DNA of 64,000 bases from positions 558,001 through 622,000 of the forward strand of contig NZ_PVTK01000001.1 in NCBI RefSeq assembly GCF_003002925.1. The letters run 5' to 3'. This document shows, in pieces, positions 1-64,000 of this stretch. The notes under the pieces were generated by a model that was not told the origin of the DNA, made no database searches, and worked only from the letters and a program-made list of their open reading frames with translations. The stretch's first letter is position 1. Every line of letters starts with the position of its first letter. This DNA is from Vreelandella songnenensis. GTDB lineage: Bacteria; Pseudomonadota; Gammaproteobacteria; Pseudomonadales; Halomonadaceae. A program made the translations under genes and the position numbers.

Positions 1-522
1 CAGCAGACCCGCTGGCCCCACGAACTTGTCCGGATTCCACCAGAACGACGGGCAGGACGTCGAGCAACAGGCGCACAGAATGCACTCGTACAGACCGTCA
101 AGCTTTTCACGGTCTTCGGGCGACTGCAGACGCTCGATGGCCGGCGCCGGGGTATCGTTTTGCAGGTACGGCTGAATACGCTCGTACTGCTTGTAGAAGA
201 TACCCATGTCCACGACCATGTCGCGGATGACCGGCAGGCCCGGCAGCGGACGCAGGGTCAGCTTGTTGTTTTTCACAACGTCTGACAGCGGCGTGATACA
301 GGCCAGACCATTCTTGCCGTTCATGTTCATGCCGTCAGAACCGCAAACGCCCTCGCGGCAGCTGCGACGAAACGCCAGACCGCTATCCTGCTCTTTCATC
401 AGGTGCAGAACATCCAGCACCATGACGTCGCGTCCCTTGGTATCGACCTGAAACTCCTGCATATAAGGTGCGGAGTCGGTTTCCGGATTATAACGGTATA
501 CGGATACCTGAAGATTGGACAT
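1..522 (-). CDS. sdhB: Succinate dehydrogenase iron-sulfur subunit (3' end outside window)
   Basis: Iron-sulfur subunit of complex II, which passes electrons from SdhA to quinone through three Fe-S clusters at the inner membrane. The visible 174 residues hold the [2Fe-2S] ligands in CREGVCGSDG (Cys55, Cys60, Asp63) with Cys75, and the start of the [4Fe-4S]/[3Fe-4S] region (Cys147, Cys150, Cys153, Cys157), spaced as in E. coli SdhB. The C-terminal 60 or so residues lie beyond the left edge. A GAGGGAG ribosome site precedes the ATG. It is the last gene of sdhCDAB, 27 bp after sdhA, so it is presumably cotranscribed. Truncated only by the window. Confidence 0.97.
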   Translation of the reverse strand, partial: MSNLQVSVYRYNPETDSAPYMQEFQVDTKGRDVMVLDVLHLMKEQDSGLAFRRSCREGVCGSDGMNMNGKNGLACITPLSDVVKNNKLTLRPLPGLPVIRDMVVDMGIFYKQYERIQPYLQNDTPAPAIERLQSPEDREKLDGLYECILCACCSTSCPSFWWNPDKFVGPAGLL

Positions 523-549
523 TGTAACTCCCTCTCGTCAATACGGAGC

Positions 550-2322
550 TTAGTAGGTACGAACCTTGGGTTCGAACGTATCAACTGTTTTCGGCTTGAA
601 GTTGACGTCGCGCTGCTTCAGCTCTTTGGTGAGCGGGAAGTAGAGCGAGTGCTTCAGCCAGTTGACGTCATCACGGTCTGGGTAGTCGTAACGCGAATGG
701 GCACCGCGGCTCTCTTTACGTTCAAGGGCGGCGATTGCCGTCGCTTCGGCCACTTCCATCAGGTTATCAAGTTCCAGCGCTTCTACACGGGCCGTGTTGA
801 AGGCGTTGGATTTGTCAGGCAGATGAGCGTTGGCAATACGACCGCGCAGGTCGGCAAGCTTTTGAACGCCTTCCACCATGTTCTTCTCTTCGCGGAATAC
901 ACCGAAAGAGGTCTGCATGATGTCCTGGAGTTCTGCTTTCAACGCAGGGATGCTCTCGCCACCTTCAGACTCGTTCCAACGAGTGATGCGCTTCATGGCG
1001 GATTCGATGTCAGACTCGGAGGCATCCAGATATTCGATGCCTTCGTTCAGCGCGCCTTCAATGAACATGCCGGCCGCACGTCCAAAGACCACCAGATCCA
1101 GCAAAGAGTTCCCGCCCAGGCGGTTGGCACCGTGTACCGATACGCACGCCGCTTCACCGCAGGCATACAGACCGTTGATGATCTGGTCGTTGCCGCTTTC
1201 GTCCTGGAGAATGGCCTGGCCATGAATATTGGTCGGAATACCGCCCATCATGTAGTGGCAGGTAGGTACGACCGGAATCGGATCTTTCGCCGGATCAACG
1301 TGGGCGAAGGTCTTGGAAAGCTCGACGATACCCGGCAGGCGTTTGCCCAGCACTTCTTCGCCCAGGTGATCGAGCTTCAGGAAGACGTGATCGCCCTTCT
1401 CGCCACAGCCGCGGCCTTCCAGAATTTCCATGACCATGGAGCGCGCTACAACGTCACGACCCGCCAGGTCTTTCGCGTTGGGCGCATAACGCTCCATGAA
1501 GCGTTCCCCATCCTTGTTGACCAGATAGCCGCCTTCACCGCGGCACCCTTCGGTCACAAGCGTCCCTGCACCGTAAATACCGGTCGGGTGGAACTGCCAC
1601 ATTTCCATGTCCTGCATCGGGAAGCCGGCGCGCAGCGCCATGCCGATACCGTCACCCGTATTGATCAAGGCATTGGTGGTCGATGCAAAGATACGGCCAG
1701 CACCGCCGGTCGCCAGTACGGTTGCCTTGGATTTAACGTGAACGACTTCGCCGGTTTCGATACACATGGCGATACAGCCCACCACGTCACCGCTGCCATT
1801 CTTCACCAGATCAACCGCGTACCACTCGTTCAAGAACGTCGTGTTGTTCTTCAGGTTGTTCTGGTAAAGCGTGTGCAGGAGAGCGTGGCCGGTACGGTCC
1901 GCTGCTGCACAGGTACGTGCTGCCTGGCCACCTTCGCCAAAGTTCTTGGACTGACCGCCAAACGGGCGCTGGTAAATACGGCCGTTATCAAAGCGCGAGA
2001 ACGGCAGTCCCATGTGCTCGAGTTCAAATACGGCTTTGGGGCCTTCAGAACACATGTACTCCGACGCGTCCTGGTCAGCGATATAGTCGCCGCCTTTAAC
2101 GGTGTCGTACATGTGCCAGCGCCAATCGTCTTGAGGGTCGGCGGAGGCGATAGCGCAGGTAATACCACCCTGAGCAGAAACGGTGTGGGAGCGTGTCGGG
2201 AACACTTTGGAAAGAACGGCTGTCTTCTTACCGGATTTGGCCAGCTCCAGAGCAGCGCGCAGGCCAGCGCCACCGCCACCAATGATAATGGCGTCAAACG
2301 TCAGGCTACGAAGGTTAGACAT
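550..2322 (-). CDS. sdhA: Succinate dehydrogenase flavoprotein subunit
   Basis: Catalytic subunit of complex II (590 aa, normal length), oxidising succinate to fumarate with covalent FAD. Visible are the N-terminal dinucleotide fold GGGGAG (15-20), the FAD-attachment histidine in [10 protein letters not shown] (His46), and the family's HPTGIYGAG and [15 protein letters not shown] segments. A GGGGAG ribosome site lies just upstream of the ATG, which sits 3 bp after the sdhD stop, so translation is probably coupled. Part of sdhCDAB, transcribed away from gltA. The opposite strand carries a long open frame that is only its shadow. Confidence 0.98.
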
Positions 2323-2325
2323 GTA

Positions 2326-2673
2326 TCAAGCTCCCCACAGAATTTGAATGCCCCACACCAGATAGACGAAGATGGCCAGAATGATCAGCGTCTGGGCACC
2401 CACGCGCAGGCGAGTGGACTTGAGATAATCGGTAGTTACGGTCCACAGGCCAATCCAGGCGTGTGCTGCAATGGAGATAAATGCCAGCAGCGAGAAGATC
2501 CGCATCCACGTTTGGTTAAACAGGCCGCTCCAGGTGTAGTAGTCAAGGTCTGGGTTAAACAGCAGGTAGGCCACCATGAAAACCGTATATACGGCCAGCA
2601 CCACTGCAGACACGCGCTGCATCAGCCAGTCAGACAGCCCGCTGCGACCAAAACTTGTGATATTGGTTACCAT
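2326..2673 (-). CDS. sdhD: Succinate dehydrogenase membrane anchor subunit
   Basis: Small membrane anchor of complex II (115 aa) with three hydrophobic helices. His71 matches the SdhD heme b ligand of E. coli, and Asp82-Tyr83 in the TDY motif match the quinone-site residues. The start overlaps the end of sdhC by 7 bp and the stop is 3 bp from sdhA, typical of a tightly coupled operon. Identification rests on near-colinear similarity to E. coli SdhD, including the WIGLW and C-terminal WG segments. Confidence 0.95.
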   Translation of the reverse strand: MVTNITSFGRSGLSDWLMQRVSAVVLAVYTVFMVAYLLFNPDLDYYTWSGLFNQTWMRIFSLLAFISIAAHAWIGLWTVTTDYLKSTRLRVGAQTLIILAIFVYLVWGIQILWGA

Positions 2674-3044
2674 ACCCAGACTCCTGCCAGAATAATCAGA
2701 ACCGCACTGACCACTACCGTGATCTGCGCTTTTTGCACGCTTCCTTCCAGAGTCACACCAATGTCGGCGTCCATCAGCAGGTGCTTGATGCCTGCCACGA
2801 AATGGAACGCCAGAGCGGACAGCAGACCCCAGGCAACAAACTTGGCCAATAGGTTATTGGCAAGTGCGTTGCTGACTTCATCAAAGCCTGCCGGAGATGA
2901 CAGTGACTTGCCCAGCGCCCAAAAAGCGAACATCAGGCCAACGAACAGGATCACACCGGTAATACGGTGGGTGATCGACGTCAGCGCCGGAAGTGGGAAG
3001 TGTATCGTAGTTAGATCTAGATTTACGGGTCGTTTGCTATTCAC
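2667..3044 (-). CDS. sdhC: Succinate dehydrogenase cytochrome b556 subunit
   Basis: Large membrane anchor of complex II (125 aa, three transmembrane helices). The signature RPVNLDL and SITHRITG are present: Ser23 and Arg27 correspond to the quinone-site Ser27 and Arg31 of E. coli, and His81 in the AFHFVAGIKH segment to its heme ligand His84. The start codon is GTG, chosen because it gives the family N-terminus; the ribosome site is weak (GAGAG, rather far upstream). It is the first gene of sdhCDAB, transcribed divergently from gltA across about 500 bp. Confidence 0.95.
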   Translation of the reverse strand: MNSKRPVNLDLTTIHFPLPALTSITHRITGVILFVGLMFAFWALGKSLSSPAGFDEVSNALANNLLAKFVAWGLLSALAFHFVAGIKHLLMDADIGVTLEGSVQKAQITVVVSAVLIILAGVWVW

Positions 3045-3544
3045 GGCTTATACACACTCTCTTGGCCCGCTCTGCGACAGGTCGGGCATAGCCCGAGCGG
3101 GCAGTGGTTGCTGGAAGGGGCTCGGCCGTTTGCCAAGTCAAGCACGACCACCTACCTGCCGGTCGCGCGCCGAGGATTATAAGAACCTTCGCCCCTGCTG
3201 ACAAACCGAACTCGGACCTAACTCGACTATGGTGCAAAAAAAAGCGGCCAACCCGAGTCGATTTTGCGTTGCAGCATCGATATAGTGACAGAGGCTTGAT
3301 CGTTTTGTAAGCCTGTTAAGGAGTCGTCAAACCTCGAGCACTTCGCTACTATGATCAGTATCATCTATATACAAACATTATTCACAAAAATAATTTCTGC
3401 ATAACTTTGTTTGCATGCCCTACGCCTAGCGTTTTGCCTAATTGACAAAATGTCGCACGCTTCTATAGTGGGCAAGCCTTTTCGCCGGCGCGGTATGCGA
3501 AACAACGACTTTACGTCCCAACCCGAATCCGAAAGGAGGCCAGA
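3045..3544. other. Divergent control region between sdhC and gltA
   Basis: 500 bp without a gene, separating the two TCA operons. The gltA-proximal half is A+T-rich and contains a clear sigma-70 promoter for gltA (separate entry). I could not pick a single convincing sdhC promoter on the minus strand; the A+T-rich part around 3340-3400 is the likeliest place. Regulation by respiratory or carbon-source regulators is expected by analogy with E. coli but no operator was recognised. Confidence 0.6.
3442..3469 (+). promoter_or_regulatory. Sigma-70 promoter of gltA
   Basis: Perfect -35 TTGACA at 3442-3447, a 16-bp spacer and -10 TATAGT at 3464-3469. It lies about 75 bp upstream of the gltA ATG, which has a strong GAAAGGAGG ribosome site. 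Confidence 0.75.
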
Positions 3545-4831
3545 ATGGCTGACAGGAAAGCAACATTGACGGTAGACGGTCTTGATAAAACGATCGAACT
3601 ACCCATGTACTCCGGCACGCTTGGGCCAGACGTTATTGACGTTCGCGGCCTGGGAGCCGAAGGCCTGTTCACCTACGACCCCGGCTTCATGGCCACCTCT
3701 TCTTGCCAATCTGCCATCACTTATATCGATGGCGGCAAGGGCGTACTGCTGCACCGCGGCTACCCCATTGACCAACTGGCCAAAGAGTCCAACTTTGTAG
3801 AAATGAGCTACACGCTACTGTTTGGCGAACTGCCAACCGACGAGCAGTATGCAGACTTTGCGGCACGCATCCGTAATCACACGATGGTGCACGACCAGAT
3901 CAACAACTTCTTTAAAGGGTTTCGCCGCGACGCGCACCCGATGTCCATTCTGTGTGGCGTAGTCGGCGGCCTTGCGGCGTTCTACCATGACCACATGGAC
4001 ATCACAAAGGAAGAGGATCGCACGGTAAGTGCCATTCGCCTGATTGCGAAAATGCCCACGATTGCGGCCATGTCGTACAAGTACAACATCGGCCAGCCGT
4101 TCAACTATCCGCGCAATGACCTGAGCTATGCAGAGAACTTCCTCTACATGATGTTCAGCAACCCGTGCGAAGAGTACAAGATCAACCCGGTCTACGCGAA
4201 AGCCATGGATCGCATCTTCATGCTGCACGCCGACCATGAGCAGAATGCGTCCACCTCTACCGTACGCCTGGCAGGCTCTACCGGTGCCAACCCGTTTGCG
4301 TGCATCAGTGCCGGCATCGCCGCACTTTGGGGCCCGGCGCACGGTGGCGCCAACGAAGCCGTACTTGCCATGCTCGATGAAATCGGCGAAGACACGGAAG
4401 AGAACATCCAGCGCTTTGTCGATAAAGCCAAGGACAAGGACGACCCGTTCAAGCTGATGGGCTTTGGTCACCGCGTTTATCGTAACTTCGACCCGCGCGC
4501 CAAGGTAATGAAAGAGACCTGCGATGAAGTACTGGCCGAGCTTGGCCTGGCCGACGACCCGCAGCTCAAGATCGCCAAGCGTCTTGAACAGATTGCCCTG
4601 GAAGATGAATACTTCATTGAGCGCAAGCTTTACCCGAACGTGGATTTCTACTCGGGCATCATCCTTAAAGCCATGGGCATTCCCACCAACATGTTCACGG
4701 TCATCTTCGCCGTATCACGCACGATTGGCTGGATTTCCCACTGGAACGAAATGCTCAGCGAAAGCTACAAGATCGGTCGCCCGCGCCAGCTCTATACTGG
4801 CCACGACCAGCGCGACTACCCCAAGAAGTAA
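3545..4831 (+). CDS. gltA: Citrate synthase (type II, hexameric class)
   Basis: Condenses oxaloacetate and acetyl-CoA to citrate, the entry step of the TCA cycle. The 428-aa length and N-terminal domain fit the large Gram-negative enzymes that are usually inhibited by NADH. Catalytic residues are visible: His266 in [11 protein letters not shown], His309 in GFGHRVYR and Asp367 in PNVDFYSG. An AAAGGAGG ribosome site precedes the ATG. It faces away from sdhCDAB and ends at a strong terminator, so it is probably monocistronic. Confidence 0.98.
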
Positions 4832-4874
4832 CCGCGCAACCGCGCTTTCCTTTCAAGAAAGCGCTTCGGTACCT

Positions 4875-4907
4875 AGAAAGGCCACCTACGGGTGGCCTTT
4901 CTGTTTT
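4875..4907 (+). terminator. Rho-independent terminator of gltA
   Basis: Perfect 12-bp inverted repeat (AGAAAGGCCACC / GGTGGCCTTTCT) around a TACG loop, followed by GTTTTA, 44 bp after the gltA stop. Confidence 0.9.
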
Positions 4908-5490
4908 ATAGCAAGTCACTTCTCCACCCGCCTTGCCCTGAAACGCCCAAGGCGTCACTGCTGCCCGCCAGACCGGAAGTTGGCCACCGGAAGGGGCGCT
5001 TACTCCAGCTCGCTGTACGCACGCTTCTGGGCCGCTATTGGCAAGTGGTCATGTCAGCCTGGAGTTGCCCGACACAGTAGACGAAAGCACACCAGAAAGC
5101 GGCATTAATACGGGTAATAATACTTGACATTTTTAGGTATTGGCTCAAAAAAAGGTTTTCCACACTATCTGTGGATAAGCTTGTTTATAACCACTACAAA
5201 ACGTCCCGCAATCGCCATGAACAGTGACCTAGCCTTAAATTGATCATTTTTTGATCGCTTTTAAGTCTTTGTTTTATAACAACTTAAGCTTAATTGAATA
5301 TTTTTTACGGCGGTAACAAGGAGTTGTGCACAACTCGGTGCGGATGATCAGCTAACGTGGACAAGTCAAGCAAAAATACGCCAAAAATAGGCAAATCACG
5401 CCATTTTTCAGGTAAGCAGAAAGGCAAAAACACAGCAAATGAAGAGACTCATTACTGTATCTAAAAGGTGGGGGAATATGACAAAAAAGA
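4908..5490. other. A+T-rich non-coding region with DnaA-box-like sites
   Basis: About 580 bp with no credible gene. Seen directly: a TTTTCCACA box at 5156-5164 and, 5 bp on, a perfect inverted TTATCCACA box at 5170-5178; two GATC sites inside a very A+T-rich stretch (about 5236-5309, with 13-mer-like GATC-plus-T-run units); and a perfect 16-bp palindrome GAGTTGTGCACAACTC at 5321-5336, each half of which is one base from a DnaA box. Another GATC follows at about 5346. The arrangement resembles an origin or DnaA-titration site, but no dnaA, gyrB or gid/mioC neighbours are present. Function is inference. Confidence 0.4.
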
Positions 5491-5566
5491 TGGCGTCCCA
5501 TAGGGGGTTCGAACCCCTGTTACCGCCGTGAAAGGGCGGTGTCCTGGACCACTAGACGAATGGGAC
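5491..5566 (-). tRNA. tRNA-Glu (anticodon TTC)
   Basis: A 76-nt cloverleaf folds on the minus strand with acceptor arms GTCCCAT/ATGGGAC, T-loop GGTTCGAACCC, anticodon stem ACCGCC/GGCGGT around CTTTCAC (anticodon TTC) and an encoded CCA. It is the second tRNA downstream of gltX. A T-rich run follows the CCA immediately (minus strand TCTTTTTTG), a plausible transcript end. Confidence 0.97.
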
Positions 5567-5621
5567 GGATCTACATCAAACAACGACATTGCGATCATCA
5601 CTGATGGATGATTCACAATAT

Positions 5622-5697
5622 TGGTGGAGCCTAGCGGGATCGAACCGCTGACCTCAACACTGCCAGTGTTGCGCTCTCCCAGCTGAGCTAAGGCCCC
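5622..5697 (-). tRNA. tRNA-Ala (anticodon GGC)
   Basis: A 76-nt cloverleaf on the minus strand with acceptor arms GGGGCCT/AGGCTCC, D-arm TAGCTCAGCTGGGAGAGC, anticodon stem CAACA/TGTTG around CTGGCAG (anticodon GGC), T-loop GGTTCGATCCC and encoded CCA. It lies 55 bp upstream of tRNA-Glu and is probably cotranscribed with it from its own promoter. Confidence 0.97.
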
Positions 5698-5719
5698 ACA
5701 TGTCCTGAAGACGGAGCGT

Positions 5720-5748
5720 ATAGTACTGATTACGCTTACCTTCGTCAA
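5720..5748 (-). promoter_or_regulatory. Promoter of the tRNA-Ala/tRNA-Glu unit
   Basis: On the minus strand, -35 TTGACG (5748-5743), a 17-bp spacer and -10 TACTAT (5725-5720), followed by a GC-rich discriminator (CGCTCCG), which is typical of stable-RNA promoters. The predicted start is about 15 nt before tRNA-Ala. Confidence 0.6.
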
Positions 5749-5815
5749 CCAGGAAAACGCCAAATTTGTAATCTCTACAGAAAATGGCGTTTCCCCAAGC
5801 TGCTACCTCTGAATC

Positions 5816-7294
5816 CTAGAGGTCGCGGTACTCTTTCTCAAAGCGCTTGAGCTGTTTCTTGGATACGCCGCCCAGTACTTCAATAGCGCTGCGCAGACGC
5901 GCGCGCGTCACATCTGACCCTAGAATCGCCATGGCATCCATGACGGAAGTGCTCGAGGTGCTTCCGGTAATCGCGATAAAGACGGGTGCCAGAAACGCCT
6001 TCATCTTGAGATCGAAGTGCGCCGCCAACGCCTTCACCTCTTCAAGCAGCGCCTCCTTGTGCCAGGCAGATACGGTTTCAAAGCGCCATACCAGGAATTG
6101 CAGCAGCTTCACGAGCTCTTCTTTCTCAAGTTTTACGCTTTCAAAATCACTCTCGCTCAGCGCCGGCAACCCTGAGAAAAAGTGCCCAGCCAGCGGCATT
6201 ACCTGTGAAAGCGTCTCTACACGAGGGCGCACCTGGGGCAGAATCTGCTTCACATAAGCATCATTGAACGCCCACTCGCGCAGCGCCTTGAGCAGCGCTT
6301 CATCGTCCAGATCTTCACGGATATAGACGCCGTTCAGCCAGGTCAGCTTCTCGAGATCGAATACCGGCCCACCCAGTGATACGCGCTGAATATCGAACTC
6401 CGCCATCATGTCGGCGAGGCTGAACTTCTCGCGCTCATCGGGCATCGACCAGCCCATGCGGCCAAGGTAGTTGGTCACCGCCTGGGGCAAGAACCCCATA
6501 CGGCGATAGTAGTTGATCGACGTGGGGTTCTTGCGTTTGGAGAGCTTGGACTTGTCGGGGTTACGCAACAGCGGCATGTGGCACAGCTCGGGCATTTCCC
6601 AGCCGAAATAGTCGTACAGCAACTGGTGCTTGGGCGCCGAGTTGATCCACTCTTCACCGCGCAATACGTGGGTGATTCCCATCAGGTGGTCATCCACCAC
6701 GTTCGCCAGATGATAAGTGGGCATGCCGTCAGACTTGAGCAGCACCTGAGCATCGATCTGCGCCCATTCGACTTCGATGGTGCCGCGCAGCATATCCTTC
6801 ACCACGCAGACGCCTTCACTGGGCACGTTCATGCGTACCACGTAGGGCCAGTTCTCCTGCTCGCGACGCGCTACCTCCGCTTCATCGAGCTTCAGATCAG
6901 CCGGCTTGAAGGCCAGTTGCAGGCCCGCTTCCTTGCGCGCTTCGCGCAGCTCATCAAGCTCTTCGGCAGTGCGATAGCATTTGAAGGCGTGCCCCGCATC
7001 CAGCAGCTCTTGCGCGTACTGGGCGTAAATGTCGCCACGTTCGCTCTGGCGGTAAGGGCCGTGGGGGCCACCTACGTCCGGGCCCTCATCCCACTCAAGC
7101 CCCAACCAGCGCAGCGAATCCAGAATCATCTGTTCGGACTCAGCCGTTGAGCGTACACGGTCCGTATCTTCGATACGCAGAATGAACTGCCCGCCATGCT
7201 GGCGCGCAAAACACAGATTGAACAGCGCAATATAAGCCGTACCGACGTGGGGGTCGCCCGTAGGAGAAGGGGCTATGCGAGTACGAACGGTCAT
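5816..7294 (-). CDS. gltX: Glutamate--tRNA ligase
   Basis: Charges tRNA-Glu with glutamate in the cytoplasm (492 aa, class I synthetase). The HIGH-type motif is HVGT (16-19) within [13 protein letters not shown], and the KMSKS-type motif is KLSKR (250-254). The start is set at the ATG before [12 protein letters not shown], which has an AAGGA ribosome site 8 nt upstream; a longer open frame to 7504 has no support. Its substrate tRNA-Glu lies just downstream, the same arrangement as in Pseudomonas. Confidence 0.97.
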
Positions 7295-7459
7295 AGAGAC
7301 ATCCTTATAGCAAGAAAGCGTAGCGATATTATACCTGCCCTGCGTACAACCAACAGCGTGATGAAGGGAACGACTTGCGTATAAAACCGTCAAAGTAAAC
7401 GTAATAAGGTTATAGATTTCAAGATGCGCGGTCTTGCACAATCGCTTAGTATTGTGCTG

Positions 7460-7534
7460 TCGCCAAAATTGGCGATTGTGCATGAAAAAGCAACTGAAAT
7501 GCACTTAGTATGCTGGAAACGCCGCAAGTGCGGC
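7460..7534 (+). promoter_or_regulatory. Two inverted repeats upstream of the XRE regulator
   Basis: TCGCCAA-AA-TTGGCGA at 7460-7475 and GCCGCA-AG-TGCGGC at 7521-7534, 7+2+7 and 6+2+6 arrangements 46-121 bp before the regulator's ATG. A second, wider repeat (CAATCGC at 7439-7445 / GCGATTG at 7473-7479) encloses the first. These fit operators for a dimeric XRE-type repressor, possibly autoregulation. Inference. Confidence 0.4.
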
Positions 7535-7580
7535 AAAGTAAACTTAACGAGTTGACAATGCTCATTAATAGGAAATCGAA

Positions 7581-8105
7581 ATGGAATCGCTAGGCTCACG
7601 TATCAAGCAATTGCGGCTGAGGGCCAAGCTCAACAAGGCTGCTCTGGCGCGTAAGGTGGGTGTGTCTGATGTCACCATTTCTTACTGGGAGTCAGGAGCT
7701 ATCAAGCAAATCGGCCACGAGCGCTTGGTTGCGCTTGCCGAAGCGCTGGACTGCTCACTCGCTACCCTGTTGGAAGGTGATACCGCCCCTCAGTTATTGA
7801 CGTTGACTCATACTGGCCCTCTCCCCTGGGAACAGGTGCAGGCAACGACGATTACCGTTCCGCACTACCTGTCTTTGAATATCGACTGGAAAGCTCCGTG
7901 CGTCATGGCTACCCCCGGCCCTGATACGGACTTTGCACCGGTTGCGGCCAATGATTTGTTGCTCCTTGGCCCAACGCACGTGTTTCATAAAGCAGGGCAT
8001 TATCTTATCCAGCGTGATGAGCGCTTTGTGCTCGAGCATTTTACCAAAGCACCCGCTGATACAGCCATTCATGCCGTACTGCTTGCCCACTGGCGTTCTG
8101 TCTAA
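7581..8105 (+). CDS. XRE-family transcriptional regulator with C-terminal S24-like domain
   Basis: 174-aa predicted DNA-binding protein. Residues 4-65 form a Cro/CI-type helix-turn-helix (SRIKQLRLRAKLNKAALA...VSDVTISYWESG, then a DCSLATLLEG tail), and residues 90-174 resemble the compact beta-rich C-terminal dimerisation domain of phage-repressor-like regulators; I see no clear Ser-Lys autoprotease pair. Transcribed divergently from gltX, with inverted repeats in between, and convergent with the lipoprotein gene (20 bp apart). No phage genes adjoin it, so it may be a domesticated repressor. Target genes unknown. Confidence 0.75.
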   Translation: MESLGSRIKQLRLRAKLNKAALARKVGVSDVTISYWESGAIKQIGHERLVALAEALDCSLATLLEGDTAPQLLTLTHTGPLPWEQVQATTITVPHYLSLNIDWKAPCVMATPGPDTDFAPVAANDLLLLGPTHVFHKAGHYLIQRDERFVLEHFTKAPADTAIHAVLLAHWRSV

Positions 8106-8125
8106 AGCATCTCCCCCCTAGCTTT

Positions 8126-8692
8126 TCAATTAACCTCCACCTGGTCACGTGTTCGTCTTGGCTCATCCCCCACCAAGAAACGGCGTGAGTAGGTGGCTAC
8201 CTGACCTAAACCATGGCGGGATTGGCTAACCAGCTCTCCCGCCAGATATTCACCTTTTGGGCCAATGCGCGCGCGCACTGTATCTGGCTGAACGCTTGAT
8301 TCAGAAAGCTGTACGCGCACGATATAGCCTCCATCCGGCAATCCGCTTCCCGAACCAAAAGGCCCGGCACTGAATTGGCCATCATTGACGGCCGTGCGTG
8401 ACTGCCAACGAACGCGGCTTAGCTCACGCTCAACGGTTACCTGTACCTGCGCGCTATCCGGTAGATTGGTTTGCCCTTGCACGACCAGTCGGCGATCACT
8501 TCTAAGCGATACCGACGTGGTGATTGCCACGTTTAATGGCTCGAGCTGCTCTCCTGCCGGGGGCTCGACAGGAATCGGCTGCTCACTCCGTGTAGATGGC
8601 TCGCGCGCAGGCTCGTCTTCCGGCCCACCACATCCCGCTATCACGACCATGGATAACAGTACCAGGCCAAGGCCTGCTTGTAGCTTATGCAT
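8126..8692 (-). CDS. Predicted lipoprotein of unknown function
   Basis: 188 aa with a signal sequence and lipobox VIAGC (lipidated Cys21), followed by a Pro/Glu/Arg-rich linker (about 25-52) and a C-terminal domain of alternating hydrophobic strands (about 53-170) that could be an Ig-like or carboxypeptidase-regulatory-like beta-sandwich (RLVVQGQTNLPDSAQVQVTV-type start). No family recognised. It would be anchored in the inner or outer membrane on the periplasmic side. It stands alone between the XRE regulator (convergent) and the nitroreductase gene. Confidence 0.7.
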   Translation of the reverse strand: MHKLQAGLGLVLLSMVVIAGCGGPEDEPAREPSTRSEQPIPVEPPAGEQLEPLNVAITTSVSLRSDRRLVVQGQTNLPDSAQVQVTVERELSRVRWQSRTAVNDGQFSAGPFGSGSGLPDGGYIVRVQLSESSVQPDTVRARIGPKGEYLAGELVSQSRHGLGQVATYSRRFLVGDEPRRTRDQVEVN

Positions 8693-8818
8693 GATGCTTC
8701 CTCGACAACGGCGGCTTACAGGTTATCACTGTCGTCTCAAGACCACAGTGAATTAGACCGCTTCCGACGTAAATGATGTCAAGACAGACGTGATAGCAGG
8801 CGGCGCGTGCCTTGAGGC

Positions 8819-9550
8819 TTACTTCATTTCAAAACCGCGTTCGATCAGAAAGTCACGCATATGCGGGCGCAACTTGTTATCAAACAGCGGCGTGAGGTTA
8901 TGCGACCAGTCGGAATCTTTATTGCCACTGCTGCGCGACTGGTAGTACGTCTGCATGGTGGCATCAAAGTCTTCAACCAGCGCCGGGTCGGCGGTGTAGT
9001 AATCTTCCTTGAGCACGGCTTCAACTGGCAGGCGCGGCTTGACCTCAGGGTCATGATCCGGGTATCCAAGGCACATCCCAAATACGGGATAGACATGCTC
9101 GGGTAGCTTTAGCAGATCACTGATCGCCTGCGGATTATTACGGATGCCGCCGATGTAGCAGATACCCAGGCCTTCTGATTCCGCCGCGGTGGCTACGTTC
9201 TGCCCCATCAGCGCTACATCTACCGTTGCCACCAGCAGTTGCTCGGTCATGCCCCGCACGACCTTGGCGCCAGTGCGTTCAGACGCCTCCGTAGGACGCT
9301 TCATATCCGCACAGAAGACCAGAAAGTCTGCGCAGCTTGCGATGTAATCCTGCCCACCTGCCAGCTCGGCGATCTTCTCGCGATTGGCCTGATTCTTCAC
9401 ATGGATAACCGTATAAGCCTGAACATGGCTTGAGGTGGCCGCGCCCTGGCCTGCCTGAATCAATTCGACGAGAAGCTCCCGAGCAATGGGACGATCTGTG
9501 AACTTGCGAATGGAACGGTGGGATTTCATCAGGTTGATAACGTCGTTCAT
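8819..9550 (-). CDS. NfsA-type NADPH-dependent nitroreductase
   Basis: Flavin (FMN) oxidoreductase of the nitroreductase superfamily, 243 aa, likely reducing nitroaromatics or quinones with NADPH in two-electron steps. The FMN-binding start SHRSIRKF (10-17), the AATSSHVQAY stretch and GLGICYIGGIRNN match the NfsA/FRP subgroup. The start at 9550 is preferred because GCGAGGTATC places a ribosome site before that ATG; the frame is open for 15 further codons. Physiological substrate not deducible from context. Confidence 0.85.
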   Translation of the reverse strand: MNDVINLMKSHRSIRKFTDRPIARELLVELIQAGQGAATSSHVQAYTVIHVKNQANREKIAELAGGQDYIASCADFLVFCADMKRPTEASERTGAKVVRGMTEQLLVATVDVALMGQNVATAAESEGLGICYIGGIRNNPQAISDLLKLPEHVYPVFGMCLGYPDHDPEVKPRLPVEAVLKEDYYTADPALVEDFDATMQTYYQSRSSGNKDSDWSHNLTPLFDNKLRPHMRDFLIERGFEMK

Positions 9551-9651
9551 GATACCTCGCTTACGAAGAGCGGCTTTAAATTCGGCGCCCGCCATGACGT
9601 CGCGGCGCCGCGTGAGTACTCACCTAATGAGGGCAGCGCTTTAAAATACAA

Positions 9652-9918
9652 CTAACGAAGCTGGCTATCTTTACTGCCCCGACGATTGTAGCCACTTACG
9701 TTCGACTGCTTTTTATCCTGCTCGTTCTGGCAGTTGATGCACAGCCGAACGCCCGGCACGGCCAAGCGCCGCGCCTCAGGTATCACGGCATCACACTCTT
9801 CGCAGTGCCGGCGGCTCTCACCACGCGGAAGCTGGCTGCGCGCCCGTTCCACGGCGTCATCCAGCGTTCTCTCGATCTGTTCCTGCTCGGCACCATCCTT
9901 TGCCCATCCTCCGGCCAT
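9652..9918 (-). CDS. DksA/TraR-type C4 zinc finger protein
   Basis: 88-aa protein with a four-cysteine zinc finger (Cys39-x2-Cys42 ... Cys60-x2-Cys63) in the context HCEECDAVIPEARR...VRLCINCQ, the DksA/TraR signature, and a short N-terminal helix instead of the DksA coiled coil. This size and layout resemble E. coli YbiI. It lacks the long coiled coil that inserts into the RNA polymerase secondary channel, so a DksA-like transcription role is not assured. The C-terminal tail is basic and polar. Confidence 0.85.
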   Translation of the reverse strand: MAGGWAKDGAEQEQIERTLDDAVERARSQLPRGESRRHCEECDAVIPEARRLAVPGVRLCINCQNEQDKKQSNVSGYNRRGSKDSQLR

Positions 9919-10309
9919 TACCTGTCTCCTGTTGGGTTGGCGTTCACTACCAAGGGTAGCAGTAAAGCGCCAGACAGCTTATGAGACCACAGCTGACCAC
10001 GCATCATTCCATCGCTTTCCAGCTCGCGCTTCCCTGCGAAGGCCTCAGAAAGCCATACCCATAACGGCGTAGGCCACCAAGGAGACCAGCGCATCATTCA
10101 GAAAGATCGTGGCAGGTAATAACGAGGGCGTCAGCCAACCCGACGACACTTCGACAATATAGGAGTCGGAAGCTTATGCTCAAACAGGCACCCCTGTTCA
10201 TAGCCAAGAATTAGCGCCATCTATTATTGTTGATTCAAGAAGATGTTATGGCGCCTCGGGCTATACTCTCTATAATTCCCGTGCACTACAACGATGCCAG
10301 GACGCCGCC
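9919..10309. other. Intergenic region with methyltransferase promoter and possible coding remnant
   Basis: 391 bp without an intact gene. Near its right end a perfect -10 TATAAT (10271-10276) lies 34 bp before the methyltransferase ATG, although the matching -35 is poor. The minus strand at 10045-10173 has an unusual protein-like open stretch (separate entry). Otherwise nothing recognised. Confidence 0.5.
10045..10173 (-). pseudogene. Possible remnant of a small membrane protein
   Basis: A 43-codon open stretch bounded by stops, reading as a hydrophobic C-terminus (LLPATIFLNDALVSLVAYAV followed by MGMAF-stop). It has no ATG start and no ribosome site; a GTG at codon 8 or so is the only start option. 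It looks like the tail of a decayed membrane-protein gene, but chance cannot be ruled out at this length. Weak call. Confidence 0.2.
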
Positions 10310-11077
10310 ATGAACAACAGTACGCCTCATCCGCCAGGCCAGGAATGGAACGCTGGCCACTACGCTCACAATGCCGACTTTGTGCCTAAAATGGGTAGCG
10401 ATGTCATCAAGCTGCTCTCGCCGCAACCCGGCCAGCGAATTCTGGATCTGGGGTGTGGTGATGGCGCTCTGACCGAGCGCCTGCAAGAGCTGGGCGCTGA
10501 CGTTCTGGGGGTGGATAGCTCAGAAGATATGGTGGCCGCCGCTCGTGCGCGTGGCGTTACCGCGCGCGTCGTCGATGCTCACGAGCTCCCCTTTGACCAT
10601 GAGTTCGATGCGGTTTTCAGTAATGCGGCGCTTCACTGGATGCTGGACCCTCAGGCGGTTCTGTCCGGCGTGAAACGTGCATTGAAGCCGGGCGGGCGGT
10701 TTGTGGCGGAGTTTGGCGGCCATGGTAACGTGGCGGCCATCTGCACGGCGCTGATTGCCTCGCTTCAGTTTCGAGGCATCAGCGCCCGAGGACGGCACCC
10801 GTGGTACTTCCCTACCACGGAAGAGTACGCCCAGATACTGCAAACCGTAGGTTTCACGGTCGATAGCATCGAGCTCATTCCCCGCCCTACCCAGCTGCCT
10901 ACCGGCATGGCGGGATGGATAGAGACCTTTGCCAACCCCTTCCTGCACGGGCTGGAAGAGGATCTACGTCATTCAATCATCGACAATACTCTGGTACTGC
11001 TCTCCCACAGCTTGAGTGATGGCCAGGGTAACTGGACCGCCGACTACGTGCGTCTGCGGGTTTCGGCCCATATCTAG
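10310..11077 (+). CDS. Class I SAM-dependent methyltransferase
   Basis: 255-aa Rossmann-fold methyltransferase. Motif I ILDLGCGDGALTERL (44-58) binds SAM, an acidic GVDSSEDM follows at the end of strand beta-2, and FDAVFSNAALHWM is the motif IV/post region seen in the trans-aconitate and ubiquinone/menaquinone-type methyltransferases. The DFVPKMGSDVIKLLSPQPG lead-in is shared with the trans-aconitate group, but the substrate cannot be read from sequence. It is convergent with the chemoreceptor gene, 10 bp apart. Confidence 0.85.
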   Translation: MNNSTPHPPGQEWNAGHYAHNADFVPKMGSDVIKLLSPQPGQRILDLGCGDGALTERLQELGADVLGVDSSEDMVAAARARGVTARVVDAHELPFDHEFDAVFSNAALHWMLDPQAVLSGVKRALKPGGRFVAEFGGHGNVAAICTALIASLQFRGISARGRHPWYFPTTEEYAQILQTVGFTVDSIELIPRPTQLPTGMAGWIETFANPFLHGLEEDLRHSIIDNTLVLLSHSLSDGQGNWTADYVRLRVSAHI

Positions 11078-11087
11078 GGCATTGCGC

Positions 11088-12767
11088 CTAGAACTCATCC
11101 CACTCGTCAGCTGGCTCGGCCAGCGCCTTTCGAGAAGACGCTCGATGCGGCTGATGGAGTGCCTGCTTTGGCGTTGAAATAGCCGGCGGCGCAGGCACTG
11201 ACGCCGTGCTTGCTCCGCTCGCCTGCTCTTCCAGCCGGAAGGTGGCCATCAGCGCTGCCAACTGGCGCGCCTGACCTTCAAGGGCATTGGCGGCACTGCT
11301 GGTCTGCTGCACCAGCGCCGCGTTTTGCTGGGTGACCGAGTCCATTTCCGTCAGCGCGGCGTTGATCTGCTCGATACCGCCGTTCTGCTCCCGGCTTGCG
11401 GTGGAAATCTCGCCCATCAGCGTGGTGACCTGGCCAATTGCCTCCACCGTCTGCGAAATGGTCTTGCCACTGCGTTCGGCCTGTTCGGCACCGCCGGTGA
11501 TCTGCGCGGTGGTCTGCTCGATCAGGCTACGGATCTCTTTCGCCGAGGCAGCGCTGCGGGTGGCAAGCGAGCGAACCTCGCTGGCCACTACCGCAAACCC
11601 ACGCCCCTGCTCACCGGCTCTGGCGGCTTCAACGGAAGCATTCAGGGCCAGAATATTGGTTTGAAAGGCAATCGAATCGATCACTCCGATTATATCGTTG
11701 ACGCGATTGGCACTGTCGGCGATTTCACGCATCAGCGTAACGGTGCGCTGAACTTCCTTGCCCCCCGCTTCAGCTGACTGGGACGCCGCCGCCGACAGCT
11801 CATCGGCCGCCTGCGCCGATTCTGCGTTTCTACTTACCGTGGTCGACATCTGCTCCATGCTGGACGCGGTTTGCTGAAGTGCCGACGCCTGCTGTTCGGT
11901 GCGTGAAGAGAGGTCCTGGCTGCCCGCCGAAATCTCGCCGGCGCCGCTGAATACACTTTCACTACTGCCGCGTAGCGAAACGACCAACGCTTTCAACTTG
12001 GACTGCATCGCCGCCAGTGCGCTGAACAGTTGGCCCACTTCATTACGGCCACGCGCCTCGATACGTCCGGTCAGATCGCCATCGGCGATATGCGAAAAGT
12101 GGGCAATCGCCTGATTAAGCGGATATACGACGCCCCGCATCATTGCCATGCGGATAATGATTGCGGCAACAAGCGATACCACCAGCAGCGCCAAGGCGAT
12201 CGTACCCACCGTTTGCGCCAGCTGGTCCACCTGCTCGATCACGCGCTGCCCTCGGGCTTCGGTATAGGCAATAAAGTCTCCCATAGCTTCATCAAGCTGG
12301 GCACTGCTTTCACCCAAGGCCTCCTGACGGCGCTGTACCTGAAATGGCGGAGCCTCGAGCAGCGGCACGATTCCTTCAATAACGAAGGCTTCATAGGCCA
12401 GCACTACCGCCTCGCGGTAACGAGCAAGCTCAGTATCCTCGGGGATTGGCAGCGCTTGAAACTCTTCAAAACGCGCCTGTGCCGCGGCTACCGCTTGAGT
12501 TGCCAGCAGCAGGCTGTCCTGGCCGCGTTCAGCGTTGCCCTGAGTACTGAAGCTGGCAAAACGATCCAGAAAGGTCTGTGCTCTTAGTGCGTTGACCTGG
12601 GTGCGGTTAGCCAGGTTGGTCAATCGCACGTTGATATCGGCAAGTTCTTCCAGGGCGCGTCCGCTTGTGTGATTGGTATAAAACGCAAGCCCGCTGATCA
12701 GCCCGATCATGAGTACCATCAGGGCCAGCGCAGCGGTCAAACTCCACTTAATTGAGAGATGCTTCAT
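11088..12767 (-). CDS. Methyl-accepting chemotaxis protein
   Basis: 559-aa inner-membrane chemoreceptor. Layout: TM1 (10-31), periplasmic four-helix-bundle sensor (about 32-186), TM2 (187-210), HAMP (211-262), then the cytoplasmic signalling hairpin with the highly conserved tip around [15 protein letters not shown]. The C-terminus ends in EWDEF, an xWxxF-type pentapeptide that docks CheR/CheB in high-abundance receptors such as Tsr/Tar. Ligand unknown. No che genes are nearby, so it is an orphan receptor feeding a pathway elsewhere. Confidence 0.93.
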
Positions 12768-12876
12768 CTTGTTGATCCCCTTGCTTTTTTATAGGTTGTT
12801 TATATCTGTCGGCCAGAGTAAACCAAGCTGAAGCATTTTTCGGGGCACTATCGACCTATGTATAACGGGTAGGCAT

Positions 12877-12909
12877 AAAAAAACCCACCGAGGCTTAGCC
12901 GCGGTGGGT
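12877..12909 (-). terminator. Terminator of the alcohol dehydrogenase gene
   Basis: Stem ACCCACCG (12883-12890) / CGGTGGGT (12902-12909), followed on the minus strand by a run of seven T residues. It lies 20 bp after the stop of the minus-strand alcohol dehydrogenase gene. Confidence 0.85.
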
Positions 12910-12928
12910 GGTTTACATCACCACTTGA

Positions 12929-13990
12929 TTAAGCGGCGGTGTCCTTCAGCGTTGCCATATCAATAACGAAGCGATAGCGCACGTCGCCTTTTTCCATGCG
13001 CTCGAAACCTTCGTTGATATTATTGATATCCAGCATCTCGATATCGCAGGTAATGCCCTGCTCGGCGCACAGCTGGAGCAGCTCTTCGGTTTCCGCGATG
13101 CCGCCAATCAGCGAGCCCGCCACTACCCGGCGCTTGAACACCAGGTTGAAGGCTTCGATTGCCGGTTCGATCGGCTCCAGAAGACCTACGATGATATGCG
13201 TACCGTCGTATTTAAGCGACGTAAGGTAGGGGTTCAGGTCGTGCTGTACGGGCACGGTGTCCAGCATGAAATCGAAGGTTTCCGCGACGGCTTCCATTTG
13301 TGCCGGATCGCTCGATACCACCACGTGATCGGCGCCGTTACGCTTGGCTTCTTCTACCTTGGCGTCAGAGCGGGTAAATACAGTGACTTCCGCGCCCAGG
13401 GCCTTGGCAAGCTTCACACCCATGTGGCCAAGGCCACCCATACCAATCACGCCCACCTTGTGACCTTTACCTACACCGTGATGCTTGAGCGGTGAATAGG
13501 TGGTAATACCGGCGCACAGAATCGGCGCGGCAGAAGCCAGGTCGATACCGTCGGGCATTTTTATAACGAAGTGCTCGCTGACCACGATGGCATCCGAGTA
13601 GCCGCCCTGGGTCAGGGTACCGTCCACGCGGTCTTCACTGCCATAGGTCATGGTGAAACCTTCCAGGCAGTACTGCTCCACGCCATCCTTGCAGGCGCTG
13701 CAGGTGCGGCAGGAGTCTACCATGCAGCCAACCCCGACCAAGTCGCCCGCCTTCAAACGGCTCACCTTGTCACCCACGGCGGTGACCCGGCCCACGATTT
13801 CATGACCAGGGACCACCGGGTACTGGCTCATGCCCCAGTCGTTGCGCGCAAAGTGCAGATCGCTGTGGCAAACGCCGCAGTAGAGAATCTCGATGGCGAC
13901 ATCATCGGAGCGCGGCTCGCGGCGCTCGAATGAAAAAGGGGCTAACGGTTTATCCGCTGCAAAGGCAGCGTAGGATTTAGCTTGGCTCAT
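12929..13990 (-). CDS. Zinc-dependent NAD(P)H alcohol dehydrogenase (YahK/CAD type)
   Basis: 353-aa medium-chain dehydrogenase, likely an aldehyde reductase with broad substrate range. Catalytic zinc ligands are Cys41 (YCGVCHSD), His63-Glu64 (PGHEIVG) and a later cysteine; structural zinc ligands are Cys94, Cys97, Cys100 and Cys108. The nucleotide motif GMGGLGHMG follows. The MSQAK start is chosen because AAAGGAG precedes it; a GTG-like upstream extension is unsupported. It is divergent from an AraC regulator of the YqhC-type family, which in E. coli controls an aldehyde reductase, so aldehyde detoxification is a reasonable guess. Confidence 0.9.
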   Translation of the reverse strand: MSQAKSYAAFAADKPLAPFSFERREPRSDDVAIEILYCGVCHSDLHFARNDWGMSQYPVVPGHEIVGRVTAVGDKVSRLKAGDLVGVGCMVDSCRTCSACKDGVEQYCLEGFTMTYGSEDRVDGTLTQGGYSDAIVVSEHFVIKMPDGIDLASAAPILCAGITTYSPLKHHGVGKGHKVGVIGMGGLGHMGVKLAKALGAEVTVFTRSDAKVEEAKRNGADHVVVSSDPAQMEAVAETFDFMLDTVPVQHDLNPYLTSLKYDGTHIIVGLLEPIEPAIEAFNLVFKRRVVAGSLIGGIAETEELLQLCAEQGITCDIEMLDINNINEGFERMEKGDVRYRFVIDMATLKDTAA

Positions 13991-14194
13991 CAGATACAAC
14001 TCCTTTCATCGGTGATCCTCTTGACCATGAGGACGCCTGATCATTATTCGCCGATTGGGGCGCAATAACGATGGGCTAAGCTCCGTATTTCTTGCCTATT
14101 ACTCCGAATATATGTGATAAAATAACAAAAAATTGCTATATTTCGTCATTATTGTCCGATTCACTCTACCCTCCAACACTTCTGACGGGCCTTC

Positions 14195-15088
14195 ATGAGC
14201 ACGCTGCTTGCAAACCAACCGCCGTTAGCGCGCACCATCGCCGCGCTGACCAAGGCCGATGGGATCACCCAGACACGCCTGCCGGGCGTCTCACTGCTCT
14301 GCCTGGGCCGCCACCAGGTACGTACGCCGCTGCTCTACGAACCCAGCCTGACCGTTATCGCCCAAGGCCGGAAAGTGGGCTATCTGGGTGATCGTGAAAT
14401 TCACTACAACCCCGGCCAGTACTTGGTGCAAACCCTGCCACTACCTTTCGAGTGTGAAACCCACGGTTCACCCGAGGCACCGCTGCTGGGTATTTCCGTC
14501 AAACTGGACCCGGCGCTGTTAAGCGAAATGGTCATGACCATGGGCGACATCAGTGCCCCCACCCCTTCCCCAATGCCCATGGCATCGGTGGCCATGACTG
14601 CGGGCATGCAGGATGCAGTCGGCCGGCTGGCAGGCACACTGAGATGTGAAACGGAGTGTTCCATCATGGGCGCGGCACGCATTCGCGAGGTGGTGTTCGA
14701 GGCACTCAAGGGAGAACAGGGGCCAGCGCTTAGAGCACTGGTGAATGGCCAGGGGCACTATTCACGCATTGTGCAGGTGCTGTCCAGACTTCACGTAAGC
14801 TTTGCCGATGAGTTTACCGTCGAGCAGTTGGCGCAGCAGGCCAGCATGAGCGTCTCGACGTTTCATCAGTACTTCAAGCAGATCACCCGCGCCTCCCCCG
14901 CCCAGTATCTGAAGCGGCTGCGGCTGATCAAAGCCCAGCAGCTTCTGTCCCAGCAGGGGCACAACGTCAATCAGGCGGCATTGAAGGTGGGCTATCGCAG
15001 CGCGGCACAGTTCAGCCGTGACTATAAACGCTACTTTGGAGAATCCCCGCTGCAGCACCGTCGTCAGGAGCAGGCGCTGCAGGGGTAG
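14195..15088 (+). CDS. AraC-family transcriptional regulator (AraC_N type)
   Basis: 297 aa: an N-terminal cupin-like AraC_N domain (about 15-165, with LPLPFECETHGSPEAPLLGISV) and two C-terminal helix-turn-helix motifs (about 195-290, MSVSTFHQYFKQITRASPAQYLKRLRL and VGYRSAAQFSRDYKRYFGESP). This architecture is that of YqhC, the aldehyde-responsive activator of yqhD. It is transcribed divergently from the zinc alcohol dehydrogenase across about 200 bp, so it probably regulates that gene. The ribosome site before the ATG is weak. Confidence 0.9.
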   Translation: MSTLLANQPPLARTIAALTKADGITQTRLPGVSLLCLGRHQVRTPLLYEPSLTVIAQGRKVGYLGDREIHYNPGQYLVQTLPLPFECETHGSPEAPLLGISVKLDPALLSEMVMTMGDISAPTPSPMPMASVAMTAGMQDAVGRLAGTLRCETECSIMGAARIREVVFEALKGEQGPALRALVNGQGHYSRIVQVLSRLHVSFADEFTVEQLAQQASMSVSTFHQYFKQITRASPAQYLKRLRLIKAQQLLSQQGHNVNQAALKVGYRSAAQFSRDYKRYFGESPLQHRRQEQALQG

Positions 15089-15107
15089 TGAGCCTTACTT
15101 GGCGAAC

Positions 15108-15533
15108 TTACTTGGCAAAGATCTGGCTCTTGTCCTTGAATGCCTTGAACTCCAGCGCGTTACCGCAGGGGTCGAGCAGGAACATGGTGGCCTGCTCGCC
15201 CACCTGCCCCTTGAAGCGCACGTAAGGCTCGATCACGAACTCGATGCCCTGCGCTTTCAAGCGCTCGGCGAGTGCTTCCCACTCATCCCACTCCAGTAGC
15301 ACGCCAAAGTGCGGCACCGGCACGTCGTGGCCGTCCACCGGGTTGGTGTGGGCGCTCTCCTGGCCGGGCGTTTTCGGGTGGCCGTGAATGACCAGCTGAT
15401 GGCCGAAGAAATTGAAGTCGACCCAGTTCTCGCTGGAACGCCCTTCTTCCAGGCCGAATACGTCGTTATAGAACGCGCGGGCCAGCGCCACATCGTAAAC
15501 GGGGATGGCCAGATGGAACGGGGAAAGGCTCAT
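15108..15533 (-). CDS. VOC family protein (glyoxalase/dioxygenase-like)
   Basis: 141-aa single vicinal-oxygen-chelate protein with paired beta-alpha-beta-beta-beta units ([23 protein letters not shown] at the start, [16 protein letters not shown] at the end, which includes the metal-ligand glutamate). The MSLSPF start is preferred because AGGAGATCACC lies just before it. Metal-dependent lyase or dioxygenase chemistry is possible; the substrate is unknown. It is divergent from a LysR regulator 128 bp away, probably its controller. Confidence 0.8.
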
Positions 15534-15661
15534 GGTGATCTCCTGCACGGTCATTGTAAGGTGGCTAGCGGCGGCCAGCCGGTAGTGATAGCCATCCTAG
15601 GCCGGGCCATGGGAAAATAAAATCAATATATTTTTCGCCAACCCACAAAAACTATTTATCA

Positions 15662-16537
15662 ATGATACGCGAGTTGAAAACCCTTACTGCCGTTGCCCAG
15701 GAAGGCACCTTCGCCGCTGCCGCGCACAAGATCGGCTTGACCCAGGCCGCGGTCAGCGCCCAGATGAAGCGCCTTGAAGAGGCGCTGAATGTTGCCCTGT
15801 TCGTTCGCAAGGGCCGTTCGGCGGCGCTGACGCCGCAGGGTCAGGAGGTGCTGCAACAGGCCCATACCCTGCTGGCGCTTTACCGGAACCTGGGGGAAGC
15901 CAATACCGACATGCAGGCAATGACTCCAGTCACTATTGGCGCCATTGCCTCTATTCAACGCTCGCTGTTACCCGAGGCGCTGGCGCGCTTTCATCATGCT
16001 TACCCAGGCTGCCGCACGCGGGTACTGCCCGGGCTTTCCATGGCGCTGGTCAATCAGGTGGATGCCGGCGAGCTTGATATGGCGGCCATCATTCGCCCCT
16101 CATTCACGCTGCACAGCGACCTGCGCTGGACACCGCTGGCCCATGAACCTTTTCGCCTGATGGTTCCGGCCGCTGTTGAAGGTGATGACTGGCGTGAGCT
16201 GCTTGGCCGTGAACCCTTCGTGCGCTACGACCGCTCATCTTTCGGGGGGCGTCAGGTAGACCGCTTTCTACGCGGCCATCATGTTCAAGTGAAGGAGATA
16301 TGCGAAGTGGACGAGCTGGATACCATTATCCAACTCGTGGCTCATGGGGTGGGTATCGCCCTGGTGCCCCAGGTGGCCGCGCTTCAGCCCTGGCCTGCCA
16401 CGGTACGCGCAGTGAATCTGGGCGTGCACACCTTTCATCGTGATGTTGGCCTGATACACCGGGCAAGCAGTCAGTTAAGCGAACCGGCCCGGGCACTTGC
16501 CCAGTTTATCTGCGAGGCCGCCAGAACCGACCTGTAA
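15662..16537 (+). CDS. LysR-family transcriptional regulator
   Basis: 291 aa, with an N-terminal winged helix (1-60, LKTLTAVAQEGTFAAAAHKIGLTQAAVSAQMKRLEE type) and a periplasmic-binding-like effector domain (about 88-285). Divergent from the VOC gene, which is the usual LysR target arrangement. No obvious ribosome site precedes the ATG. The gene ends in a strong bidirectional terminator shared with mqo. Confidence 0.9.
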   Translation: MIRELKTLTAVAQEGTFAAAAHKIGLTQAAVSAQMKRLEEALNVALFVRKGRSAALTPQGQEVLQQAHTLLALYRNLGEANTDMQAMTPVTIGAIASIQRSLLPEALARFHHAYPGCRTRVLPGLSMALVNQVDAGELDMAAIIRPSFTLHSDLRWTPLAHEPFRLMVPAAVEGDDWRELLGREPFVRYDRSSFGGRQVDRFLRGHHVQVKEICEVDELDTIIQLVAHGVGIALVPQVAALQPWPATVRAVNLGVHTFHRDVGLIHRASSQLSEPARALAQFICEAARTDL

Positions 16538-16571
16538 AAAAACGCCAGCCCCGTAAAGGGCTGGCGTTTTT
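16536..16571. terminator. Bidirectional terminator between lysR and mqo
   Basis: Perfect 11-bp stem AACGCCAGCCC (16541-16551) / GGGCTGGCGTT (16558-16568), with A-run on the left and T-run on the right, so it can stop transcription from both convergent genes. Confidence 0.9.
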
Positions 16572-16622
16572 ACACGTTACATCCATTGACACGGGTCGTT
16601 GCCAACCCGGGCCTTCGTCGCC

Positions 16623-18323
16623 TTACAGGGCGACTTCTTCTGCTTCGTCGTTCTGAGCTTCGCTTTCAGCCGCGCCCTGCTCGGCACTGCTTTCACTGCC
16701 GGCGTCGGTAGCTTCTGATTCAGGCTCGGCATTTTCCACTTCCGTCAATGCGTCAGTGTCCTGCTCTACTGAATTCATTGGCTCATTCAAGGCCAGCGTT
16801 TGCGCCGTATAAGCACGCATTTCGCGTAAAAGCTCGGGGTTCTCCGACAGACGCTGGCCGTAAGACGGCACGATCTCAAGCAGTTTTTCCTGCCACTCGT
16901 CGCTTGCTACCTGCTCGGCGAATACGTTTTCCAGTAGACGCAGCATGATGGTCGGCGAGGTAGAAGCCCCCGGCGATGCACCCAAAAGTGCGGCAATGGA
17001 GCCGTCTTCAGCGCTGACCACTTCGGTACCGAACTGAAGCTTGCCACCCTCGTCCGGGTCATTCTTGATGATCTGAACACGCTGGCCGGCGGTCCACAGC
17101 GTCCAGTCATCGGGATTCGCTTGTGGATAGAAGTCCTGCAGCGCCTCAAAGCGGTCGTCATCGGACATCATTACCTGGCCTATCAGGTAGCGCACCAGGT
17201 TGAAGTTGTGCATACCTACCTGAGCGGTCGGCCATACGTTGTTGAACGTGATGGAACCAAACAGGTCGGTCCAGGAGCCCTCTTTCAGGAACTTGCTCGA
17301 GAAGGTGGCAAACGGGCCAAAGAACAGGGCCGGCTCGCCATCCAGGTTACGAAAGTCCATATGCGGCACCGACATCGGCGGAGAACCTTCACCGGCCTTG
17401 GCATATACCTTGATCTGATGCTGGGCTACGACATCAGGATTGGTGGTGTACAGAAACTGGCCACCCACCGGGAAACCGGCGTAGGCATCGGCTTCAGGAA
17501 TACCGGCTTCCTGCAGCAGCGGCAGTGCCGCACCGCCGGCACCGATAAAGACAAAGCGCGCGTCGATGCTTGTTTCATCACCGCTTTCAAGGTTCTTGAC
17601 CGTGACGTGCCAGCTGTCGTCATCGTTGCGCTCAAGGCCACGCACTTCACTGTTGAGTGACAGCGTGAAGTTGTCGCTATCGCCGAGCGCTTCAATCATC
17701 TGACGGGTCTGGGCGCCGTAGTTGACCTCGGTACCCATCTGCATGCGGGTCGCAGCTACCGGGGTATCTTCATCACGGCCAGCCATCACCAACGGCATCC
17801 ACTCAGCGATCTCTTCACGATCCTCTGAATACTCCATGCCTTCGTACAGCGGGTTCTCGGTCATGCGCGCATAGCGCTCGCGCAGGAAGGCAACATCGTC
17901 CTCGCCCCATACCAGCGCATGGTGGGGTACCGTGTTGATAAATTCAGCCGGGTTGCTCAGGATACCCTGGTCGACCTGGTGCGCCCAGAACTGGCGGGAA
18001 AGCTCGAACTGCTCGGTCACGTTCACCGCGCGCTCGATTTCAACGTGGTTGCCGTCGCCAGGCGTATAGTTCATTTCCATGAAGGCAGAGTGACCGCTGC
18101 CCGCATTGTTCCAGGCGTTGGAGCTCTCGTCGGCTACCTGACCCAGACGCTCATAAAGATGAATGTCCCACTCGGGTTCCAGCTCCTGAAGATAGGTACC
18201 CAGCGTGGCGCTCATGATGCCGCCACCAATCAATACAACGTCAACCGGCTCATCCGCCGAAACGGGCATCGCTGCCATCGCCAGAAGCGGTGAACAGAGT
18301 AAAAAACTTAAACGTTTATGCAT
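16623..18323 (-). CDS. mqo: Malate:quinone oxidoreductase
   Basis: FAD-dependent membrane-associated enzyme oxidising malate to oxaloacetate and reducing quinone, an NAD-independent alternative in the TCA cycle. 566 aa. The FAD motif [10 protein letters not shown] and the family blocks [25 protein letters not shown] and [10 protein letters not shown] are present. Unlike typical Mqo it begins with a hydrophobic, signal-like stretch (about 3-23) ending ADEPVD and carries a roughly 50-residue very acidic tail (Glu/Asp/Ser/Ala rich). The start is set at MHKRLSF with AGGAT upstream; the longer open frame reaching 18779 has no support. Confidence 0.95.
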
Positions 18324-18464
18324 GTCATATCCTGACGATACGAAAAAACTTACCGGAGCGATGAAAGCCCGGTATCGAGGGGGTATTATATGTCGACGAA
18401 AGTCTAACAAGATTACTGCTTTTCGGAAACCAGCATGATAGACAAGCGCAAAGGAAAGTGAGGC

Positions 18465-18680
18465 ATGAGACCTGAAGATCTGGAAAAACTGGTTGTCCAA
18501 ACAATGCCTTACGGTAAATACCAAGGCTGGCTGATTGCTGACCTGCCAGGGCCCTATCTCAACTGGTTTGCACGGGAAGGGTTCCCCTCCGGCGAGATTG
18601 GTCAACTGCTCCACCTGATGCACGAAATTGACCATAACGGGCTGAGCGCTCTTCTCGACCCGCTGCGCAAATCCTCGTGA
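18465..18680 (+). CDS. DUF3820 family protein
   Basis: 71-aa protein matching the DUF3820 consensus: [22 protein letters not shown]-type core then a Phe-Pro-Ser-Gly-Glu-Ile-Gly-x-Leu-Leu helix. Family members are small predicted cytoplasmic proteins, some described as putative quorum-sensing-regulated factors; function is not established. It lies divergent from mqo and its stop is 1 bp from the stop of the convergent small gene. Confidence 0.8.
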
Positions 18681-18681
18681 G

Positions 18682-19023
18682 CTAACGCGAGGCAAGCGCC
18701 TGAGCGTATTCCGCACGGTAGGCGGCCGCGTGACGTGAAGGGTCATCGGGAAAGCGTCCAAGTGCCACCGCCAGCTCAAAAAAACCCGCTGCCGGTAGAG
18801 GCTCGCCGCGCCTGCTTACCACCAGTGCAGCCATCAACGGCTGACGAGACGCCGCGTCCTCGCGCATCAGTTGTTCAAGCGCTTGAGCCACCCGCTGAAT
18901 CGTTCGCGGTGGGGTTAAATCAAGTCGCTGTGCGACCTGCTGATAGGTCATCGGCAAGGTGCTCTCGGGAGCAGTGGCCAAGAGTTGGCGAATGGCGTCG
19001 GCTAGCGGCACGGATGCGGGCAT
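18682..19023 (-). CDS. Small conserved protein, winged-helix-like
   Basis: 113 aa. The N-terminal half ([28 protein letters not shown]) reads as a helix-turn-helix/winged-helix segment; the centre [30 protein letters not shown] resembles a conserved family of small proteins I have seen annotated only as hypothetical. No catalytic motif. It precedes a phosphoesterase gene on the same strand by 32 bp on its downstream side. Confidence 0.6.
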
Positions 19024-19055
19024 GAGGCCCTCCTACTGAATGGCGAACGGCTGGA

Positions 19056-19562
19056 TTATATGGGTAGATGAAGGATGGCGCGCCTGATTCCCGCGTCTCC
19101 GAGCCACAGCTTGCCCACCGTAATGGGGAGCTTGAAACGGCGCTTGCCCGCCGCCCCGGGGTTGAACAGCAGTCTTTCGCCTTGCCATTCGTTGCGCGGC
19201 TTGTGGGAGTGGCCGTGAAGTATCACATCGCAAGGCGTGGCAGCGTCGAAATCTTCAAGACGGTGCACCAGGTGCAGCCGCCAACCGTTGACCGTCAGCG
19301 TTTGCGTCATGGGCAGCTCCTCGGCCCAAGGGGCGGTATCGATATTGCCCCTGACAGTGTAGAGCGGCGCGATGGCTGCCAGATGAGACAGCATTTCCTC
19401 ATCCTCCGCCTTCTGCCCGACATCACCCAGGTGCAGAATCAGCCCGCACCCGCCAAGGCAGGTGAGGGCTTCTTCACGTAACAGGCCATGGGTATCGGCA
19501 ATGATACCGACCGGCACCCCATCGGGCAGTACATGACTGGGCAGCTCAGGCGATGATGTCAT
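19056..19562 (-). CDS. Metallophosphoesterase, YfcE/MJ0936 type
   Basis: 168 aa. Calcineurin-like fold metal motifs are visible: IADTHG (D-x-H), LILHLGDVG (G-D), RGNID (G-N-x-D variant), HGHSHKP (GH-x-H). Small members of this group hydrolyse phosphodiesters with Mn. Start at MTSSPELP, whose ATG lies 17 bp inside the end of the preceding NAD(P)-binding gene, so translation is probably coupled. Substrate unknown. Confidence 0.85.
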   Translation of the reverse strand: MTSSPELPSHVLPDGVPVGIIADTHGLLREEALTCLGGCGLILHLGDVGQKAEDEEMLSHLAAIAPLYTVRGNIDTAPWAEELPMTQTLTVNGWRLHLVHRLEDFDAATPCDVILHGHSHKPRNEWQGERLLFNPGAAGKRRFKLPITVGKLWLGDAGIRRAILHLPI

Positions 19563-20175
19563 CGATGGCGCGCTCGCCGTCCAGCAGGAGATACTCCTGA
19601 TTGATGATGGCAGGATTCTGTAACGTGTAGAGCAGCGCGTGGGCAACGTTGGCCCGAGAGATCTGATTGTCCCCGGCCTCTTCAACGGAATCTGCTAAGC
19701 GCTGGCTGGCGGCGTCATCGGTCAGCCTACCAGGCTTCAGGATCACGTAGGGAACGCCGCTTTGACGCAGGTGCGCATCGGCGGCAAATTTGGCGGCCAT
19801 GTAGGGGCGCATCTTTTCCGTGGCTTCCAACGGCTGCTCGGCGCGCATGGCGCTGACCATGATATAGCGCTTGAGGCCTTTGTGTTTGGCAATATCGGCT
19901 GTGCGAATGGCACCCAACAGGTCGATCATGAGGGTTTTATCAGGACCGGTGTGCGGGCCTGAACCGGCGGTAAATACCACGCTGTCGCAACCATCAAACG
20001 CATGCTCAAGCTCCCCTTCGAGATCGGCCACTACCGTCGGAATATGGCGCTCTTCAAACCATTTGGCCTGGCTTTGCTCGCGAATCATCGCCTTGACGGG
20101 TTCACCGGCCTGCTGGGCAAGTTCGCAGAACTGTTTGCCGATCTGTCCATTGGCACCTATCACTAATGTGGTCAT
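19546..20175 (-). CDS. NAD(P)-binding atypical SDR (NmrA/YwnB-like)
   Basis: 209 aa. A GANGQIG nucleotide motif (7-13) follows the first strand (MTTLVIGANG), then DLLGAIRTADIAK, RYIMVSAMRAE and PYVILKPGRLT, hallmarks of the atypical SDR5 group that includes NAD(P)H-binding reductases and redox sensors; the classical YxxxK pair is not evident. Start at MTTLV with a perfect AAGGAGG ribosome site. Coupled to the phosphoesterase downstream. Substrate unknown. Confidence 0.85.
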   Translation of the reverse strand: MTTLVIGANGQIGKQFCELAQQAGEPVKAMIREQSQAKWFEERHIPTVVADLEGELEHAFDGCDSVVFTAGSGPHTGPDKTLMIDLLGAIRTADIAKHKGLKRYIMVSAMRAEQPLEATEKMRPYMAAKFAADAHLRQSGVPYVILKPGRLTDDAASQRLADSVEEAGDNQISRANVAHALLYTLQNPAIINQEYLLLDGERAIDDIIA

Positions 20176-20301
20176 CTTGCCTCCTTGTGAATGCTGCTCA
20201 TCGTTCGACTGGCCTGTATGGCTACCCATCAATGAGTGCAGGCAGCGCGGGCATAAATCAACCCCGCAAAGAAATTTGCCCGCATCATGGCAACGTTCGT
20301 C

Positions 20302-20916
20302 TTACGCTGGCCGCTCAATGGCAAAGCGGTCGGTCGCACGCACATAGTCGCTTCCTGCCAGGCGGCCTACTGGGTTCAACACGTCGATATCCACATGGCG
20401 GCCATCCCATAAGTGGTCATCGATATGAATCGAGATAACCTGCGCCAGCACCAGGGTGCCCGCCAGCGGCTGGTCGCCAAAGCGGATCAGGTCATAAAGC
20501 CTGCAACCAAAGGCTACCGGCGCATCGGCAATTCGCGGCACGCAGACGCCGGGCATGACCGCTTTTTCAAGACCCGCCAAGGCAAACTCGTCTTCTCCCC
20601 GGGGCAAACTGGCACTGGTCGTGTTGAGCGCCTCCACCAGCGCTTCGCTGCCAACATGCACCACGCACTCGGGCAGCTCTTCAAGGTTGCGCACGGTATC
20701 CTTGGGTTGGGCATCGCCGTTGAGCAGCGGTGCGATGGCAAGCACTGGCGGGTTGACGCTTGCCACGTTGAAGAACGAAAACGGCGCCAGATTGGCATTG
20801 CCGCGCAGATCCTGTGTCGCCACCCAGGCGATGGGCCGGGGGCAGATGCTTCCCGAGAGCAGCCGGTAGATGACACCGGCGCTTAGCGGTGATTCCTCCA
20901 GAAGATAGTCGCTCAT
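20302..20916 (-). CDS. Flavin reductase-domain protein (FMN-binding split barrel)
   Basis: 204 aa. The split-barrel flavin reductase fold is seen in PIAWVATQDLRGNANLAPFSFFNVAS, the FMN-contacting segment, and in the GRLAGSDYVRA terminal motif of this subfamily. Start MSDYLLEE with GGGAG upstream. It faces a D-2-hydroxyacid dehydrogenase gene divergently, only 80 bp apart. It could supply reduced flavin to an oxygenase but none is adjacent. Confidence 0.75.
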   Translation of the reverse strand: MSDYLLEESPLSAGVIYRLLSGSICPRPIAWVATQDLRGNANLAPFSFFNVASVNPPVLAIAPLLNGDAQPKDTVRNLEELPECVVHVGSEALVEALNTTSASLPRGEDEFALAGLEKAVMPGVCVPRIADAPVAFGCRLYDLIRFGDQPLAGTLVLAQVISIHIDDHLWDGRHVDIDVLNPVGRLAGSDYVRATDRFAIERPA

Positions 20917-20996
20917 GTAGCGCTCCCTGTTTGCCGGTTGAGAAGGTAGTATCACTGTATAACGTGCCCACCCATGTTGCCCATAAGGAGCGGCTG

Positions 20997-21944
20997 ATGA
21001 ACATTGTCATTTCAGACGACTACCAGGATTGCGTCCGCCATCTGGCGGCGTTCGATCTACTCAAGGGTCACGATGTGACGATCTATAACGACACGCTGAC
21101 CGACCTGGATGCCCTGGTGGCGCGCTTTCAGCCTGCCGAGGCGCTGGTGCTGATTCGTGAACGCACGCCCATTACCGCAGAACTTTTAGAACGCCTGCCC
21201 AACCTGAAGGTAATCAGCCAGACCGGCGGCGGTGCCGCGCATGTGGACCTCGACGCCTGTCGCCGCCGAGGCATTACCGTCATGACCGGCCGTGGGTCGC
21301 CCTACGCCGCAGCCGAGTTGACCTGGGGGTTGATTCTTTCGGCAATGCGTCACCTGCCGCAAGAAGTCGCCAACCTCAAGGCGGGCGGCTGGCAGCGCAC
21401 ACTCGGCACCGGGCTTAAAGGCCGAACGCTGGGCATTTTCGGCTACGGTAAAATCGGTAGCCTGGTCGCCCGTTACGGCAAGGCGTTTGAGATGGACGTG
21501 CTGGTCTGGGGGCGCGAAGGCACCCGTCAACGCGCCCTGGAAGACGGCCTGCGCGTGGCGCAGAGCCAGGAGGACCTGTTTCAAAGCGCCGATGTGCTCA
21601 GCCTGCATCTACGTTTGAATAGCGACACCCGGGGCATCGTCACGGCTGAGCACCTGGCCTTGATGAAACCCGAGGCGCTTCTGGTCAACACCAGCCGCGC
21701 CCCGCTGGTGGCTTCCGGCGCACTCTTCAACGCCCTCAAGGCGGGCCGGCCCGGTCGGGCGGCGGTGGATGTCTTCGAAGAGGAGCCTGCGCCTCACGAT
21801 CCGTTGCTGACTCTGCCCAACTGTGTGGCAACGCCGCATCTGGGTTACGTGGAGCAGGATGGTTACGAGCTCTACTTTGGCGATGCCTTTACCAACCTGA
21901 TCGCCTTCATCAACGGGGAACCGGTCGCAAGCCTTACCGCCTGA
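20997..21944 (+). CDS. D-2-hydroxyacid dehydrogenase family protein
   Basis: 315 aa, NAD-dependent. The Rossmann motif is GYGKIG (149-154), and the catalytic triad is Arg234 (TSRAPL), Glu263 (DVFEEEP) and His281 (TPHLGY). Close in layout to phosphoglycerate-dehydrogenase-like and hydroxypyruvate/glyoxylate reductases but without an ACT domain. Start MNIVISDDYQ with AAGGAG 6 nt upstream. Substrate cannot be deduced. Confidence 0.9.
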   Translation: MNIVISDDYQDCVRHLAAFDLLKGHDVTIYNDTLTDLDALVARFQPAEALVLIRERTPITAELLERLPNLKVISQTGGGAAHVDLDACRRRGITVMTGRGSPYAAAELTWGLILSAMRHLPQEVANLKAGGWQRTLGTGLKGRTLGIFGYGKIGSLVARYGKAFEMDVLVWGREGTRQRALEDGLRVAQSQEDLFQSADVLSLHLRLNSDTRGIVTAEHLALMKPEALLVNTSRAPLVASGALFNALKAGRPGRAAVDVFEEEPAPHDPLLTLPNCVATPHLGYVEQDGYELYFGDAFTNLIAFINGEPVASLTA

Positions 21945-22003
21945 GGCGTCAGGGGAGCCGCCATGTGCTAGCCTATAAGCTCACGCGTAACATTGAGGAC
22001 CGG

Positions 22004-22420
22004 ATGCTCACTATTTCCAGCCATGTAGCCCTGGCAGATTGGGAAATCGACATCAGCCAGATTCGCGCTCAGGGCGCGGGTGGCCAGAACGTCAACAAGG
22101 TCGCTTCGGCGGTTCACCTGCGCTTTGACATTCAGCGCTCCACGCTTCCTGTGTTCTACAAGGAGCGCCTGATGACGCTCAACGATCAGCGCATCAGCAA
22201 GGAAGGCGTGGTGATCATCAAGGCGCAAAGCTACCGTACGCTGGAGCTTAACAAGGAAGATGCCCTGGCACGCCTCAAGGAGCTTATCGTCAGCGCCACC
22301 CGCCAGCAGAAGGTGCGCCGCCCGACGAAGCCGACCAAGGGTTCCCAGCGCCGCCGGGTCGATCACAAGACGCGCAAGGGCAAGATCAAGTCGCTGCGCG
22401 GCAAGGTCACCTCTTCCTAG
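22004..22420 (+). CDS. arfB: Peptidyl-tRNA hydrolase ArfB (ribosome rescue)
   Basis: 138 aa, matching YaeJ/ArfB. The GGQ motif (26-28, in AQGAGGQNVNK) hydrolyses peptidyl-tRNA on ribosomes stalled without a stop codon, and the long basic C-terminal tail (KGSQRRRVDHKTRKGKIK) enters the empty mRNA channel. Start MLTISSHV with GAGGA upstream. It acts on the ribosome as a tmRNA-independent rescue factor. It follows the hydroxyacid dehydrogenase by 60 bp in the same direction. Confidence 0.95.
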   Translation: MLTISSHVALADWEIDISQIRAQGAGGQNVNKVASAVHLRFDIQRSTLPVFYKERLMTLNDQRISKEGVVIIKAQSYRTLELNKEDALARLKELIVSATRQQKVRRPTKPTKGSQRRRVDHKTRKGKIKSLRGKVTSS

Positions 22421-22425
22421 ACTGC

Positions 22426-23469
22426 TCAGGCGAGATGCCGATCGCTCAGGATAGGGTGCAGCTCGCCACAGGCCACCAGCGGGTCATCGCAGTTGATGAC
22501 GATTTCAGATTGGGCCAGCACGTAGCTGCGCCCGGTAATGGTATTTTCCACCACCTGATAAGCGCCCTCCTGACGGATACCGGTACAGGTGCCGATAAAT
22601 CCGGTTTCACGCAGTGATATCGTTTCAAGCTTGTCGCCCACGTTGAGGCGACCTTCGTAATTCATCAGTGCCAGCCGCGCCGAAGTGCCCGTTCCCGTGG
22701 TACTGCGGCAGATGACGCCCGGATGCACGTAAGTGGTCGAGCGCGAGCGCACGTAGCCTTCGGCCACCTGCTCTTCAGGCCCCATGAAATGCAGAAATGG
22801 CAAGGGCCCCACATCGCCCAGCGTATAGTGGGAAAAGCCGCGCCGGGCCTTGATGGCCTCGACGATCTTGTAGGCGCAGGCCGAAAGCGCCTGCTCTTCA
22901 TCACGGGTCAGCTTGAACCCAAGTTCAGTGGCATCCACCAGCGCGTAGAACCCACCGCTGTAAGCTACCGAGTAGGTCACCTCACCAAACCCTGGCACAT
23001 GAAGGGTATTGCGGTAGGTATCGATGTAGCTGGGCAGACCTTCACAGGTGACTGATTCAACCACGCCATTACGTACCCGCGCCTCGATCTGCACAAGCCC
23101 TGCCGGGGCTTCCAGGGCAAACCGCTGGACACCTTCCTGCTTGGCCACGATGCCGCACTCAAGCACGGCAGTCGCAGTGCACAGCGTGTTTGAGCCCGAA
23201 TAGATCGGGTAACCCATCACTTCCATGATGATGTAACCCGCCGCCGCTTCCGGGTGCGTGGCGGGCACCAGCAGGTCAACCGACATTTCTGGAATGCCAT
23301 AGGGCTCTTCAAGCAGCAGCCGGCGCAGGCCGTCGGCATCGTCGCGCAGGTACTCCATCTTTTGGCGCACCGTGGCACCCGGCAGCGCGTCGATGCCGCC
23401 GGTCACGATTCGGCTGACATCGCCACCGGCATGGGTATCCATCAATTGAAGGGTATGGATATGCTTCAC
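22426..23469 (-). CDS. Proline racemase superfamily protein lacking both catalytic cysteines
   Basis: 347 aa, pseudo-symmetric two-lobed fold with the DTHAGGDVSR (11-20) N-terminal motif. In characterised members two residues act as acid and base: Cys in MCGHGT and Cys in the CGTGT motif (or Thr in trans-3-hydroxyproline dehydratases). Here these read YSGSNT (Ser91) and TTGTGT (Thr258), a Ser/Thr pair. It is therefore unlikely to be a standard proline racemase or 4-hydroxyproline epimerase; dehydratase-type chemistry or a new reaction are possible. GTG start, overlapping the upstream gene's stop by 4 bp (GTGA), with AGGAG before it. Confidence 0.85.
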   Translation of the reverse strand: MKHIHTLQLMDTHAGGDVSRIVTGGIDALPGATVRQKMEYLRDDADGLRRLLLEEPYGIPEMSVDLLVPATHPEAAAGYIIMEVMGYPIYSGSNTLCTATAVLECGIVAKQEGVQRFALEAPAGLVQIEARVRNGVVESVTCEGLPSYIDTYRNTLHVPGFGEVTYSVAYSGGFYALVDATELGFKLTRDEEQALSACAYKIVEAIKARRGFSHYTLGDVGPLPFLHFMGPEEQVAEGYVRSRSTTYVHPGVICRSTTGTGTSARLALMNYEGRLNVGDKLETISLRETGFIGTCTGIRQEGAYQVVENTITGRSYVLAQSEIVINCDDPLVACGELHPILSDRHLA

Positions 23470-24641
23470 GGGCGAGGCTCCTGTGCAAGGGCAAAGGCTG
23501 CGCCGTGGGCACCCCACTGGGCGTCCGGTACAATCACGATCTTGCCCAGAAAGTTGCTGCCCCGGTTGACGAAGTAGCGCTCGGCGGCGTGCAGCTCGGA
23601 AAGCTTGAAGGCGGCGTGCAGTACCGGCTTGAGCTCGCCACTGCGAATCCAGGCAATCAGCTGTTCAGCCTCTTCACGCGTGCCGTGGGAAACACCGAAT
23701 ATCTGCACCTGGTAGAGATAGATACGCGTCCACATGATTTCGCTGAGGTTGCCGCCGCTGGCGCCGGCAATGGAGAGCCGCGGGTAGGTCTGGCGTGCCT
23801 GCATGTCCACGATCATGGTATCGATGAACCGATCGGTCATCTCACCGCCTACCAGATCCATGACCGCATCAATGGGCAGGCCATGGGTGACCTCGAGCAC
23901 ACGATCAACAAGGCTTGGCAGATCGCCTCGGTCAATCACCGCCTCGGCACCCAGCGCAAGCAGGCCGTCAGTCTTGTCCGGCTGGCTGACCGCGTAAGGA
24001 ATTGCCCCAATGATGCGGCACAGTTGAACAAGCGCGGTGCCCACGCCGCCGCTGGCGCCGCTGACCAGCACACGCTCCCCCGCCGCTACGCCGGCAGACG
24101 TCAGCATATGGTAGGCGGTCTGATACGAGCACATGCCCATGGCGGCAAGCTCCGCGTCACGCAGTTCGGGATTGGGTATCGCGTGAAACTGATCGGCGGG
24201 CACGGCAGTATATTCGGCATAGCCGCCGTCGGCGCCGTGGCCGTAGTAATCAGGGGTCAGGTTGATCGTACGCCGGTCGTCGGCGTAGATATTGAAATCG
24301 AGCAGACCACGTTCGCCGATGCGGGCGATCTCCACCCCCTTACCGACCGCCACCACGCGGCCAGCCACGTCTGCGCCTTGAATACGCGGGAACGTCAGTG
24401 TAGGCGCCTTGCCCATAGCGAAGGACGTTACTTCGCCCTTCTCTCTGGTCGGGTAAAGCCCTTCGCGGGCCTTGCGGTCGGTGTTGTTCTTTGCCGTGGC
24501 GGTGACCTGCACCAGCACTTCGCCCGGGCCGGGGGTGGGTGTCTTGACGTCTTCACGGTAGTGCAGCGTCTCGACATCGCCATGCCCGGTCAGCAGCATG
24601 GCGGCCATGGTGGCAGGAACGTCAAAAGCAGCATCGGCCAT
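23466..24641 (-). CDS. Medium-chain (quinone-oxidoreductase-like) reductase
   Basis: 391 aa MDR superfamily protein with a GroES-like N-terminal domain (TMAAMLLTGHGDVETLHYRED type) and a Rossmann domain (VLVSGASGGVGTALVQL). Catalytic zinc ligands of alcohol dehydrogenases are not evident, so an NADPH-quinone reductase or enoyl reductase-like activity is more likely. Start MADAAF has AAGGAG upstream. It is translationally coupled (GTGA overlap) to the proline-racemase homologue, implying a shared pathway. Substrate unknown. Confidence 0.8.
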   Translation of the reverse strand: MADAAFDVPATMAAMLLTGHGDVETLHYREDVKTPTPGPGEVLVQVTATAKNNTDRKAREGLYPTREKGEVTSFAMGKAPTLTFPRIQGADVAGRVVAVGKGVEIARIGERGLLDFNIYADDRRTINLTPDYYGHGADGGYAEYTAVPADQFHAIPNPELRDAELAAMGMCSYQTAYHMLTSAGVAAGERVLVSGASGGVGTALVQLCRIIGAIPYAVSQPDKTDGLLALGAEAVIDRGDLPSLVDRVLEVTHGLPIDAVMDLVGGEMTDRFIDTMIVDMQARQTYPRLSIAGASGGNLSEIMWTRIYLYQVQIFGVSHGTREEAEQLIAWIRSGELKPVLHAAFKLSELHAAERYFVNRGSNFLGKIVIVPDAQWGAHGAAFALAQEPRP

Positions 24642-24751
24642 TGGCAGTCTCCTTGGTAAAGGAATGAAACCACTACCCGACCATAACAAACTCCCGGCGC
24701 GGCTCAAACGGCTAATCGCTTAAGCCCTGGCGCCCTGCCGCCTGCCTTTGC

Positions 24752-25720
24752 CTAGAACCAGCCCTTGCGCCGGAACAGCCAGATCAGCGCCGCGCCGATC
24801 CCGATCATGACGCCCCACACGAAGAAGTAGCCGTAGCGATAGCCAAGCTCGGGCATGTACTCGAAGTTCATGCCGTAGATACCCGCAATGAAGGTCAACG
24901 GCACGAAAATGGCGGTGATGACCGTCAATACCCGCATGGTGATGTTCAACTGGTGCGAGGAGATGGAGATGTAGCCATCCACCAGATCGCCGCAGATGTC
25001 GTAATACATCTGGGTCAGCGTATAGAGGCGCTCAAAGCGCTCGGCCACATCGGTAATCGCGTGCAGCGTCTCGCTGTCTTCTCTCGGCAGGTGGTTATAG
25101 TCGTAGGCCGTCAGTTCCTGGGTAATGCCCTTGTGATAGCTGAAGACGCGGCGCATCTTGACCAGCCGGGAACGGTAAGCGGTGATCTTGCGCATCAGTA
25201 CGTCGTTGCCGTTATCCAACAGCTCGTCTTCCAGGTCGCTGAGCTCTTCCTCGAACTCCAGCAGACTGTCGATATAGTAGCCCGCCGAGGTGTACATCAC
25301 TTTCAGCGCGACATGCTGGGGTGAATGCACAAGCAACGCACGGCCGCTTTCACCAAACAGCCGGTCAATACTCATGGCCACTCCTGCGTGCAGAGTCACG
25401 AGAAAACGCTCGCCAATAAAGAAGCACACCTGCTGGGGGACGAAGTTGAGCTTGGCATCGAAGGATGAAATGCCGCGATAGATGATCAGCGTATGATTTT
25501 CAAACTCTTCTATCTTGGGCGGATGGCGCTCTTTCTGGGCATCCTGAATGGCCATCGGGTGGCACTCGAAACCCTCGAGCAGCTGCTGCACGCGCTCGTC
25601 CGACTCCCCCTGCATATCGATCCAGATGTGGCTATCCGGCTCTACCTGCCACTGCTCGAACAGCTGTTCATTACCTTCCCGGATGCTTCCATCGGGCGTG
25701 GTCAGAATACTGCGAATCAT
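24752..25720 (-). CDS. corA: CorA-family divalent cation transporter
   Basis: 322 aa with the typical large cytoplasmic N-terminal domain, a long coiled-coil stalk, and two C-terminal transmembrane helices with the GMN selectivity motif (283-285) in YGMNFEYMPE. A basic tail (RRKGWF) ends it. Forms a pentameric Mg2+/Co2+ channel; the ZntB zinc branch is a close alternative because it shares the GMN region. No M-box-like leader was seen. Confidence 0.88.
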   Translation of the reverse strand: MIRSILTTPDGSIREGNEQLFEQWQVEPDSHIWIDMQGESDERVQQLLEGFECHPMAIQDAQKERHPPKIEEFENHTLIIYRGISSFDAKLNFVPQQVCFFIGERFLVTLHAGVAMSIDRLFGESGRALLVHSPQHVALKVMYTSAGYYIDSLLEFEEELSDLEDELLDNGNDVLMRKITAYRSRLVKMRRVFSYHKGITQELTAYDYNHLPREDSETLHAITDVAERFERLYTLTQMYYDICGDLVDGYISISSHQLNITMRVLTVITAIFVPLTFIAGIYGMNFEYMPELGYRYGYFFVWGVMIGIGAALIWLFRRKGWF

Positions 25721-25745
25721 AGTCGTCCCTGTTTAACGTAATAGG

Positions 25746-27149
25746 CTAGGCGATGCGCACCTGTGCCTTGCCGGCCCGTTTCGCTTCGTACATGGCAACG
25801 TCAGCGCGCTTGACCAGCTGCTGTGCCGTTTCAGGGGCATCGGGCAGGTACATGGCAACGCCGATGCTTGTGCTTATCGCAAGAGTCGCCTCCCCCATGG
25901 TCAGCGGCTGCTCTACCCGACGGATAATCTTTTGCGCCAGCGGCGTGATCGCCTCCGGCTCGACGCCTTCCAGAATCAACACGAACTCGTCGCCTGCCCA
26001 GCGGGCCACGAAGTCCGTCTCGCGCGCCGAGGCAGTCAAGCGCTTGGCCACTTCACGCAACAGTTCATCACCTACGCCGTGGCCGTAATTGTCGTTGACT
26101 CTCTTGAAGCCATCCAGATCCAGAAACAGCACCGCCAACGGCTTTTTCAAGCGCCGAGCGCGGGCCATGGCCTCGGGCAGCCGCTCATCAAGCGCACGGC
26201 GGTTGGCAAGCTTGGTGAGCACATCCTCACGGGCCTGCTGGTCGCGTAACCGCTCCAGCTGCTGACGCTCGCTGATATCGTGAATGAACAGACTGCGCCA
26301 CTGACGGTCATGAAAAGCGAGCGACTTGCAGCGAACTTCAACGGGCAGTAGACCGCCATCTCGGCGGGTTGCCTGAGTAGTCACCGGCGCTTTTTCCGCG
26401 TCAGACGGCACCCCGTCAGGCAGCATCAGCGTACTGATGGGCTGGCCCAGCGCCTCATCGCGCGTCCAGCCAAACATGGTCGCTGCCGCCAGGTTCCAGT
26501 CCAGCACGCGGTTGTGGGCATCAATACTGGCATAGCCATCGTAGGCGGTTTCGATCACCAGCCTCAATTCGTGGGTGCGCTGCTCGATCTGCGCCTCGAG
26601 ACTATGATGAAGCTTGCTCAGCGCCCGCTGGGAAGCCTCCTTCTCTTTCTGCTCACGAACCACACGCTCGCGCAGCTTAATCTCGTCGGTCACGATATCG
26701 GCCAGATCGAGCAGCGCCTTGAAGTCCATCTCACTCAGCTCCCGGGGCCGGGTATCTGTCACGCACAGTGTGCCCAGCACCAGCCCTTGAGAGTTCTTCA
26801 GCGGTATACCTGCATAAAAGCGTATCCCCTGAGATTCGGTCACCAACGGGTTCTGCGCAAAGCGACTATCCTTGCAAGCGTCCTCCACAATCAACGGCGC
26901 TGCCTCCATTACCGGATAGGCACAAAAGGCGATATCTCGAGGCACCTCACGCATACTCAGTCCCAGTCGCGCCTTGAACCACTGCCGTTTGGCATCCATC
27001 AAGGACACCGTGGCAACCGGCACGCTCAACAGCTTGGTCGCCAGCCGAGTGATACGATCAAATACCGGCTCATTCGGCGTATCGAGCAGCGCAAGCTCGT
27101 AAAGCGCTGCCAGGCGGGCCTTTTCGTTAGGCGGTATGGGACAACTCAT
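25746..27149 (-). CDS. GAF-PAS-GGDEF diguanylate cyclase
   Basis: 467 aa: GAF domain (about 20-160, with LLSVPVATVSLMDAKRQWFK), PAS (about 190-295, VIETAYDGYASIDAHNRVLDWN), then GGDEF (about 300-467). The active-site loop reads AGDEF (first Gly replaced by Ala, tolerated in some active cyclases) and is preceded at the right spacing by an RxxD inhibitory site (RETD), so product inhibition by c-di-GMP is likely. No EAL domain. The start at MSCPIPPNE is preferred over an upstream GTG. Makes c-di-GMP in response to an unknown cytoplasmic signal. Confidence 0.9.
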   Translation of the reverse strand: MSCPIPPNEKARLAALYELALLDTPNEPVFDRITRLATKLLSVPVATVSLMDAKRQWFKARLGLSMREVPRDIAFCAYPVMEAAPLIVEDACKDSRFAQNPLVTESQGIRFYAGIPLKNSQGLVLGTLCVTDTRPRELSEMDFKALLDLADIVTDEIKLRERVVREQKEKEASQRALSKLHHSLEAQIEQRTHELRLVIETAYDGYASIDAHNRVLDWNLAAATMFGWTRDEALGQPISTLMLPDGVPSDAEKAPVTTQATRRDGGLLPVEVRCKSLAFHDRQWRSLFIHDISERQQLERLRDQQAREDVLTKLANRRALDERLPEAMARARRLKKPLAVLFLDLDGFKRVNDNYGHGVGDELLREVAKRLTASARETDFVARWAGDEFVLILEGVEPEAITPLAQKIIRRVEQPLTMGEATLAISTSIGVAMYLPDAPETAQQLVKRADVAMYEAKRAGKAQVRIA

Positions 27150-27204
27150 TGAATATTCCACACTAGCGTCAGTTGGTTGTATTTATCATAGCGTTAAACC
27201 GTTT

Positions 27205-28590
27205 TTACTGCGTCATACGCTGGCGCCACCCCAATAAAGCAATCAAGAGGCTCATACCCGTAGAGGCCAGTAGTGCTCCCAAAAAAGGCCCCAGTGTGGG
27301 CACACTATCAGGAAAGCTTGCGGCAACCACCCCGGCGACCGGGCCGCCGTAAGCCACCCAGCCCGGAGCAATGGCACCCAACAGCCCCGCCAGACCACCC
27401 GCAACGGCAGCCAGAGGCGTCATGCGCGACCACAGGCCAAGCAGCACCGGCACGACCGTTGCGGCGCACAACAAATCGGCTATCAGGAAAAGCCGCAGCA
27501 CCGATAATCCCTGCAAGGCGATTGCCACGACCGGCACCATTAGCGCTACGGTGATCCACCGCGCCCGGGCAATGGAAGCCCCCGCCTCAGCGCGGCGTGA
27601 AGAGAGCAGTGAGGCAATACCGCTTTGCAGCGTATCCACACTCGAGGCCACCAGCGTGACGGCCAGCACTAGCGCTACTACGCCAATCCAGGCCGGGGCA
27701 CGGTTCAGCAGGGCGAAAAACGGCATGGGCGGCTCACCCAGGCCAACCCCGCTGGCGGCCGCCAGCATCCCCAGGCTGCCAATCAGCATGATGACGATCA
27801 CAGTGACAACGCCACCAAGCCAGGCACCCTGGCCGAGGCTGCGATCATCGCGCGCCGCCCACACCCGCTGCCAATACCCCTGATGGAACAAGTTGGCCGC
27901 GGTAACGGCAATGACCAGCGTGAGCGCCACGCTTAGCGCGCTGAAGGCGGGCACCGATGGCAGCGCCGACGGCTCGGGCAGCGCGGGCAGGTATGCAAGC
28001 GTTACTCCAACCACAGCCATCAGCAGTGTCAGCAGCAGCCACGCCTGCCAACGGTCGGTGGCAAGGCTTGCCCGCAGCCCGCCGCGTACCGTGTAAAGCA
28101 GTGTGGTCAGCGTCACGCCGATAATGACCCAGCCAGGCGGCACATCGGATAGCAGCGCAGTAATCGCGCCGATGGCGGTCAGCTCAGCGGCCAGAAAGCA
28201 CCCCATGTAGGCCACCGACACCAAGGTGACCCAGCGGCGCACGCCACGCCCGTAACAGGCCTCGGCAAACTCTGCGATGCTGCGCCCTTCGGGCAGCGCT
28301 CGGCGAATCACAGGCCCGTAAAGCCCCAATACCACCAGCGGCAGCGCAGAGCCCAGGGCGTAGCCAGCCAGCGCCACCGGGCCTATAAAGGCACCAATCT
28401 CGGGCGGCGCGAATAAAATCCATGCGCCCATGCCGGACGCCACGAACGAAAGCCCCAGCGAGGTGCCGGTTTGTGAGTTGCGCGCGGTCACGTAGTCATC
28501 CAGCGACCCGGTGCGCCCGCGGGCTCTCAAGCCCAGAAAAGCAAAACAGCAAAGCGCCGCGCCCAGCACGGCTGACGTCAGGTATGGCAT
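27205..28590 (-). CDS. Sodium:solute symporter, predicted thiamine or HMP transporter
   Basis: 461 aa, about 12 hydrophobic helices of the SSS family. It directly follows a TPP riboswitch (separate entry) with only the start codon between, which strongly points to uptake of thiamine or its pyrimidine precursor. An SSS-family thiamine-precursor transporter (ThiV) was predicted in comparative genomics of thiamine regulation; this gene fits that idea but equivalence is my inference. The ATG at 28588-28590 uses a GGAGG ribosome site located inside the riboswitch. Confidence 0.85.
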   Translation of the reverse strand: MPYLTSAVLGAALCCFAFLGLRARGRTGSLDDYVTARNSQTGTSLGLSFVASGMGAWILFAPPEIGAFIGPVALAGYALGSALPLVVLGLYGPVIRRALPEGRSIAEFAEACYGRGVRRWVTLVSVAYMGCFLAAELTAIGAITALLSDVPPGWVIIGVTLTTLLYTVRGGLRASLATDRWQAWLLLTLLMAVVGVTLAYLPALPEPSALPSVPAFSALSVALTLVIAVTAANLFHQGYWQRVWAARDDRSLGQGAWLGGVVTVIVIMLIGSLGMLAAASGVGLGEPPMPFFALLNRAPAWIGVVALVLAVTLVASSVDTLQSGIASLLSSRRAEAGASIARARWITVALMVPVVAIALQGLSVLRLFLIADLLCAATVVPVLLGLWSRMTPLAAVAGGLAGLLGAIAPGWVAYGGPVAGVVAASFPDSVPTLGPFLGALLASTGMSLLIALLGWRQRMTQ

Positions 28591-28678
28591 GTCGCACTTC
28601 CTCCGCCGGTACTAACCGGATCAGGTTCCAGGGTCTGCAGGCTGCATTCTCAGCCACATGCGTGGCTCCCCTGGCGAC
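28591..28678 (-). promoter_or_regulatory. TPP (thiamine pyrophosphate) riboswitch
   Basis: Reading the minus strand, the THI-element signatures are present in order: CAGGGGAGCC, GGCTGAGA, ACCTGATCCGGTTAGTACCGG, and CGGAGGAAG. The outer helix is GTCGC (28678-28674) with GCGAC (28595-28591), ending right at the start codon. The ribosome site GGAGG (28604-28600) lies within the aptamer's 3' strand, so ligand binding should hide it: translational control of the downstream SSS transporter. Confidence 0.9.
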
Positions 28679-28680
28679 AG

Positions 28681-28992
28681 TTAATCGGGCATGTATCCTG
28701 AGTCAAAAATCTCAGGTCGTCAAAACCTTGGCGCAACGAGGCCGCTAACGACCAACCGGCCAGGTGTTGAACGTACGGTGAAACGATGCGTCAAATAAAC
28801 CAACGGAAACCGGCTTACTTCAGCTATCCATTACTCAGCACCTTGCATAAACTAATAAAAGTTTGCAGCGTCAATACAATAGTGGCATCGGGCAAGTGAA
28901 AATCAGACCTTCAGGCGGCCACACTTTTCAGGCCAGACCAGAAGAGCCATGCCATGCATGCCATGAAAGTGGCTCACATAAAGGATATCGCC
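28681..28992. other. Intergenic region upstream of the riboswitch and hypothetical gene
   Basis: About 310 bp. Contains a hairpin CCTGAG (28697-28702) / CTCAGG (28711-28716) between the transcript starts and a short run of repeated CATGCCATG (about 28950-28966) close to the plus-strand gene. Promoters for both divergent genes are expected here but none was identified with confidence. Confidence 0.5.
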
Positions 28993-29691
28993 ATGCCCTA
29001 CACCGAAGCCAAGGAGCATACCCAAGGTCGGCTCAACGCACTCTTTGCCGACCCCTACCGCGCCTTTGAAAACGATGCCGAAGAGCGACAGCTGCATCTT
29101 CACGTGATGCTGTACATGCTGCTGGCGCGCCCCATGGCGCGCGGCAATGTAACGCTCAGGGTCATTCACGGCTGGGAAAACGGCGGCTTCGCGCCGGAGG
29201 ATCTTCACCACGTCGACTACCCCCTGCATACGCTTGACGATTTCAAGCGCGCTGCCATCGACTTTGAACAGGCCGCCAAACACAACGCGCCGCTGCCTGC
29301 GGAAGACTCTGCCATTCTGGCCACGCCGCTTGCCGACGCGATTGCCGACGCCCAGGCGGAAGGGCAGGAGTTGACCGACGATATCCAGACCACGCCCGCG
29401 CGCTGGCCGGCTTTTGAAGGAGGGCTTGCGCTTTATACGCTGTTCAAGATGTACCACCGACTGGTGTACGGCGAGGATGATGCCTACCGCTGCTCCCAGT
29501 GCCAAACGCCGCACGGGCTGCGCGAGATTCATGAATTCCATCTCGAAGAGGGCGAGTTCGCGCTGCTGGTACCGTTAAGTAAAGAAGAGGACATGAAGGC
29601 GTCGCCTTCGCTGCTGGTACTGCACGAAAGCCAGCTTCAGCCGCTTGAAACGCTGCTGGAAGAGAGTGTCAGCCTGCTGAGAGATTTCTAA
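28993..29691 (+). CDS. Conserved hypothetical protein
   Basis: 232 aa, not recognised. Mostly acidic and helical in appearance (PYTEAKEHTQGRLNALFADP ... LEETLLEESVSLLRDF), with one CxxC pair in YRCSQCQTPHGL near the C-terminus that could bind metal. No signal peptide or membrane helix. Start MPYTEAKEH is preferred, with AAGGATATCGCC upstream; two further upstream Met codons exist. It is convergent with mmsA, 50 bp apart. Function unknown. Confidence 0.55.
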   Translation: MPYTEAKEHTQGRLNALFADPYRAFENDAEERQLHLHVMLYMLLARPMARGNVTLRVIHGWENGGFAPEDLHHVDYPLHTLDDFKRAAIDFEQAAKHNAPLPAEDSAILATPLADAIADAQAEGQELTDDIQTTPARWPAFEGGLALYTLFKMYHRLVYGEDDAYRCSQCQTPHGLREIHEFHLEEGEFALLVPLSKEEDMKASPSLLVLHESQLQPLETLLEESVSLLRDF

Positions 29692-29741
29692 CCGGCGTGA
29701 AAGGGTCAGCCACCCAGAACCCTGGGCAGCTGACCTGCGCC

Positions 29742-31241
29742 CTAGCTCAACGAAATGGTGCTGTTGATACCGCTGGACACGTTTTCCGGCTCGAACCAGC
29801 GGGCGGTGACCGTCTTGGTCTGGGTCCAGAATGCAATGGCTTGCTTGCCGTTGGGCCCCAGATCACCCAGCTTGGAGCCGCGCGAGCCGGTAAAGCTGAA
29901 ATACGCCACCGGCACCGGAATCGGCACATTGATGCCCACCTGCCCCACATCAATATCGGTTTCGAACCGGCGCGCTACCCAGCCCGAGTTGGTAAAGATC
30001 GACGTACCGTTACCGTTGGGGTTTTCATTGATAAAGGCAATCGCCTCATCCAGCGTCTCGACATTGACCACGCACAGCACCGGGCCGAATATCTCTTCAC
30101 GGTAGATCGTCATGTCCGCACGCACATCGGTAAACAGCGTAGGACCAACGAAATTGCCCTCTGGATAGCCTTCGACGTGGCAATGACGTCCATCCACCTT
30201 GAGCGTGGCCCCCTCTTTCTCGCCGGCATCGATCAGACGCACAACGCGGTCTCTTGCCGAAGGCGACACCAGCGGCCCCAGGTCCGCATCTTCCTGGGTG
30301 CCGGGCCCCACTTTCATGTTACGCGCGCCTTCTACAATATCGTCGATCCACTGACGCGCCTCGCCCACCAGCACCACTACCGAGTTGGCCATGCAGCGCT
30401 GCCCGGCGGCACCAAAGGCTGAACCAAGCAGGTTATTGATCGCCTGGCTGCGGTTGGCATCGGGCATCACCACGAAGTGATTCTTTGCGCCCATCATCGC
30501 CTGCATACGTTTGCCCGCGGCGGCGGCACGCTTATACAGAAGTGACCCGACATGGCTCGAGCCGATAAACGATAGCGCCTTGATGGTGGGGTGGTCAGCA
30601 ATCTGGTTGGCGACCTCCGGCCCGCCGTGAACCACATTCAGTACACCGGCCGGTACGCCCGCCTCATGGGCCAGCTCGACCAGGCGCATGGTCGAGCTCG
30701 GGTCCTGTTCAGAGGGTTTGAGCACGAAGGTATTGCCCGTGGCAATCGCCAGCGGAAACATGAAGCAGGGCAACATGATGGGAAAGTTGAACGCAGTAAT
30801 GCCCGCCCCCACGCCCAGCGGCTGATGCAAGGTGTAAACATCCACCTCGCTTGCCGCGTTCTCGGCCACCTCACCCAGTTGAAGCGAGGTAATCGAACAA
30901 GCGTGCTCAACGACCTCAAGGCCGCGGCCAACCTCGCCTCTAGCGTCCGGCAACGTCTTGCCATGCTCTTCGGTAATCAGTGCGGCCAGCTCCTCGGTGT
31001 TGTCCCGAATCAGCGCTTGCAGCTTGAGCATGATGCGCATGCGCTTACCCTGCGGCACCTTGCGCCACTCCTTGAAAGCCTGCTGAGCGCTGGCGATGGC
31101 GCGCTCCACTTCCTCAGGGGTACAAAAGGGCACTCGGGCCACCACTGCCTGGGTAGCCGGATTGACCACGTCACGCCACTCCTGGCTCTGGGAAGTGACG
31201 GCTTGACCATCAATGATCATGGGAATTTCGCGAACGGCCAT
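29742..31241 (-). CDS. mmsA: Methylmalonate-semialdehyde dehydrogenase (CoA-acylating)
   Basis: 499-aa aldehyde dehydrogenase of valine and thymine (and inositol) catabolism: converts (S)-methylmalonate semialdehyde to propionyl-CoA with NAD. The catalytic Cys283 is in [11 protein letters not shown], and the family pattern [11 protein letters not shown]...[13 protein letters not shown] is typical of MmsA rather than other aldehyde dehydrogenases. An operator of the LiuR type lies about 90 bp upstream, consistent with a branched-chain amino acid role. No partner mmsB is adjacent. Confidence 0.93.
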
Positions 31242-31594
31242 TACGCTGCTCCTGTCGATGACTGTGCTTGTTATTGGATCGTGATCGATAACGTCGTGAA
31301 GGCGTCAACAGGGTATATCAGCTAGTTGACGTAAACGTCAATTAGCGATTCAGGGCAATGGGCATAGCGCCTTGAGGCGATTCATAAAACAAGCGAGCGA
31401 CGTTCTTAACAGCTTGACCTGCCTTACCAATAGAGGATTATGGCTGGAATAACAGAGGAGATGACACTTGGTCTTATCAGCTATCAACACGCACTAGCAC
31501 GACAGCACGCATTATTATCAAGACAGATAGCGGCGGCACGACACCACGCTTTTATCGGGCGCCTCCCTGTATCGAATCACGGTAGGAAACGTAC
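31242..31594. other. Divergent region between mmsA and nhaP2
   Basis: 353 bp. The mmsA-proximal part carries a 16-bp palindrome (separate entry). The rest, up to nhaP2, has an open frame at 31440-31643 that overlaps nhaP2 and is not credible. Nothing else recognised; an AGGAA ribosome site precedes the nhaP2 ATG. Confidence 0.5.
31326..31341. promoter_or_regulatory. LiuR-like operator upstream of mmsA
   Basis: TTGACG-TAAA-CGTCAA, a perfect 6+4+6 inverted repeat. On the minus strand TTGACG serves as a -35 with TATACC 18 bp further, i.e. the operator overlaps a candidate promoter with a long spacer, as MerR-type regulators use. Related palindromes were predicted for LiuR of branched-chain amino acid degradation. 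Inference. Confidence 0.5.
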
Positions 31595-33334
31595 ATGTTT
31601 CAGGTGGATCAACTTATTTTACTGGCAGCCATCCTGCTGCTGATCGGAATTGTTTCGAGCAAGCTCTCGGCGCGGCTGGGCATGCCGGTGCTGGTACTTT
31701 TCATGGGCACCGGCATGCTGGCCGGCGAAGCCGGTATCGGCGGCATCGACTTCGACAACCCCATTCTGGCTCACGCACTGGGCACCATGGCGCTGGCCAT
31801 GATTCTGTTCGACGGTGGCCTGCAGACGCCAACGTCCTCGATTCGCATGGTCTGGAAACCGGCCTCGCTACTGGCCACGCTCGGAGTGCTGACTACGTCG
31901 ATGATTACCGGCGTGGCGGCGGCGTATATTCTCGACCTGCCGCTGCTCAATGGCCTGCTGCTTGGCGCCATCGTTGGCTCGACCGATGCCGCCGCAGTGT
32001 TTTCGCTGCTGCGCAATGCCGGTATTCATATCAACCGGCGGCTCAAGGCGACCCTTGAGATAGAGAGTGCCTCGAACGACCCCATGGCGATATTTCTGAC
32101 CATCGGTCTTCTGGAAGTACTGGTCAACGACATGCCGCTCGGGGCAGGACTCTTGAAGCTCTTTATCCTGCAGATTGGCGTGGGCGGGGCGGTGGGCCTG
32201 CTGGTCGGCTGGTCGTCGGTTCAACTGATCAACCGTATCCAGCTGGTAACCTCGGGACTTTATCCCGTCATGGTGGCCGCCTGCGGCCTGTTTGCCTTTG
32301 GCGTGGCTGCCAACCTGGGCGGTAGCGGGTTTCTGGCCATCTTCGTGGCCGGCGTGATGATCGGCAACCGCCCTATCGCCTTTCAGCGCAGCACCTTTCT
32401 GTTTCACGATGGCCTGGCGTGGATGAGCCAGATCGTCATGTTCGTGGTGCTGGGTCTGCTGATCAATCCTGTATCGCTACTGGACGTATGGCGTGAGGGG
32501 CTTGCGATCGCCGCGATTCTGGTGCTGGTAGCGCGTCCGGTGGCCGTGGTGCCGATTCTCAAGCTGTTCGGATTCAACCTGCGCGAAACCAGCCTTGTCG
32601 CCTGGGTCGGCCTGCGCGGTTCGGTGCCTATCATTCTGGCCATCTTCCCGCTGATCTTTGGCCTTGAAGGCGCCGAGCTTCTGTTTAACGTGGTGTTCTT
32701 CGTGGTGCTGATCTCGGCCACGCTGCAGGGCACCACGTTGCCCTACGTGGCACGCAAGCTGGGGCTGACCGAACCGCCGCCGGAGCTGCCTGCGGCCAGT
32801 CTGGAAATTACCGCCCTTGAGGACGTCGATGCCGATATCGTGGAATACCGGTTAGGCGACGGCGCTCGCGCTGCCAACCAGCGCCTTTCGCAGATTGCCC
32901 TGCCCGATGGCACCGTAATCGCCATGGTCACGCGCGGCAAGGAAGTGATTCCACCTAGGGGCTCTACCGTACTGCTGCCGGGCGATCATCTGTTCGTGGT
33001 GCTGCGCCCGGATACACGCCCGTTTGTCGACTGCGTGTTTGCCGAAAGTGAAGCGCACGCAGGTCGCGACTTTCCAGACAGAAAGCTGTACCTGAAAGGC
33101 AACACCTGTGTAGGTGAAGTGCGCCACTCCTACGGGGTGGCATTGGATAACGACATGAGCCTTACCCTGGATGCGCTTTTACAAGACCGACTAGGCGATG
33201 GCCTGAGCGAAGGCGATACGTTATCGGTAGGTAACGTGAGGCTATCGGTCGAGGGAGTACTGGATGGACGTATCACAACGGCGGGGCTTGCGGTCATACA
33301 ACCGGCCTACTCTCAGGAGACAGTCCTGACCTAG
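31595..33334 (+). CDS. nhaP2: Potassium/proton antiporter
   Basis: 579 aa, same size as E. coli CvrA (NhaP2). An N-terminal membrane domain of about 12-13 helices (1-390) of the CPA1 type includes the conserved SASNDPMAIF with the key Asp, and the C-terminal part (about 400-480, VEYRLGDGARAANQRLSQIALPDGTV) is a TrkA-C domain that senses ligands. Exchanges K+ (or Na+) for H+, protecting against K+ overload, which is sensible for a halophile. Confidence 0.92.
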   Translation: MFQVDQLILLAAILLLIGIVSSKLSARLGMPVLVLFMGTGMLAGEAGIGGIDFDNPILAHALGTMALAMILFDGGLQTPTSSIRMVWKPASLLATLGVLTTSMITGVAAAYILDLPLLNGLLLGAIVGSTDAAAVFSLLRNAGIHINRRLKATLEIESASNDPMAIFLTIGLLEVLVNDMPLGAGLLKLFILQIGVGGAVGLLVGWSSVQLINRIQLVTSGLYPVMVAACGLFAFGVAANLGGSGFLAIFVAGVMIGNRPIAFQRSTFLFHDGLAWMSQIVMFVVLGLLINPVSLLDVWREGLAIAAILVLVARPVAVVPILKLFGFNLRETSLVAWVGLRGSVPIILAIFPLIFGLEGAELLFNVVFFVVLISATLQGTTLPYVARKLGLTEPPPELPAASLEITALEDVDADIVEYRLGDGARAANQRLSQIALPDGTVIAMVTRGKEVIPPRGSTVLLPGDHLFVVLRPDTRPFVDCVFAESEAHAGRDFPDRKLYLKGNTCVGEVRHSYGVALDNDMSLTLDALLQDRLGDGLSEGDTLSVGNVRLSVEGVLDGRITTAGLAVIQPAYSQETVLT

Positions 33335-33346
33335 CCAAAACCAGGC

Positions 33347-33368
33347 GGCCACGCGTAGGGGCGTGGCC
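33347..33368. terminator. Hairpin between convergent nhaP2 and DUF3581 genes
   Basis: 8-bp stem GGCCACGC (33347-33354) / GCGTGGCC (33361-33368), 6-nt loop, 13 bp after the nhaP2 stop. No T-run follows, so it may only be a transcript-stabilising or weak termination structure. Confidence 0.4.
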
Positions 33369-33385
33369 ACTTGAGGGGTTGAGTA

Positions 33386-34093
33386 TCAGGCGGCTTCGTA
33401 GGCCGCTTTCAGGCGGTAAAACTCATCCACGATGGCAGCCATTTCGGCCGAATCGTAGTGACAAAGGCCACTGACCACCAGCTTCTTGGAGCCAACCCCC
33501 ACGGCGTTCCCCGCGGACTCGATCGAGAACTCCAGCAAGGCATCGGCGCGCTTGCCCTGCACGTCAAGCGACGAACGGGTCAGGGCAAGATCCGGGGTAA
33601 AGCCATCCAGCCGCTCAAGGGAGAACCCCATGCTGTCATAGATAACCAGCGGGCGTTTCGGGTTGAACATCACGCCGTGCTCTTCCATCAGCGGCTTTAA
33701 ATAGTGGGGAAAGTTCTTGCCGGAAAACGCCACGTAGCAACGCGCAAAGGCTTCGACAGCATCGGCGTCGTGGGTCGTTTCACCACTGCGCACCACCTGC
33801 AGGTAGCACTTGCCGCTCTCGTCGCATACATGAAGTTCGCCATTATCTGCTTCGCTAAAGCACAACGGCGTGTCAGCACTTACCATATTGGTGAAGCGAA
33901 ATTCCATTTGCCGCGACAGCCCGAACTTCACCAGTATCAGCGTGAATAGCAAGTCACCAGGCACGCAGAAGCGCCGCGCATCCGGATTATGAATCGGGTT
34001 GTAATCGCCGGCCACGCCTTTGGCGAAACGGCTGGCCTGCTCTGCGGAGATGACCACGTACTCTCCGCGCTGCGCGTAAAAATCCTTGAACAT
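33386..34093 (-). CDS. DUF3581 family protein
   Basis: 235 aa, matching the DUF3581 family of gammaproteobacteria. Its core VAGDYNPIHNPDARRFCVPGDLLF resembles the hot-dog fold MaoC-like hydratase motif (DxNPIHxxxxxA), but the position of catalytic residues is uncertain and function is unknown. The start MFKDFYAQRGE is preferred; the open frame extends 25 codons further upstream into the divergent region. No signal peptide. Transcribed away from the YdbH-like gene, 108 bp apart. Confidence 0.65.
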   Translation of the reverse strand: MFKDFYAQRGEYVVISAEQASRFAKGVAGDYNPIHNPDARRFCVPGDLLFTLILVKFGLSRQMEFRFTNMVSADTPLCFSEADNGELHVCDESGKCYLQVVRSGETTHDADAVEAFARCYVAFSGKNFPHYLKPLMEEHGVMFNPKRPLVIYDSMGFSLERLDGFTPDLALTRSSLDVQGKRADALLEFSIESAGNAVGVGSKKLVVSGLCHYDSAEMAAIVDEFYRLKAAYEAA

Positions 34094-34201
34094 GGCGTTT
34101 GCTGCCTGCCTAGCGTTGAAATCGAAAACCCATAACTGCCCAACGTCGCGCATAATGCCATAAAACACGCGCCAACAGGAGTCATCGGCCAGGAAGCGAG
34201 T

Positions 34202-37156
34202 ATGCCAGACACGAATATCGCTAAAAAACGCTTGTCGCGCCTTGCGTTAGCTACGTTGATCAGCGTGGCGCTCATCATAACGGTTTGGCTGATTGGCAGC
34301 TACTGGCTACTCAACAGCCAGTGGCTGCCCAAGCGGATTTCGCAGTTTGAGGGCATTGAAATCCGCTGGAGCCAAGGTTCAAGCCGCCACCCCGGCCGCT
34401 GGGAGTTGGAGAACCTATACCTTGCCCGAGAAGACGAGACGCTCCCCATCAGCATCGAAGCCGAACGCGCCACGCTGAGCCTGTCGCTTCTGTCACTGCT
34501 GCGCGGCGAGCTTTTTATCAATGCGCTGGATGCCGAGGGTATCCGCCGTTTTACGGTGGGCGATATTGCCCTTGAAGCCCAGGGGGCGCTGCACGTAGCC
34601 GATACCGCACTTGGCCGCGAGCGCCTGGCCGTGCCGGAGATGACGCTGGCCATTACTCAAGGGCGCCTGGTACGCCTGAGCGATCAGACCACCCTGGTCA
34701 ACGCCATCGATCTCACTGCCTCCGCTTCGCTTGATGAAGTCACGCCCACCGACCCCGCTACCGGCGAGCTGAACCCGGAACTGCTGGCGGCACTTTCGGC
34801 CTCCCTTGATATCCATGCCCAGGCCGACGCCTGGGACGTGTTCATGCCCTACCTGGATGCCCTGCCCTGGCTCTTCCTCAATGGCCGGGGCGAACTGACG
34901 GGCAATATCGAGCTTCGCGAAGGCACGCTTGAAGAACAAAGCCGCCTGACCCTGAACGCGCCGGAACTGCGCCTGACGCTGGATGAGCGCCAACTTCAGG
35001 CTTCCACACACCCGCCTGCCTGGATCATTGCCGACGAGCCGCCGCCTCGCCACACCGCCACTGGCCAGGGCAGCGTCGCGCTGAGCGTAAAGGATGGCCG
35101 GCTTGGCTTTGCCACCCAGCTTACCGAGGTGACCTTGGCCGATACTCGACCCTACGCGCTGGATACCGCGCTGCGCCTGACCAGTGACATCACCAATCAG
35201 CGCCTTGACCGGCTGGAGTCACCTGCCGATGCCGAGCTGACGCTGGAGGGCAATATCACCCGGCTGGACATGCTGGACCGCTACCTGGCCGAGACGCTCG
35301 AAGGTCAGGGTATCCGACTGTCGGGCAGTGGCCGGATAGACGCTGAGGTGAGCGTGCGCGACACCCAGGCGCATAGCGGCCATCTGTGGGTCGAGGCCGA
35401 GGCCCTCGCGGCCAGAGCGCTTGATTTCCGGGTCGAAGGTAACGGCACCCTGGAGGCCAAACTTGCCGCAGCGGATACCCTGACCGCCACGCTGGATTTT
35501 ACTCAGGCTACGCTTACTCACCATGAACGCACCCTGCTTGACGGCGCCGCCCTTGAGGTAAACCTGCAAAGCCCCATCGACCCGGCACGTGCCCGTGAGC
35601 TCGCCACGGCCACGCTTGACTGGCACGCCGCCCGCCTGCCGGATATCCGGGTGCTGCAACCCTATCTCAACGCCTACCTGCCTGACCCGGCACCGCTTGA
35701 GCTGATCAGGGGTCAGGCGCAAAGTCACGGCGCGCTGAGTATCAATCACGCGCATCTGAGTGGCGATATTCATCTGTCGGGTAACGGGCTGACCACGCGC
35801 TGGCAGCGTAGCGATGAGGATACGACCCTGACCAGCGACATGCAGCTTGCGCTCAGGCTCAACCAGGCTGCCCTCGACGGCACTTCGCTTGATATCAGCG
35901 GAAGCCGCCTGCGTTGGCAGGTGGCTGAAAATAGTCAGGCTGGCGAGCGACTGGAAAGCATTTTGGCCATTCGCGAAGCGCGCTTTGCGCGGGCGAACGA
36001 CGTGCCCAGCGGGCAGTTCCGCCTTGAGGGCAGCGTGCAGCGCCTGGGGTTTCTCAACGCCTTTTTACCCGATGCCCATGGGCTTGCACTTTCAGGTAAC
36101 GGGCAGCTGTTTGCCCAGGGCGCGTTTCGCGATAAACGCTTGCTGGCACCTACCCGGCTGCGCATCGACGCCAACCAGCTTGAAGTGGCATTTCTGGATT
36201 ACCTGGCCACCGGGCGCGGCGAGCTGACCGCCCAGATCGACAGCGCCGAACAGGCGCGGCTGTCGCTCGGCATTCCGCAATTTGCCTTGCAGCGCCAGGG
36301 CGATGACCGGCCCCACGTCGAAGGGCGCCACTTTGCGCTGACCACCCAGACAGAACAGTTGAGTGAGGTACTGGAATCCCCGGCGCCGGAATATTTCGTC
36401 ACGCGCATCGCCCTGCCGATCACCGAAGTGCCGGACTTTACCCGCTACAACCGCTACCTGCCCGAGAGCGCGGGCATAACACTGCTGGGTGGCCAGGCAA
36501 GCCTTGCCAGTGAATGGCTGCTCGACGGCATGAACGCACAAGGCACGCTTTCGCTACGTGCTTACGGTGCGGATATGGCGCTGCTCGACCAGCGTCTACG
36601 CGGCGACCTGCATCTCTCCTTGAACCTGACCGAAGGTGACCTTGAAACGCGCCGCTTTACCGCCGACGACTCTTTTCTGCGTCTGGAAAACATCATCCGA
36701 CCGGACGACGGCCCTTCGGCGGATGCCGGCTGGTGGGTACAGCTCTCCATGAACCAGGCCAGGCTTGACTGGGCAGACCCGATTCGCCTGGAAAGCCAGA
36801 TAGGCCTTGATATGCGCGATACGGGGCTGCTGGCGCGGCTGTTTCTTGCCCGCGCGCGAGAAACAGAGTGGCTTGGGCGCCTGCTCAGCGTGCGCGGTAT
36901 CAGCGGCACGGCGGCTCTGGTCATCAACGGCGATCGGGTAAGCCTGCGGGGGCTACGCCTTGATGGCGGGCCCTTGACCCTGCTTTCGGATATCACGCTG
37001 ACGGAGAAAAGCGCCAGCGGCGCGCTCTATGCCCGCCTGGGGGCACTTGGGATAGCGGTCGAGCTTGAGGAGAACCAGCCGGACCTGCACCTGTTGCAGC
37101 CCCGCCGCTGGTTTGAGCGCTGGCGTCAGGCCCGGCTGCCTGCACTCGATGATTGA
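34202..37156 (+). CDS. Large YdbH/AsmA-like inner-membrane-anchored envelope protein
   Basis: 984 aa with an N-terminal signal anchor (about 12-35) and then a very long, beta-rich periplasmic region. The opening (WLPKRISQFEGIEIRWSQ, then a tract of short alternating hydrophobic strands) matches YdbH/AsmA-superfamily proteins, which form elongated grooves proposed to carry phospholipids between membranes. The C-terminus ends ARRWFERWRQARLPALDD. E. coli YdbH is about 880 aa, so this is longer. Phospholipid transport is inference from the superfamily. Confidence 0.6.
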   Translation: MPDTNIAKKRLSRLALATLISVALIITVWLIGSYWLLNSQWLPKRISQFEGIEIRWSQGSSRHPGRWELENLYLAREDETLPISIEAERATLSLSLLSLLRGELFINALDAEGIRRFTVGDIALEAQGALHVADTALGRERLAVPEMTLAITQGRLVRLSDQTTLVNAIDLTASASLDEVTPTDPATGELNPELLAALSASLDIHAQADAWDVFMPYLDALPWLFLNGRGELTGNIELREGTLEEQSRLTLNAPELRLTLDERQLQASTHPPAWIIADEPPPRHTATGQGSVALSVKDGRLGFATQLTEVTLADTRPYALDTALRLTSDITNQRLDRLESPADAELTLEGNITRLDMLDRYLAETLEGQGIRLSGSGRIDAEVSVRDTQAHSGHLWVEAEALAARALDFRVEGNGTLEAKLAAADTLTATLDFTQATLTHHERTLLDGAALEVNLQSPIDPARARELATATLDWHAARLPDIRVLQPYLNAYLPDPAPLELIRGQAQSHGALSINHAHLSGDIHLSGNGLTTRWQRSDEDTTLTSDMQLALRLNQAALDGTSLDISGSRLRWQVAENSQAGERLESILAIREARFARANDVPSGQFRLEGSVQRLGFLNAFLPDAHGLALSGNGQLFAQGAFRDKRLLAPTRLRIDANQLEVAFLDYLATGRGELTAQIDSAEQARLSLGIPQFALQRQGDDRPHVEGRHFALTTQTEQLSEVLESPAPEYFVTRIALPITEVPDFTRYNRYLPESAGITLLGGQASLASEWLLDGMNAQGTLSLRAYGADMALLDQRLRGDLHLSLNLTEGDLETRRFTADDSFLRLENIIRPDDGPSADAGWWVQLSMNQARLDWADPIRLESQIGLDMRDTGLLARLFLARARETEWLGRLLSVRGISGTAALVINGDRVSLRGLRLDGGPLTLLSDITLTEKSASGALYARLGALGIAVELEENQPDLHLLQPRRWFERWRQARLPALDD

Positions 37157-37165
37157 CCGCCTTCG

Positions 37166-37885
37166 CTAGCGCTTTGTCTTGCCCTTCTCGCGGCGAATCA
37201 TGCGCACCCGCTCCTTGGCCTTTTGTGGCGTAGAGAGCGGGGTCGCGGTATCCGACTCCTTGGGCGGAATGGTTACCCAGGCAAACACCGGCAGTGCCAG
37301 CTGCCAGTGGATGGCCGCCAGACGAAGCCCCAGCGTTACCACCAGGGCCACGCCGATACTGACGTATAAGGGGGCACTCAAGGCTTGAAGTGCCACGTAG
37401 GCGATTCCGCCGGCCATGGCCGCCGTGGCATAGATCTCCTCGCGCAGTACCATGGGCACCCGCTGGGCCAGCATATCGCGAATCATCCCACCGGCAACGC
37501 CGGTCATCATGCCCATCAGTACCGCGACCACGCCGGAGGTGCCCAGCAGCAGCGCCTTATGGGTACCAATGACCGTGAACAGCGCCAGGCCAAACGCATC
37601 GGCAATGGGCAGAAACCCGCGTGAAAGACGGTGAATGTAGTGAAACCCCACCAGCGAAACGCCTACCGTGGCCAGAATGACCCACAGGTAGCTCGGGTCG
37701 CTGATCCAGAACACGGGGCGTATGCCCAGCACCAGATCGCGCAGCGTACCACCGCCGATACCGGTGACCGAAGCCAGCACCAGCATGCCAAAGGGGTCCA
37801 TCCTGGAGCGGCACGCCAGAATAACGCCGGACAGCGCAAAAACGATTACCCCCGCCATGTCCAGCCAGTAGACCACACCCGTCAC
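37166..37885 (-). CDS. UPF0126 membrane protein (possible glycine/cation transporter)
   Basis: 239 aa with two repeats of the UPF0126 domain (three helices each): the first carries GIGGGTLRDLVLG and the second GVAGGMIRDMLA, the duplicated signature of YicG/YadS. Family members have been linked with trimeric intracellular cation channels and glycine transport. The C-terminal about 35 residues are polar and highly basic (RMIRREKGKTKR). GTG start with AAGGAG upstream. It ends 10 bp from the YdbH-like gene's end, convergent. Confidence 0.85.
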   Translation of the reverse strand: MTGVVYWLDMAGVIVFALSGVILACRSRMDPFGMLVLASVTGIGGGTLRDLVLGIRPVFWISDPSYLWVILATVGVSLVGFHYIHRLSRGFLPIADAFGLALFTVIGTHKALLLGTSGVVAVLMGMMTGVAGGMIRDMLAQRVPMVLREEIYATAAMAGGIAYVALQALSAPLYVSIGVALVVTLGLRLAAIHWQLALPVFAWVTIPPKESDTATPLSTPQKAKERVRMIRREKGKTKR

Positions 37886-38024
37886 GCGGCTCTCCTTTGT
37901 AGACTATTTTCAAAGGGTCATTCTAATCCAATAACCCTTGAAGCAGGGGGAATGCCTTGCAAATGAAGCAGACTTAACCCAGCGCTTGAGGTAGGCTGCT
38001 GTTACCGCTTTTAAAGGAGGCGCT

Positions 38025-38522
38025 ATGGACTGGAATCCCGCTTATACCTGGCTGGTGCTCGCCCTGCTGCTGAGCCTTGCAGAACTGACCTCGGGCGCCA
38101 TGGTACTGCTGGCGCTAGGCATTGCAGCGGCCTTGACCGCCGCCGTGACCGCGCTTGGATTGTCGCTACCCTGGCAGCTTCTGAGCATGGGCCTTTTTAC
38201 CGGCGTGCTGGTGCCTTTAGGCATCTGGGTCATTCGTCCGCGTTTTTCTCCTCGCGGCGTTGCCTACGGCACCACCGGCACCGGGGTGGAGAAAGGCAAA
38301 CGCTACACTACCCTGCGGCGTGATTACGATGACGCCACCGGCATCAAGGTCAACGGCGACTTCTACCGCCTGCGCGTCGTGGATAGCGGCGCCACCGAGC
38401 TTCCACCGCATACCCCCGTCATCTTTCAGCGTTTTGAAGGCACCACGGCGCTGGTGGTACTGCCAGAACAGGCGCCCATCGACGCTTCACCGGATACGAC
38501 CACACCACGCAAGGAGCCCTAA
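38025..38522 (+). CDS. NfeD-family membrane protein
   Basis: 165 aa, short NfeD (YbbJ-like): three or so transmembrane helices (about 5-75) then an OB-fold domain (about 85-155, GTTGTGVEKGKRY ... VIFQRFEGTTALVV). It acts with its SPFH partner, encoded 2 bp downstream, in membrane quality control or microdomain organisation. Perfect AAAGGAGG ribosome site. This gene pair is widespread. Confidence 0.88.
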   Translation: MDWNPAYTWLVLALLLSLAELTSGAMVLLALGIAAALTAAVTALGLSLPWQLLSMGLFTGVLVPLGIWVIRPRFSPRGVAYGTTGTGVEKGKRYTTLRRDYDDATGIKVNGDFYRLRVVDSGATELPPHTPVIFQRFEGTTALVVLPEQAPIDASPDTTTPRKEP

Positions 38523-38524
38523 TC

Positions 38525-39586
38525 ATGGATCTACCCGTTAGCCCCGGCCTGTTGATCAGCCTTATCATTGTCGTGATCGGCATACTGATCATTTCCAAGG
38601 GACTGGTGATCGTGCGCCAATCCGAGGTCATGGTGGTCGAACGCCTTGGCTCGTTCAACCGCGTGCTCGAAAGCGGCATCAATATCATCGTGCCGTTTAT
38701 CGAGCAGCCTCGCGCCATCACCATGCTGCGCTATCGCAAGATGGGCGAAGAGTACCAGGCGATCACCACCGACGAAATTCGCATCGACCGGCGTGAAACG
38801 GTGATGGATTTCCCCGGCCAGCCGGTGGTCACCACCGACAACGTGACCGTGCGCATCAACGGCGCACTCTACTACCAGATCATCGACCCCAAACGCGCCG
38901 TGTACGAAGTCGTCAACATGAGCCAGGCGGTGGAAGTACTCGCCAAGACGACGCTGCGCTCGGTCGTCGGCAAGATGGAGCTCGACAAGCTGTTTGAATC
39001 CCGCGCTGAGGTCAACAACGAGATTCAGGCGGCGATGGAAGAGCCCGCCTCCAAGTGGGGTGTAAAGATCTCCCGGGTCGAGGTACAGGATATCGCCATG
39101 CCCGAAGAGGTGGAGACCGCCATGCGCCTGCAGATGGCTGCCGAGCGTAAGCGCCGCGCCACCGTCACCGAAGCCGAGGGTGAAAAATCTGCGGCAATCG
39201 CCATGGCCCAGGGCCAGCGCGAATCGTCCATCCTCAACGCCCAGGGCGATAAAGAGTCGGCTATTCTGCGCGCCCAGGGCGAACAGGAGTCCATCAAGCT
39301 GGTGCTTAACGCGATAGGCGACAGCGAAGAGAACAAGCGTACCGTGGTCGGCTACCTGCTGGGCCAGAGCTATATCAAGGGCTTGCCCAATATGGCCAAG
39401 GATGGCGAGCGGGTATTCGTGCCTTACGAGTCCTCTGCCCTGCTCGGTTCGATGGGCATGTTCCGCGAACTAGCGGGTTCACCGGAAGATGCCGTGGGGG
39501 AGCACCTTAAACAGCGTAGCGGTAATGCCAGCCCCTCCAACAGCTTTCGCAGTGGCGTAGTAGGCGGTGGCATCAGCGGGAGCTAA
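38525..39586 (+). CDS. qmcA: SPFH-domain protein QmcA (stomatin/paraslipin)
   Basis: 353 aa: one N-terminal membrane helix (about 10-30), the SPFH domain (about 30-190: VVERLGSFNRVLESGINIIVPFIEQP, then LRSVVGKMELDKLFESR), a charged coiled coil (AERKRRATVTEAEGEKSAAI) and a conserved end. In E. coli QmcA scaffolds membrane protein complexes and works with FtsH/HflKC. The RBS AAGGAG lies in the end of nfeD; the two genes form one operon that ends in a strong terminator. Confidence 0.95.
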   Translation: MDLPVSPGLLISLIIVVIGILIISKGLVIVRQSEVMVVERLGSFNRVLESGINIIVPFIEQPRAITMLRYRKMGEEYQAITTDEIRIDRRETVMDFPGQPVVTTDNVTVRINGALYYQIIDPKRAVYEVVNMSQAVEVLAKTTLRSVVGKMELDKLFESRAEVNNEIQAAMEEPASKWGVKISRVEVQDIAMPEEVETAMRLQMAAERKRRATVTEAEGEKSAAIAMAQGQRESSILNAQGDKESAILRAQGEQESIKLVLNAIGDSEENKRTVVGYLLGQSYIKGLPNMAKDGERVFVPYESSALLGSMGMFRELAGSPEDAVGEHLKQRSGNASPSNSFRSGVVGGGISGS

Positions 39587-39600
39587 TTCTCCATGTTGCA

Positions 39601-39632
39601 AAAAAACCGGGTCATCGATACCCGGTTTTTTT
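39601..39632 (+). terminator. Terminator of the nfeD-qmcA operon
   Basis: AAAAAACCGGGT (39601-39612) / ACCCGGTTTTTT (39620-39631), perfect 12-bp stem with T-run, 14 bp after the qmcA stop. The A-run on the left makes it usable by the convergent transporter gene too. Confidence 0.92.
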
Positions 39633-39650
39633 AGGTCTTTGCCTGGTTAT

Positions 39651-41168
39651 TTATCGCGAGGTTGTCGAGGCGGCTTGACTCCCCTTCTGTTTACCCAGAC
39701 GCTTGAAACCACGCGGCGCGGCAATGCGGAAAAACCGCTCGACCACATCCGCCTGGGTGGCAGGAGTTATCAGCGATACGCCAATAAAGACCGGCAGGTT
39801 AAGCATCAGCCCCCAGAAGCCTGCATGAATGCCCAGCGGGTGCGACCACACGGTGGTAAATGCCACGGTCACCAGAAAGCCCGCCACGATACCCGCCATG
39901 ACGCCCAGCTTGGACGCCCGGGGCCAGAAGAACATGCCGATAAACGCCGGCAGTACCTGGGAGGCAAACCCCAGCCCTACCAGCAGAATCATCACCAGAC
40001 TCCCCGGCTCGGCAATCGCCAGCGGCGCGATGACCAGCGCCATGACAGGCAGCAGCAGCCAGCGCGCCAGCTTCGCGGTGAAGGCATCGCTGAGTTTAAA
40101 CAGCGGCTGCAGCACATCCTTGGTGATGGAAAGCGCCACCGAGTGAATAAAGGGCTCGCTTGATGACATGGAGGCGGCAAGCGTTCCAGCACCCAGAAGG
40201 CCGACCAGCACGACCGGCAGGTTCGCCATGGCGTACTCCAGCACCACGGTATCGGCGCGCGCCAGGTCCGGCAGCGAGTAAATCCCGATGAACCCCACGA
40301 TCACCATCGGCAGAATGACGACGTAATAGGTGGGCAGCCATGTCGCGCTACGGCGAATGGTCCGCGCCGATGAAGCACACATCCACTGGGTCCACACCGG
40401 GGGCATGAACGAGAACATCGACACGATGATCGAGGTGGTCCAGAAGCTGAAGCTCATGTCGCCACGCGCCCCCGGCAGGGTCAGAAACTCGCCATGCTCG
40501 GCCTGAATGCGCTCGAACACCGCGGCCATGTTGAGCCCGCCGGTGGCGCTATGTACCGCCCAGAGCCCGACCGCCCAGGCGACGACAAGCATCAGCGCGC
40601 CCTGAAAGGCATTGGTACGCCCGATGGCGCGCTGGCCGCTGATGTAGAGATACACCGCGATACAGGCGAGCACGATGATCACCCCGAGCCAGACGGGGAT
40701 GGTGCCGCCGCTCATCACGAACAGGATGTACGCCGAGCCCACGGTCTGCAGCACCGCGTAGGCAACGGACCCGACCGACATGACCAGCGCCGCCAATGCG
40801 CCGAGCGCCGGGCTCTGGTAACGGTCGGCAATGGCGCTTGCCTGGGTCACGTGACCGAACTGCTCGCCGAACTGCCACACCTTGGGGCCGAAGTACCAGG
40901 CGACCAGTGCCAGGTAGGCCAGATAGATCGCCACATAAAAGACCGCCACGCCCTTGGAGTAGGCCCAGCCCGGCGCGCCCATGAAGGTGTAGGCGCTGAC
41001 GCTGCCTGCGGCAATCAGAAGATACAGTGTAACCGGCCCCATGCTGCGTCCGGCCACGCCCCACTGCTCCAGGGTATCCATGCGGTGGCCGGCGCGGGCC
41101 TTGAGGCCGATGACCATGGTGACGGCCACATAACCCAGCGTGATCACAAGCGGCCAGAGACTATTCAT
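39651..41168 (-). CDS. Sodium:solute symporter (monocarboxylate/pantothenate-type)
   Basis: 505 aa (from MNSLWP), about 13 helices of the SSS family, with PGWAYSKGVAVFYVAIYLA and the GWKAR-like N-terminal topology of the PanF/MctP branch. It is preceded by a DUF3311 gene with which it overlaps by 8 bp; this DUF3311-SSS pairing is known for monocarboxylate permease MctP, where the small protein is thought to aid assembly. Substrate remains inference; a LysR regulator lies upstream. The ATG at 41168 has GAGAGG upstream. Confidence 0.85.
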   Translation of the reverse strand: MNSLWPLVITLGYVAVTMVIGLKARAGHRMDTLEQWGVAGRSMGPVTLYLLIAAGSVSAYTFMGAPGWAYSKGVAVFYVAIYLAYLALVAWYFGPKVWQFGEQFGHVTQASAIADRYQSPALGALAALVMSVGSVAYAVLQTVGSAYILFVMSGGTIPVWLGVIIVLACIAVYLYISGQRAIGRTNAFQGALMLVVAWAVGLWAVHSATGGLNMAAVFERIQAEHGEFLTLPGARGDMSFSFWTTSIIVSMFSFMPPVWTQWMCASSARTIRRSATWLPTYYVVILPMVIVGFIGIYSLPDLARADTVVLEYAMANLPVVLVGLLGAGTLAASMSSSEPFIHSVALSITKDVLQPLFKLSDAFTAKLARWLLLPVMALVIAPLAIAEPGSLVMILLVGLGFASQVLPAFIGMFFWPRASKLGVMAGIVAGFLVTVAFTTVWSHPLGIHAGFWGLMLNLPVFIGVSLITPATQADVVERFFRIAAPRGFKRLGKQKGSQAASTTSR

Positions 41169-41388
41169 GCCCATCCCTCTCGACAATGCGGTTTCCCACC
41201 AGCATTACGCCTACACAGGCAAAGATGATCATGTAGCCCCACACGATGATCAGCGGTAGGCCAAGGACCAGTACAGCCCGGTTGACCAGTCCGATCACCG
41301 GCCATATGCCCGCCAGGACCAGGCAGATGAAGGCCGCTAAAAGCCCCCACCCGGCACGCGAAGTGGGCAGAACGAACAAACGTCGCAT
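41161..41388 (-). CDS. DUF3311 small membrane protein
   Basis: 75 aa, two transmembrane helices (about 12-33 and 40-65) with the DUF3311 pattern PTSRAGWGLLAAFICLVLAG. Partner subunit or chaperone of the adjacent SSS symporter, which starts inside its last codons. Expected to be coexpressed. The E. coli counterpart of this arrangement is YhdT-PanF, though the small proteins are different families. Confidence 0.85.
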   Translation of the reverse strand: MRRLFVLPTSRAGWGLLAAFICLVLAGIWPVIGLVNRAVLVLGLPLIIVWGYMIIFACVGVMLVGNRIVERDGHE

Positions 41389-41541
41389 AGCAGTTCCCTA
41401 TTGGCGCGTTCGCGAGTCACGATCAGCGCCAGCATTCGTTATTTGAAAGGTTGCCAGCGCCGCTCATAAGCGTTGATAGCGTGCGCAGGTGACACACACT
41501 ATTCCAATTTAATGCGGCAGTGTCCACTTTTTGTGTGCACT

Positions 41542-42453
41542 TTATGTCGGCAGGTTCTCCAGGGCCTGGAGAGATTCACCGAGATGGGAGAGGCAGGTGT
41601 CGACTGCAAAGCTTCTTGTGCGGTGGCGGTAAACGCACAGATCGATGCGCGCCGGCTCCAGCTCATCGGGTGCCAGCGGCACGCTGATGAGCTCATGGCG
41701 CCTGCACTCGCGCGCGACCGCCATGGGGGGCAGGATCAGCACGCCCGCCCCATTTAGCGCCAGCGCCTTCTGGGTTTCGAGCGAGGCGGTATCAAAGGCG
41801 GGGATGAGCGTGATACCGGCGCGGTGAGCGCTGCGTTCAAGCGCCTGGCGCGCGCCGAACGACTCACCCGGCAAGATGATGCGGTGCTTGGCCAGGCACT
41901 CAAGCGACACTTCCTGGGCACCGGCCAGCGGATGATCCACCGCCATGACCGCGTGGTGCTCGAGCCGGGCGCTGTCCAGAATGACGATATCCTCGTGGCG
42001 GGGCATGAAAAATGAAAGCCCGATATCCGCCGTCCCCAGGCGCAGCCGCTCCACTATTTGCCCGGCACTTGCGATGCCGATGTTAAAGCGCAGCTGCGGG
42101 TAGCGCTTTCCCATATCGGCCAGTGTCGGCGCCAGAAGCCCGGCCACCACGCCTTCGGCGGCTTCCAGGCGAACGCGCCCGGTGCGCAGGCCCTGCAAGT
42201 CGGCGATATGCTCTTGCACGCGCTCCAGGTCGCGCAGCGTATGCTGCGCCTGGTCGGCAAGCAGCTCGCCCGCGGCGGTCAGGCTGATACCGCTGGGACC
42301 GCGCTCCAGCAAGGGCGCGCCCAACTGCTCTTCCAGCAGATCGATCTGGCGGCTGATGGCCGTGGGGGCAATATTGAGTCTTGCCGCCGCCTGACGCAGT
42401 GAGCGACAGCGTGCCACGGTATCGAAGTAGTGCAGCGCGCGGCCGCTGATCAT
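41542..42453 (-). CDS. LysR-family transcriptional regulator
   Basis: 303 aa with an N-terminal winged helix (about 4-63: LHYFDTVARCRSLRQAAARLNIAPTAISRQIDLLEEQLG) and an effector domain (about 90-295). Same strand as, and about 150 bp before, the DUF3311-SSS operon, so it is a plausible regulator of it. AAGGAGG ribosome site before the ATG. Its inducer is unknown. Confidence 0.9.
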   Translation of the reverse strand: MISGRALHYFDTVARCRSLRQAAARLNIAPTAISRQIDLLEEQLGAPLLERGPSGISLTAAGELLADQAQHTLRDLERVQEHIADLQGLRTGRVRLEAAEGVVAGLLAPTLADMGKRYPQLRFNIGIASAGQIVERLRLGTADIGLSFFMPRHEDIVILDSARLEHHAVMAVDHPLAGAQEVSLECLAKHRIILPGESFGARQALERSAHRAGITLIPAFDTASLETQKALALNGAGVLILPPMAVARECRRHELISVPLAPDELEPARIDLCVYRHRTRSFAVDTCLSHLGESLQALENLPT

Positions 42454-42462
42454 AACGCCTCC

Positions 42463-42951
42463 TTAATGATTTTCTGCTCGCAACTGGCGGACCATGATGG
42501 TCACCGCTTCTCCGCCATACGCGAGTCGTTCGATGTCCTGCCAACCCAGGCGCCGGTAAAGCGCCTGCTGGTCCGGTGTATACAGATAAAAATGTTCGAT
42601 ACCACTTTCCCGCGCCTCCTGCTCCACGCGCTGCACCAGGCGTGAGGCGATACCGCGCCCGCGCCATTCGGGCCGCACGAACACCGAGGCAAGCCAAGGC
42701 GTCAGCTCAGGCCGGCATGGAATATCGTCGGCAACCAGGCTGGCCGTGCCTACCGCCACGCCGCCTGCCAGCGCCACGAACAGCGACGGTACGCCCTGCT
42801 CGCCGCACTCCTGACGCGTCTCTTCGACCGCCTCAACAAACGTACGCCCCGGGTACAGCTGCTCTCCCCAGGTGTCAAACGTCCATCTGGCGACGATGGG
42901 CACATGGGGGCTATCCGCCTGCAATCGCTGAAGCACGAGGGTCTCTTGCAT
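42463..42951 (-). CDS. GNAT-family N-acetyltransferase
   Basis: 162 aa. GNAT motif A is VFVRPEWRGRGIASRLVQRVEQEA (the RGxGxA acetyl-CoA loop), followed by the FYLYTPDQQALYRRLGW beta-bulge/GNAT C-terminal motif. Start MQETLV. It lies 9 bp upstream of the LysR gene on the same strand, so transcription may be shared. Acceptor substrate unknown. Confidence 0.85.
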   Translation of the reverse strand: MQETLVLQRLQADSPHVPIVARWTFDTWGEQLYPGRTFVEAVEETRQECGEQGVPSLFVALAGGVAVGTASLVADDIPCRPELTPWLASVFVRPEWRGRGIASRLVQRVEQEARESGIEHFYLYTPDQQALYRRLGWQDIERLAYGGEAVTIMVRQLRAENH

Positions 42952-43042
42952 GCTATTTTCACCTTGTTTGGCAACGATGGATACGATGGGAAGTCGCCTC
43001 GGCGAGATCAAGTGTCAAATCCAGGAGTTCCAGCACGGCTGA

Positions 43043-43732
43043 TCACCTGCCGTTTGCGAAAGCGCTGGTGAAGGGCTGACCCCAGGTATCGCCATGCATC
43101 AGCTCCTCCAGCGGCAATCGCGAGCGCCAGCCCTTGGCCTCAAGCTCCGGTTGATCCAGAAACTCGCTGACATAACCAAGGCAGAGATAGGCCACGGGAT
43201 ACACGTGATCGGGCAGGTTCAAGACCTGACTTAGCTCGGCCTGATCAAGAATGCTTACCCAGCCCACCCCCACGCCCTCTGCCCGCGCCGCCAGCCACAG
43301 GTTCTGTACGGCAAGGCAGGTGCTGAACAGGTCGGTATCCATGATGCTGTTGCGCCCCAGCACATGGGGGCCACCCCGGCGACGGTCGCAGGTAATGCAG
43401 AGATTGAGCGGGCTTTCCAGAATCCCCTGCAGCTTGAGGCCCCGGTAAAGATCCTGACGCTCGCCGCTGAAACGTTCGGCAGCTCGAGCGTTCTCCTGCT
43501 CGAACAGCGCCAGAATCGATGCTCTGACTTCACGGCTTTCAATGACGATGAAATCCCAGGGCTGCATGAACCCGACAGAAGGTGCGTGATGCGCTGCCCG
43601 CAAGAGGCGCTCAAGCACTTCCAGAGGAATCGGGTCGGGAAGAAACTGCGAGCGCACATCGCGCCGCTCATGAATGGCGCGGTAGACACCGCGACGCTGC
43701 GTTTCGGAAAAAGCGTTATTTCGGGTACTCAT
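43043..43732 (-). CDS. bluB: 5,6-dimethylbenzimidazole synthase
   Basis: 229 aa nitroreductase-fold flavoenzyme that cannibalises reduced FMN with oxygen to make the lower ligand of vitamin B12. The BluB-type pattern is visible: RRDVRSQFLPDPIP (Arg-rich FMN start), HAPSVGFMQPWDFIVI and GPHVLGRNSIMDTDL, with the SILDQAELSQVLNLPD segment. No other cobalamin genes are in the window and no B12 riboswitch was found upstream; a strong hairpin lies in its leader. Confidence 0.92.
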   Translation of the reverse strand: MSTRNNAFSETQRRGVYRAIHERRDVRSQFLPDPIPLEVLERLLRAAHHAPSVGFMQPWDFIVIESREVRASILALFEQENARAAERFSGERQDLYRGLKLQGILESPLNLCITCDRRRGGPHVLGRNSIMDTDLFSTCLAVQNLWLAARAEGVGVGWVSILDQAELSQVLNLPDHVYPVAYLCLGYVSEFLDQPELEAKGWRSRLPLEELMHGDTWGQPFTSAFANGR

Positions 43733-43768
43733 TATGCAGGCCAGGCCTTGTCATGAAGACGGGGATTC

Positions 43769-43793
43769 GCCCGCCGGGTAACCCCAGGCGGGC
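43769..43793 (-). other. Hairpin in the bluB leader
   Basis: GCCCGCC (43769-43775) / GGCGGGC (43787-43793), a strong 7-bp GC stem with an 11-nt loop containing its own GGG/CCC pairing. It lies 37 bp upstream of the bluB ATG on the minus strand. No T-run follows. May influence the leader transcript; function unknown. Confidence 0.4.
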
Positions 43794-43879
43794 AAGCAAA
43801 GCAGGCCAACATACCCTGGATACGTACGACTGATGAAGCGTAATTCAAGCGACAGGCGATCCATAGCAATGTGCACCCG

Positions 43880-44335
43880 TTACGCCACAGCGGATTTGCG
43901 CATATCGATATGCGGTATGCCATCTTCATCATAGACATCGCTCACCGCCTCAAACCCGAAAGAGGCGTAGAAAGCGGTGAGATACACCTGCGCGCCTATC
44001 TTGATACCCAGGCCAGGATAGCGCTGCTCGGTGAAGCGAATCGCCTCGGCCATCAGTTCTCGGCCGTATTGGCGACCACGAAAGGCCTTCAGTGTCATCA
44101 CCCGCCCGATCGAGGGTTCGGTGAACTTGTCCCCAGGCCCCACCAGGCGGATATAAGCGGCAAGCTCCCCATCGTTGGTGGCCATTAGATGCCAGGCCAG
44201 CGGATCCAGCTCGTCCACTTCCTGATAAGCACACTGCTGCTCCACCACGAATACCGCCTCGCGTGCTTTCACAATCTCGTAAAACTCGCGTGTACTGAGC
44301 TCATCAAACCGCGACCAGCGAAAATCCAGGGACAT
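43880..44335 (-). CDS. elaA: ElaA-type GNAT acetyltransferase
   Basis: 151 aa. The conserved ElaA start RWSRFDELSTREFYEIVKAREAVFVVEQ and QEVDELDPLAWHL match this well-known GNAT subfamily; the acetyl-CoA loop is RGRQYGRELM and the C-terminal FYASFGFEAVSDVYDEDGIPHIDM. Cytoplasmic; substrate not established. Single gene with its own upstream region. Confidence 0.9.
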   Translation of the reverse strand: MSLDFRWSRFDELSTREFYEIVKAREAVFVVEQQCAYQEVDELDPLAWHLMATNDGELAAYIRLVGPGDKFTEPSIGRVMTLKAFRGRQYGRELMAEAIRFTEQRYPGLGIKIGAQVYLTAFYASFGFEAVSDVYDEDGIPHIDMRKSAVA

Positions 44336-44430
44336 ACCGGCTCCTCCTGCCTAGGGCGTTATCTTGAGCGTCGAGTGTACAGAAGATTGATAAGACGAGC
44401 CTTTATCCTGGCATCAAAAAAAACGCCCGC

Positions 44431-45183
44431 TCAGCCCAGTCGCCAGCGCCAGGGGCTTGCTCTCATTAATACGCCGTCGCTGTCCCAGTCTTCCCAGCCG
44501 GCAAAGGGTATCGGCCTTTCACCCTCCCAGTGCTCAAGGCGTTCGACCCAGCGCTGTTTGCAGCCATCGAGGTGTTCGCGCAGCGCGCTTTCCTTCTGGT
44601 ACTCGATTCCGCCGCCCTGCACGCCATAGCTGACCTGGGGTGCTAGAACGTCAAAGCCCACGTAATACAGCGAAGCGTGTATGGGCCATAGCCAGGCGGC
44701 CATATTCCCCGCCCGCCCAAAAGGCTGAAAGGCGGCCTCCGGCGAGCCGGCGGTCACGCAGAGCAGCGCGCGCTTGCCGCTAAAATAGCCGCGGTCGTAG
44801 CGCATGCGGCTCGAGTAACGTCCGCCATAGACCAGCACGCGATCAAACCAACCCTTCAGGATGGCAGGCTCTGCATGCCACCATAGCGGAAACTGAAAGA
44901 TCACCAGATCCGCCCATTCAAGCCTTGCAAGCTCGCGCTGAACATCCGCGGGCAGCGCCTTTTCATCGTAGTGGTGGCGCTGCTCATCAAGCGGGGCAAA
45001 GTAGGTGTCATTGGCCCGTTGAGTGTAGTGGCCCGCGCGTTCAACCGGGTCGAACTGTTCGACATACAGGTCGTCGACCTCGACCGCGTGGCCACTTTTT
45101 TGCAACTGTTCAACGGCGATATCAACGAGCCCGCCATTCAACGAATGGCGCTCAGGGTGCGCCATGATGATCAATACGTTCAT
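44431..45183 (-). CDS. NAD(P)H dehydrogenase (quinone), flavodoxin-like
   Basis: 250 aa Flavodoxin_2 protein of the MdaB/KefF/NQO1 group. N-terminal flavin motif MNVLIIMAHPERHSLNGG, central FQFPLWWHAEPAILKGWFDRV and GSPEAAF are diagnostic. Reduces quinones by two electrons and may protect from redox cycling. Divergent from a LysR gene 88 bp away, probably its regulator. The C-terminal about 40 residues (HWEGERPIPFAGWEDWDSDG) are an extension beyond the core fold. Confidence 0.88.
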   Translation of the reverse strand: MNVLIIMAHPERHSLNGGLVDIAVEQLQKSGHAVEVDDLYVEQFDPVERAGHYTQRANDTYFAPLDEQRHHYDEKALPADVQRELARLEWADLVIFQFPLWWHAEPAILKGWFDRVLVYGGRYSSRMRYDRGYFSGKRALLCVTAGSPEAAFQPFGRAGNMAAWLWPIHASLYYVGFDVLAPQVSYGVQGGGIEYQKESALREHLDGCKQRWVERLEHWEGERPIPFAGWEDWDSDGVLMRASPWRWRLG

Positions 45184-45270
45184 GCGTTAGTTACCTGTCG
45201 CGGAGTGTTGCGAAAGGCTAACCTGCTCATATCTGCTTACCTATTCCCTGAAATCGAGAAACGGCTTTGC

Positions 45271-46194
45271 ATGAATGAACAGCATTTAAAGTGGGATGAT
45301 CTACAGGTGGTGCTTGCGATAGCACGGGCAGGTTCGCTATCCGGTGCCAGCCGCCGATTGCATATCAGCCATGCCACCGTGTTTCGCAGACTCAACGCGA
45401 TTGAAGCCCGCCTGGGCGCCACCCTGTTTGAACGCCACCGCCACGGCTATACTCCGACACTGGCCGGGGAAGACCTGGCGGCGACGGCCGAGCGTGTTCA
45501 AGACGAGGTCAACAGCGCCGAGCGACGTGTCATCGGACAGGATTTGAAGCTTTCCGGCACTCTGCGTATTACCACCACGGATACGCTGTTTGCTGGGTTG
45601 CTGTGCCCGGTGATAGCCGAGTTTCGCCAGCAGTATCCCAGCATCACGCTTGAAGTGGTGATTTCCAATCAGGTGCAAAGCCTTTCACGCAGAGAGGCGG
45701 ATATTGCCATACGCCCGACCCGTAAACCGCCTGAAACGCTGGTGGGCCGCGCGGTAGGCGATATCACGCTGGCGGTTTATGGTCAGAAGGAGCACTGGCA
45801 GGCTACTCCTGCCCTGTTCGAGCCTTCCTTGATGCTAAAAGAGAACTGGATAGGCCCCGACGTTCACCTGGGTGATGCAGCGCTTGAAAAGTGGATGATG
45901 GATAAAAACGCGACCTACCGGTTGGACAGCATGCTGGGGATGCAACTGGCGGCCCGTCAGGGCACGGGCATCACCGTGCTGCCCTGCTACCTGGGCGATG
46001 CGGATCAAATGCTGCTGAGGCTTAGTCAGCCGATTGACGCGCTGACAACACAGCTCTGGCTATTGACCCACCCGGATTTGCGCCACGTTGCCCGAGTGCG
46101 CGCTTTCATGGCCGCCATCACCGAAGGCGTGTCCGAAAAGCTCGCCAAGGCCAGTCGCGCCACTGCATCGAAGCAGAATGCTCAGGCGGAGTAA
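45271..46194 (+). CDS. LysR-family transcriptional regulator
   Basis: 307 aa, with an N-terminal winged helix (about 8-66, WDDLQVVLAIARAGSLSGASRRLHISHATVFRRLNAIEARLGATLFERHRHG type) and an effector domain (about 95-290). Start MNEQHLKW; an upstream extension of 100 codons would overlap the divergent quinone reductase gene and is unlikely. Divergent from the quinone reductase, so likely its regulator. The C-terminal tail is short and polar. Confidence 0.9.
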   Translation: MNEQHLKWDDLQVVLAIARAGSLSGASRRLHISHATVFRRLNAIEARLGATLFERHRHGYTPTLAGEDLAATAERVQDEVNSAERRVIGQDLKLSGTLRITTTDTLFAGLLCPVIAEFRQQYPSITLEVVISNQVQSLSRREADIAIRPTRKPPETLVGRAVGDITLAVYGQKEHWQATPALFEPSLMLKENWIGPDVHLGDAALEKWMMDKNATYRLDSMLGMQLAARQGTGITVLPCYLGDADQMLLRLSQPIDALTTQLWLLTHPDLRHVARVRAFMAAITEGVSEKLAKASRATASKQNAQAE

Positions 46195-46254
46195 AACCAC
46201 ATTCATGTGCCTGTTATTTGAGCCTGACCTGCGACTGCTTGAGCGAAGTAACAA

Positions 46255-46287
46255 GGGCGCCTTTCTCGAAGGCCGAAAGGCGCGCCC
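46255..46287. terminator. Hairpin between lysR and nhaC-type gene
   Basis: Near-perfect inverted repeat GGGCGCCTTTC (46255-46265) / GAAAGGCGCGCCC (46275-46287, one inserted C) in the convergent intergenic gap. No clear T-run in either direction, so termination is uncertain; it may be a transcript-stabilising structure. Confidence 0.45.
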
Positions 46288-46293
46288 TGAACG

Positions 46294-47811
46294 CTAATAC
46301 GCTAGCGCTTTTTTACTCTGCAGCTTTGCCAGCAAGTAGAATATCGCAACCATTGCCACCACGCTGACCAGTACGGTGAGGCTACTCTGCGTTATCCCGG
46401 CGATAATGAAGGACACCAGCGCTATGCCGCCATTGATCAGCGCATAGGGCAGCTGCGTCTTGACATGATCGATGTGATCACACCCGGCCCCGGTTGAGGC
46501 AAGAATGGTTGAATCGGAAATTGGTGAGCAATGATCACCGAAGATACCGCCTGACAATACCGCTGCGATGCTGACGATCACTGGCGCCTCTAGACCCGCC
46601 GCCATGGGGATGGCCAATGGCAGCATGATGGCGAACGTTCCCCAGGAGCTGCCCGTAGCGAAGGACATGCCTGCCGCCGAAAGAAAAATGATCGTGGGCA
46701 CAATGAAGGGCGGAATCGTGCCTTTCGTCAACTCCACGATATAACTGGCAGTGCCCATTTCCTTGAGCAGCGACCCAAGCGACCAGGCAAGCACCAGAAT
46801 CAGCACCACGCTGACCATTTTTTGCAGGCCGGCGAGGTAGGTATCGAAGATGGCCTCTAGCCGCTTTACCTTGAAATAGAGCATCATCGCGATAAGGACG
46901 ACAGACGCAAAGAGGTAGGCCGTGCTCAGCGCCACTCGAAAATCGCTTCCCGGCACGGTTTCAAAGGGAAAACCGGCTGCTATCAAAAGTCCGAAAAGAG
47001 TCACGAAAAGAACGCCCAGAGGCAGCCAGATCAGAGAAGGATGACTTTCGACTCCTGTATGCGCCTGATCGGCATCTACGTTGCGTAGCGGCCTCGAGCC
47101 TGGCCAATAGAGCTGGCCGGTTTCCTTGACACGCTGATCTGCCCGCCTCATCGCGCCAAAGTCGATACGCGCGATGGCAACCGTAGGCACTGCCAGCACT
47201 GTCAGAATCGCATAGAACTGAAAGGGGATGGCTTGCACGAAGGCGCTGAATTCCGGTGTCGCGATACCCAGGTGATCGAACTCTTCGCCAATAAGCCCCA
47301 TCACATAGACCCCCCAACCGATAAAGGGGATCAGGATAGCGACCGGCGACGACGTGGAGTCCAGAATCCAGGCAAGCTTTTCACGGGAGGCATTGACCTT
47401 GTCGAAGATCTTTTCGAACACGGGTCCTACGATCAGGGGCGTACCCATATCTGAAAAGAAGATGATCAGGCCACCACACCATGCCGCCAGCTGCGTCTTG
47501 GCCTTGGTGTTCAGATAGGCAACGGTGCGTCTCGCCATTGCCGCCCCACCACCGGAATGCTCCACCAGGGAGACAAACCCACCGATAAAAAACAGCAGAA
47601 CGATAACGGCAGCGTTGTAGCTATCGGTCAGTTGCGGGGAGAGGTAATCGCGGATGGTGCTGGTAGTTGCCTCGAGCGGATTGCCCCCGGTCAGAATCAA
47701 TATTCCCGTAAACAGGCCCACGAAAAGCGAAATGATCACATTTCTAAACGTAACGGCAAGCGCGATGGACAAAAGCGGGGGGACTAGGGATACGAATCCC
47801 ATATTCTCCAT
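46294..47811 (-). CDS. NhaC-type Na+/H+ antiporter family protein
   Basis: 505 aa, about 11-13 helices. Family blocks include FFIGGFVSLVEHSGGGAAMARR and GMSFATGSSWGTFAIMLPLAIPMA and the SPISDSTILASTGAGCDHIDHVKTQLPYA segment, typical of NhaC-superfamily proteins that can also carry amino or organic acids (for example YuiF-like). Start MENMGF with AGGAG upstream. The substrate, Na+/H+ or an organic solute, is open. A palindrome lies about 190 bp upstream. Confidence 0.85.
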   Translation of the reverse strand: MENMGFVSLVPPLLSIALAVTFRNVIISLFVGLFTGILILTGGNPLEATTSTIRDYLSPQLTDSYNAAVIVLLFFIGGFVSLVEHSGGGAAMARRTVAYLNTKAKTQLAAWCGGLIIFFSDMGTPLIVGPVFEKIFDKVNASREKLAWILDSTSSPVAILIPFIGWGVYVMGLIGEEFDHLGIATPEFSAFVQAIPFQFYAILTVLAVPTVAIARIDFGAMRRADQRVKETGQLYWPGSRPLRNVDADQAHTGVESHPSLIWLPLGVLFVTLFGLLIAAGFPFETVPGSDFRVALSTAYLFASVVLIAMMLYFKVKRLEAIFDTYLAGLQKMVSVVLILVLAWSLGSLLKEMGTASYIVELTKGTIPPFIVPTIIFLSAAGMSFATGSSWGTFAIMLPLAIPMAAGLEAPVIVSIAAVLSGGIFGDHCSPISDSTILASTGAGCDHIDHVKTQLPYALINGGIALVSFIIAGITQSSLTVLVSVVAMVAIFYLLAKLQSKKALAY

Positions 47812-48006
47812 ATCGTTCTACTCCTGAAAGGGTGGCCTTTATTGAAAATCGCAAATGCCCGGATAAGCGCCGCCAATGACTCATGCGCCCTTTTCAGGAT
47901 GATGGAGAGTTAGAGAAGACCAGCACTGACAGGTTCGATTAGCGTAATGGCGTCTTCGAAGGCTTGGGGTGAGTGCGCCAGCACGTTACCCGCTCATTGC
48001 GGCGCA

Positions 48007-48021
48007 CAATATCGTATATTG
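48007..48021. promoter_or_regulatory. Palindrome upstream of the nhaC-type gene
   Basis: CAATAT-CGT-ATATTG, perfect 6+3+6 inverted repeat. On the minus strand it overlaps a candidate promoter (TTGATT, 17 bp, GATATT), so it could be an operator, e.g. of a GntR- or TetR-type regulator not encoded nearby. Inference. Confidence 0.35.
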
Positions 48022-48076
48022 CAGAAATATAATCAATCTCTCATACAAGTAAGCGCTCGGTTACCGCCTTGCTCTA

Positions 48077-48574
48077 TCAGGATAAATTCGCCAGCAGTTG
48101 CTTCAGCAACGCATCGAGCTGGCTGCGCTGCTCTTCACTCAGACTGCTCACTAGCACTTTCTGGGTTTCGACATGAGCAGCCACCGCTTCATCAATCAGC
48201 GCGAAGCCCTTGTCGGAAAGCGAAATCAGAAACCCTCGGCCATCAGCGGGGTTCTTTACGCGCTCAATCAATCCCGCTTTTTCCAGCTGCTGGAGCCGGT
48301 GAGTCATGGTGCCTGAGGTCACCATGGTGGAAGCCATCAGGTCGCTTGGCGAAAGCGCATAAGGTGGCCCTTCGCGGCGCAGCGTGGCCAGCACGTCAAA
48401 GCTCGAGTCATTCAGCCCGTATTCTGCCCAGGTTTTCTCCATGGCGCGCATGAGCACGTGGTTAAGCCGCTTGAGACGGCCAAGCGTCCCCATTGGCGCC
48501 ACGTTCAGGTCCGGGCGCTGGCGCTGCCACTGCGTGAGTATTCTATCGACATGATCCATAACGGCCATGCTCAT
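48077..48574 (-). CDS. MarR-family transcriptional regulator
   Basis: 165 aa. Winged-helix core (about 35-125: LNHVLMRAMEKTWAEYGLNDSSFDVLATLRREG, then SDLMASTMVTSGTMTHRLQQLEKAGLIERVKNPADGRG wing). Similar to the regulators of drug or phenolic exporters. Divergent from an EamA transporter with two palindromes between them, so autoregulation and control of that exporter are expected. Confidence 0.9.
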   Translation of the reverse strand: MSMAVMDHVDRILTQWQRQRPDLNVAPMGTLGRLKRLNHVLMRAMEKTWAEYGLNDSSFDVLATLRREGPPYALSPSDLMASTMVTSGTMTHRLQQLEKAGLIERVKNPADGRGFLISLSDKGFALIDEAVAAHVETQKVLVSSLSEEQRSQLDALLKQLLANLS

Positions 48575-48584
48575 GTCTTTTTAC

Positions 48585-48624
48585 CTTGACGTCAAGCTAA
48601 AAACCCAGATACCTTGATATCGAG
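48585..48624. promoter_or_regulatory. Twin MarR-type operators in the marR/eamA divergent region
   Basis: CTTGACGTCAAG at 48585-48596 (perfect 12-bp palindrome) and CTTGATATCGAG at 48613-48624 (one mismatch), both preceded by ACC (TACCTTGA and TACCTTGA), start-to-start 28 bp. Their form fits MarR-dimer sites; both lie in the 70 bp between the two start codons. Confidence 0.6.
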
Positions 48625-48644
48625 ATAAATAGACGAGACTACCC

Positions 48645-49589
48645 ATGCAACAGACGCAAGCGTCACGTAACGCAATTCCCCAACAGAGCCGGTTCCGTGC
48701 GCTTTTTTATCTTCTGACGGGCGGCGCCCTGCTGGGTCTTTCCACCAACCTGGCCAAGCTGGCCGGTGACGTGGCACTTTCGCCTCTGGCGTTTCTGTTC
48801 TGGTCGCTGAGTGGCGCCGCGCTCATTCTGCTGGCGCTTGCTGCGGCGCGGGGCAGGCTACCGCCGGTCAACGCGCGTACTCTCGAGTACTACACAGTGT
48901 CGGCGCTGGTGGGTGTAGCAGGTTCCAACCTGCTGTTCTTTTCGGCCATTGCACACATTGGCGCCGGCTTTGTCGCGCTGGTCATCACCCTGCCGCCGCT
49001 TCTCACCTATCTCGGCGCGCTGGTGTTGAAGATGGAGCGATTCCAGGTCATGCGCGCCGTAGGTGTTGCCTCGGCGCTGGCGGGCGCCATCACCCTCGCC
49101 GCCCACAAGATGGCCGCTCCCGATGCCGACGTGCGCTGGATCCTGCTGGCCCTGCTGGGTCCGGTACTGCTCGCCATCGGCAATCTTTACCGCACGCTGC
49201 GCTGGCCAGAAGGCGTTTCCGGCGAGGCGCTGGCGCCGGGCATGCTGGTCGCTGCCGTCGTACTGCTGCTGGGGGTGAGCCTGATACCGGGCCTTTCGCT
49301 GGGCCTTGCGGGCAACCAACCCGTGGTAATACTGTTAATCGCCGTTCAGGCAGTCGTTTTTGCGGGGCAGTTCCTGCTGCTCTTTCTGCTGCAGAAAACC
49401 GGTGGCCCGGTGCTGCTGAGCCTTCTAGGGTCGGTGGGTGCGCTGTTCGGCGTGCCGGTAGCCATCTTCGTTCAGGGCGAAAGCGCTCCTGAGGGTTTGC
49501 TGCTGGGGGCAGCGTTCATTGCAACCGGCATCGCGCTTCTCAACATGGATAAAGTGAAGCGGCCCGCCCGCAACCGGGCCAGCAGATAA
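48645..49589 (+). CDS. EamA (DMT superfamily) transporter
   Basis: 314 aa, ten hydrophobic helices in two EamA repeats (about 15-150, 165-300). YLTGGALLGLSTNLAKL and LLSLLGSVGALFGVPVAIF fit drug/metabolite exporters. Divergent from MarR, implying inducible efflux of a toxic compound, but the substrate is unknown. Convergent with the acetyltransferase gene that follows, 16 bp away. Confidence 0.88.
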   Translation: MQQTQASRNAIPQQSRFRALFYLLTGGALLGLSTNLAKLAGDVALSPLAFLFWSLSGAALILLALAAARGRLPPVNARTLEYYTVSALVGVAGSNLLFFSAIAHIGAGFVALVITLPPLLTYLGALVLKMERFQVMRAVGVASALAGAITLAAHKMAAPDADVRWILLALLGPVLLAIGNLYRTLRWPEGVSGEALAPGMLVAAVVLLLGVSLIPGLSLGLAGNQPVVILLIAVQAVVFAGQFLLLFLLQKTGGPVLLSLLGSVGALFGVPVAIFVQGESAPEGLLLGAAFIATGIALLNMDKVKRPARNRASR

Positions 49590-49604
49590 CCGGCTGATTG
49601 CGGG

Positions 49605-50030
49605 CTAAACGATACGCCGCTCCATATAATGGGTATTCCCTTCTGTTTTAAGAACGTAAAAGCCCATGCGTTGGTAAAGTGCCATGGCTGGGTTGATGCA
49701 GAATACCCGCAGGCGCAGCGTGTCGATGCTCGTCTGGCGCGCTCTGTCGATGGTATAACGGATGGCCGCTGCCCCGAAGCCCTGGCGCTGCCAGGCAGGC
49801 TCGATCTGCAGCTCGCGGATATAGAAGGCCTGCGTATCGTGATTGAGACACAAAAGCCCCACCGGGCAGGCGTTGATGATCAGCTGATATGCCTCAAAGC
49901 GACACCAGTCGCGCTCGAACAGGGCGCTATCCCAGTGCATTCCCAACTGATCGTAGTAGCTGGACATGTTCTGGCGAACCAGCCGCTCGGCAAAGGCCTT
50001 ATCGCTGGTTGGTTGAATGAGCGGCGTCAT
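49605..50030 (-). CDS. GNAT-family N-acetyltransferase
   Basis: 141 aa. GNAT motif with acetyl-CoA loop QRQGFGAAAIRYTIDRA and the ALYQRMGFYV end. The start MTPLIQPTSD (50030) is preferred over a GTG-like start further upstream because a purine-rich AAGAAGG precedes it. Divergent from the antitoxin-Fic module, sharing a short intergenic. Substrate unknown. Confidence 0.85.
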   Translation of the reverse strand: MTPLIQPTSDKAFAERLVRQNMSSYYDQLGMHWDSALFERDWCRFEAYQLIINACPVGLLCLNHDTQAFYIRELQIEPAWQRQGFGAAAIRYTIDRARQTSIDTLRLRVFCINPAMALYQRMGFYVLKTEGNTHYMERRIV

Positions 50031-50094
50031 GATGAGCCTTCTTTCTTGATCCGCTATACTCGTCAGTAGTACAGGCAATGGCGAAGGATGGGTT

Positions 50095-50259
50095 ATGAAC
50101 AGTGTCTCCATGGAAACAAAGCGCCGCTATCATGCAAAGGTAAGACGTTCCAATTATCAGGCGAGTATGGCGCTGGAAGGAATTAACGTCGACCCTCAAG
50201 CGCCCAAAGCCGACAAGGCGGATGTATTGGCGAAATATACAAAGTATAAAGCTCGTTGA
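50095..50259 (+). CDS. Antitoxin of a Fic toxin-antitoxin pair (VbhA/YhfG-type)
   Basis: 54 aa, too short for routine annotation. Predicted Fic inhibitor: its helix contains SMALEG (residues 24-29), matching the inhibitory [S/T]xxxE[G/N] motif that VbhA-type antitoxins insert beside the Fic active site. Good ribosome site (AAGGATGGGTT before ATG). Its stop overlaps the fic ATG by one base (TGATG), so translation is coupled. Local GC is lower than the neighbours. Confidence 0.75.
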   Translation: MNSVSMETKRRYHAKVRRSNYQASMALEGINVDPQAPKADKADVLAKYTKYKAR

Positions 50260-50855
50260 TGGATAAATACGGTACTGGGCAAGACCCTTATTGCTATGTC
50301 GGCACACAAGTTCTGCGCAATAAGCTCGGGATTGTTGACGCCGCAGAGCTTGAAGAGGCAGAGCGCGAGCTATCGCTTATCAACGCTGACAACATCGATC
50401 TTTCGCCTCCCCCCTACGATTTTTCGTATTTTAAATACCTCCACTACCAGCTATTCAATGACCTCTATGGCTGGGCCGGCGAGATACGCACCATTGATAT
50501 AGCCAAAGGCGATACGCGCTTTTGCAATGTCAATCGCATCACTCCCGAAGCCGAAAAGCTTTTCACGAAATTGGCAGAACAGAACTATTTTATAGAGCTT
50601 GGCAGAGCCGATCTCGTAGCAGCCTGCGCTGAGTTATATGGCGATCTAAATGTCGTTCATCCCTTTCGTGAAGGAAACGGCCGCGCTCAACGGCTGTTTT
50701 TCGAGCACCTGATCATCAATTGTGGCTATCGCCTTTCGTGGCATCCCCTTGGGCGCGATGAGTGGATAGAGGCGAATATCGCTGGCTATTATTGCGACTA
50801 TCGACCTCTATCATCCATCTTTGAACGCTGTATCGGCTTACCTCTTGCTGATTGA
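50259..50855 (+). CDS. Fic-domain adenylyltransferase toxin
   Basis: 198 aa Fic protein that probably AMPylates a target protein. The complete active-site motif HPFREGNGRAQR (134-145, consensus HxFx[D/E]GN[G/K]RxxR, His134) suggests it is catalytically competent; TKLAEQNYFIELGRADLV and the flap DLYGWAGEIRT precede it. Layout resembles class I Fic with a separate antitoxin (the upstream 54-aa gene). GC is clearly lower (about 42-45% over inspected stretches), and it ends 4 bp from astB, convergent. Likely acquired horizontally. Confidence 0.85.
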   Translation: MDKYGTGQDPYCYVGTQVLRNKLGIVDAAELEEAERELSLINADNIDLSPPPYDFSYFKYLHYQLFNDLYGWAGEIRTIDIAKGDTRFCNVNRITPEAEKLFTKLAEQNYFIELGRADLVAACAELYGDLNVVHPFREGNGRAQRLFFEHLIINCGYRLSWHPLGRDEWIEANIAGYYCDYRPLSSIFERCIGLPLAD

Positions 50856-50859
50856 CCCT

Positions 50860-52212
50860 CTATCCCAACTGAAACGGATAAACCGAACCGGTCCTCAAAA
50901 GCTGGGTAAGCTCGTCCAATGCGGCAAGCGACTCCTTGGCAAGCTGCGGGTCGGCAAGATCCTCCGGTGCGAGGCGGTCGCGGTAGTGGCGATTGACCCA
51001 GGCGGTGAGATCCTCGTACAGCGCATTGTCGAGCAGTACGCGGCCTGAGAGCGCGGCGCGCTCGGCCTCAGTCAGCACTACACGCAGGCGCAGGCAGGCA
51101 GGGCCGCCGCCATTGCGCATGCTCTGCTTCACATCCTTGACGATGACCTCGCTGATCGGGTTGTTGCCCGCCAGCAGATAATTCTGAACCGTGCGCCATA
51201 CCGCTTCGTTCTCCTGACACTCGCCGGGCACCACCAGGGTCATGGTTCCGTCCGGATTGGAGAGCAGCTGGGAGTTGAACAGGTACGAGGCAACGGCGTC
51301 TTCCAGGCTCACCGCCTCCACCGGCACCCGCACCGGAATCAAGGGCGTTACCATCTTGGCGCGCAGCTCATCGAGCGTGCCCTGTTCATCCAGAAAGGCC
51401 ATTTCGTGATAGAGCAGTACCGCTCCATTGCCCACGGCGATGACATCGTTATGGAACACGCCGGCGTCGATGGCATCCGGATGCTGCTGGGCGAACACGG
51501 TTTGTGCCTCGGTCAAACCATGCTGGCGGGCCACCGCCTGGCTTGCCTCCAGGGTCTGGCGCGCGGGGTAGCGCCTGGGCTCATGCTCGCCGCCGAACGC
51601 CTTGCGGCCATACACGAACAGATGCACGCCCGGCTCACCGTGTTCGCCGCAAAGCCTGGTATGGTTGGCCGCGCCCTCATCGGAAAAAGCGGGCGTTGCC
51701 GGCAGTACCGGGTGGTGAGTGAAGTGCTGCTCGTTGCGAAAAATGGCCTGGAGCACGCGACCGGTCGTTTGCGGTTCGAGAAAGCGGTGAAAGCTCGACT
51801 GCAGATTGGCCGGGGTGAAGTGCACGCGGCCATCCGGCGCATCCAGGCTTGGCGTGACCGTACCCGCATTGGCCGTCCACATGCTGGACGCCGAGCACAC
51901 GGCGCGCAGCAGCTGCGGTGCCTTGCGCGCAGCACTGGCGAGTACTTCACTATTGCTGCCGCTAAAGCCCAGATCTCTCAGCGCGCCGATATCCGGACGC
52001 TGCTGGGGCGGCAGAACACCCTGGGCGTAGCCTGCGTCCAGCAGGGACTTCATTTTCAAAAGCCCCTGAAGCGCGCCCTCTTTAGGATTGGCAACCAACC
52101 CCTCGTGGCGCATTGAGGCCAGGTTGCCGGCAGCCAGCCCGGCGTAGTTGTGCGTCGGGCCAACCAGGCCGTCGAAATTGACTTCCCGAAGGCTACTCGG
52201 CTGAGTATTCAC
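50860..52212 (-). CDS. astB: N-succinylarginine dihydrolase
   Basis: 450 aa. Second step of the arginine succinyltransferase (AST) pathway: N2-succinylarginine to succinylornithine, CO2 and two ammonia. Family features: [26 protein letters not shown] and [12 protein letters not shown] near the active site. GTG start overlapping the astD stop by 4 bp (GTGA), with GGGAG before it. Last gene of the visible operon; the next gene in the pathway, astE, is not here. Confidence 0.95.
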
Positions 52213-53684
52213 AGGCTGACTCCCGGTGGCAGGGTTTCGGGCATCTCCAGGGTGTCGGCTTCCATGGAGGCGACCGGGTAGGCGCAGTAGTCCGCCGCGT
52301 AATAGGCGCTGGGGCGGTGATTGCCGCTATCGCCCACGCCGCCGAAGGGCGCATCCCCCGAGGCGCCGGTGGTCTGGCGGTTCCAGTTGACGATACCCGC
52401 GCGGATACGCAGCAGAAAGTCATCCCAATCGGCCTGCTCGCCGCCGATCAGCCCGGCAGAGAGCCCGTAGCGAGTATCGTTGGCAAGCGCCATGGCCTCG
52501 TCCCAATCGCGATAGCGGTGGATTTTCAACAGCGGGCCAAAATGCTCTTCATCAGGTACTTGAAGACCGGTGACATCAATCAGCGCAGGGCTGACAAGGC
52601 TGGTATTCTCCTGCACGCGCTGCATGCGGTTGATCACCGTGCCACCCAGGGCTTCCAGGTCATCCTGCGCTTTCAGCAGGCCGTCGGCGGCGGCCACGCT
52701 GACAAGGCCCGAATAAAACGGCGCGGGTTCTTCCTCGAACTGGCCCGCCACGTGCAGCTTGGCAATGGCCTCGCTCAGCGCCTCTATCAGCCGATCGCCC
52801 GCCTCCCCCTTGGGCACCATCAAACGCCGGGCGCAGGTGCAGCGCTGGCCGCCGGAGAGAAACGCCGACTGCAAAATGGTCAGCACGGCAGCGCGCTGGT
52901 CACTGACATCCTTGACCACCAGCGGGTTATTGCCGCCCAACTCGAGTGCCAGAATCTTGTCCAGCTGACCGGCAAACTGCTGTTGCAGCATGCCACCCAC
53001 CTTGGCACTGCCGGTAAACAGCAGGCCATCGATACCGGGATGGGCAGAAAGCGCCTGCCCGACCGGCACGCCGCCTTGTACCAGGTTGATGACACCGGCG
53101 GGCAGGCCGGCTTCCAGCCAGCACTGCAGGGTCAGATCCGCGGTGAGCGGGGTCTGGTCGCTGGGCTTGAACACCACGCAGTTGCCTGCGAGCAGCGCAG
53201 GCACCATATGCCCATTGGGCAGATGGCCAGGGAAGTTGTAAGGGCCGAACACCGCCATCACGCCGTGCGGGCGGTGGCGCAGTACAGCCTTGGCGCTGCC
53301 GACGTCCTTCTCTCGCTCACCGGTGCGCTCGTTGTAGGCCTTGATCGAGAGCGCTACCTTGCCCACCATGGCGCCGGCTTCGGTACGAGCCTCCCACAGC
53401 GGCTTGCCGGTTTCCGAGGCGATGGCCCGGGCCAGCGTCTCGCTGCGTGCTTTAAGCACGTCGGCAAAGCGCTCCACCAGTGCCTGGCGCTCGCTGAAGG
53501 GGGTTCTTGCCCAGCCGGGGAAAGCCGTGCGTGCCGCGGCAACCGCTGCTTTCACCTGGTCATCGCCGGCACAGGCGGCTTGCCAAAGTAAATGGCCGGA
53601 TACGGGATCGTGCTTGGCAAACGATGCTGCCGCGCCATCTACCCAGGCGCCGTTGATAAGCTGCTGCTGTTGGGCGTGCATCAT
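52209..53684 (-). CDS. astD: Succinylglutamate-semialdehyde dehydrogenase
   Basis: 491-aa NAD(P)-dependent aldehyde dehydrogenase of the AST pathway, oxidising N-succinylglutamate semialdehyde to N-succinylglutamate. Catalytic Cys282 in [10 protein letters not shown]; nucleotide motif GSAKVGG. Order astC-aruF-aruG-astD-astB is the Pseudomonas aru arrangement. The next ATG codon may be the true start (ATGATG with AGGAG 3 nt upstream). Tail overlaps the astB start. Confidence 0.95.
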
Positions 53685-53699
53685 GCTCTCCTAACGGTT

Positions 53700-54731
53700 T
53701 CAGGTTTCCAGAAGGCGCAGGGAGTCGCCGGTGGCAACGCCCAGGCGCTTGGCTTCTGCACTGCTTAAAACGATGGTGTCGCCAACCGGTGCGCGCCCTA
53801 CCCAGGCGGCGGTAAACGATGCCAGATCCGTGGTTGCCGCCAGCCAGCGGCTGACGCTCTCGTCCGGCGCGTCGGTTGCCACTTCCACCTGATAGAGCGA
53901 GGAGTTGCGCACGGCGCGCACGTCATCGATATAGGCTTCTACCGTGGGGCCGCCGTCGAAGATGTCGATATAGCCTTCCCAGCGCAGGCCCTCTTTCTTG
54001 AGCATCTCAAGCGCCGGGCGGGTATGGCGATGCACCTGGCCGATACACGCCCGGGCCTCTTCGGCCATGAACGTGGTGTAGATGGGAAAGCGCGGCATCA
54101 GCTCGCCGATGAAGCTTTTCTGGCCCAGGCCCGTGAGCCGGTCCGCCTCGTTGAAATCCATGGGAAAGAAGTGCTTGCCAAGGCTTTCCCAGAACGGGCT
54201 CTTGTTGTTCTCATCGAACACGCCGCGCATTTCTGCGAGTACCTTCTCGGGGAAACGGTCACGAAACTGGGCAATGAACAGCCAGCGCGCCTTGGAAAGC
54301 AGCGCGCCGTTGCGCAGGTGCCGATTCTCCTCGCCCCGGTATTCCGGGCGCAGAAACAGCGAACACACTTCGGCATCGCCGGTATGATCCGAGCTCAGAA
54401 ACAGCGTATCGATGGTGCGGTGCAGGTCCAGTTGAACCGAGGAGTGTGCCAACCGGCCCAGCCGGTAGTTGTAGAACGGCACTTCATGGCCCACCTGACC
54501 CTCGATGGCGCAGCAGCCTGCCAGCTCGCCGTTTTGCTCATCTTCAAGCACAAAGAAGTAGAGCCGATTGTTGACCGGGGTGCGCTCTTCAAAAGCACGG
54601 GCGGAGGACTCGATCTTGCCGGCCAGGAACTCGCGGTTGCTGGGCAGCGAGGTAAAGCCGACCCCCGCCTGCTGCGCAAGCGCCAGCAACCCGTCCACGT
54701 CAGCACGGGCAATGGGACGAATGCGCATCAT
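53700..54731 (-). CDS. aruG: Arginine N-succinyltransferase, second subunit (beta, AruG-like)
   Basis: 343 aa. First reaction of the AST pathway, arginine plus succinyl-CoA. Its AstA-type blocks (RPIARADVDGLLALAQQAGVGFTSLPSN, SVGRHFF-like FWESLGKHFFPMDFNEAD, GYIDIFDGGPTVEAYIDDVRAVRN) are shared with the neighbouring paralogue, as in the Pseudomonas alpha-beta heterodimer. Start codons ATGATG overlap the upstream gene's stop. Confidence 0.92.
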   Translation of the reverse strand: MMRIRPIARADVDGLLALAQQAGVGFTSLPSNREFLAGKIESSARAFEERTPVNNRLYFFVLEDEQNGELAGCCAIEGQVGHEVPFYNYRLGRLAHSSVQLDLHRTIDTLFLSSDHTGDAEVCSLFLRPEYRGEENRHLRNGALLSKARWLFIAQFRDRFPEKVLAEMRGVFDENNKSPFWESLGKHFFPMDFNEADRLTGLGQKSFIGELMPRFPIYTTFMAEEARACIGQVHRHTRPALEMLKKEGLRWEGYIDIFDGGPTVEAYIDDVRAVRNSSLYQVEVATDAPDESVSRWLAATTDLASFTAAWVGRAPVGDTIVLSSAEAKRLGVATGDSLRLLET

Positions 54732-55795
54732 ATTTCTCCTTCATCAAAGGCATCCACCGCCGTGGGTAGCGTGAGCGGTGCGGCAAACACGGCCCTCCCC
54801 TCTTCAACGCCCAGACGCTGAGCATCGGCCTCTGACAGCATCAGCTGTCCGGTGGTGGAAAGCGCGTAGCGGGCCACGATGCAGCGAAAGCCTTCCAGGG
54901 CCTGGTTGGCAATCAGGGCGGGTTCGGCATCGGGCAGGCTCTCTTCCGGGCGCAGGCGCACCGGGTGCCAGGCCGCCCGGCAGAAGGTGGCCAGGCGCTC
55001 GCGCTCGGCCTTGACGATCGGGCCGGCGTCGAAAATATCCACATGCCGCGAGCGCACGAAGCCCTCGGCGAGCATCTCCTGAAGCGCTTCTTCGTGAGCC
55101 GGGTGTTCACGCCCGATAGCCGCCCGCGCCTGGGGCGTCAGCAGCGGCAGGTAGAGCGGGAACTGCGGCATGACTTCGGCAATGAAGCTTTTGGAGCGCA
55201 CGCCAGCGATGTGGTTGATATCGTGAAAGCTTCGGGCGAAGAAATGCCGCCCCACGCTCTCCCAGAAGGGCGACTCGTTCTGAGCATCCAGATAGCCGGG
55301 AAACGCCACGGCCAGGATGCGCGAAAAGCGCTCGGGGTATTGGGCGATAAACATCAGCCGGGCACGGCGCAACAGGCTCTCAGCGCTAGTGCCTTTATAG
55401 CGCGGATTCAGCGAGTAGGCGCACAGCAGCGTGGCATCGGACACCTCATGAGACAGCGCCAGAGTCTGCACCTCGCGGCGTACGTTGAGCTGCTGCGAGG
55501 CGTGAATCAGGGTTTCCTGGCGGTAGGTGTAGTAGGCCTCCTGAGCACCCGCCTGGGCGCGAATGGTGGCCGTTCCCAGCACTTCGTCGCCCCGCGCTTC
55601 ATCCACGAGAACGAAGGTGTAGTGCTCGTTGCCTGGAAACTCGATATCACCGTCAAACGCTGCCTGGGAGCGCGCAATGCGCTCCTCTAGACGTTCACGG
55701 TTGGCGGGCAGGTTGGTGAGCCTGGGGGTGGCGTGTTCGGCCAGGTTCACCAACGCGTCGATATCCGCCATCTTGACCGGGCGAATCACCAGCAT
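54728..55795 (-). CDS. aruF: Arginine N-succinyltransferase, first subunit (alpha, AruF-like)
   Basis: 355 aa, paralogue of the gene just downstream; the pair would form the heteromeric succinyltransferase. Visible AstA motifs: MLVIRPVKMADIDALVNLAEHA, ESPFWESVGRHFFARSFHDINHI, GFVRSRHVDIFDAGPIV. The start at MLVIRP is 37 bp after astC, a plausible ribosome site region; the frame extends further upstream but the extension lies in astC's tail. Part of astC-aruF-aruG-astD-astB. Confidence 0.92.
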   Translation of the reverse strand: MLVIRPVKMADIDALVNLAEHATPRLTNLPANRERLEERIARSQAAFDGDIEFPGNEHYTFVLVDEARGDEVLGTATIRAQAGAQEAYYTYRQETLIHASQQLNVRREVQTLALSHEVSDATLLCAYSLNPRYKGTSAESLLRRARLMFIAQYPERFSRILAVAFPGYLDAQNESPFWESVGRHFFARSFHDINHIAGVRSKSFIAEVMPQFPLYLPLLTPQARAAIGREHPAHEEALQEMLAEGFVRSRHVDIFDAGPIVKAERERLATFCRAAWHPVRLRPEESLPDAEPALIANQALEGFRCIVARYALSTTGQLMLSEADAQRLGVEEGRAVFAAPLTLPTAVDAFDEGEI

Positions 55796-55832
55796 GGGGC
55801 TGCTCCCTCTCTCGATACTGCCGTTGGCAGAC

Positions 55833-57047
55833 TCATGCGTTGGCAACAAGCCGCTCGATCGCCCGCTCCAGACGCGCCATGCCTTCGGCAATATCCGCTT
55901 CAGGAATTACCAGCGAGGGCGCCATGCGCAGCACGTTGGGTCCGGCAATCAGCGCCATCAGGCCCTCTTCAATGGCCAGCGGCAGAATGTCCTTGGCGCG
56001 GCCTTCAAAGGCGTCCGACATCTGGGCGCCAATCAACAGGCCCATACCGCGGATCTCCTTGAACACACCGTGCTTGCGGTTGATGGTTTCAAGGTGCTCG
56101 CGGAACAGGTCGTGGCGCGTTTTCACGCCTTCCAGCACCTCCGGCGTATCGATAAATTCAATGGCCGCCAGCGCAATCGCCGACCCCAGAGCGTTGCCGC
56201 CGTAGGTCGAGCCGTGGGTACCAAAGGCAAGCGACTTCGCTACCTTGTCACTTGTCAGCATGGCACCTACCGGGAAGCCGCCCCCCAGCGACTTGGCGCT
56301 GGTGAGAATATCCGGGGTGATACCATAATTCTTGTAGGCGTAGAGCTCGCCCGTGCGCCCGGCGCCGGTCTGCACTTCGTCAAAGACCAGCAGCGCGTTG
56401 TGCTTGTCGCACAGTTCGCGCAGCCCCGTGAGAAATTCCGGCGTTGCCGGGATGATGCCGCCTTCGCCCTGCATGGGTTCGACCATGATCGCACAGGTAT
56501 CATCGCCGACCAGCTGGCGCACGCTTTCAAGGTCATTGAAGGTGGCGTGCAGAATGCCGCCGGGTACCGGGCCAAATCCTTGGGAGTACTTGGGCTGGCC
56601 ACCCACACTCACCGTAAACAGCGTGCGGCCATGAAAGGACTGGCTGAAGGAGATGATCTTGTCCTTCTGCTCGCCGTAATGATCCACGGCGTAGCGGCGG
56701 GCAAGCTTCAGTGCGGCTTCGTTGGCTTCACCACCGGAAGAGCACAGGTACACCTTGTCGGCGAAGGTGCGCTCGACCAGCGTTCTGGCAAGCTTGAGCG
56801 CCGGCTCGTTGGTGTAGATGTTGGAGAGATGCCAGAGCTTTTCACCCTGCTCTTTAAGCGCATTGACCAGCACCGGATGGCAGTGGCCGAGCGAATTCAC
56901 CGCGATCCCGCCAGCAAAATCGATGTACTCACGCCCCTGCTGATCCCACAGGCGACTGCCCTCGCCGCGCACCGGAATGATCTGCTGGGGCGCGTAGTTG
57001 GGTGTCATGTAGTGGTCGAAATCCTGCCGGGTCGGGGTCGTGCTCAT
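55833..57047 (-). CDS. astC: Succinylornithine/acetylornithine transaminase
   Basis: 404 aa class III PLP aminotransferase, third step of AST (succinylornithine to succinylglutamate semialdehyde), and also able to serve as ArgD. PLP lysine is Lys252 in [21 protein letters not shown] and the [13 protein letters not shown] Asp-containing motif are present. GGAGATATCGACC ribosome site. First gene of the operon, 173 bp after argR on the same strand. Confidence 0.95.
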
Positions 57048-57220
57048 GGTCGATATCTCCAGTCGAGTCAGTCAATAGCATCAGTATACGGGTCAAACGC
57101 CGCGGCCCGCTTTCAGCAATGTGACGGTAAGTTATGAAAAGCGGCACCTATTTCACGATTATTCACAAACGGTGCAGGCGCGCTTCTGACAGCCGCAAGG
57201 CTTTTAGAGCGCTGGCCTGC

Positions 57221-58195
57221 TCAGCCTAAGCGCTCTTCGCGTGGGGTCAGGCCAAAATGGTTGCGGTAGGCGGTCGAGAAGTGCGCGCCGGAGGAGAAGC
57301 CTGTCGCCAGCGCGATGTCACCGACTGCCCGGTCGCTTTCGCGCAGCTGTTTACGCGCATCCTGCAGGCGCAGATTCAGATAGTAACGGCTGGGTACCGC
57401 CTGCAGATACTTCTTGAACAGCCGCTCAAGCTGACGGCGGGAGATCCCCAGGTGCTCGGAAAGCTCCAGCGTGGAGAGCGGCTCTTCTATGTTGGCTTCC
57501 ATCAGCGTGACGGCGTCTACCAGGCTTTGCGGGGCATGTCCAAGGCGATGGCGCAGCGGTACATGCTGGCGCTCGTCCGCCAGACGAATGCGCTCGCACA
57601 TGAAGTGCTCTGATACCTGCTCCACCAGGCGGCCGCTGTGCTGTTGGCGTACCAGGGTCAGCATCATGTCCATGGCCGCCGTGCCGCTGGCACAGGTCAT
57701 GCGGTTACGGTCGATCTCGAAAAGCTGCTGCGATAGCGTGACCTGGGGATAGGCCTGGGCAAAGGTGGCAAAGCGCTCCCAGGGCAACGTGGCCCGGTAG
57801 CCATCCAGCAAGCCGGCGCGCGCCAGCACTTCTGCACCGCCGGCAAGCCCGCCAAGCACCGTGCGATTTGGCTGCTGGCGCAGCCACTCAACGAGTCTTG
57901 CAGGCAGCGCATAAGGGAGTGGCGAAGGCGCGCAGACCAGCACCATGTCCAGCCCCGGGGGCGAGGTCTCAAGGGCATAGTCGGTATTACAGGTCAACTG
58001 AGCGCTGCTGCGCACGGGCTGCTCATCGCTGTGCAGTGTAAATATCTGATAGAGCAGCTGGCCGCTCAGCTGGTTGGCCATGAACAGCGGCTCTACCGCG
58101 CAGGCATGAGAGAGCATGGAAAAGCCGGGCAGCAGTAATACGCCTATACGCTGACGCGTAAACGTGGAAGAAGAGGCCTGGGTGCTATGCTGCAT
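57221..58195 (-). CDS. argR: ArgR-type AraC-family regulator (GlxA/DJ-1-domain architecture)
   Basis: 324 aa. An N-terminal DJ-1/PfpI-like domain (about 16-185) precedes an AraC-type DNA-binding domain (about 225-320, STLELSEHLGISRRQLERLFKKYLQAVPSRYYLNLRLQDARKQL). Length and layout match the Pseudomonas ArgR, which activates aru genes for arginine catabolism, and here it sits directly upstream of astC in the same direction. I did not find a firm binding motif. Confidence 0.88.
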   Translation of the reverse strand: MQHSTQASSSTFTRQRIGVLLLPGFSMLSHACAVEPLFMANQLSGQLLYQIFTLHSDEQPVRSSAQLTCNTDYALETSPPGLDMVLVCAPSPLPYALPARLVEWLRQQPNRTVLGGLAGGAEVLARAGLLDGYRATLPWERFATFAQAYPQVTLSQQLFEIDRNRMTCASGTAAMDMMLTLVRQQHSGRLVEQVSEHFMCERIRLADERQHVPLRHRLGHAPQSLVDAVTLMEANIEEPLSTLELSEHLGISRRQLERLFKKYLQAVPSRYYLNLRLQDARKQLRESDRAVGDIALATGFSSGAHFSTAYRNHFGLTPREERLG

Positions 58196-58323
58196 GCCAA
58201 AACGCCGTCAAAAAATGAGGCCCCATCTTAACCAATTGCACACCGCGAGGCAGCGCCCGTTAGCCATAGCTGAAAAAATGCGTCGCAACGTCTGCTCTGC
58301 CCGCAATGGTTTGCCTACCCCAA

Positions 58324-58356
58324 TAAAAAAGGGGCAAGACGAAAACGTCTTGCCCC
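58324..58356 (-). terminator. Terminator of the PRC-barrel gene 58451-59257
   Basis: Perfect 11-bp stem GGGGCAAGACG (58331-58341) / CGTCTTGCCCC (58346-58356) with AAAA loop; on the minus strand it is followed by a six-T run, about 95 bp after the gene's stop. Confidence 0.88.
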
Positions 58357-58450
58357 TGTCGCTGGCGCTCGCTGAACCTGAAACTATTTAAACTACATCC
58401 CAGGCAATGCTGTCTTTAAAGCGTTAGCCAAACGACGTGCCATGAAACGC

Positions 58451-59257
58451 TTACTGCTGGTGCGCTTCAGATAGCGTCATGTCGCTATCGACTTCGGTAT
58501 AGTGATCTTCGTTGTACTCATCGGAAGACTCTTCGATCTGGTCGCTGCCATAGGTGGTATCCATTACCAGGCGATCGTCTTCGAGCTGCATTTCCTCGAG
58601 CGGCAGGGCAATATCGGTAGCGCCAAAGCCCCAGATACCGCCAACTGAGATGATCGCATACAGCTCGCCTGAGTCATTGTGCTTGGCGATGTGCTGCACA
58701 TCACCGATCTCTTCGTCATCCTGGTTGACTACCGTCATGCCTTCCAGGTCGCTGACATTGTGAGACATCAACGTAGTGGTACGCTCATCTTGATCAGCCC
58801 GCGCGTTGTCGTTATGGTCGCGGTCATTCTCTTGCTGATTGACGTCTACCTGAGCATCGTCAGCCTGTTCAACGTTTACATCAGGTTCGCCGCCCTGCTC
58901 AACGGTAACATTGGGCTCAGCGCGCTCGACGGTGACGTTTGGCTCGGGCTGCTCAATGGTTACCTCAGGTTCAGGCTGCTCGATAGTCACTTCCGGTTGA
59001 GACTGCTCGACGGTGATATCCGGTGATTCCTGCTCTACCTGAACGTCGGCAGGCTCTTGCTCCACCTGTACGTCCATGGTGTCTTCTTCTGTGCGTGCCT
59101 GAGTCGCATCTTGTGTGGTTGCCGGGGCATTTTGCTGCTGTGTCGTCATGCGATCAGCATTATCGGTATCGTTCTGGTTATTGTCCTGCGCCATAAGGCC
59201 ACCTGACATACCTGTAAAAATCGCACCGATAGCAATAGCGAGTGTTGTCCGTTTCAT
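58451..59257 (-). CDS. Secreted acidic PRC-barrel protein with VEQ-repeat array
   Basis: 268 aa. Signal peptide (1-23, cleavage after LMA), a Gln/Asp/Asn-rich linker, nine degenerate 9-10-residue repeats (62-141, e.g. DVQVEQEPA, DITVEQSQP, EVTIEQPEP, NVTVEQGGEP), another acidic linker, then a PRC-barrel (about 168-235, NVSDLEGMTVVNQDDEEIGDV) and an acidic tail (YNEDHYTEVDSDM). Highly acidic, as expected for halophile periplasmic proteins. PRC domains usually bind partners or structural surfaces; function unknown. Paralogue of 60096-60623. Confidence 0.85.
   Translation of the reverse strand: MKRTTLAIAIGAIFTGMSGGLMAQDNNQNDTDNADRMTTQQQNAPATTQDATQARTEEDTMDVQVEQEPADVQVEQESPDITVEQSQPEVTIEQPEPEVTIEQPEPNVTVERAEPNVTVEQGGEPDVNVEQADDAQVDVNQQENDRDHNDNARADQDERTTTLMSHNVSDLEGMTVVNQDDEEIGDVQHIAKHNDSGELYAIISVGGIWGFGATDIALPLEEMQLEDDRLVMDTTYGSDQIEESSDEYNEDHYTEVDSDMTLSEAHQQ
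58835..59074. repeat. Coding tandem repeats (VEQ units)
   Basis: About 240 bp encoding residues 62-141 of the PRC-barrel protein, nine units of roughly 27-30 bp. Units EVTIEQPEP (twice, adjacent) and DVQVEQExx (twice, adjacent) are near-identical, implying recent slippage or duplication. Confidence 0.75.
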
Positions 59258-59458
59258 TAGATCTCTCCTTGGGTTGGCTTACACTTATGAAGGCTAGTAG
59301 ATGAAGGTACAATAACGCAAAGTCAGTCGCCAAAACTTACAAATGTTAACAAATATGAAAGTGAGGCATGCAAGATTCCAGATCTTGAAATACCTGACTT
59401 CTTCGATAAATCAGAATCAGGCAATATATCCTCATATGCAGCTGCGAACCGCGCCTAA

Positions 59459-59803
59459 TTAATCCCGAGTATTACTGTTGCCTGCGCCCCGCTGTTCTTC
59501 TTGGAGCTCACGATTCATGCTCGATTGGTCTTCCATATCGAGATCGCTTCCATCCTGGCCTTGCTGAGGGCCTTGTGAACCTGTATCGCGGCTGTTTTTA
59601 TCGTTTTGATGATCATGGCTGTCGTTATTACCTGACTCGTGATCTGAATTGGCCGAGTCGTCGATACTACGCAGCTGTCCTGCCGTCGTATCTTCTTGTT
59701 GTGCTGATTGGCTATCATGGTGGCTGGCGCTGTTGGCAAAAGCACCTAGAGACAGACCGGTACATGTTGCACCAATGAAGGTAATTAATAGCATTCTTTT
59801 CAT
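59459..59803 (-). CDS. Small secreted disordered protein related to the neighbouring family
   Basis: 114 aa. Signal peptide (1-24, MKRMLLITFIGATCTGLSLGAFA, the same template as the two flanking genes) followed by a low-complexity hydrophilic region rich in Asp, Ser, Gln, Asn and His, without a PRC domain. Leader DNA just upstream (CTCAGGGAGAGAACCC) is also like those of its neighbours. It may be a diverged paralogue that lost the barrel or gained a different mature part. Function unknown. Confidence 0.65.
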   Translation of the reverse strand: MKRMLLITFIGATCTGLSLGAFANSASHHDSQSAQQEDTTAGQLRSIDDSANSDHESGNNDSHDHQNDKNSRDTGSQGPQQGQDGSDLDMEDQSSMNRELQEEQRGAGNSNTRD

Positions 59804-59930
59804 GGGTTCTCTCCCTGAGTTGGCGTGCTTTAATAAAGCTAGTTGAGCAACGTCATATCAAGCAATGCAAAACCGCCCTTCACTGAAAGTTGAATGAAAG
59901 TTATCAATTACTATTAAATATGCCAGGCAT

Positions 59931-59974
59931 TAAAAAGCGCCTTGCCTACCTTGATAAGATAAACAAGACGCTTT
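59931..59974 (-). terminator. Terminator of the second PRC-barrel gene
   Basis: AAAGCGCCTTG / CAAGACGCTTT imperfect stem (one mismatch) with about 19-nt loop; the minus strand runs into TTTTTA. About 120 bp after the stop of 60096-60623. Confidence 0.5.
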
Positions 59975-60095
59975 GACAGATCATTGAATCGCTAGTCTTA
60001 CACTACCGTTAAACTACCTGTTAGTTAGAACGGCCTTATCAATGAGCATTTGATGCTTCAACAACTGCTATCCCTATCCATAAAAGCTTTCGCCT

Positions 60096-60623
60096 TCAAT
60101 TAGGATGGCGCTGAGCTTCTTCCAGCGTCATGTTGTTATCAATCTGGCTGTAGTTGTCTTCATCGTACTTTTCCGCAGACGCTTCGATTTCATCGCTGCC
60201 GTAAGTGGTATTGGTGACCAGCTGATCGTCTTGCAGCTCGATTTCGGAAAGCGGCAAGGCGACTTCTTCATCGCCGATACCCCACAGACCGCCAATCGAA
60301 ATAATGGCGTAAAGCTCGCCGGACTCTTTATGCTCCACGATACGGCTGATGTTACCGATCTCTTCATCCTTCTGGTTGACGACCGACTCGCCCTCCAGGT
60401 CGCGCATCTCCTGAGACATCAGCTCATTGGAGTCGCGCTTTTCGTCGTTATCCGCCGGTCGATTGCCCCCGCCCATGGCAGCCGGGTGCTTTTCACCGGG
60501 AGTGCCTTGCTCCTCGATAACCTCGCTATCTCTCACAGTGCTATCGCTATCCTGGGCGAAGGCGCCCCCGGAAATTCCTGTACAGAGTGCAGCAATGGCA
60601 ATGGCTAACGTAGTCCGTTTCAT
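60096..60623 (-). CDS. Secreted acidic PRC-barrel protein
   Basis: 175 aa. Signal peptide (1-23, cleavage after AFA), acidic Asp/Asn-rich linker, PRC-barrel (about 75-140, MRDLEGESVVNQKDEEIGNISRIVE) and the shared acidic end (YDEDNYSQIDNNMTLEEA). Its barrel and tail align with those of 58451-59257, but the repeat array is absent. Shared upstream leader AAGGAGAAG suggests a common ancestor. Function unknown. Confidence 0.85.
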   Translation of the reverse strand: MKRTTLAIAIAALCTGISGGAFAQDSDSTVRDSEVIEEQGTPGEKHPAAMGGGNRPADNDEKRDSNELMSQEMRDLEGESVVNQKDEEIGNISRIVEHKESGELYAIISIGGLWGIGDEEVALPLSEIELQDDQLVTNTTYGSDEIEASAEKYDEDNYSQIDNNMTLEEAQRHPN

Positions 60624-60709
60624 AGAGCTTCTCCTTGAGTAAGCGGCTACTACAGATTAGTCGACCTGGTGAAAAACAACCAACTTCTAAAAAAAGCCCG
60701 CCCCCGATG

Positions 60710-60751
60710 ATGAATAAAACGCAAATTGCCGGGCGCTATGGCCCGGCAATT
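60710..60751 (-). terminator. Terminator of fabV
   Basis: Perfect 11-bp inverted repeat AATTGCCGGGC (60724-60734) / GCCCGGCAATT (60741-60751), 6-nt loop, 18 bp after the fabV stop; the minus strand continues TTTGCGTTTTATT. Confidence 0.75.
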
Positions 60752-60769
60752 CAGCAACCTCGTTGAGGC

Positions 60770-61966
60770 TTACAGATTGATGACGTCGAACTCGACGTTG
60801 GGGTCCACGTCTGCATCGTAGTCGACATCGTCACGTTCAAAACCGAACAGCTTCAGGAATTCGTGCTTGTAACCGGCGTAATCGGTGATCTCGAACAGGT
60901 TTTCCGTGGTGACTTCCGGCCAGAGATCCTGGCAAGCCTGCTGAATATCATCGCGCAGCTCCCAGTCGTCCAGGCGCAGCCGACCTTTCTCATCGGTGCT
61001 CATATCCGAACCATAAAGGCGCTCACCAAAGAGGCGGTTCAACTGGTCGATGGTGCCTTCGTGCACGCCCTGCTCTTTCATGATGCGATATACCATGGCG
61101 ATATATAGCGGCATGACCGGAATGGCAGCACTTGCCTGGGTGACCACGGATTTCAGCACCGCAACGTTGGCACCGCCGCCGCTGGTTTTCAGCTTGTCGT
61201 CGATGGCCGTAGCGGCGCGGTCCAGATCCTCTTTCGCCTTGCCAAGCGCACCGTGCCAGTAGATCGGCCAGGTGATTTCCGTGCCAATGTAGCTGAACGC
61301 CACGCTGCGCGCGCCCTGGGCCAGCACGCCTGCCTGGTCGAGCGCCTCCATCCACAATTCCCAATCTTCGCCGCCCATCACGGTGATGGTGTCATCGATT
61401 TCCTGCTGGGTAGCTGGCTCGACTTCGGCCTCGATGATCGTATCCTTGTTGGTATCGATGGCGGTCGCGCGGTAGGTCTCGCCAATCGGTTTCAGGCTGG
61501 AGCGCTTGAGCTCACCGCTGTCCGGCAGCTTGCGCACCGGGGATGCCAGCGAATACACCACCAGATCAATCTCGCCCATGTCCTGCTTGATCAGCTCGAT
61601 GGCCTTTTCACGCGCTTCATGGGAGAAGGCATCGCCATTGATGGATTTGCTGTAAAGGCCTTCTTGCTTGGCGAACTTGTCGAAAGCAGCGCTGTTGTAC
61701 CAGCCCGCGGTGCCTGTTTTCTTGTCGCTGCTGGGCTTTTCAAAGAATACGCCAAGGGTATCGGCGCCGTAGCCGAAGGCGGCGGTAATACGCGCAGCCA
61801 GGCCATAGCCGCTGGAGGCACCAATTACCAACACCTTCTTGGGGCCGGCGCTTTTATCCAAACCGCGTGCACGGGTCGCTTCGATCTGCTCGCGAACGTT
61901 CTGCTCACAGCCCTTGGGATGAGTCGTCGTGCAGATAAAGCCGCGCACTTTAGGTTTAATAATCAC
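60770..61966 (-). CDS. fabV: Enoyl-[acyl-carrier-protein] reductase FabV
   Basis: 398 aa, NADH-dependent last step of fatty acid elongation, the triclosan-tolerant isozyme of FabI. NADH motif GASSGYGLA (49-57) and the FabV catalytic pair Tyr236-x8-Lys245 are present, along with [17 protein letters not shown] start typical of FabV. The GTG start at 61966 is chosen because it yields this N-terminus and has CGAGG upstream; the frame continues 17 codons further. A terminator follows it. Confidence 0.95.
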
Positions 61967-62121
61967 ATCGGACCTCGTTATCGGATTGATTTCATTATCG
62001 GCATGACAATGCCGCAAGCGATGGAGGCTATTTTAGCCTGCCAGGCGAGCGCTGTCCGCTCTTGAGCTTAGTTGCCTTTCACGGCACGATAGTGCCCCCT
62101 CCCGCCAAAGCCCAAGAGGCC

Positions 62122-62508
62122 ATGATGAACGCACAGCAGCTAGTCGACGAACGCGGCGACCTTTGGCTTGCCCTGGCCCCTTTGTGGCTGGACCGCGAAC
62201 CCAGCGAACGCGACTACGCCCGTATGGTCGAGGTCATCGAACAGCATGAAATGACGTTGATGGATCTGGAGTGGATGTTCCGTCTGGAGCTTGCACCTGT
62301 GATGTCGCGCCACCAGCTCTCGATTGCCAGCGAGTGGCGCAAGTTCGACGATTACAAGCTGATGCAGCAGTTGGTCAGGCACAACCTGCGCCTGAAGGGC
62401 TGGCGGCGCAAAAGCTGGGCACTCTTTTCGGGCCTGACCACCATGATGGTACGCCATCGCTGGGTGGAACTGATGAACCGGGTCAAGGTAGCGCGCGGCG
62501 AGCTCTGA
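62122..62508 (+). CDS. DUF7079-like hypothetical protein
   Basis: 128 aa. LWLALAPLWLDREPSERDYARMVEVIEQHEMTLMDLEWMFRLELAPVMSRHQLSIASEW resembles small helical proteins of the DUF7079 type. No signal or membrane segment. Start at the first of two ATGs with AGAGG upstream. Its stop TGA is directly joined to the glutathione peroxidase stop (TGATCA), a zero-gap convergent end. Function unknown. Confidence 0.6.
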   Translation: MMNAQQLVDERGDLWLALAPLWLDREPSERDYARMVEVIEQHEMTLMDLEWMFRLELAPVMSRHQLSIASEWRKFDDYKLMQQLVRHNLRLKGWRRKSWALFSGLTTMMVRHRWVELMNRVKVARGEL

Positions 62509-62994
62509 TCACGGCTGATCGAGCGCCGCCTCGACCGCCCGGCGCAGCGGATAACCGTGATCACGCGGACCAAAACGCGCCACTGCCTTGCCATCGCGGC
62601 CCACCAGAAACTTGGTGAAATTCCACTTGATGGCCTGGGTGCCCAGCACGCCCGGCGCCTGCTTTTTAAGCAGCACAAACAGCGGGTGCGCACTACCGCC
62701 ATTGACGTTGACCTTCTCCATCAGCGGAAAGCTGACACCATAGGTCTGTTCGCCAAACGCACAGAACGCCTCGGCATTTTCCGGCGACTGCCGGCCAAAC
62801 TGGTTGCATGGGAAGCCCAGCACGGTAAAACCGCGGTCACGGTAGCGCTGATAGAGCGTTTCAAGCTCTTCAAGCTGAGGCGTAAATCCGCACTGGCTGG
62901 CCACATTGACCACCAGCAGCACCTGCCCGCGCAGGGCACGCAGGTTGAACGGCTGGCCTTGGTGGGTATAGCAGTCTTGATCGTAGATTGTCAT
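62509..62994 (-). CDS. Glutathione peroxidase family protein (Cys type)
   Basis: 161 aa. Thioredoxin-fold thiol peroxidase; peroxidatic Cys35 in VNVASQCGFTPQ, FPCNQFG (61-67) and the Trp-Asn pair in IKWNFTKFLV form the usual catalytic neighbourhood. As a bacterial Cys-type (no selenocysteine) it probably uses thioredoxin or glutathione to reduce organic hydroperoxides. Convergent with the DUF7079-like gene; stops abut. Confidence 0.92.
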   Translation of the reverse strand: MTIYDQDCYTHQGQPFNLRALRGQVLLVVNVASQCGFTPQLEELETLYQRYRDRGFTVLGFPCNQFGRQSPENAEAFCAFGEQTYGVSFPLMEKVNVNGGSAHPLFVLLKKQAPGVLGTQAIKWNFTKFLVGRDGKAVARFGPRDHGYPLRRAVEAALDQP

Positions 62995-63070
62995 GGTTGG
63001 GCCTTGAACCTTCTAGGCGATATAGAGATTACCTTGCCACGACCAACGCATGGACGCCAGCACCCATACT

Positions 63071-63694
63071 TCAGCTAAAGGTGATAGGCCCGGCCACCAC
63101 TCGCAGGGCCAGGGCAATCAAGAGTACGCCGGTCAGTCGGTTGACCCAGTGGGCGTGACGCTGCAGCCAGGGCAGCACCCGTGAGTGCGATAACCCCACT
63201 GCCACCAGCACGTACCAGCCGCCATCAATCAACATGGCGGTCAGTACCACGATAGTCTTGGCCATGGCGCTCATGTCCGGAGTCACGAACTGGCTAAGCA
63301 GGGCAACAAAAAAGATGATCAGCTTGGGGTTGCCCAGGGCTACCAGCACGCCCTCTTTTGCCGCCTGGCGGCTTGTCGTGGCAACGGCGTTCGCTCGGAT
63401 ATCACCTTCCCGGCCCGCGCGCAGCGCCTTGATACCCAGCCAGGCCAGATACGCCGCGCCGCACCAGGTAATCAATTGAAAGACCTCTGGCGAGCGGGTA
63501 ATCAAGGCGCCCAGGCCCCAGACGGTTAAAAGCGCATAGAACCCCACACCCAGCGCGTGAAAAAGTGCCGCTGTCATTCCGGGCAGACGCCCGCCGCCCA
63601 GCGTATGGCGCAGTACCAGGGCCAGACTCGGCCCTGGCGACATGGCCCCCATGGCGCAGATCGCGGCCAACGATAACCAGAGTGAAAACGGCAT
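63071..63694 (-). CDS. LysE/RhtB-family amino acid exporter
   Basis: 207 aa, six hydrophobic helices. The LysE start [35 protein letters not shown] and the [11 protein letters not shown] helix match RhtB-type exporters of amino acids or derivatives. Start MPFSLWL; the frame is open for 37 more codons upstream. The exported compound cannot be named from sequence. Confidence 0.88.
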
Positions 63695-63893
63695 TTTGGT
63701 GCAAATTCCTTGGGTAATGAATAGTCGCCAGTATACGCCAATACCGCTGTGTGACAGAGGTGGCCTTCGCATAACGCCAACACGCTTAAATAACGCTGTT
63801 AGCATGGTACGCTGTTGGGTAAAATTTTCCCCTTTTCATGAAATGGCGCCTGCTATCACGACAGGCGGTGCATGGCTAATAAAGGACTTCGAT

Positions 63894-64000
63894 ATGGGTA
63901 GGGCGTTTCAAAACCGTAAGGAATCTATGGCCAAGACGGCCGCAGCGAAAACCAAGGTCTACAGCAAGTACGGGCGTGAAATTTACGTCGTCGCCAAGGC
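63894..64000 (+). CDS. YebC/PmpR-family transcriptional regulator (5' end only)
   Basis: 35 codons of a gene cut by the window edge. The N-terminus [20 protein letters not shown] followed by [15 protein letters not shown] is the YebC/TACO1 family start, closest to the short YeeN branch. ATG with AAAGGA ribosome site 8 nt upstream. YebC-type proteins act as regulators or translation factors; which applies here is unclear. Confidence 0.85.

Follow-up and report, generated by a model that had tools for sequence, protein, structure and literature searches.

The window, i.e., the whole 64,000-nucleotide stretch of DNA that was analysed, comes from a Vreelandella/Halomonas-type genome, which bears out the halophile setting proposed in the first-pass annotation. 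It holds three consecutive genes on the minus strand, here named A, B and C, whose open reading frames and differing mature parts were recovered as that annotation had described them. Gene A (58451-59257) encodes 268 amino acids, consisting of a signal peptide at about residues 1-23, a Q/N-rich linker, nine repeat units of 9-10 residues and [DEN]V.VEQ.EP type at about residues 62-144, and a PRC barrel at residues 167-237, followed by a C-terminal extension. Gene B (59459-59803) encodes 114 amino acids, a signal peptide with a low-complexity acidic tail rich in D, S, Q and N, and has no barrel. Gene C (60096-60623) encodes 175 amino acids, with a signal peptide, a short acidic linker, a PRC barrel at residues 74-141 and a C-terminal extension. 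The trio is flanked upstream by fabV, coding for enoyl-ACP reductase (60770-62017), and downstream by a gene for an AraC-family regulator (57221-58195), both on the minus strand and both conserved as neighbours. The regulator is GbdR-like, scoring 340.7 bits and thus below the NCBIfam cut-off of 480. The reading frames beside it we take to be astC/argD-like and astA-like, and arginine rather than choline use may be its regulated target.

In the profile searches PF05239, the PRC-barrel family, was matched by A at 37.6 bits and by C at 37.4 bits against a cut-off of 21.2, while B gave no match to it at E 1, its tail holding no domain. In A, the family DUF6470 (PF20074) reached 27.0 bits, below its cut-off of 28.9, with the best stretch in the repeats; the same cut-off was exceeded by the relatives at loci L073, L098 and L099. 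Against NCBIfam, A gave weak matches to TIGR04526 and TIGR03789, both far under the cut-offs. The AF2 models of A and C had a mean pLDDT of only 63.7 and 68.7. Their barrels had pLDDT values, in blocks of ten residues, of 80-94 in A and of 79-89 in C, the latter with the exception of blocks of 62 and 66, and the spacers were modelled as unstructured. Structure searches with both barrels matched 3htr, the H subunits of reaction centres (RC-H), RimM and CdpB. The nearest solved structure, 3htr from Rhodopseudomonas palustris, was found with A at a Foldseek E of 2.2e-5 and with C at a Z of 8.4 and an rmsd of 3.1 across 83 residues. This Z is modest, yet the sequence profile agrees with the fold. 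A and C share both score and fold with PF05239 and 3htr, and their membership in the PRC-barrel family is an ordinary one; they differ from it in that their barrels are flanked by signal peptide, acidic spacer and C-terminal extension, and in the barrel-less B. Several of the matched structures are docking domains, and by their entry titles 3a1p is RimM with S19 and 8qzo is CdpB1 with CdpB2. Because of these matches, we read the barrel as a putative protein-docking module, which would end a disordered, salt-tolerant acidic spacer, the array in A and the short linker in C.

Alternatively, the array of A could be a periplasm-spanning tether, whose nine-residue V.VEQPEP units would bring the cell wall or the outer membrane within range of the end domain, with C and B as shorter siblings. 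Such a tether would agree with the spacing of 9-10 residues held by the counted Halomonadaceae arrays, and with the similar repeats before an OmpA domain in Wenxinia (L099). However, AF2 gave no ordered rod but an array without structure, in pLDDT blocks of 38-60, array-less relatives exist, and we know of no cell-wall binding by a PRC barrel. We consider the tether unlikely and proceed with the docking module on a disordered spacer.

The strong acidity claimed for all three proteins was confirmed, as A, B and C rank below all the others in net charge per residue among the 55 window reading frames tested. The three lowest values are -20.5, -14.9 and -10.5 per 100 amino acids, the median being -1.7; these 55 were greedily chosen, non-overlapping frames of at least 110 amino acids and may include some non-genes. 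Export had also been claimed, and the signal peptides look the part: judged by sequence and a crude rule, they appear to have a basic N-end, a hydrophobic core and a cleavage site of A.A type, the end being LMA in A and AFA in B and C. The mature parts contain no cysteine and hence no lipobox. The proteins would be exported by Sec and signal peptidase I and would then be soluble in the periplasm. Acidity of this degree can be read in another way, with the spacers as a periplasmic buffer for cations (Ca2+/Mg2+) or for holding water, and the barrel as a stabilising cap only. This is consistent with the high D+E content (24.3% in A, 22.3% in C) and with the sub-cut-off EF-hand-like pair in two relatives described below, but the barrel is more conserved than the spacer among the C proteins, and the Pfam profile search gave no EF-hand match in the proteins of the window. 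A buffer with a capping barrel thus seems rather improbable.

The near-identity claimed for the signal peptides was overstated. The number of identical residues among 23 is 17 for A/C, 12 for A/B and 14 for B/C, which fits A and C loosely and B not at all, and the corresponding DNA is identical at 47, 37 and 40 of 69 positions. In gapped comparisons with shuffled sequences, the signal-peptide DNA of only A/B and B/C slightly exceeded the 95th percentile. The last 40 bases upstream were identical, without gaps, at 19 (A/C), 24 (A/B) and 17 (B/C) positions, and none of the upstream stretches in the window exceeded the 95th percentile of the shuffles when gaps were allowed. Of the 21 paralog pairs in seven genomes, five passed this percentile with their last 45 upstream bases; these were A/B from three genomes and A/C from two. 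What is left of the claimed near-identical leaders upstream is a spaced promoter-like box in common. Signal-peptide DNA in the seven genomes had a mean identity of 76.9% for orthologs; for paralogs it was 66.5% within one genome and 67.6% across genomes, which does not point to exchange within genomes. Neither the signal-peptide DNA nor the barrel trees support leader swapping or gene conversion.

A terminator of its own had been assigned to each gene. This holds for C, which is followed by a 19-bp hairpin and a U-rich stretch (59934-59974, z -3.99), and for A, followed by a 12-bp hairpin and a T run (58330-58357, z -3.27), but not for B, after which the hairpin scan found nothing notable against shuffles (z 0.10). 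A further terminator-like hairpin after fabV (60722-60753) separates that gene from C; all these hairpins are on the minus strand. The region holds five terminator-like sites against a shuffle mean of 4.7, so that only the strong ones count.

The promoter-like boxes follow the pattern TTGNNT, 17 bases, CTARYYT, whose last part starts 37-40 nt ahead of the ATG in all three genes. On the minus strand, A has TTGCGT-N17-CTAGCCT (59291-59320, 40 nt before ATG), B has TTGCTT-N17-CTAGCTT (59836-59865, 39 nt) and C has TTGGTT-N17-CTAATCT (60654-60683, 37 nt), the last with a weak match to the other genes. The strict pattern has three matches in the 3.69-Mb genome, all at A, B and C, and six in the reversed control; as it was drawn from these three sites, the count describes and does not test. 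Weight matrices were trained on the sites of one gene outside the window and then scored on the window. With the matrix from 14 A-labelled sites, B ranked second at 25.7, the best unrelated site having 13.3, and C ranked fifth at 11.7, behind two unrelated sites (13.3 and 12.4). The matrix from six B sites placed A second (14.1 against 12.8), and that from six C sites gave B 9.4 against an unrelated 9.1, with A not among the best eight. The putative promoter shared by A and B is firm at the level of these motif scores, and its extension to C is weak. The pattern was absent from 4 of 19 A-labelled upstream regions and lay 56 nt before ATG in a fifth; both A-labelled sets, the 19 regions and the 14 sites, include the array-less L064 and L066. 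A genome-wide regulon on the same promoter was discarded, as the strict pattern was found only at A, B and C. A fixed-spacing pattern had no match genome-wide, A, B and C included, and a looser CTAGC pattern had 11, of which the one at A belongs to the trio, its reversed control having 6. A sigma-70 scan of the region found two promoter-like sites, where 3.1 would be expected, and neither coincides with a box. The textbook sigma-S box is CTATACT, from which CTARYYT differs. Sigma-S promoters are recognised by C at -13, T at -12, A at -11 and T at -7, all of which the boxes keep, and rpoS is encoded in the genome. We suppose that each gene would be turned on as a separate unit by a promoter of stress type, which may be an RpoS one. 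For the ectoine promoter of H. elongata the source, as far as consulted, calls the role of sigma-38 unclear, and it reports a deletion in Halomonas which put in doubt a sigma-38 assignment made by promoter sequence (PMC5924526).

Related genes, whose absence elsewhere the first-pass annotation had considered fatal to its reading, were found in other halophiles. A barrel match at E 1e-10 was present in 28 of 82 genomes of the same genus (26 of the 73 of good quality), and the other 54 had none, from which we conclude that the genes are dispensable. Full-length C (E 1e-96 or better) was found in eight of the 82, and B (E 1e-7) in the same eight. All eight trio genomes, namely those of the window, L056-L061 and L138, keep the order fabV-C-B-A-regulator, and seven of them gave the profile rows. 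Of the first 20 loci, 14 (L056-L069) carry a member of the family flanked by fabV and the regulator, and neither flank was visible in the stretches of the other six (L070-L075); a lone short array-less gene occupies the site in L137. A looser search (E 1e-3) matched 46 of 61 genomes, distant PRC proteins included. A named scan of GTDB 220 with a single genome for each species, based on repeat-derived patterns which cannot pick up array-less genes, and possibly omitting records of the window's own genome, gave 28 loci. Twenty-two of these are from Vreelandella, Halomonas, Litchfieldella or Billgrantia, and six, two of them from one organism, from what in some cases we presume to be Rhodobacteraceae. 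The nearest named relative was Vreelandella aquamarina MB598, with 81% for A. In the comparison of loci, identity to the nearest relative was 81% for A, 58.8% for B and 90% for C. Among 273 other genomes of the class, a draw in which the family had just one further genome, one (G132) matched repeats and barrel, and 14 matched the barrel and no more than some of the stretch before it.

Several variants were seen around these loci. In two A-type relatives, L071 3535-4464 and L088 4001-5014, the signal peptide is separated from the array by an EF-hand-like pair, to which four Pfam EF-hand families match in each protein, all below their cut-offs. A-type genes are split into two reading frames in L063 (4034-4819) and L069 (4239-5093), either by natural loss or by assembly error, and a TAG lies inside the gene in G019. 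A divergent pair of reading frames, bactofilin-like by eye, sits between A and the regulator in L057 (6280-6861 and 7066-7635) and L061 (2224-2784 and 2986-3573). An 83-aa frame and a 498-500-aa frame, FAD-oxidoreductase-like by eye, sit between fabV and C in L057 (2027-3814) and at the same place in L058-L060. The window has neither of these two insertions. The window's own genome encodes two more exported-looking PRC-barrel proteins, L035 1432-1884 on contig 8, beside a frame we take to be OsmC-like, and L039 1285-1770 on contig 3. By eye, CTACCTT stands about 43 nt before the ATG of the latter, and no such box was seen upstream of the former. In four of the five Rhodobacteraceae proteins (L098-L101, L103), V.V.Q-type repeats of a similar kind lead up to a C-terminal domain, which is PRC in L098, L100 and L103 and OmpA in L099, L101 having neither. 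These are arrays of Alphaproteobacteria, and by the same pattern they are less regular in L100, L101 and L103. The protein of Wenxinia marina (L099 4004-5179) has the same kind of nine-residue repeats, with the OmpA domain in place of the PRC barrel.

The claim that the set is diversifying was not supported, since gene order is the same in all eight trio genomes and dN/dS against the nearest relative is low, 0.077 for A, 0.133 for B, where dS is near saturation, and 0.072 for C. The comparison of repeat numbers that had been suggested was made across species; by a strict pattern, array-bearing Halomonadaceae genes have 5-9 repeats, and A has 9 in both the window and the nearest relative. The parts had also been described as swapped, but C barrels group by gene and not by species. 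In the barrel tree the eight C barrels form one clade (100/99), and the array-less single genes L064, L066, L140 and L137 another (97/95). These two clades group together with a support of 86/94, the array-bearing A genes falling outside them, and placing the array-less genes with A instead was not rejected (p-AU 0.14). We had also considered L064, L066 and L140 as A genes with a replaced spacer and dropped this, the enlarged tree joining them to C with the values just given. The tree suggests an old duplication into A and C, after which lineages may have kept A, C or both. A set diversified by recombination, with leaders kept and mature parts exchanged, would account for the spacer types that differ by lineage (array, short linker, long DTDTD linker, EF-hand-like insert) and for B proteins ranging from 102 to 207 amino acids. 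The grouping of C barrels by gene, signal-peptide DNA without homogenisation, the constant order and the low dN/dS all speak against it, and we regard it as very improbable.

Against the A profile, B aligned over the first 48 columns (98.1%, E 1.3e-13), and against the C profile, more weakly, over 41 columns (E 2.5e-10). The match to A covers the signal peptide, which makes up nearly half of it, and part of the Q-rich linker, and on this alignment B is best read as a probable copy of A that lost array and barrel. It might also be a decaying duplicate without function, as could be argued from its fast change (58.8% identity to the nearest relative, where A has 81% and C 90%), from a dN/dS of 0.86 for its signal peptide alone, and from its missing terminator. 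On the other hand, B was matched in all eight trio genomes, single stops in three of these being the ends of the reading frames, its whole-gene dN/dS was 0.11-0.16 in three pairs (the window pair with dS near saturation), and the promoter-like box is kept. We see little chance that B is in decay, and it could instead be an acidic disordered filler or a decoy without docking.

The three paralogs of the locus, very acidic, exported by their look and of the PRC-barrel kind, form a tandem set that is stable. The best explanation as a whole, to which we give about an even chance, is an exported acidic PRC-barrel stress trio, in which A, B and C would help in protecting or organising the envelope during stress or stationary phase. 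A much bolder version, which we hold to be a long shot, has the trio as one co-inherited periplasmic system, with A and C docking the same envelope partner at long and short reach, B as a matched disordered component with the leader and promoter type of the other two, and one promoter type whose exact pattern is unique in the genome. In the parts of the sources consulted, PRC-barrel proteins appear in general-stress or heat-shock lists (PMC6599016, PMC3989490, PMC6180224, PMC7660261), among them one of the Sphingomonas EcfG list, SMb20522 of Sinorhizobium, mll3685 of Mesorhizobium and an AvaK-like protein of Nostoc, and one is enriched in archaeal vesicles (PMC10927574). The stress-list proteins have the PRC barrel in common with the trio, belong to other phyla or classes with other sigma factors, and their likeness to it is known at the domain level only. 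The open-access literature searched gave no published description of a PRC-barrel protein in Halomonas. As a discovery the locus is modest. PRC-barrel proteins recur in bacterial stress lists, whose relevant passages give no mechanism, and the conserved trio, with its barrel-less B and the spacer variants of other halophiles, would make a handy test case for telling the role of the barrel from that of the acidic spacer.
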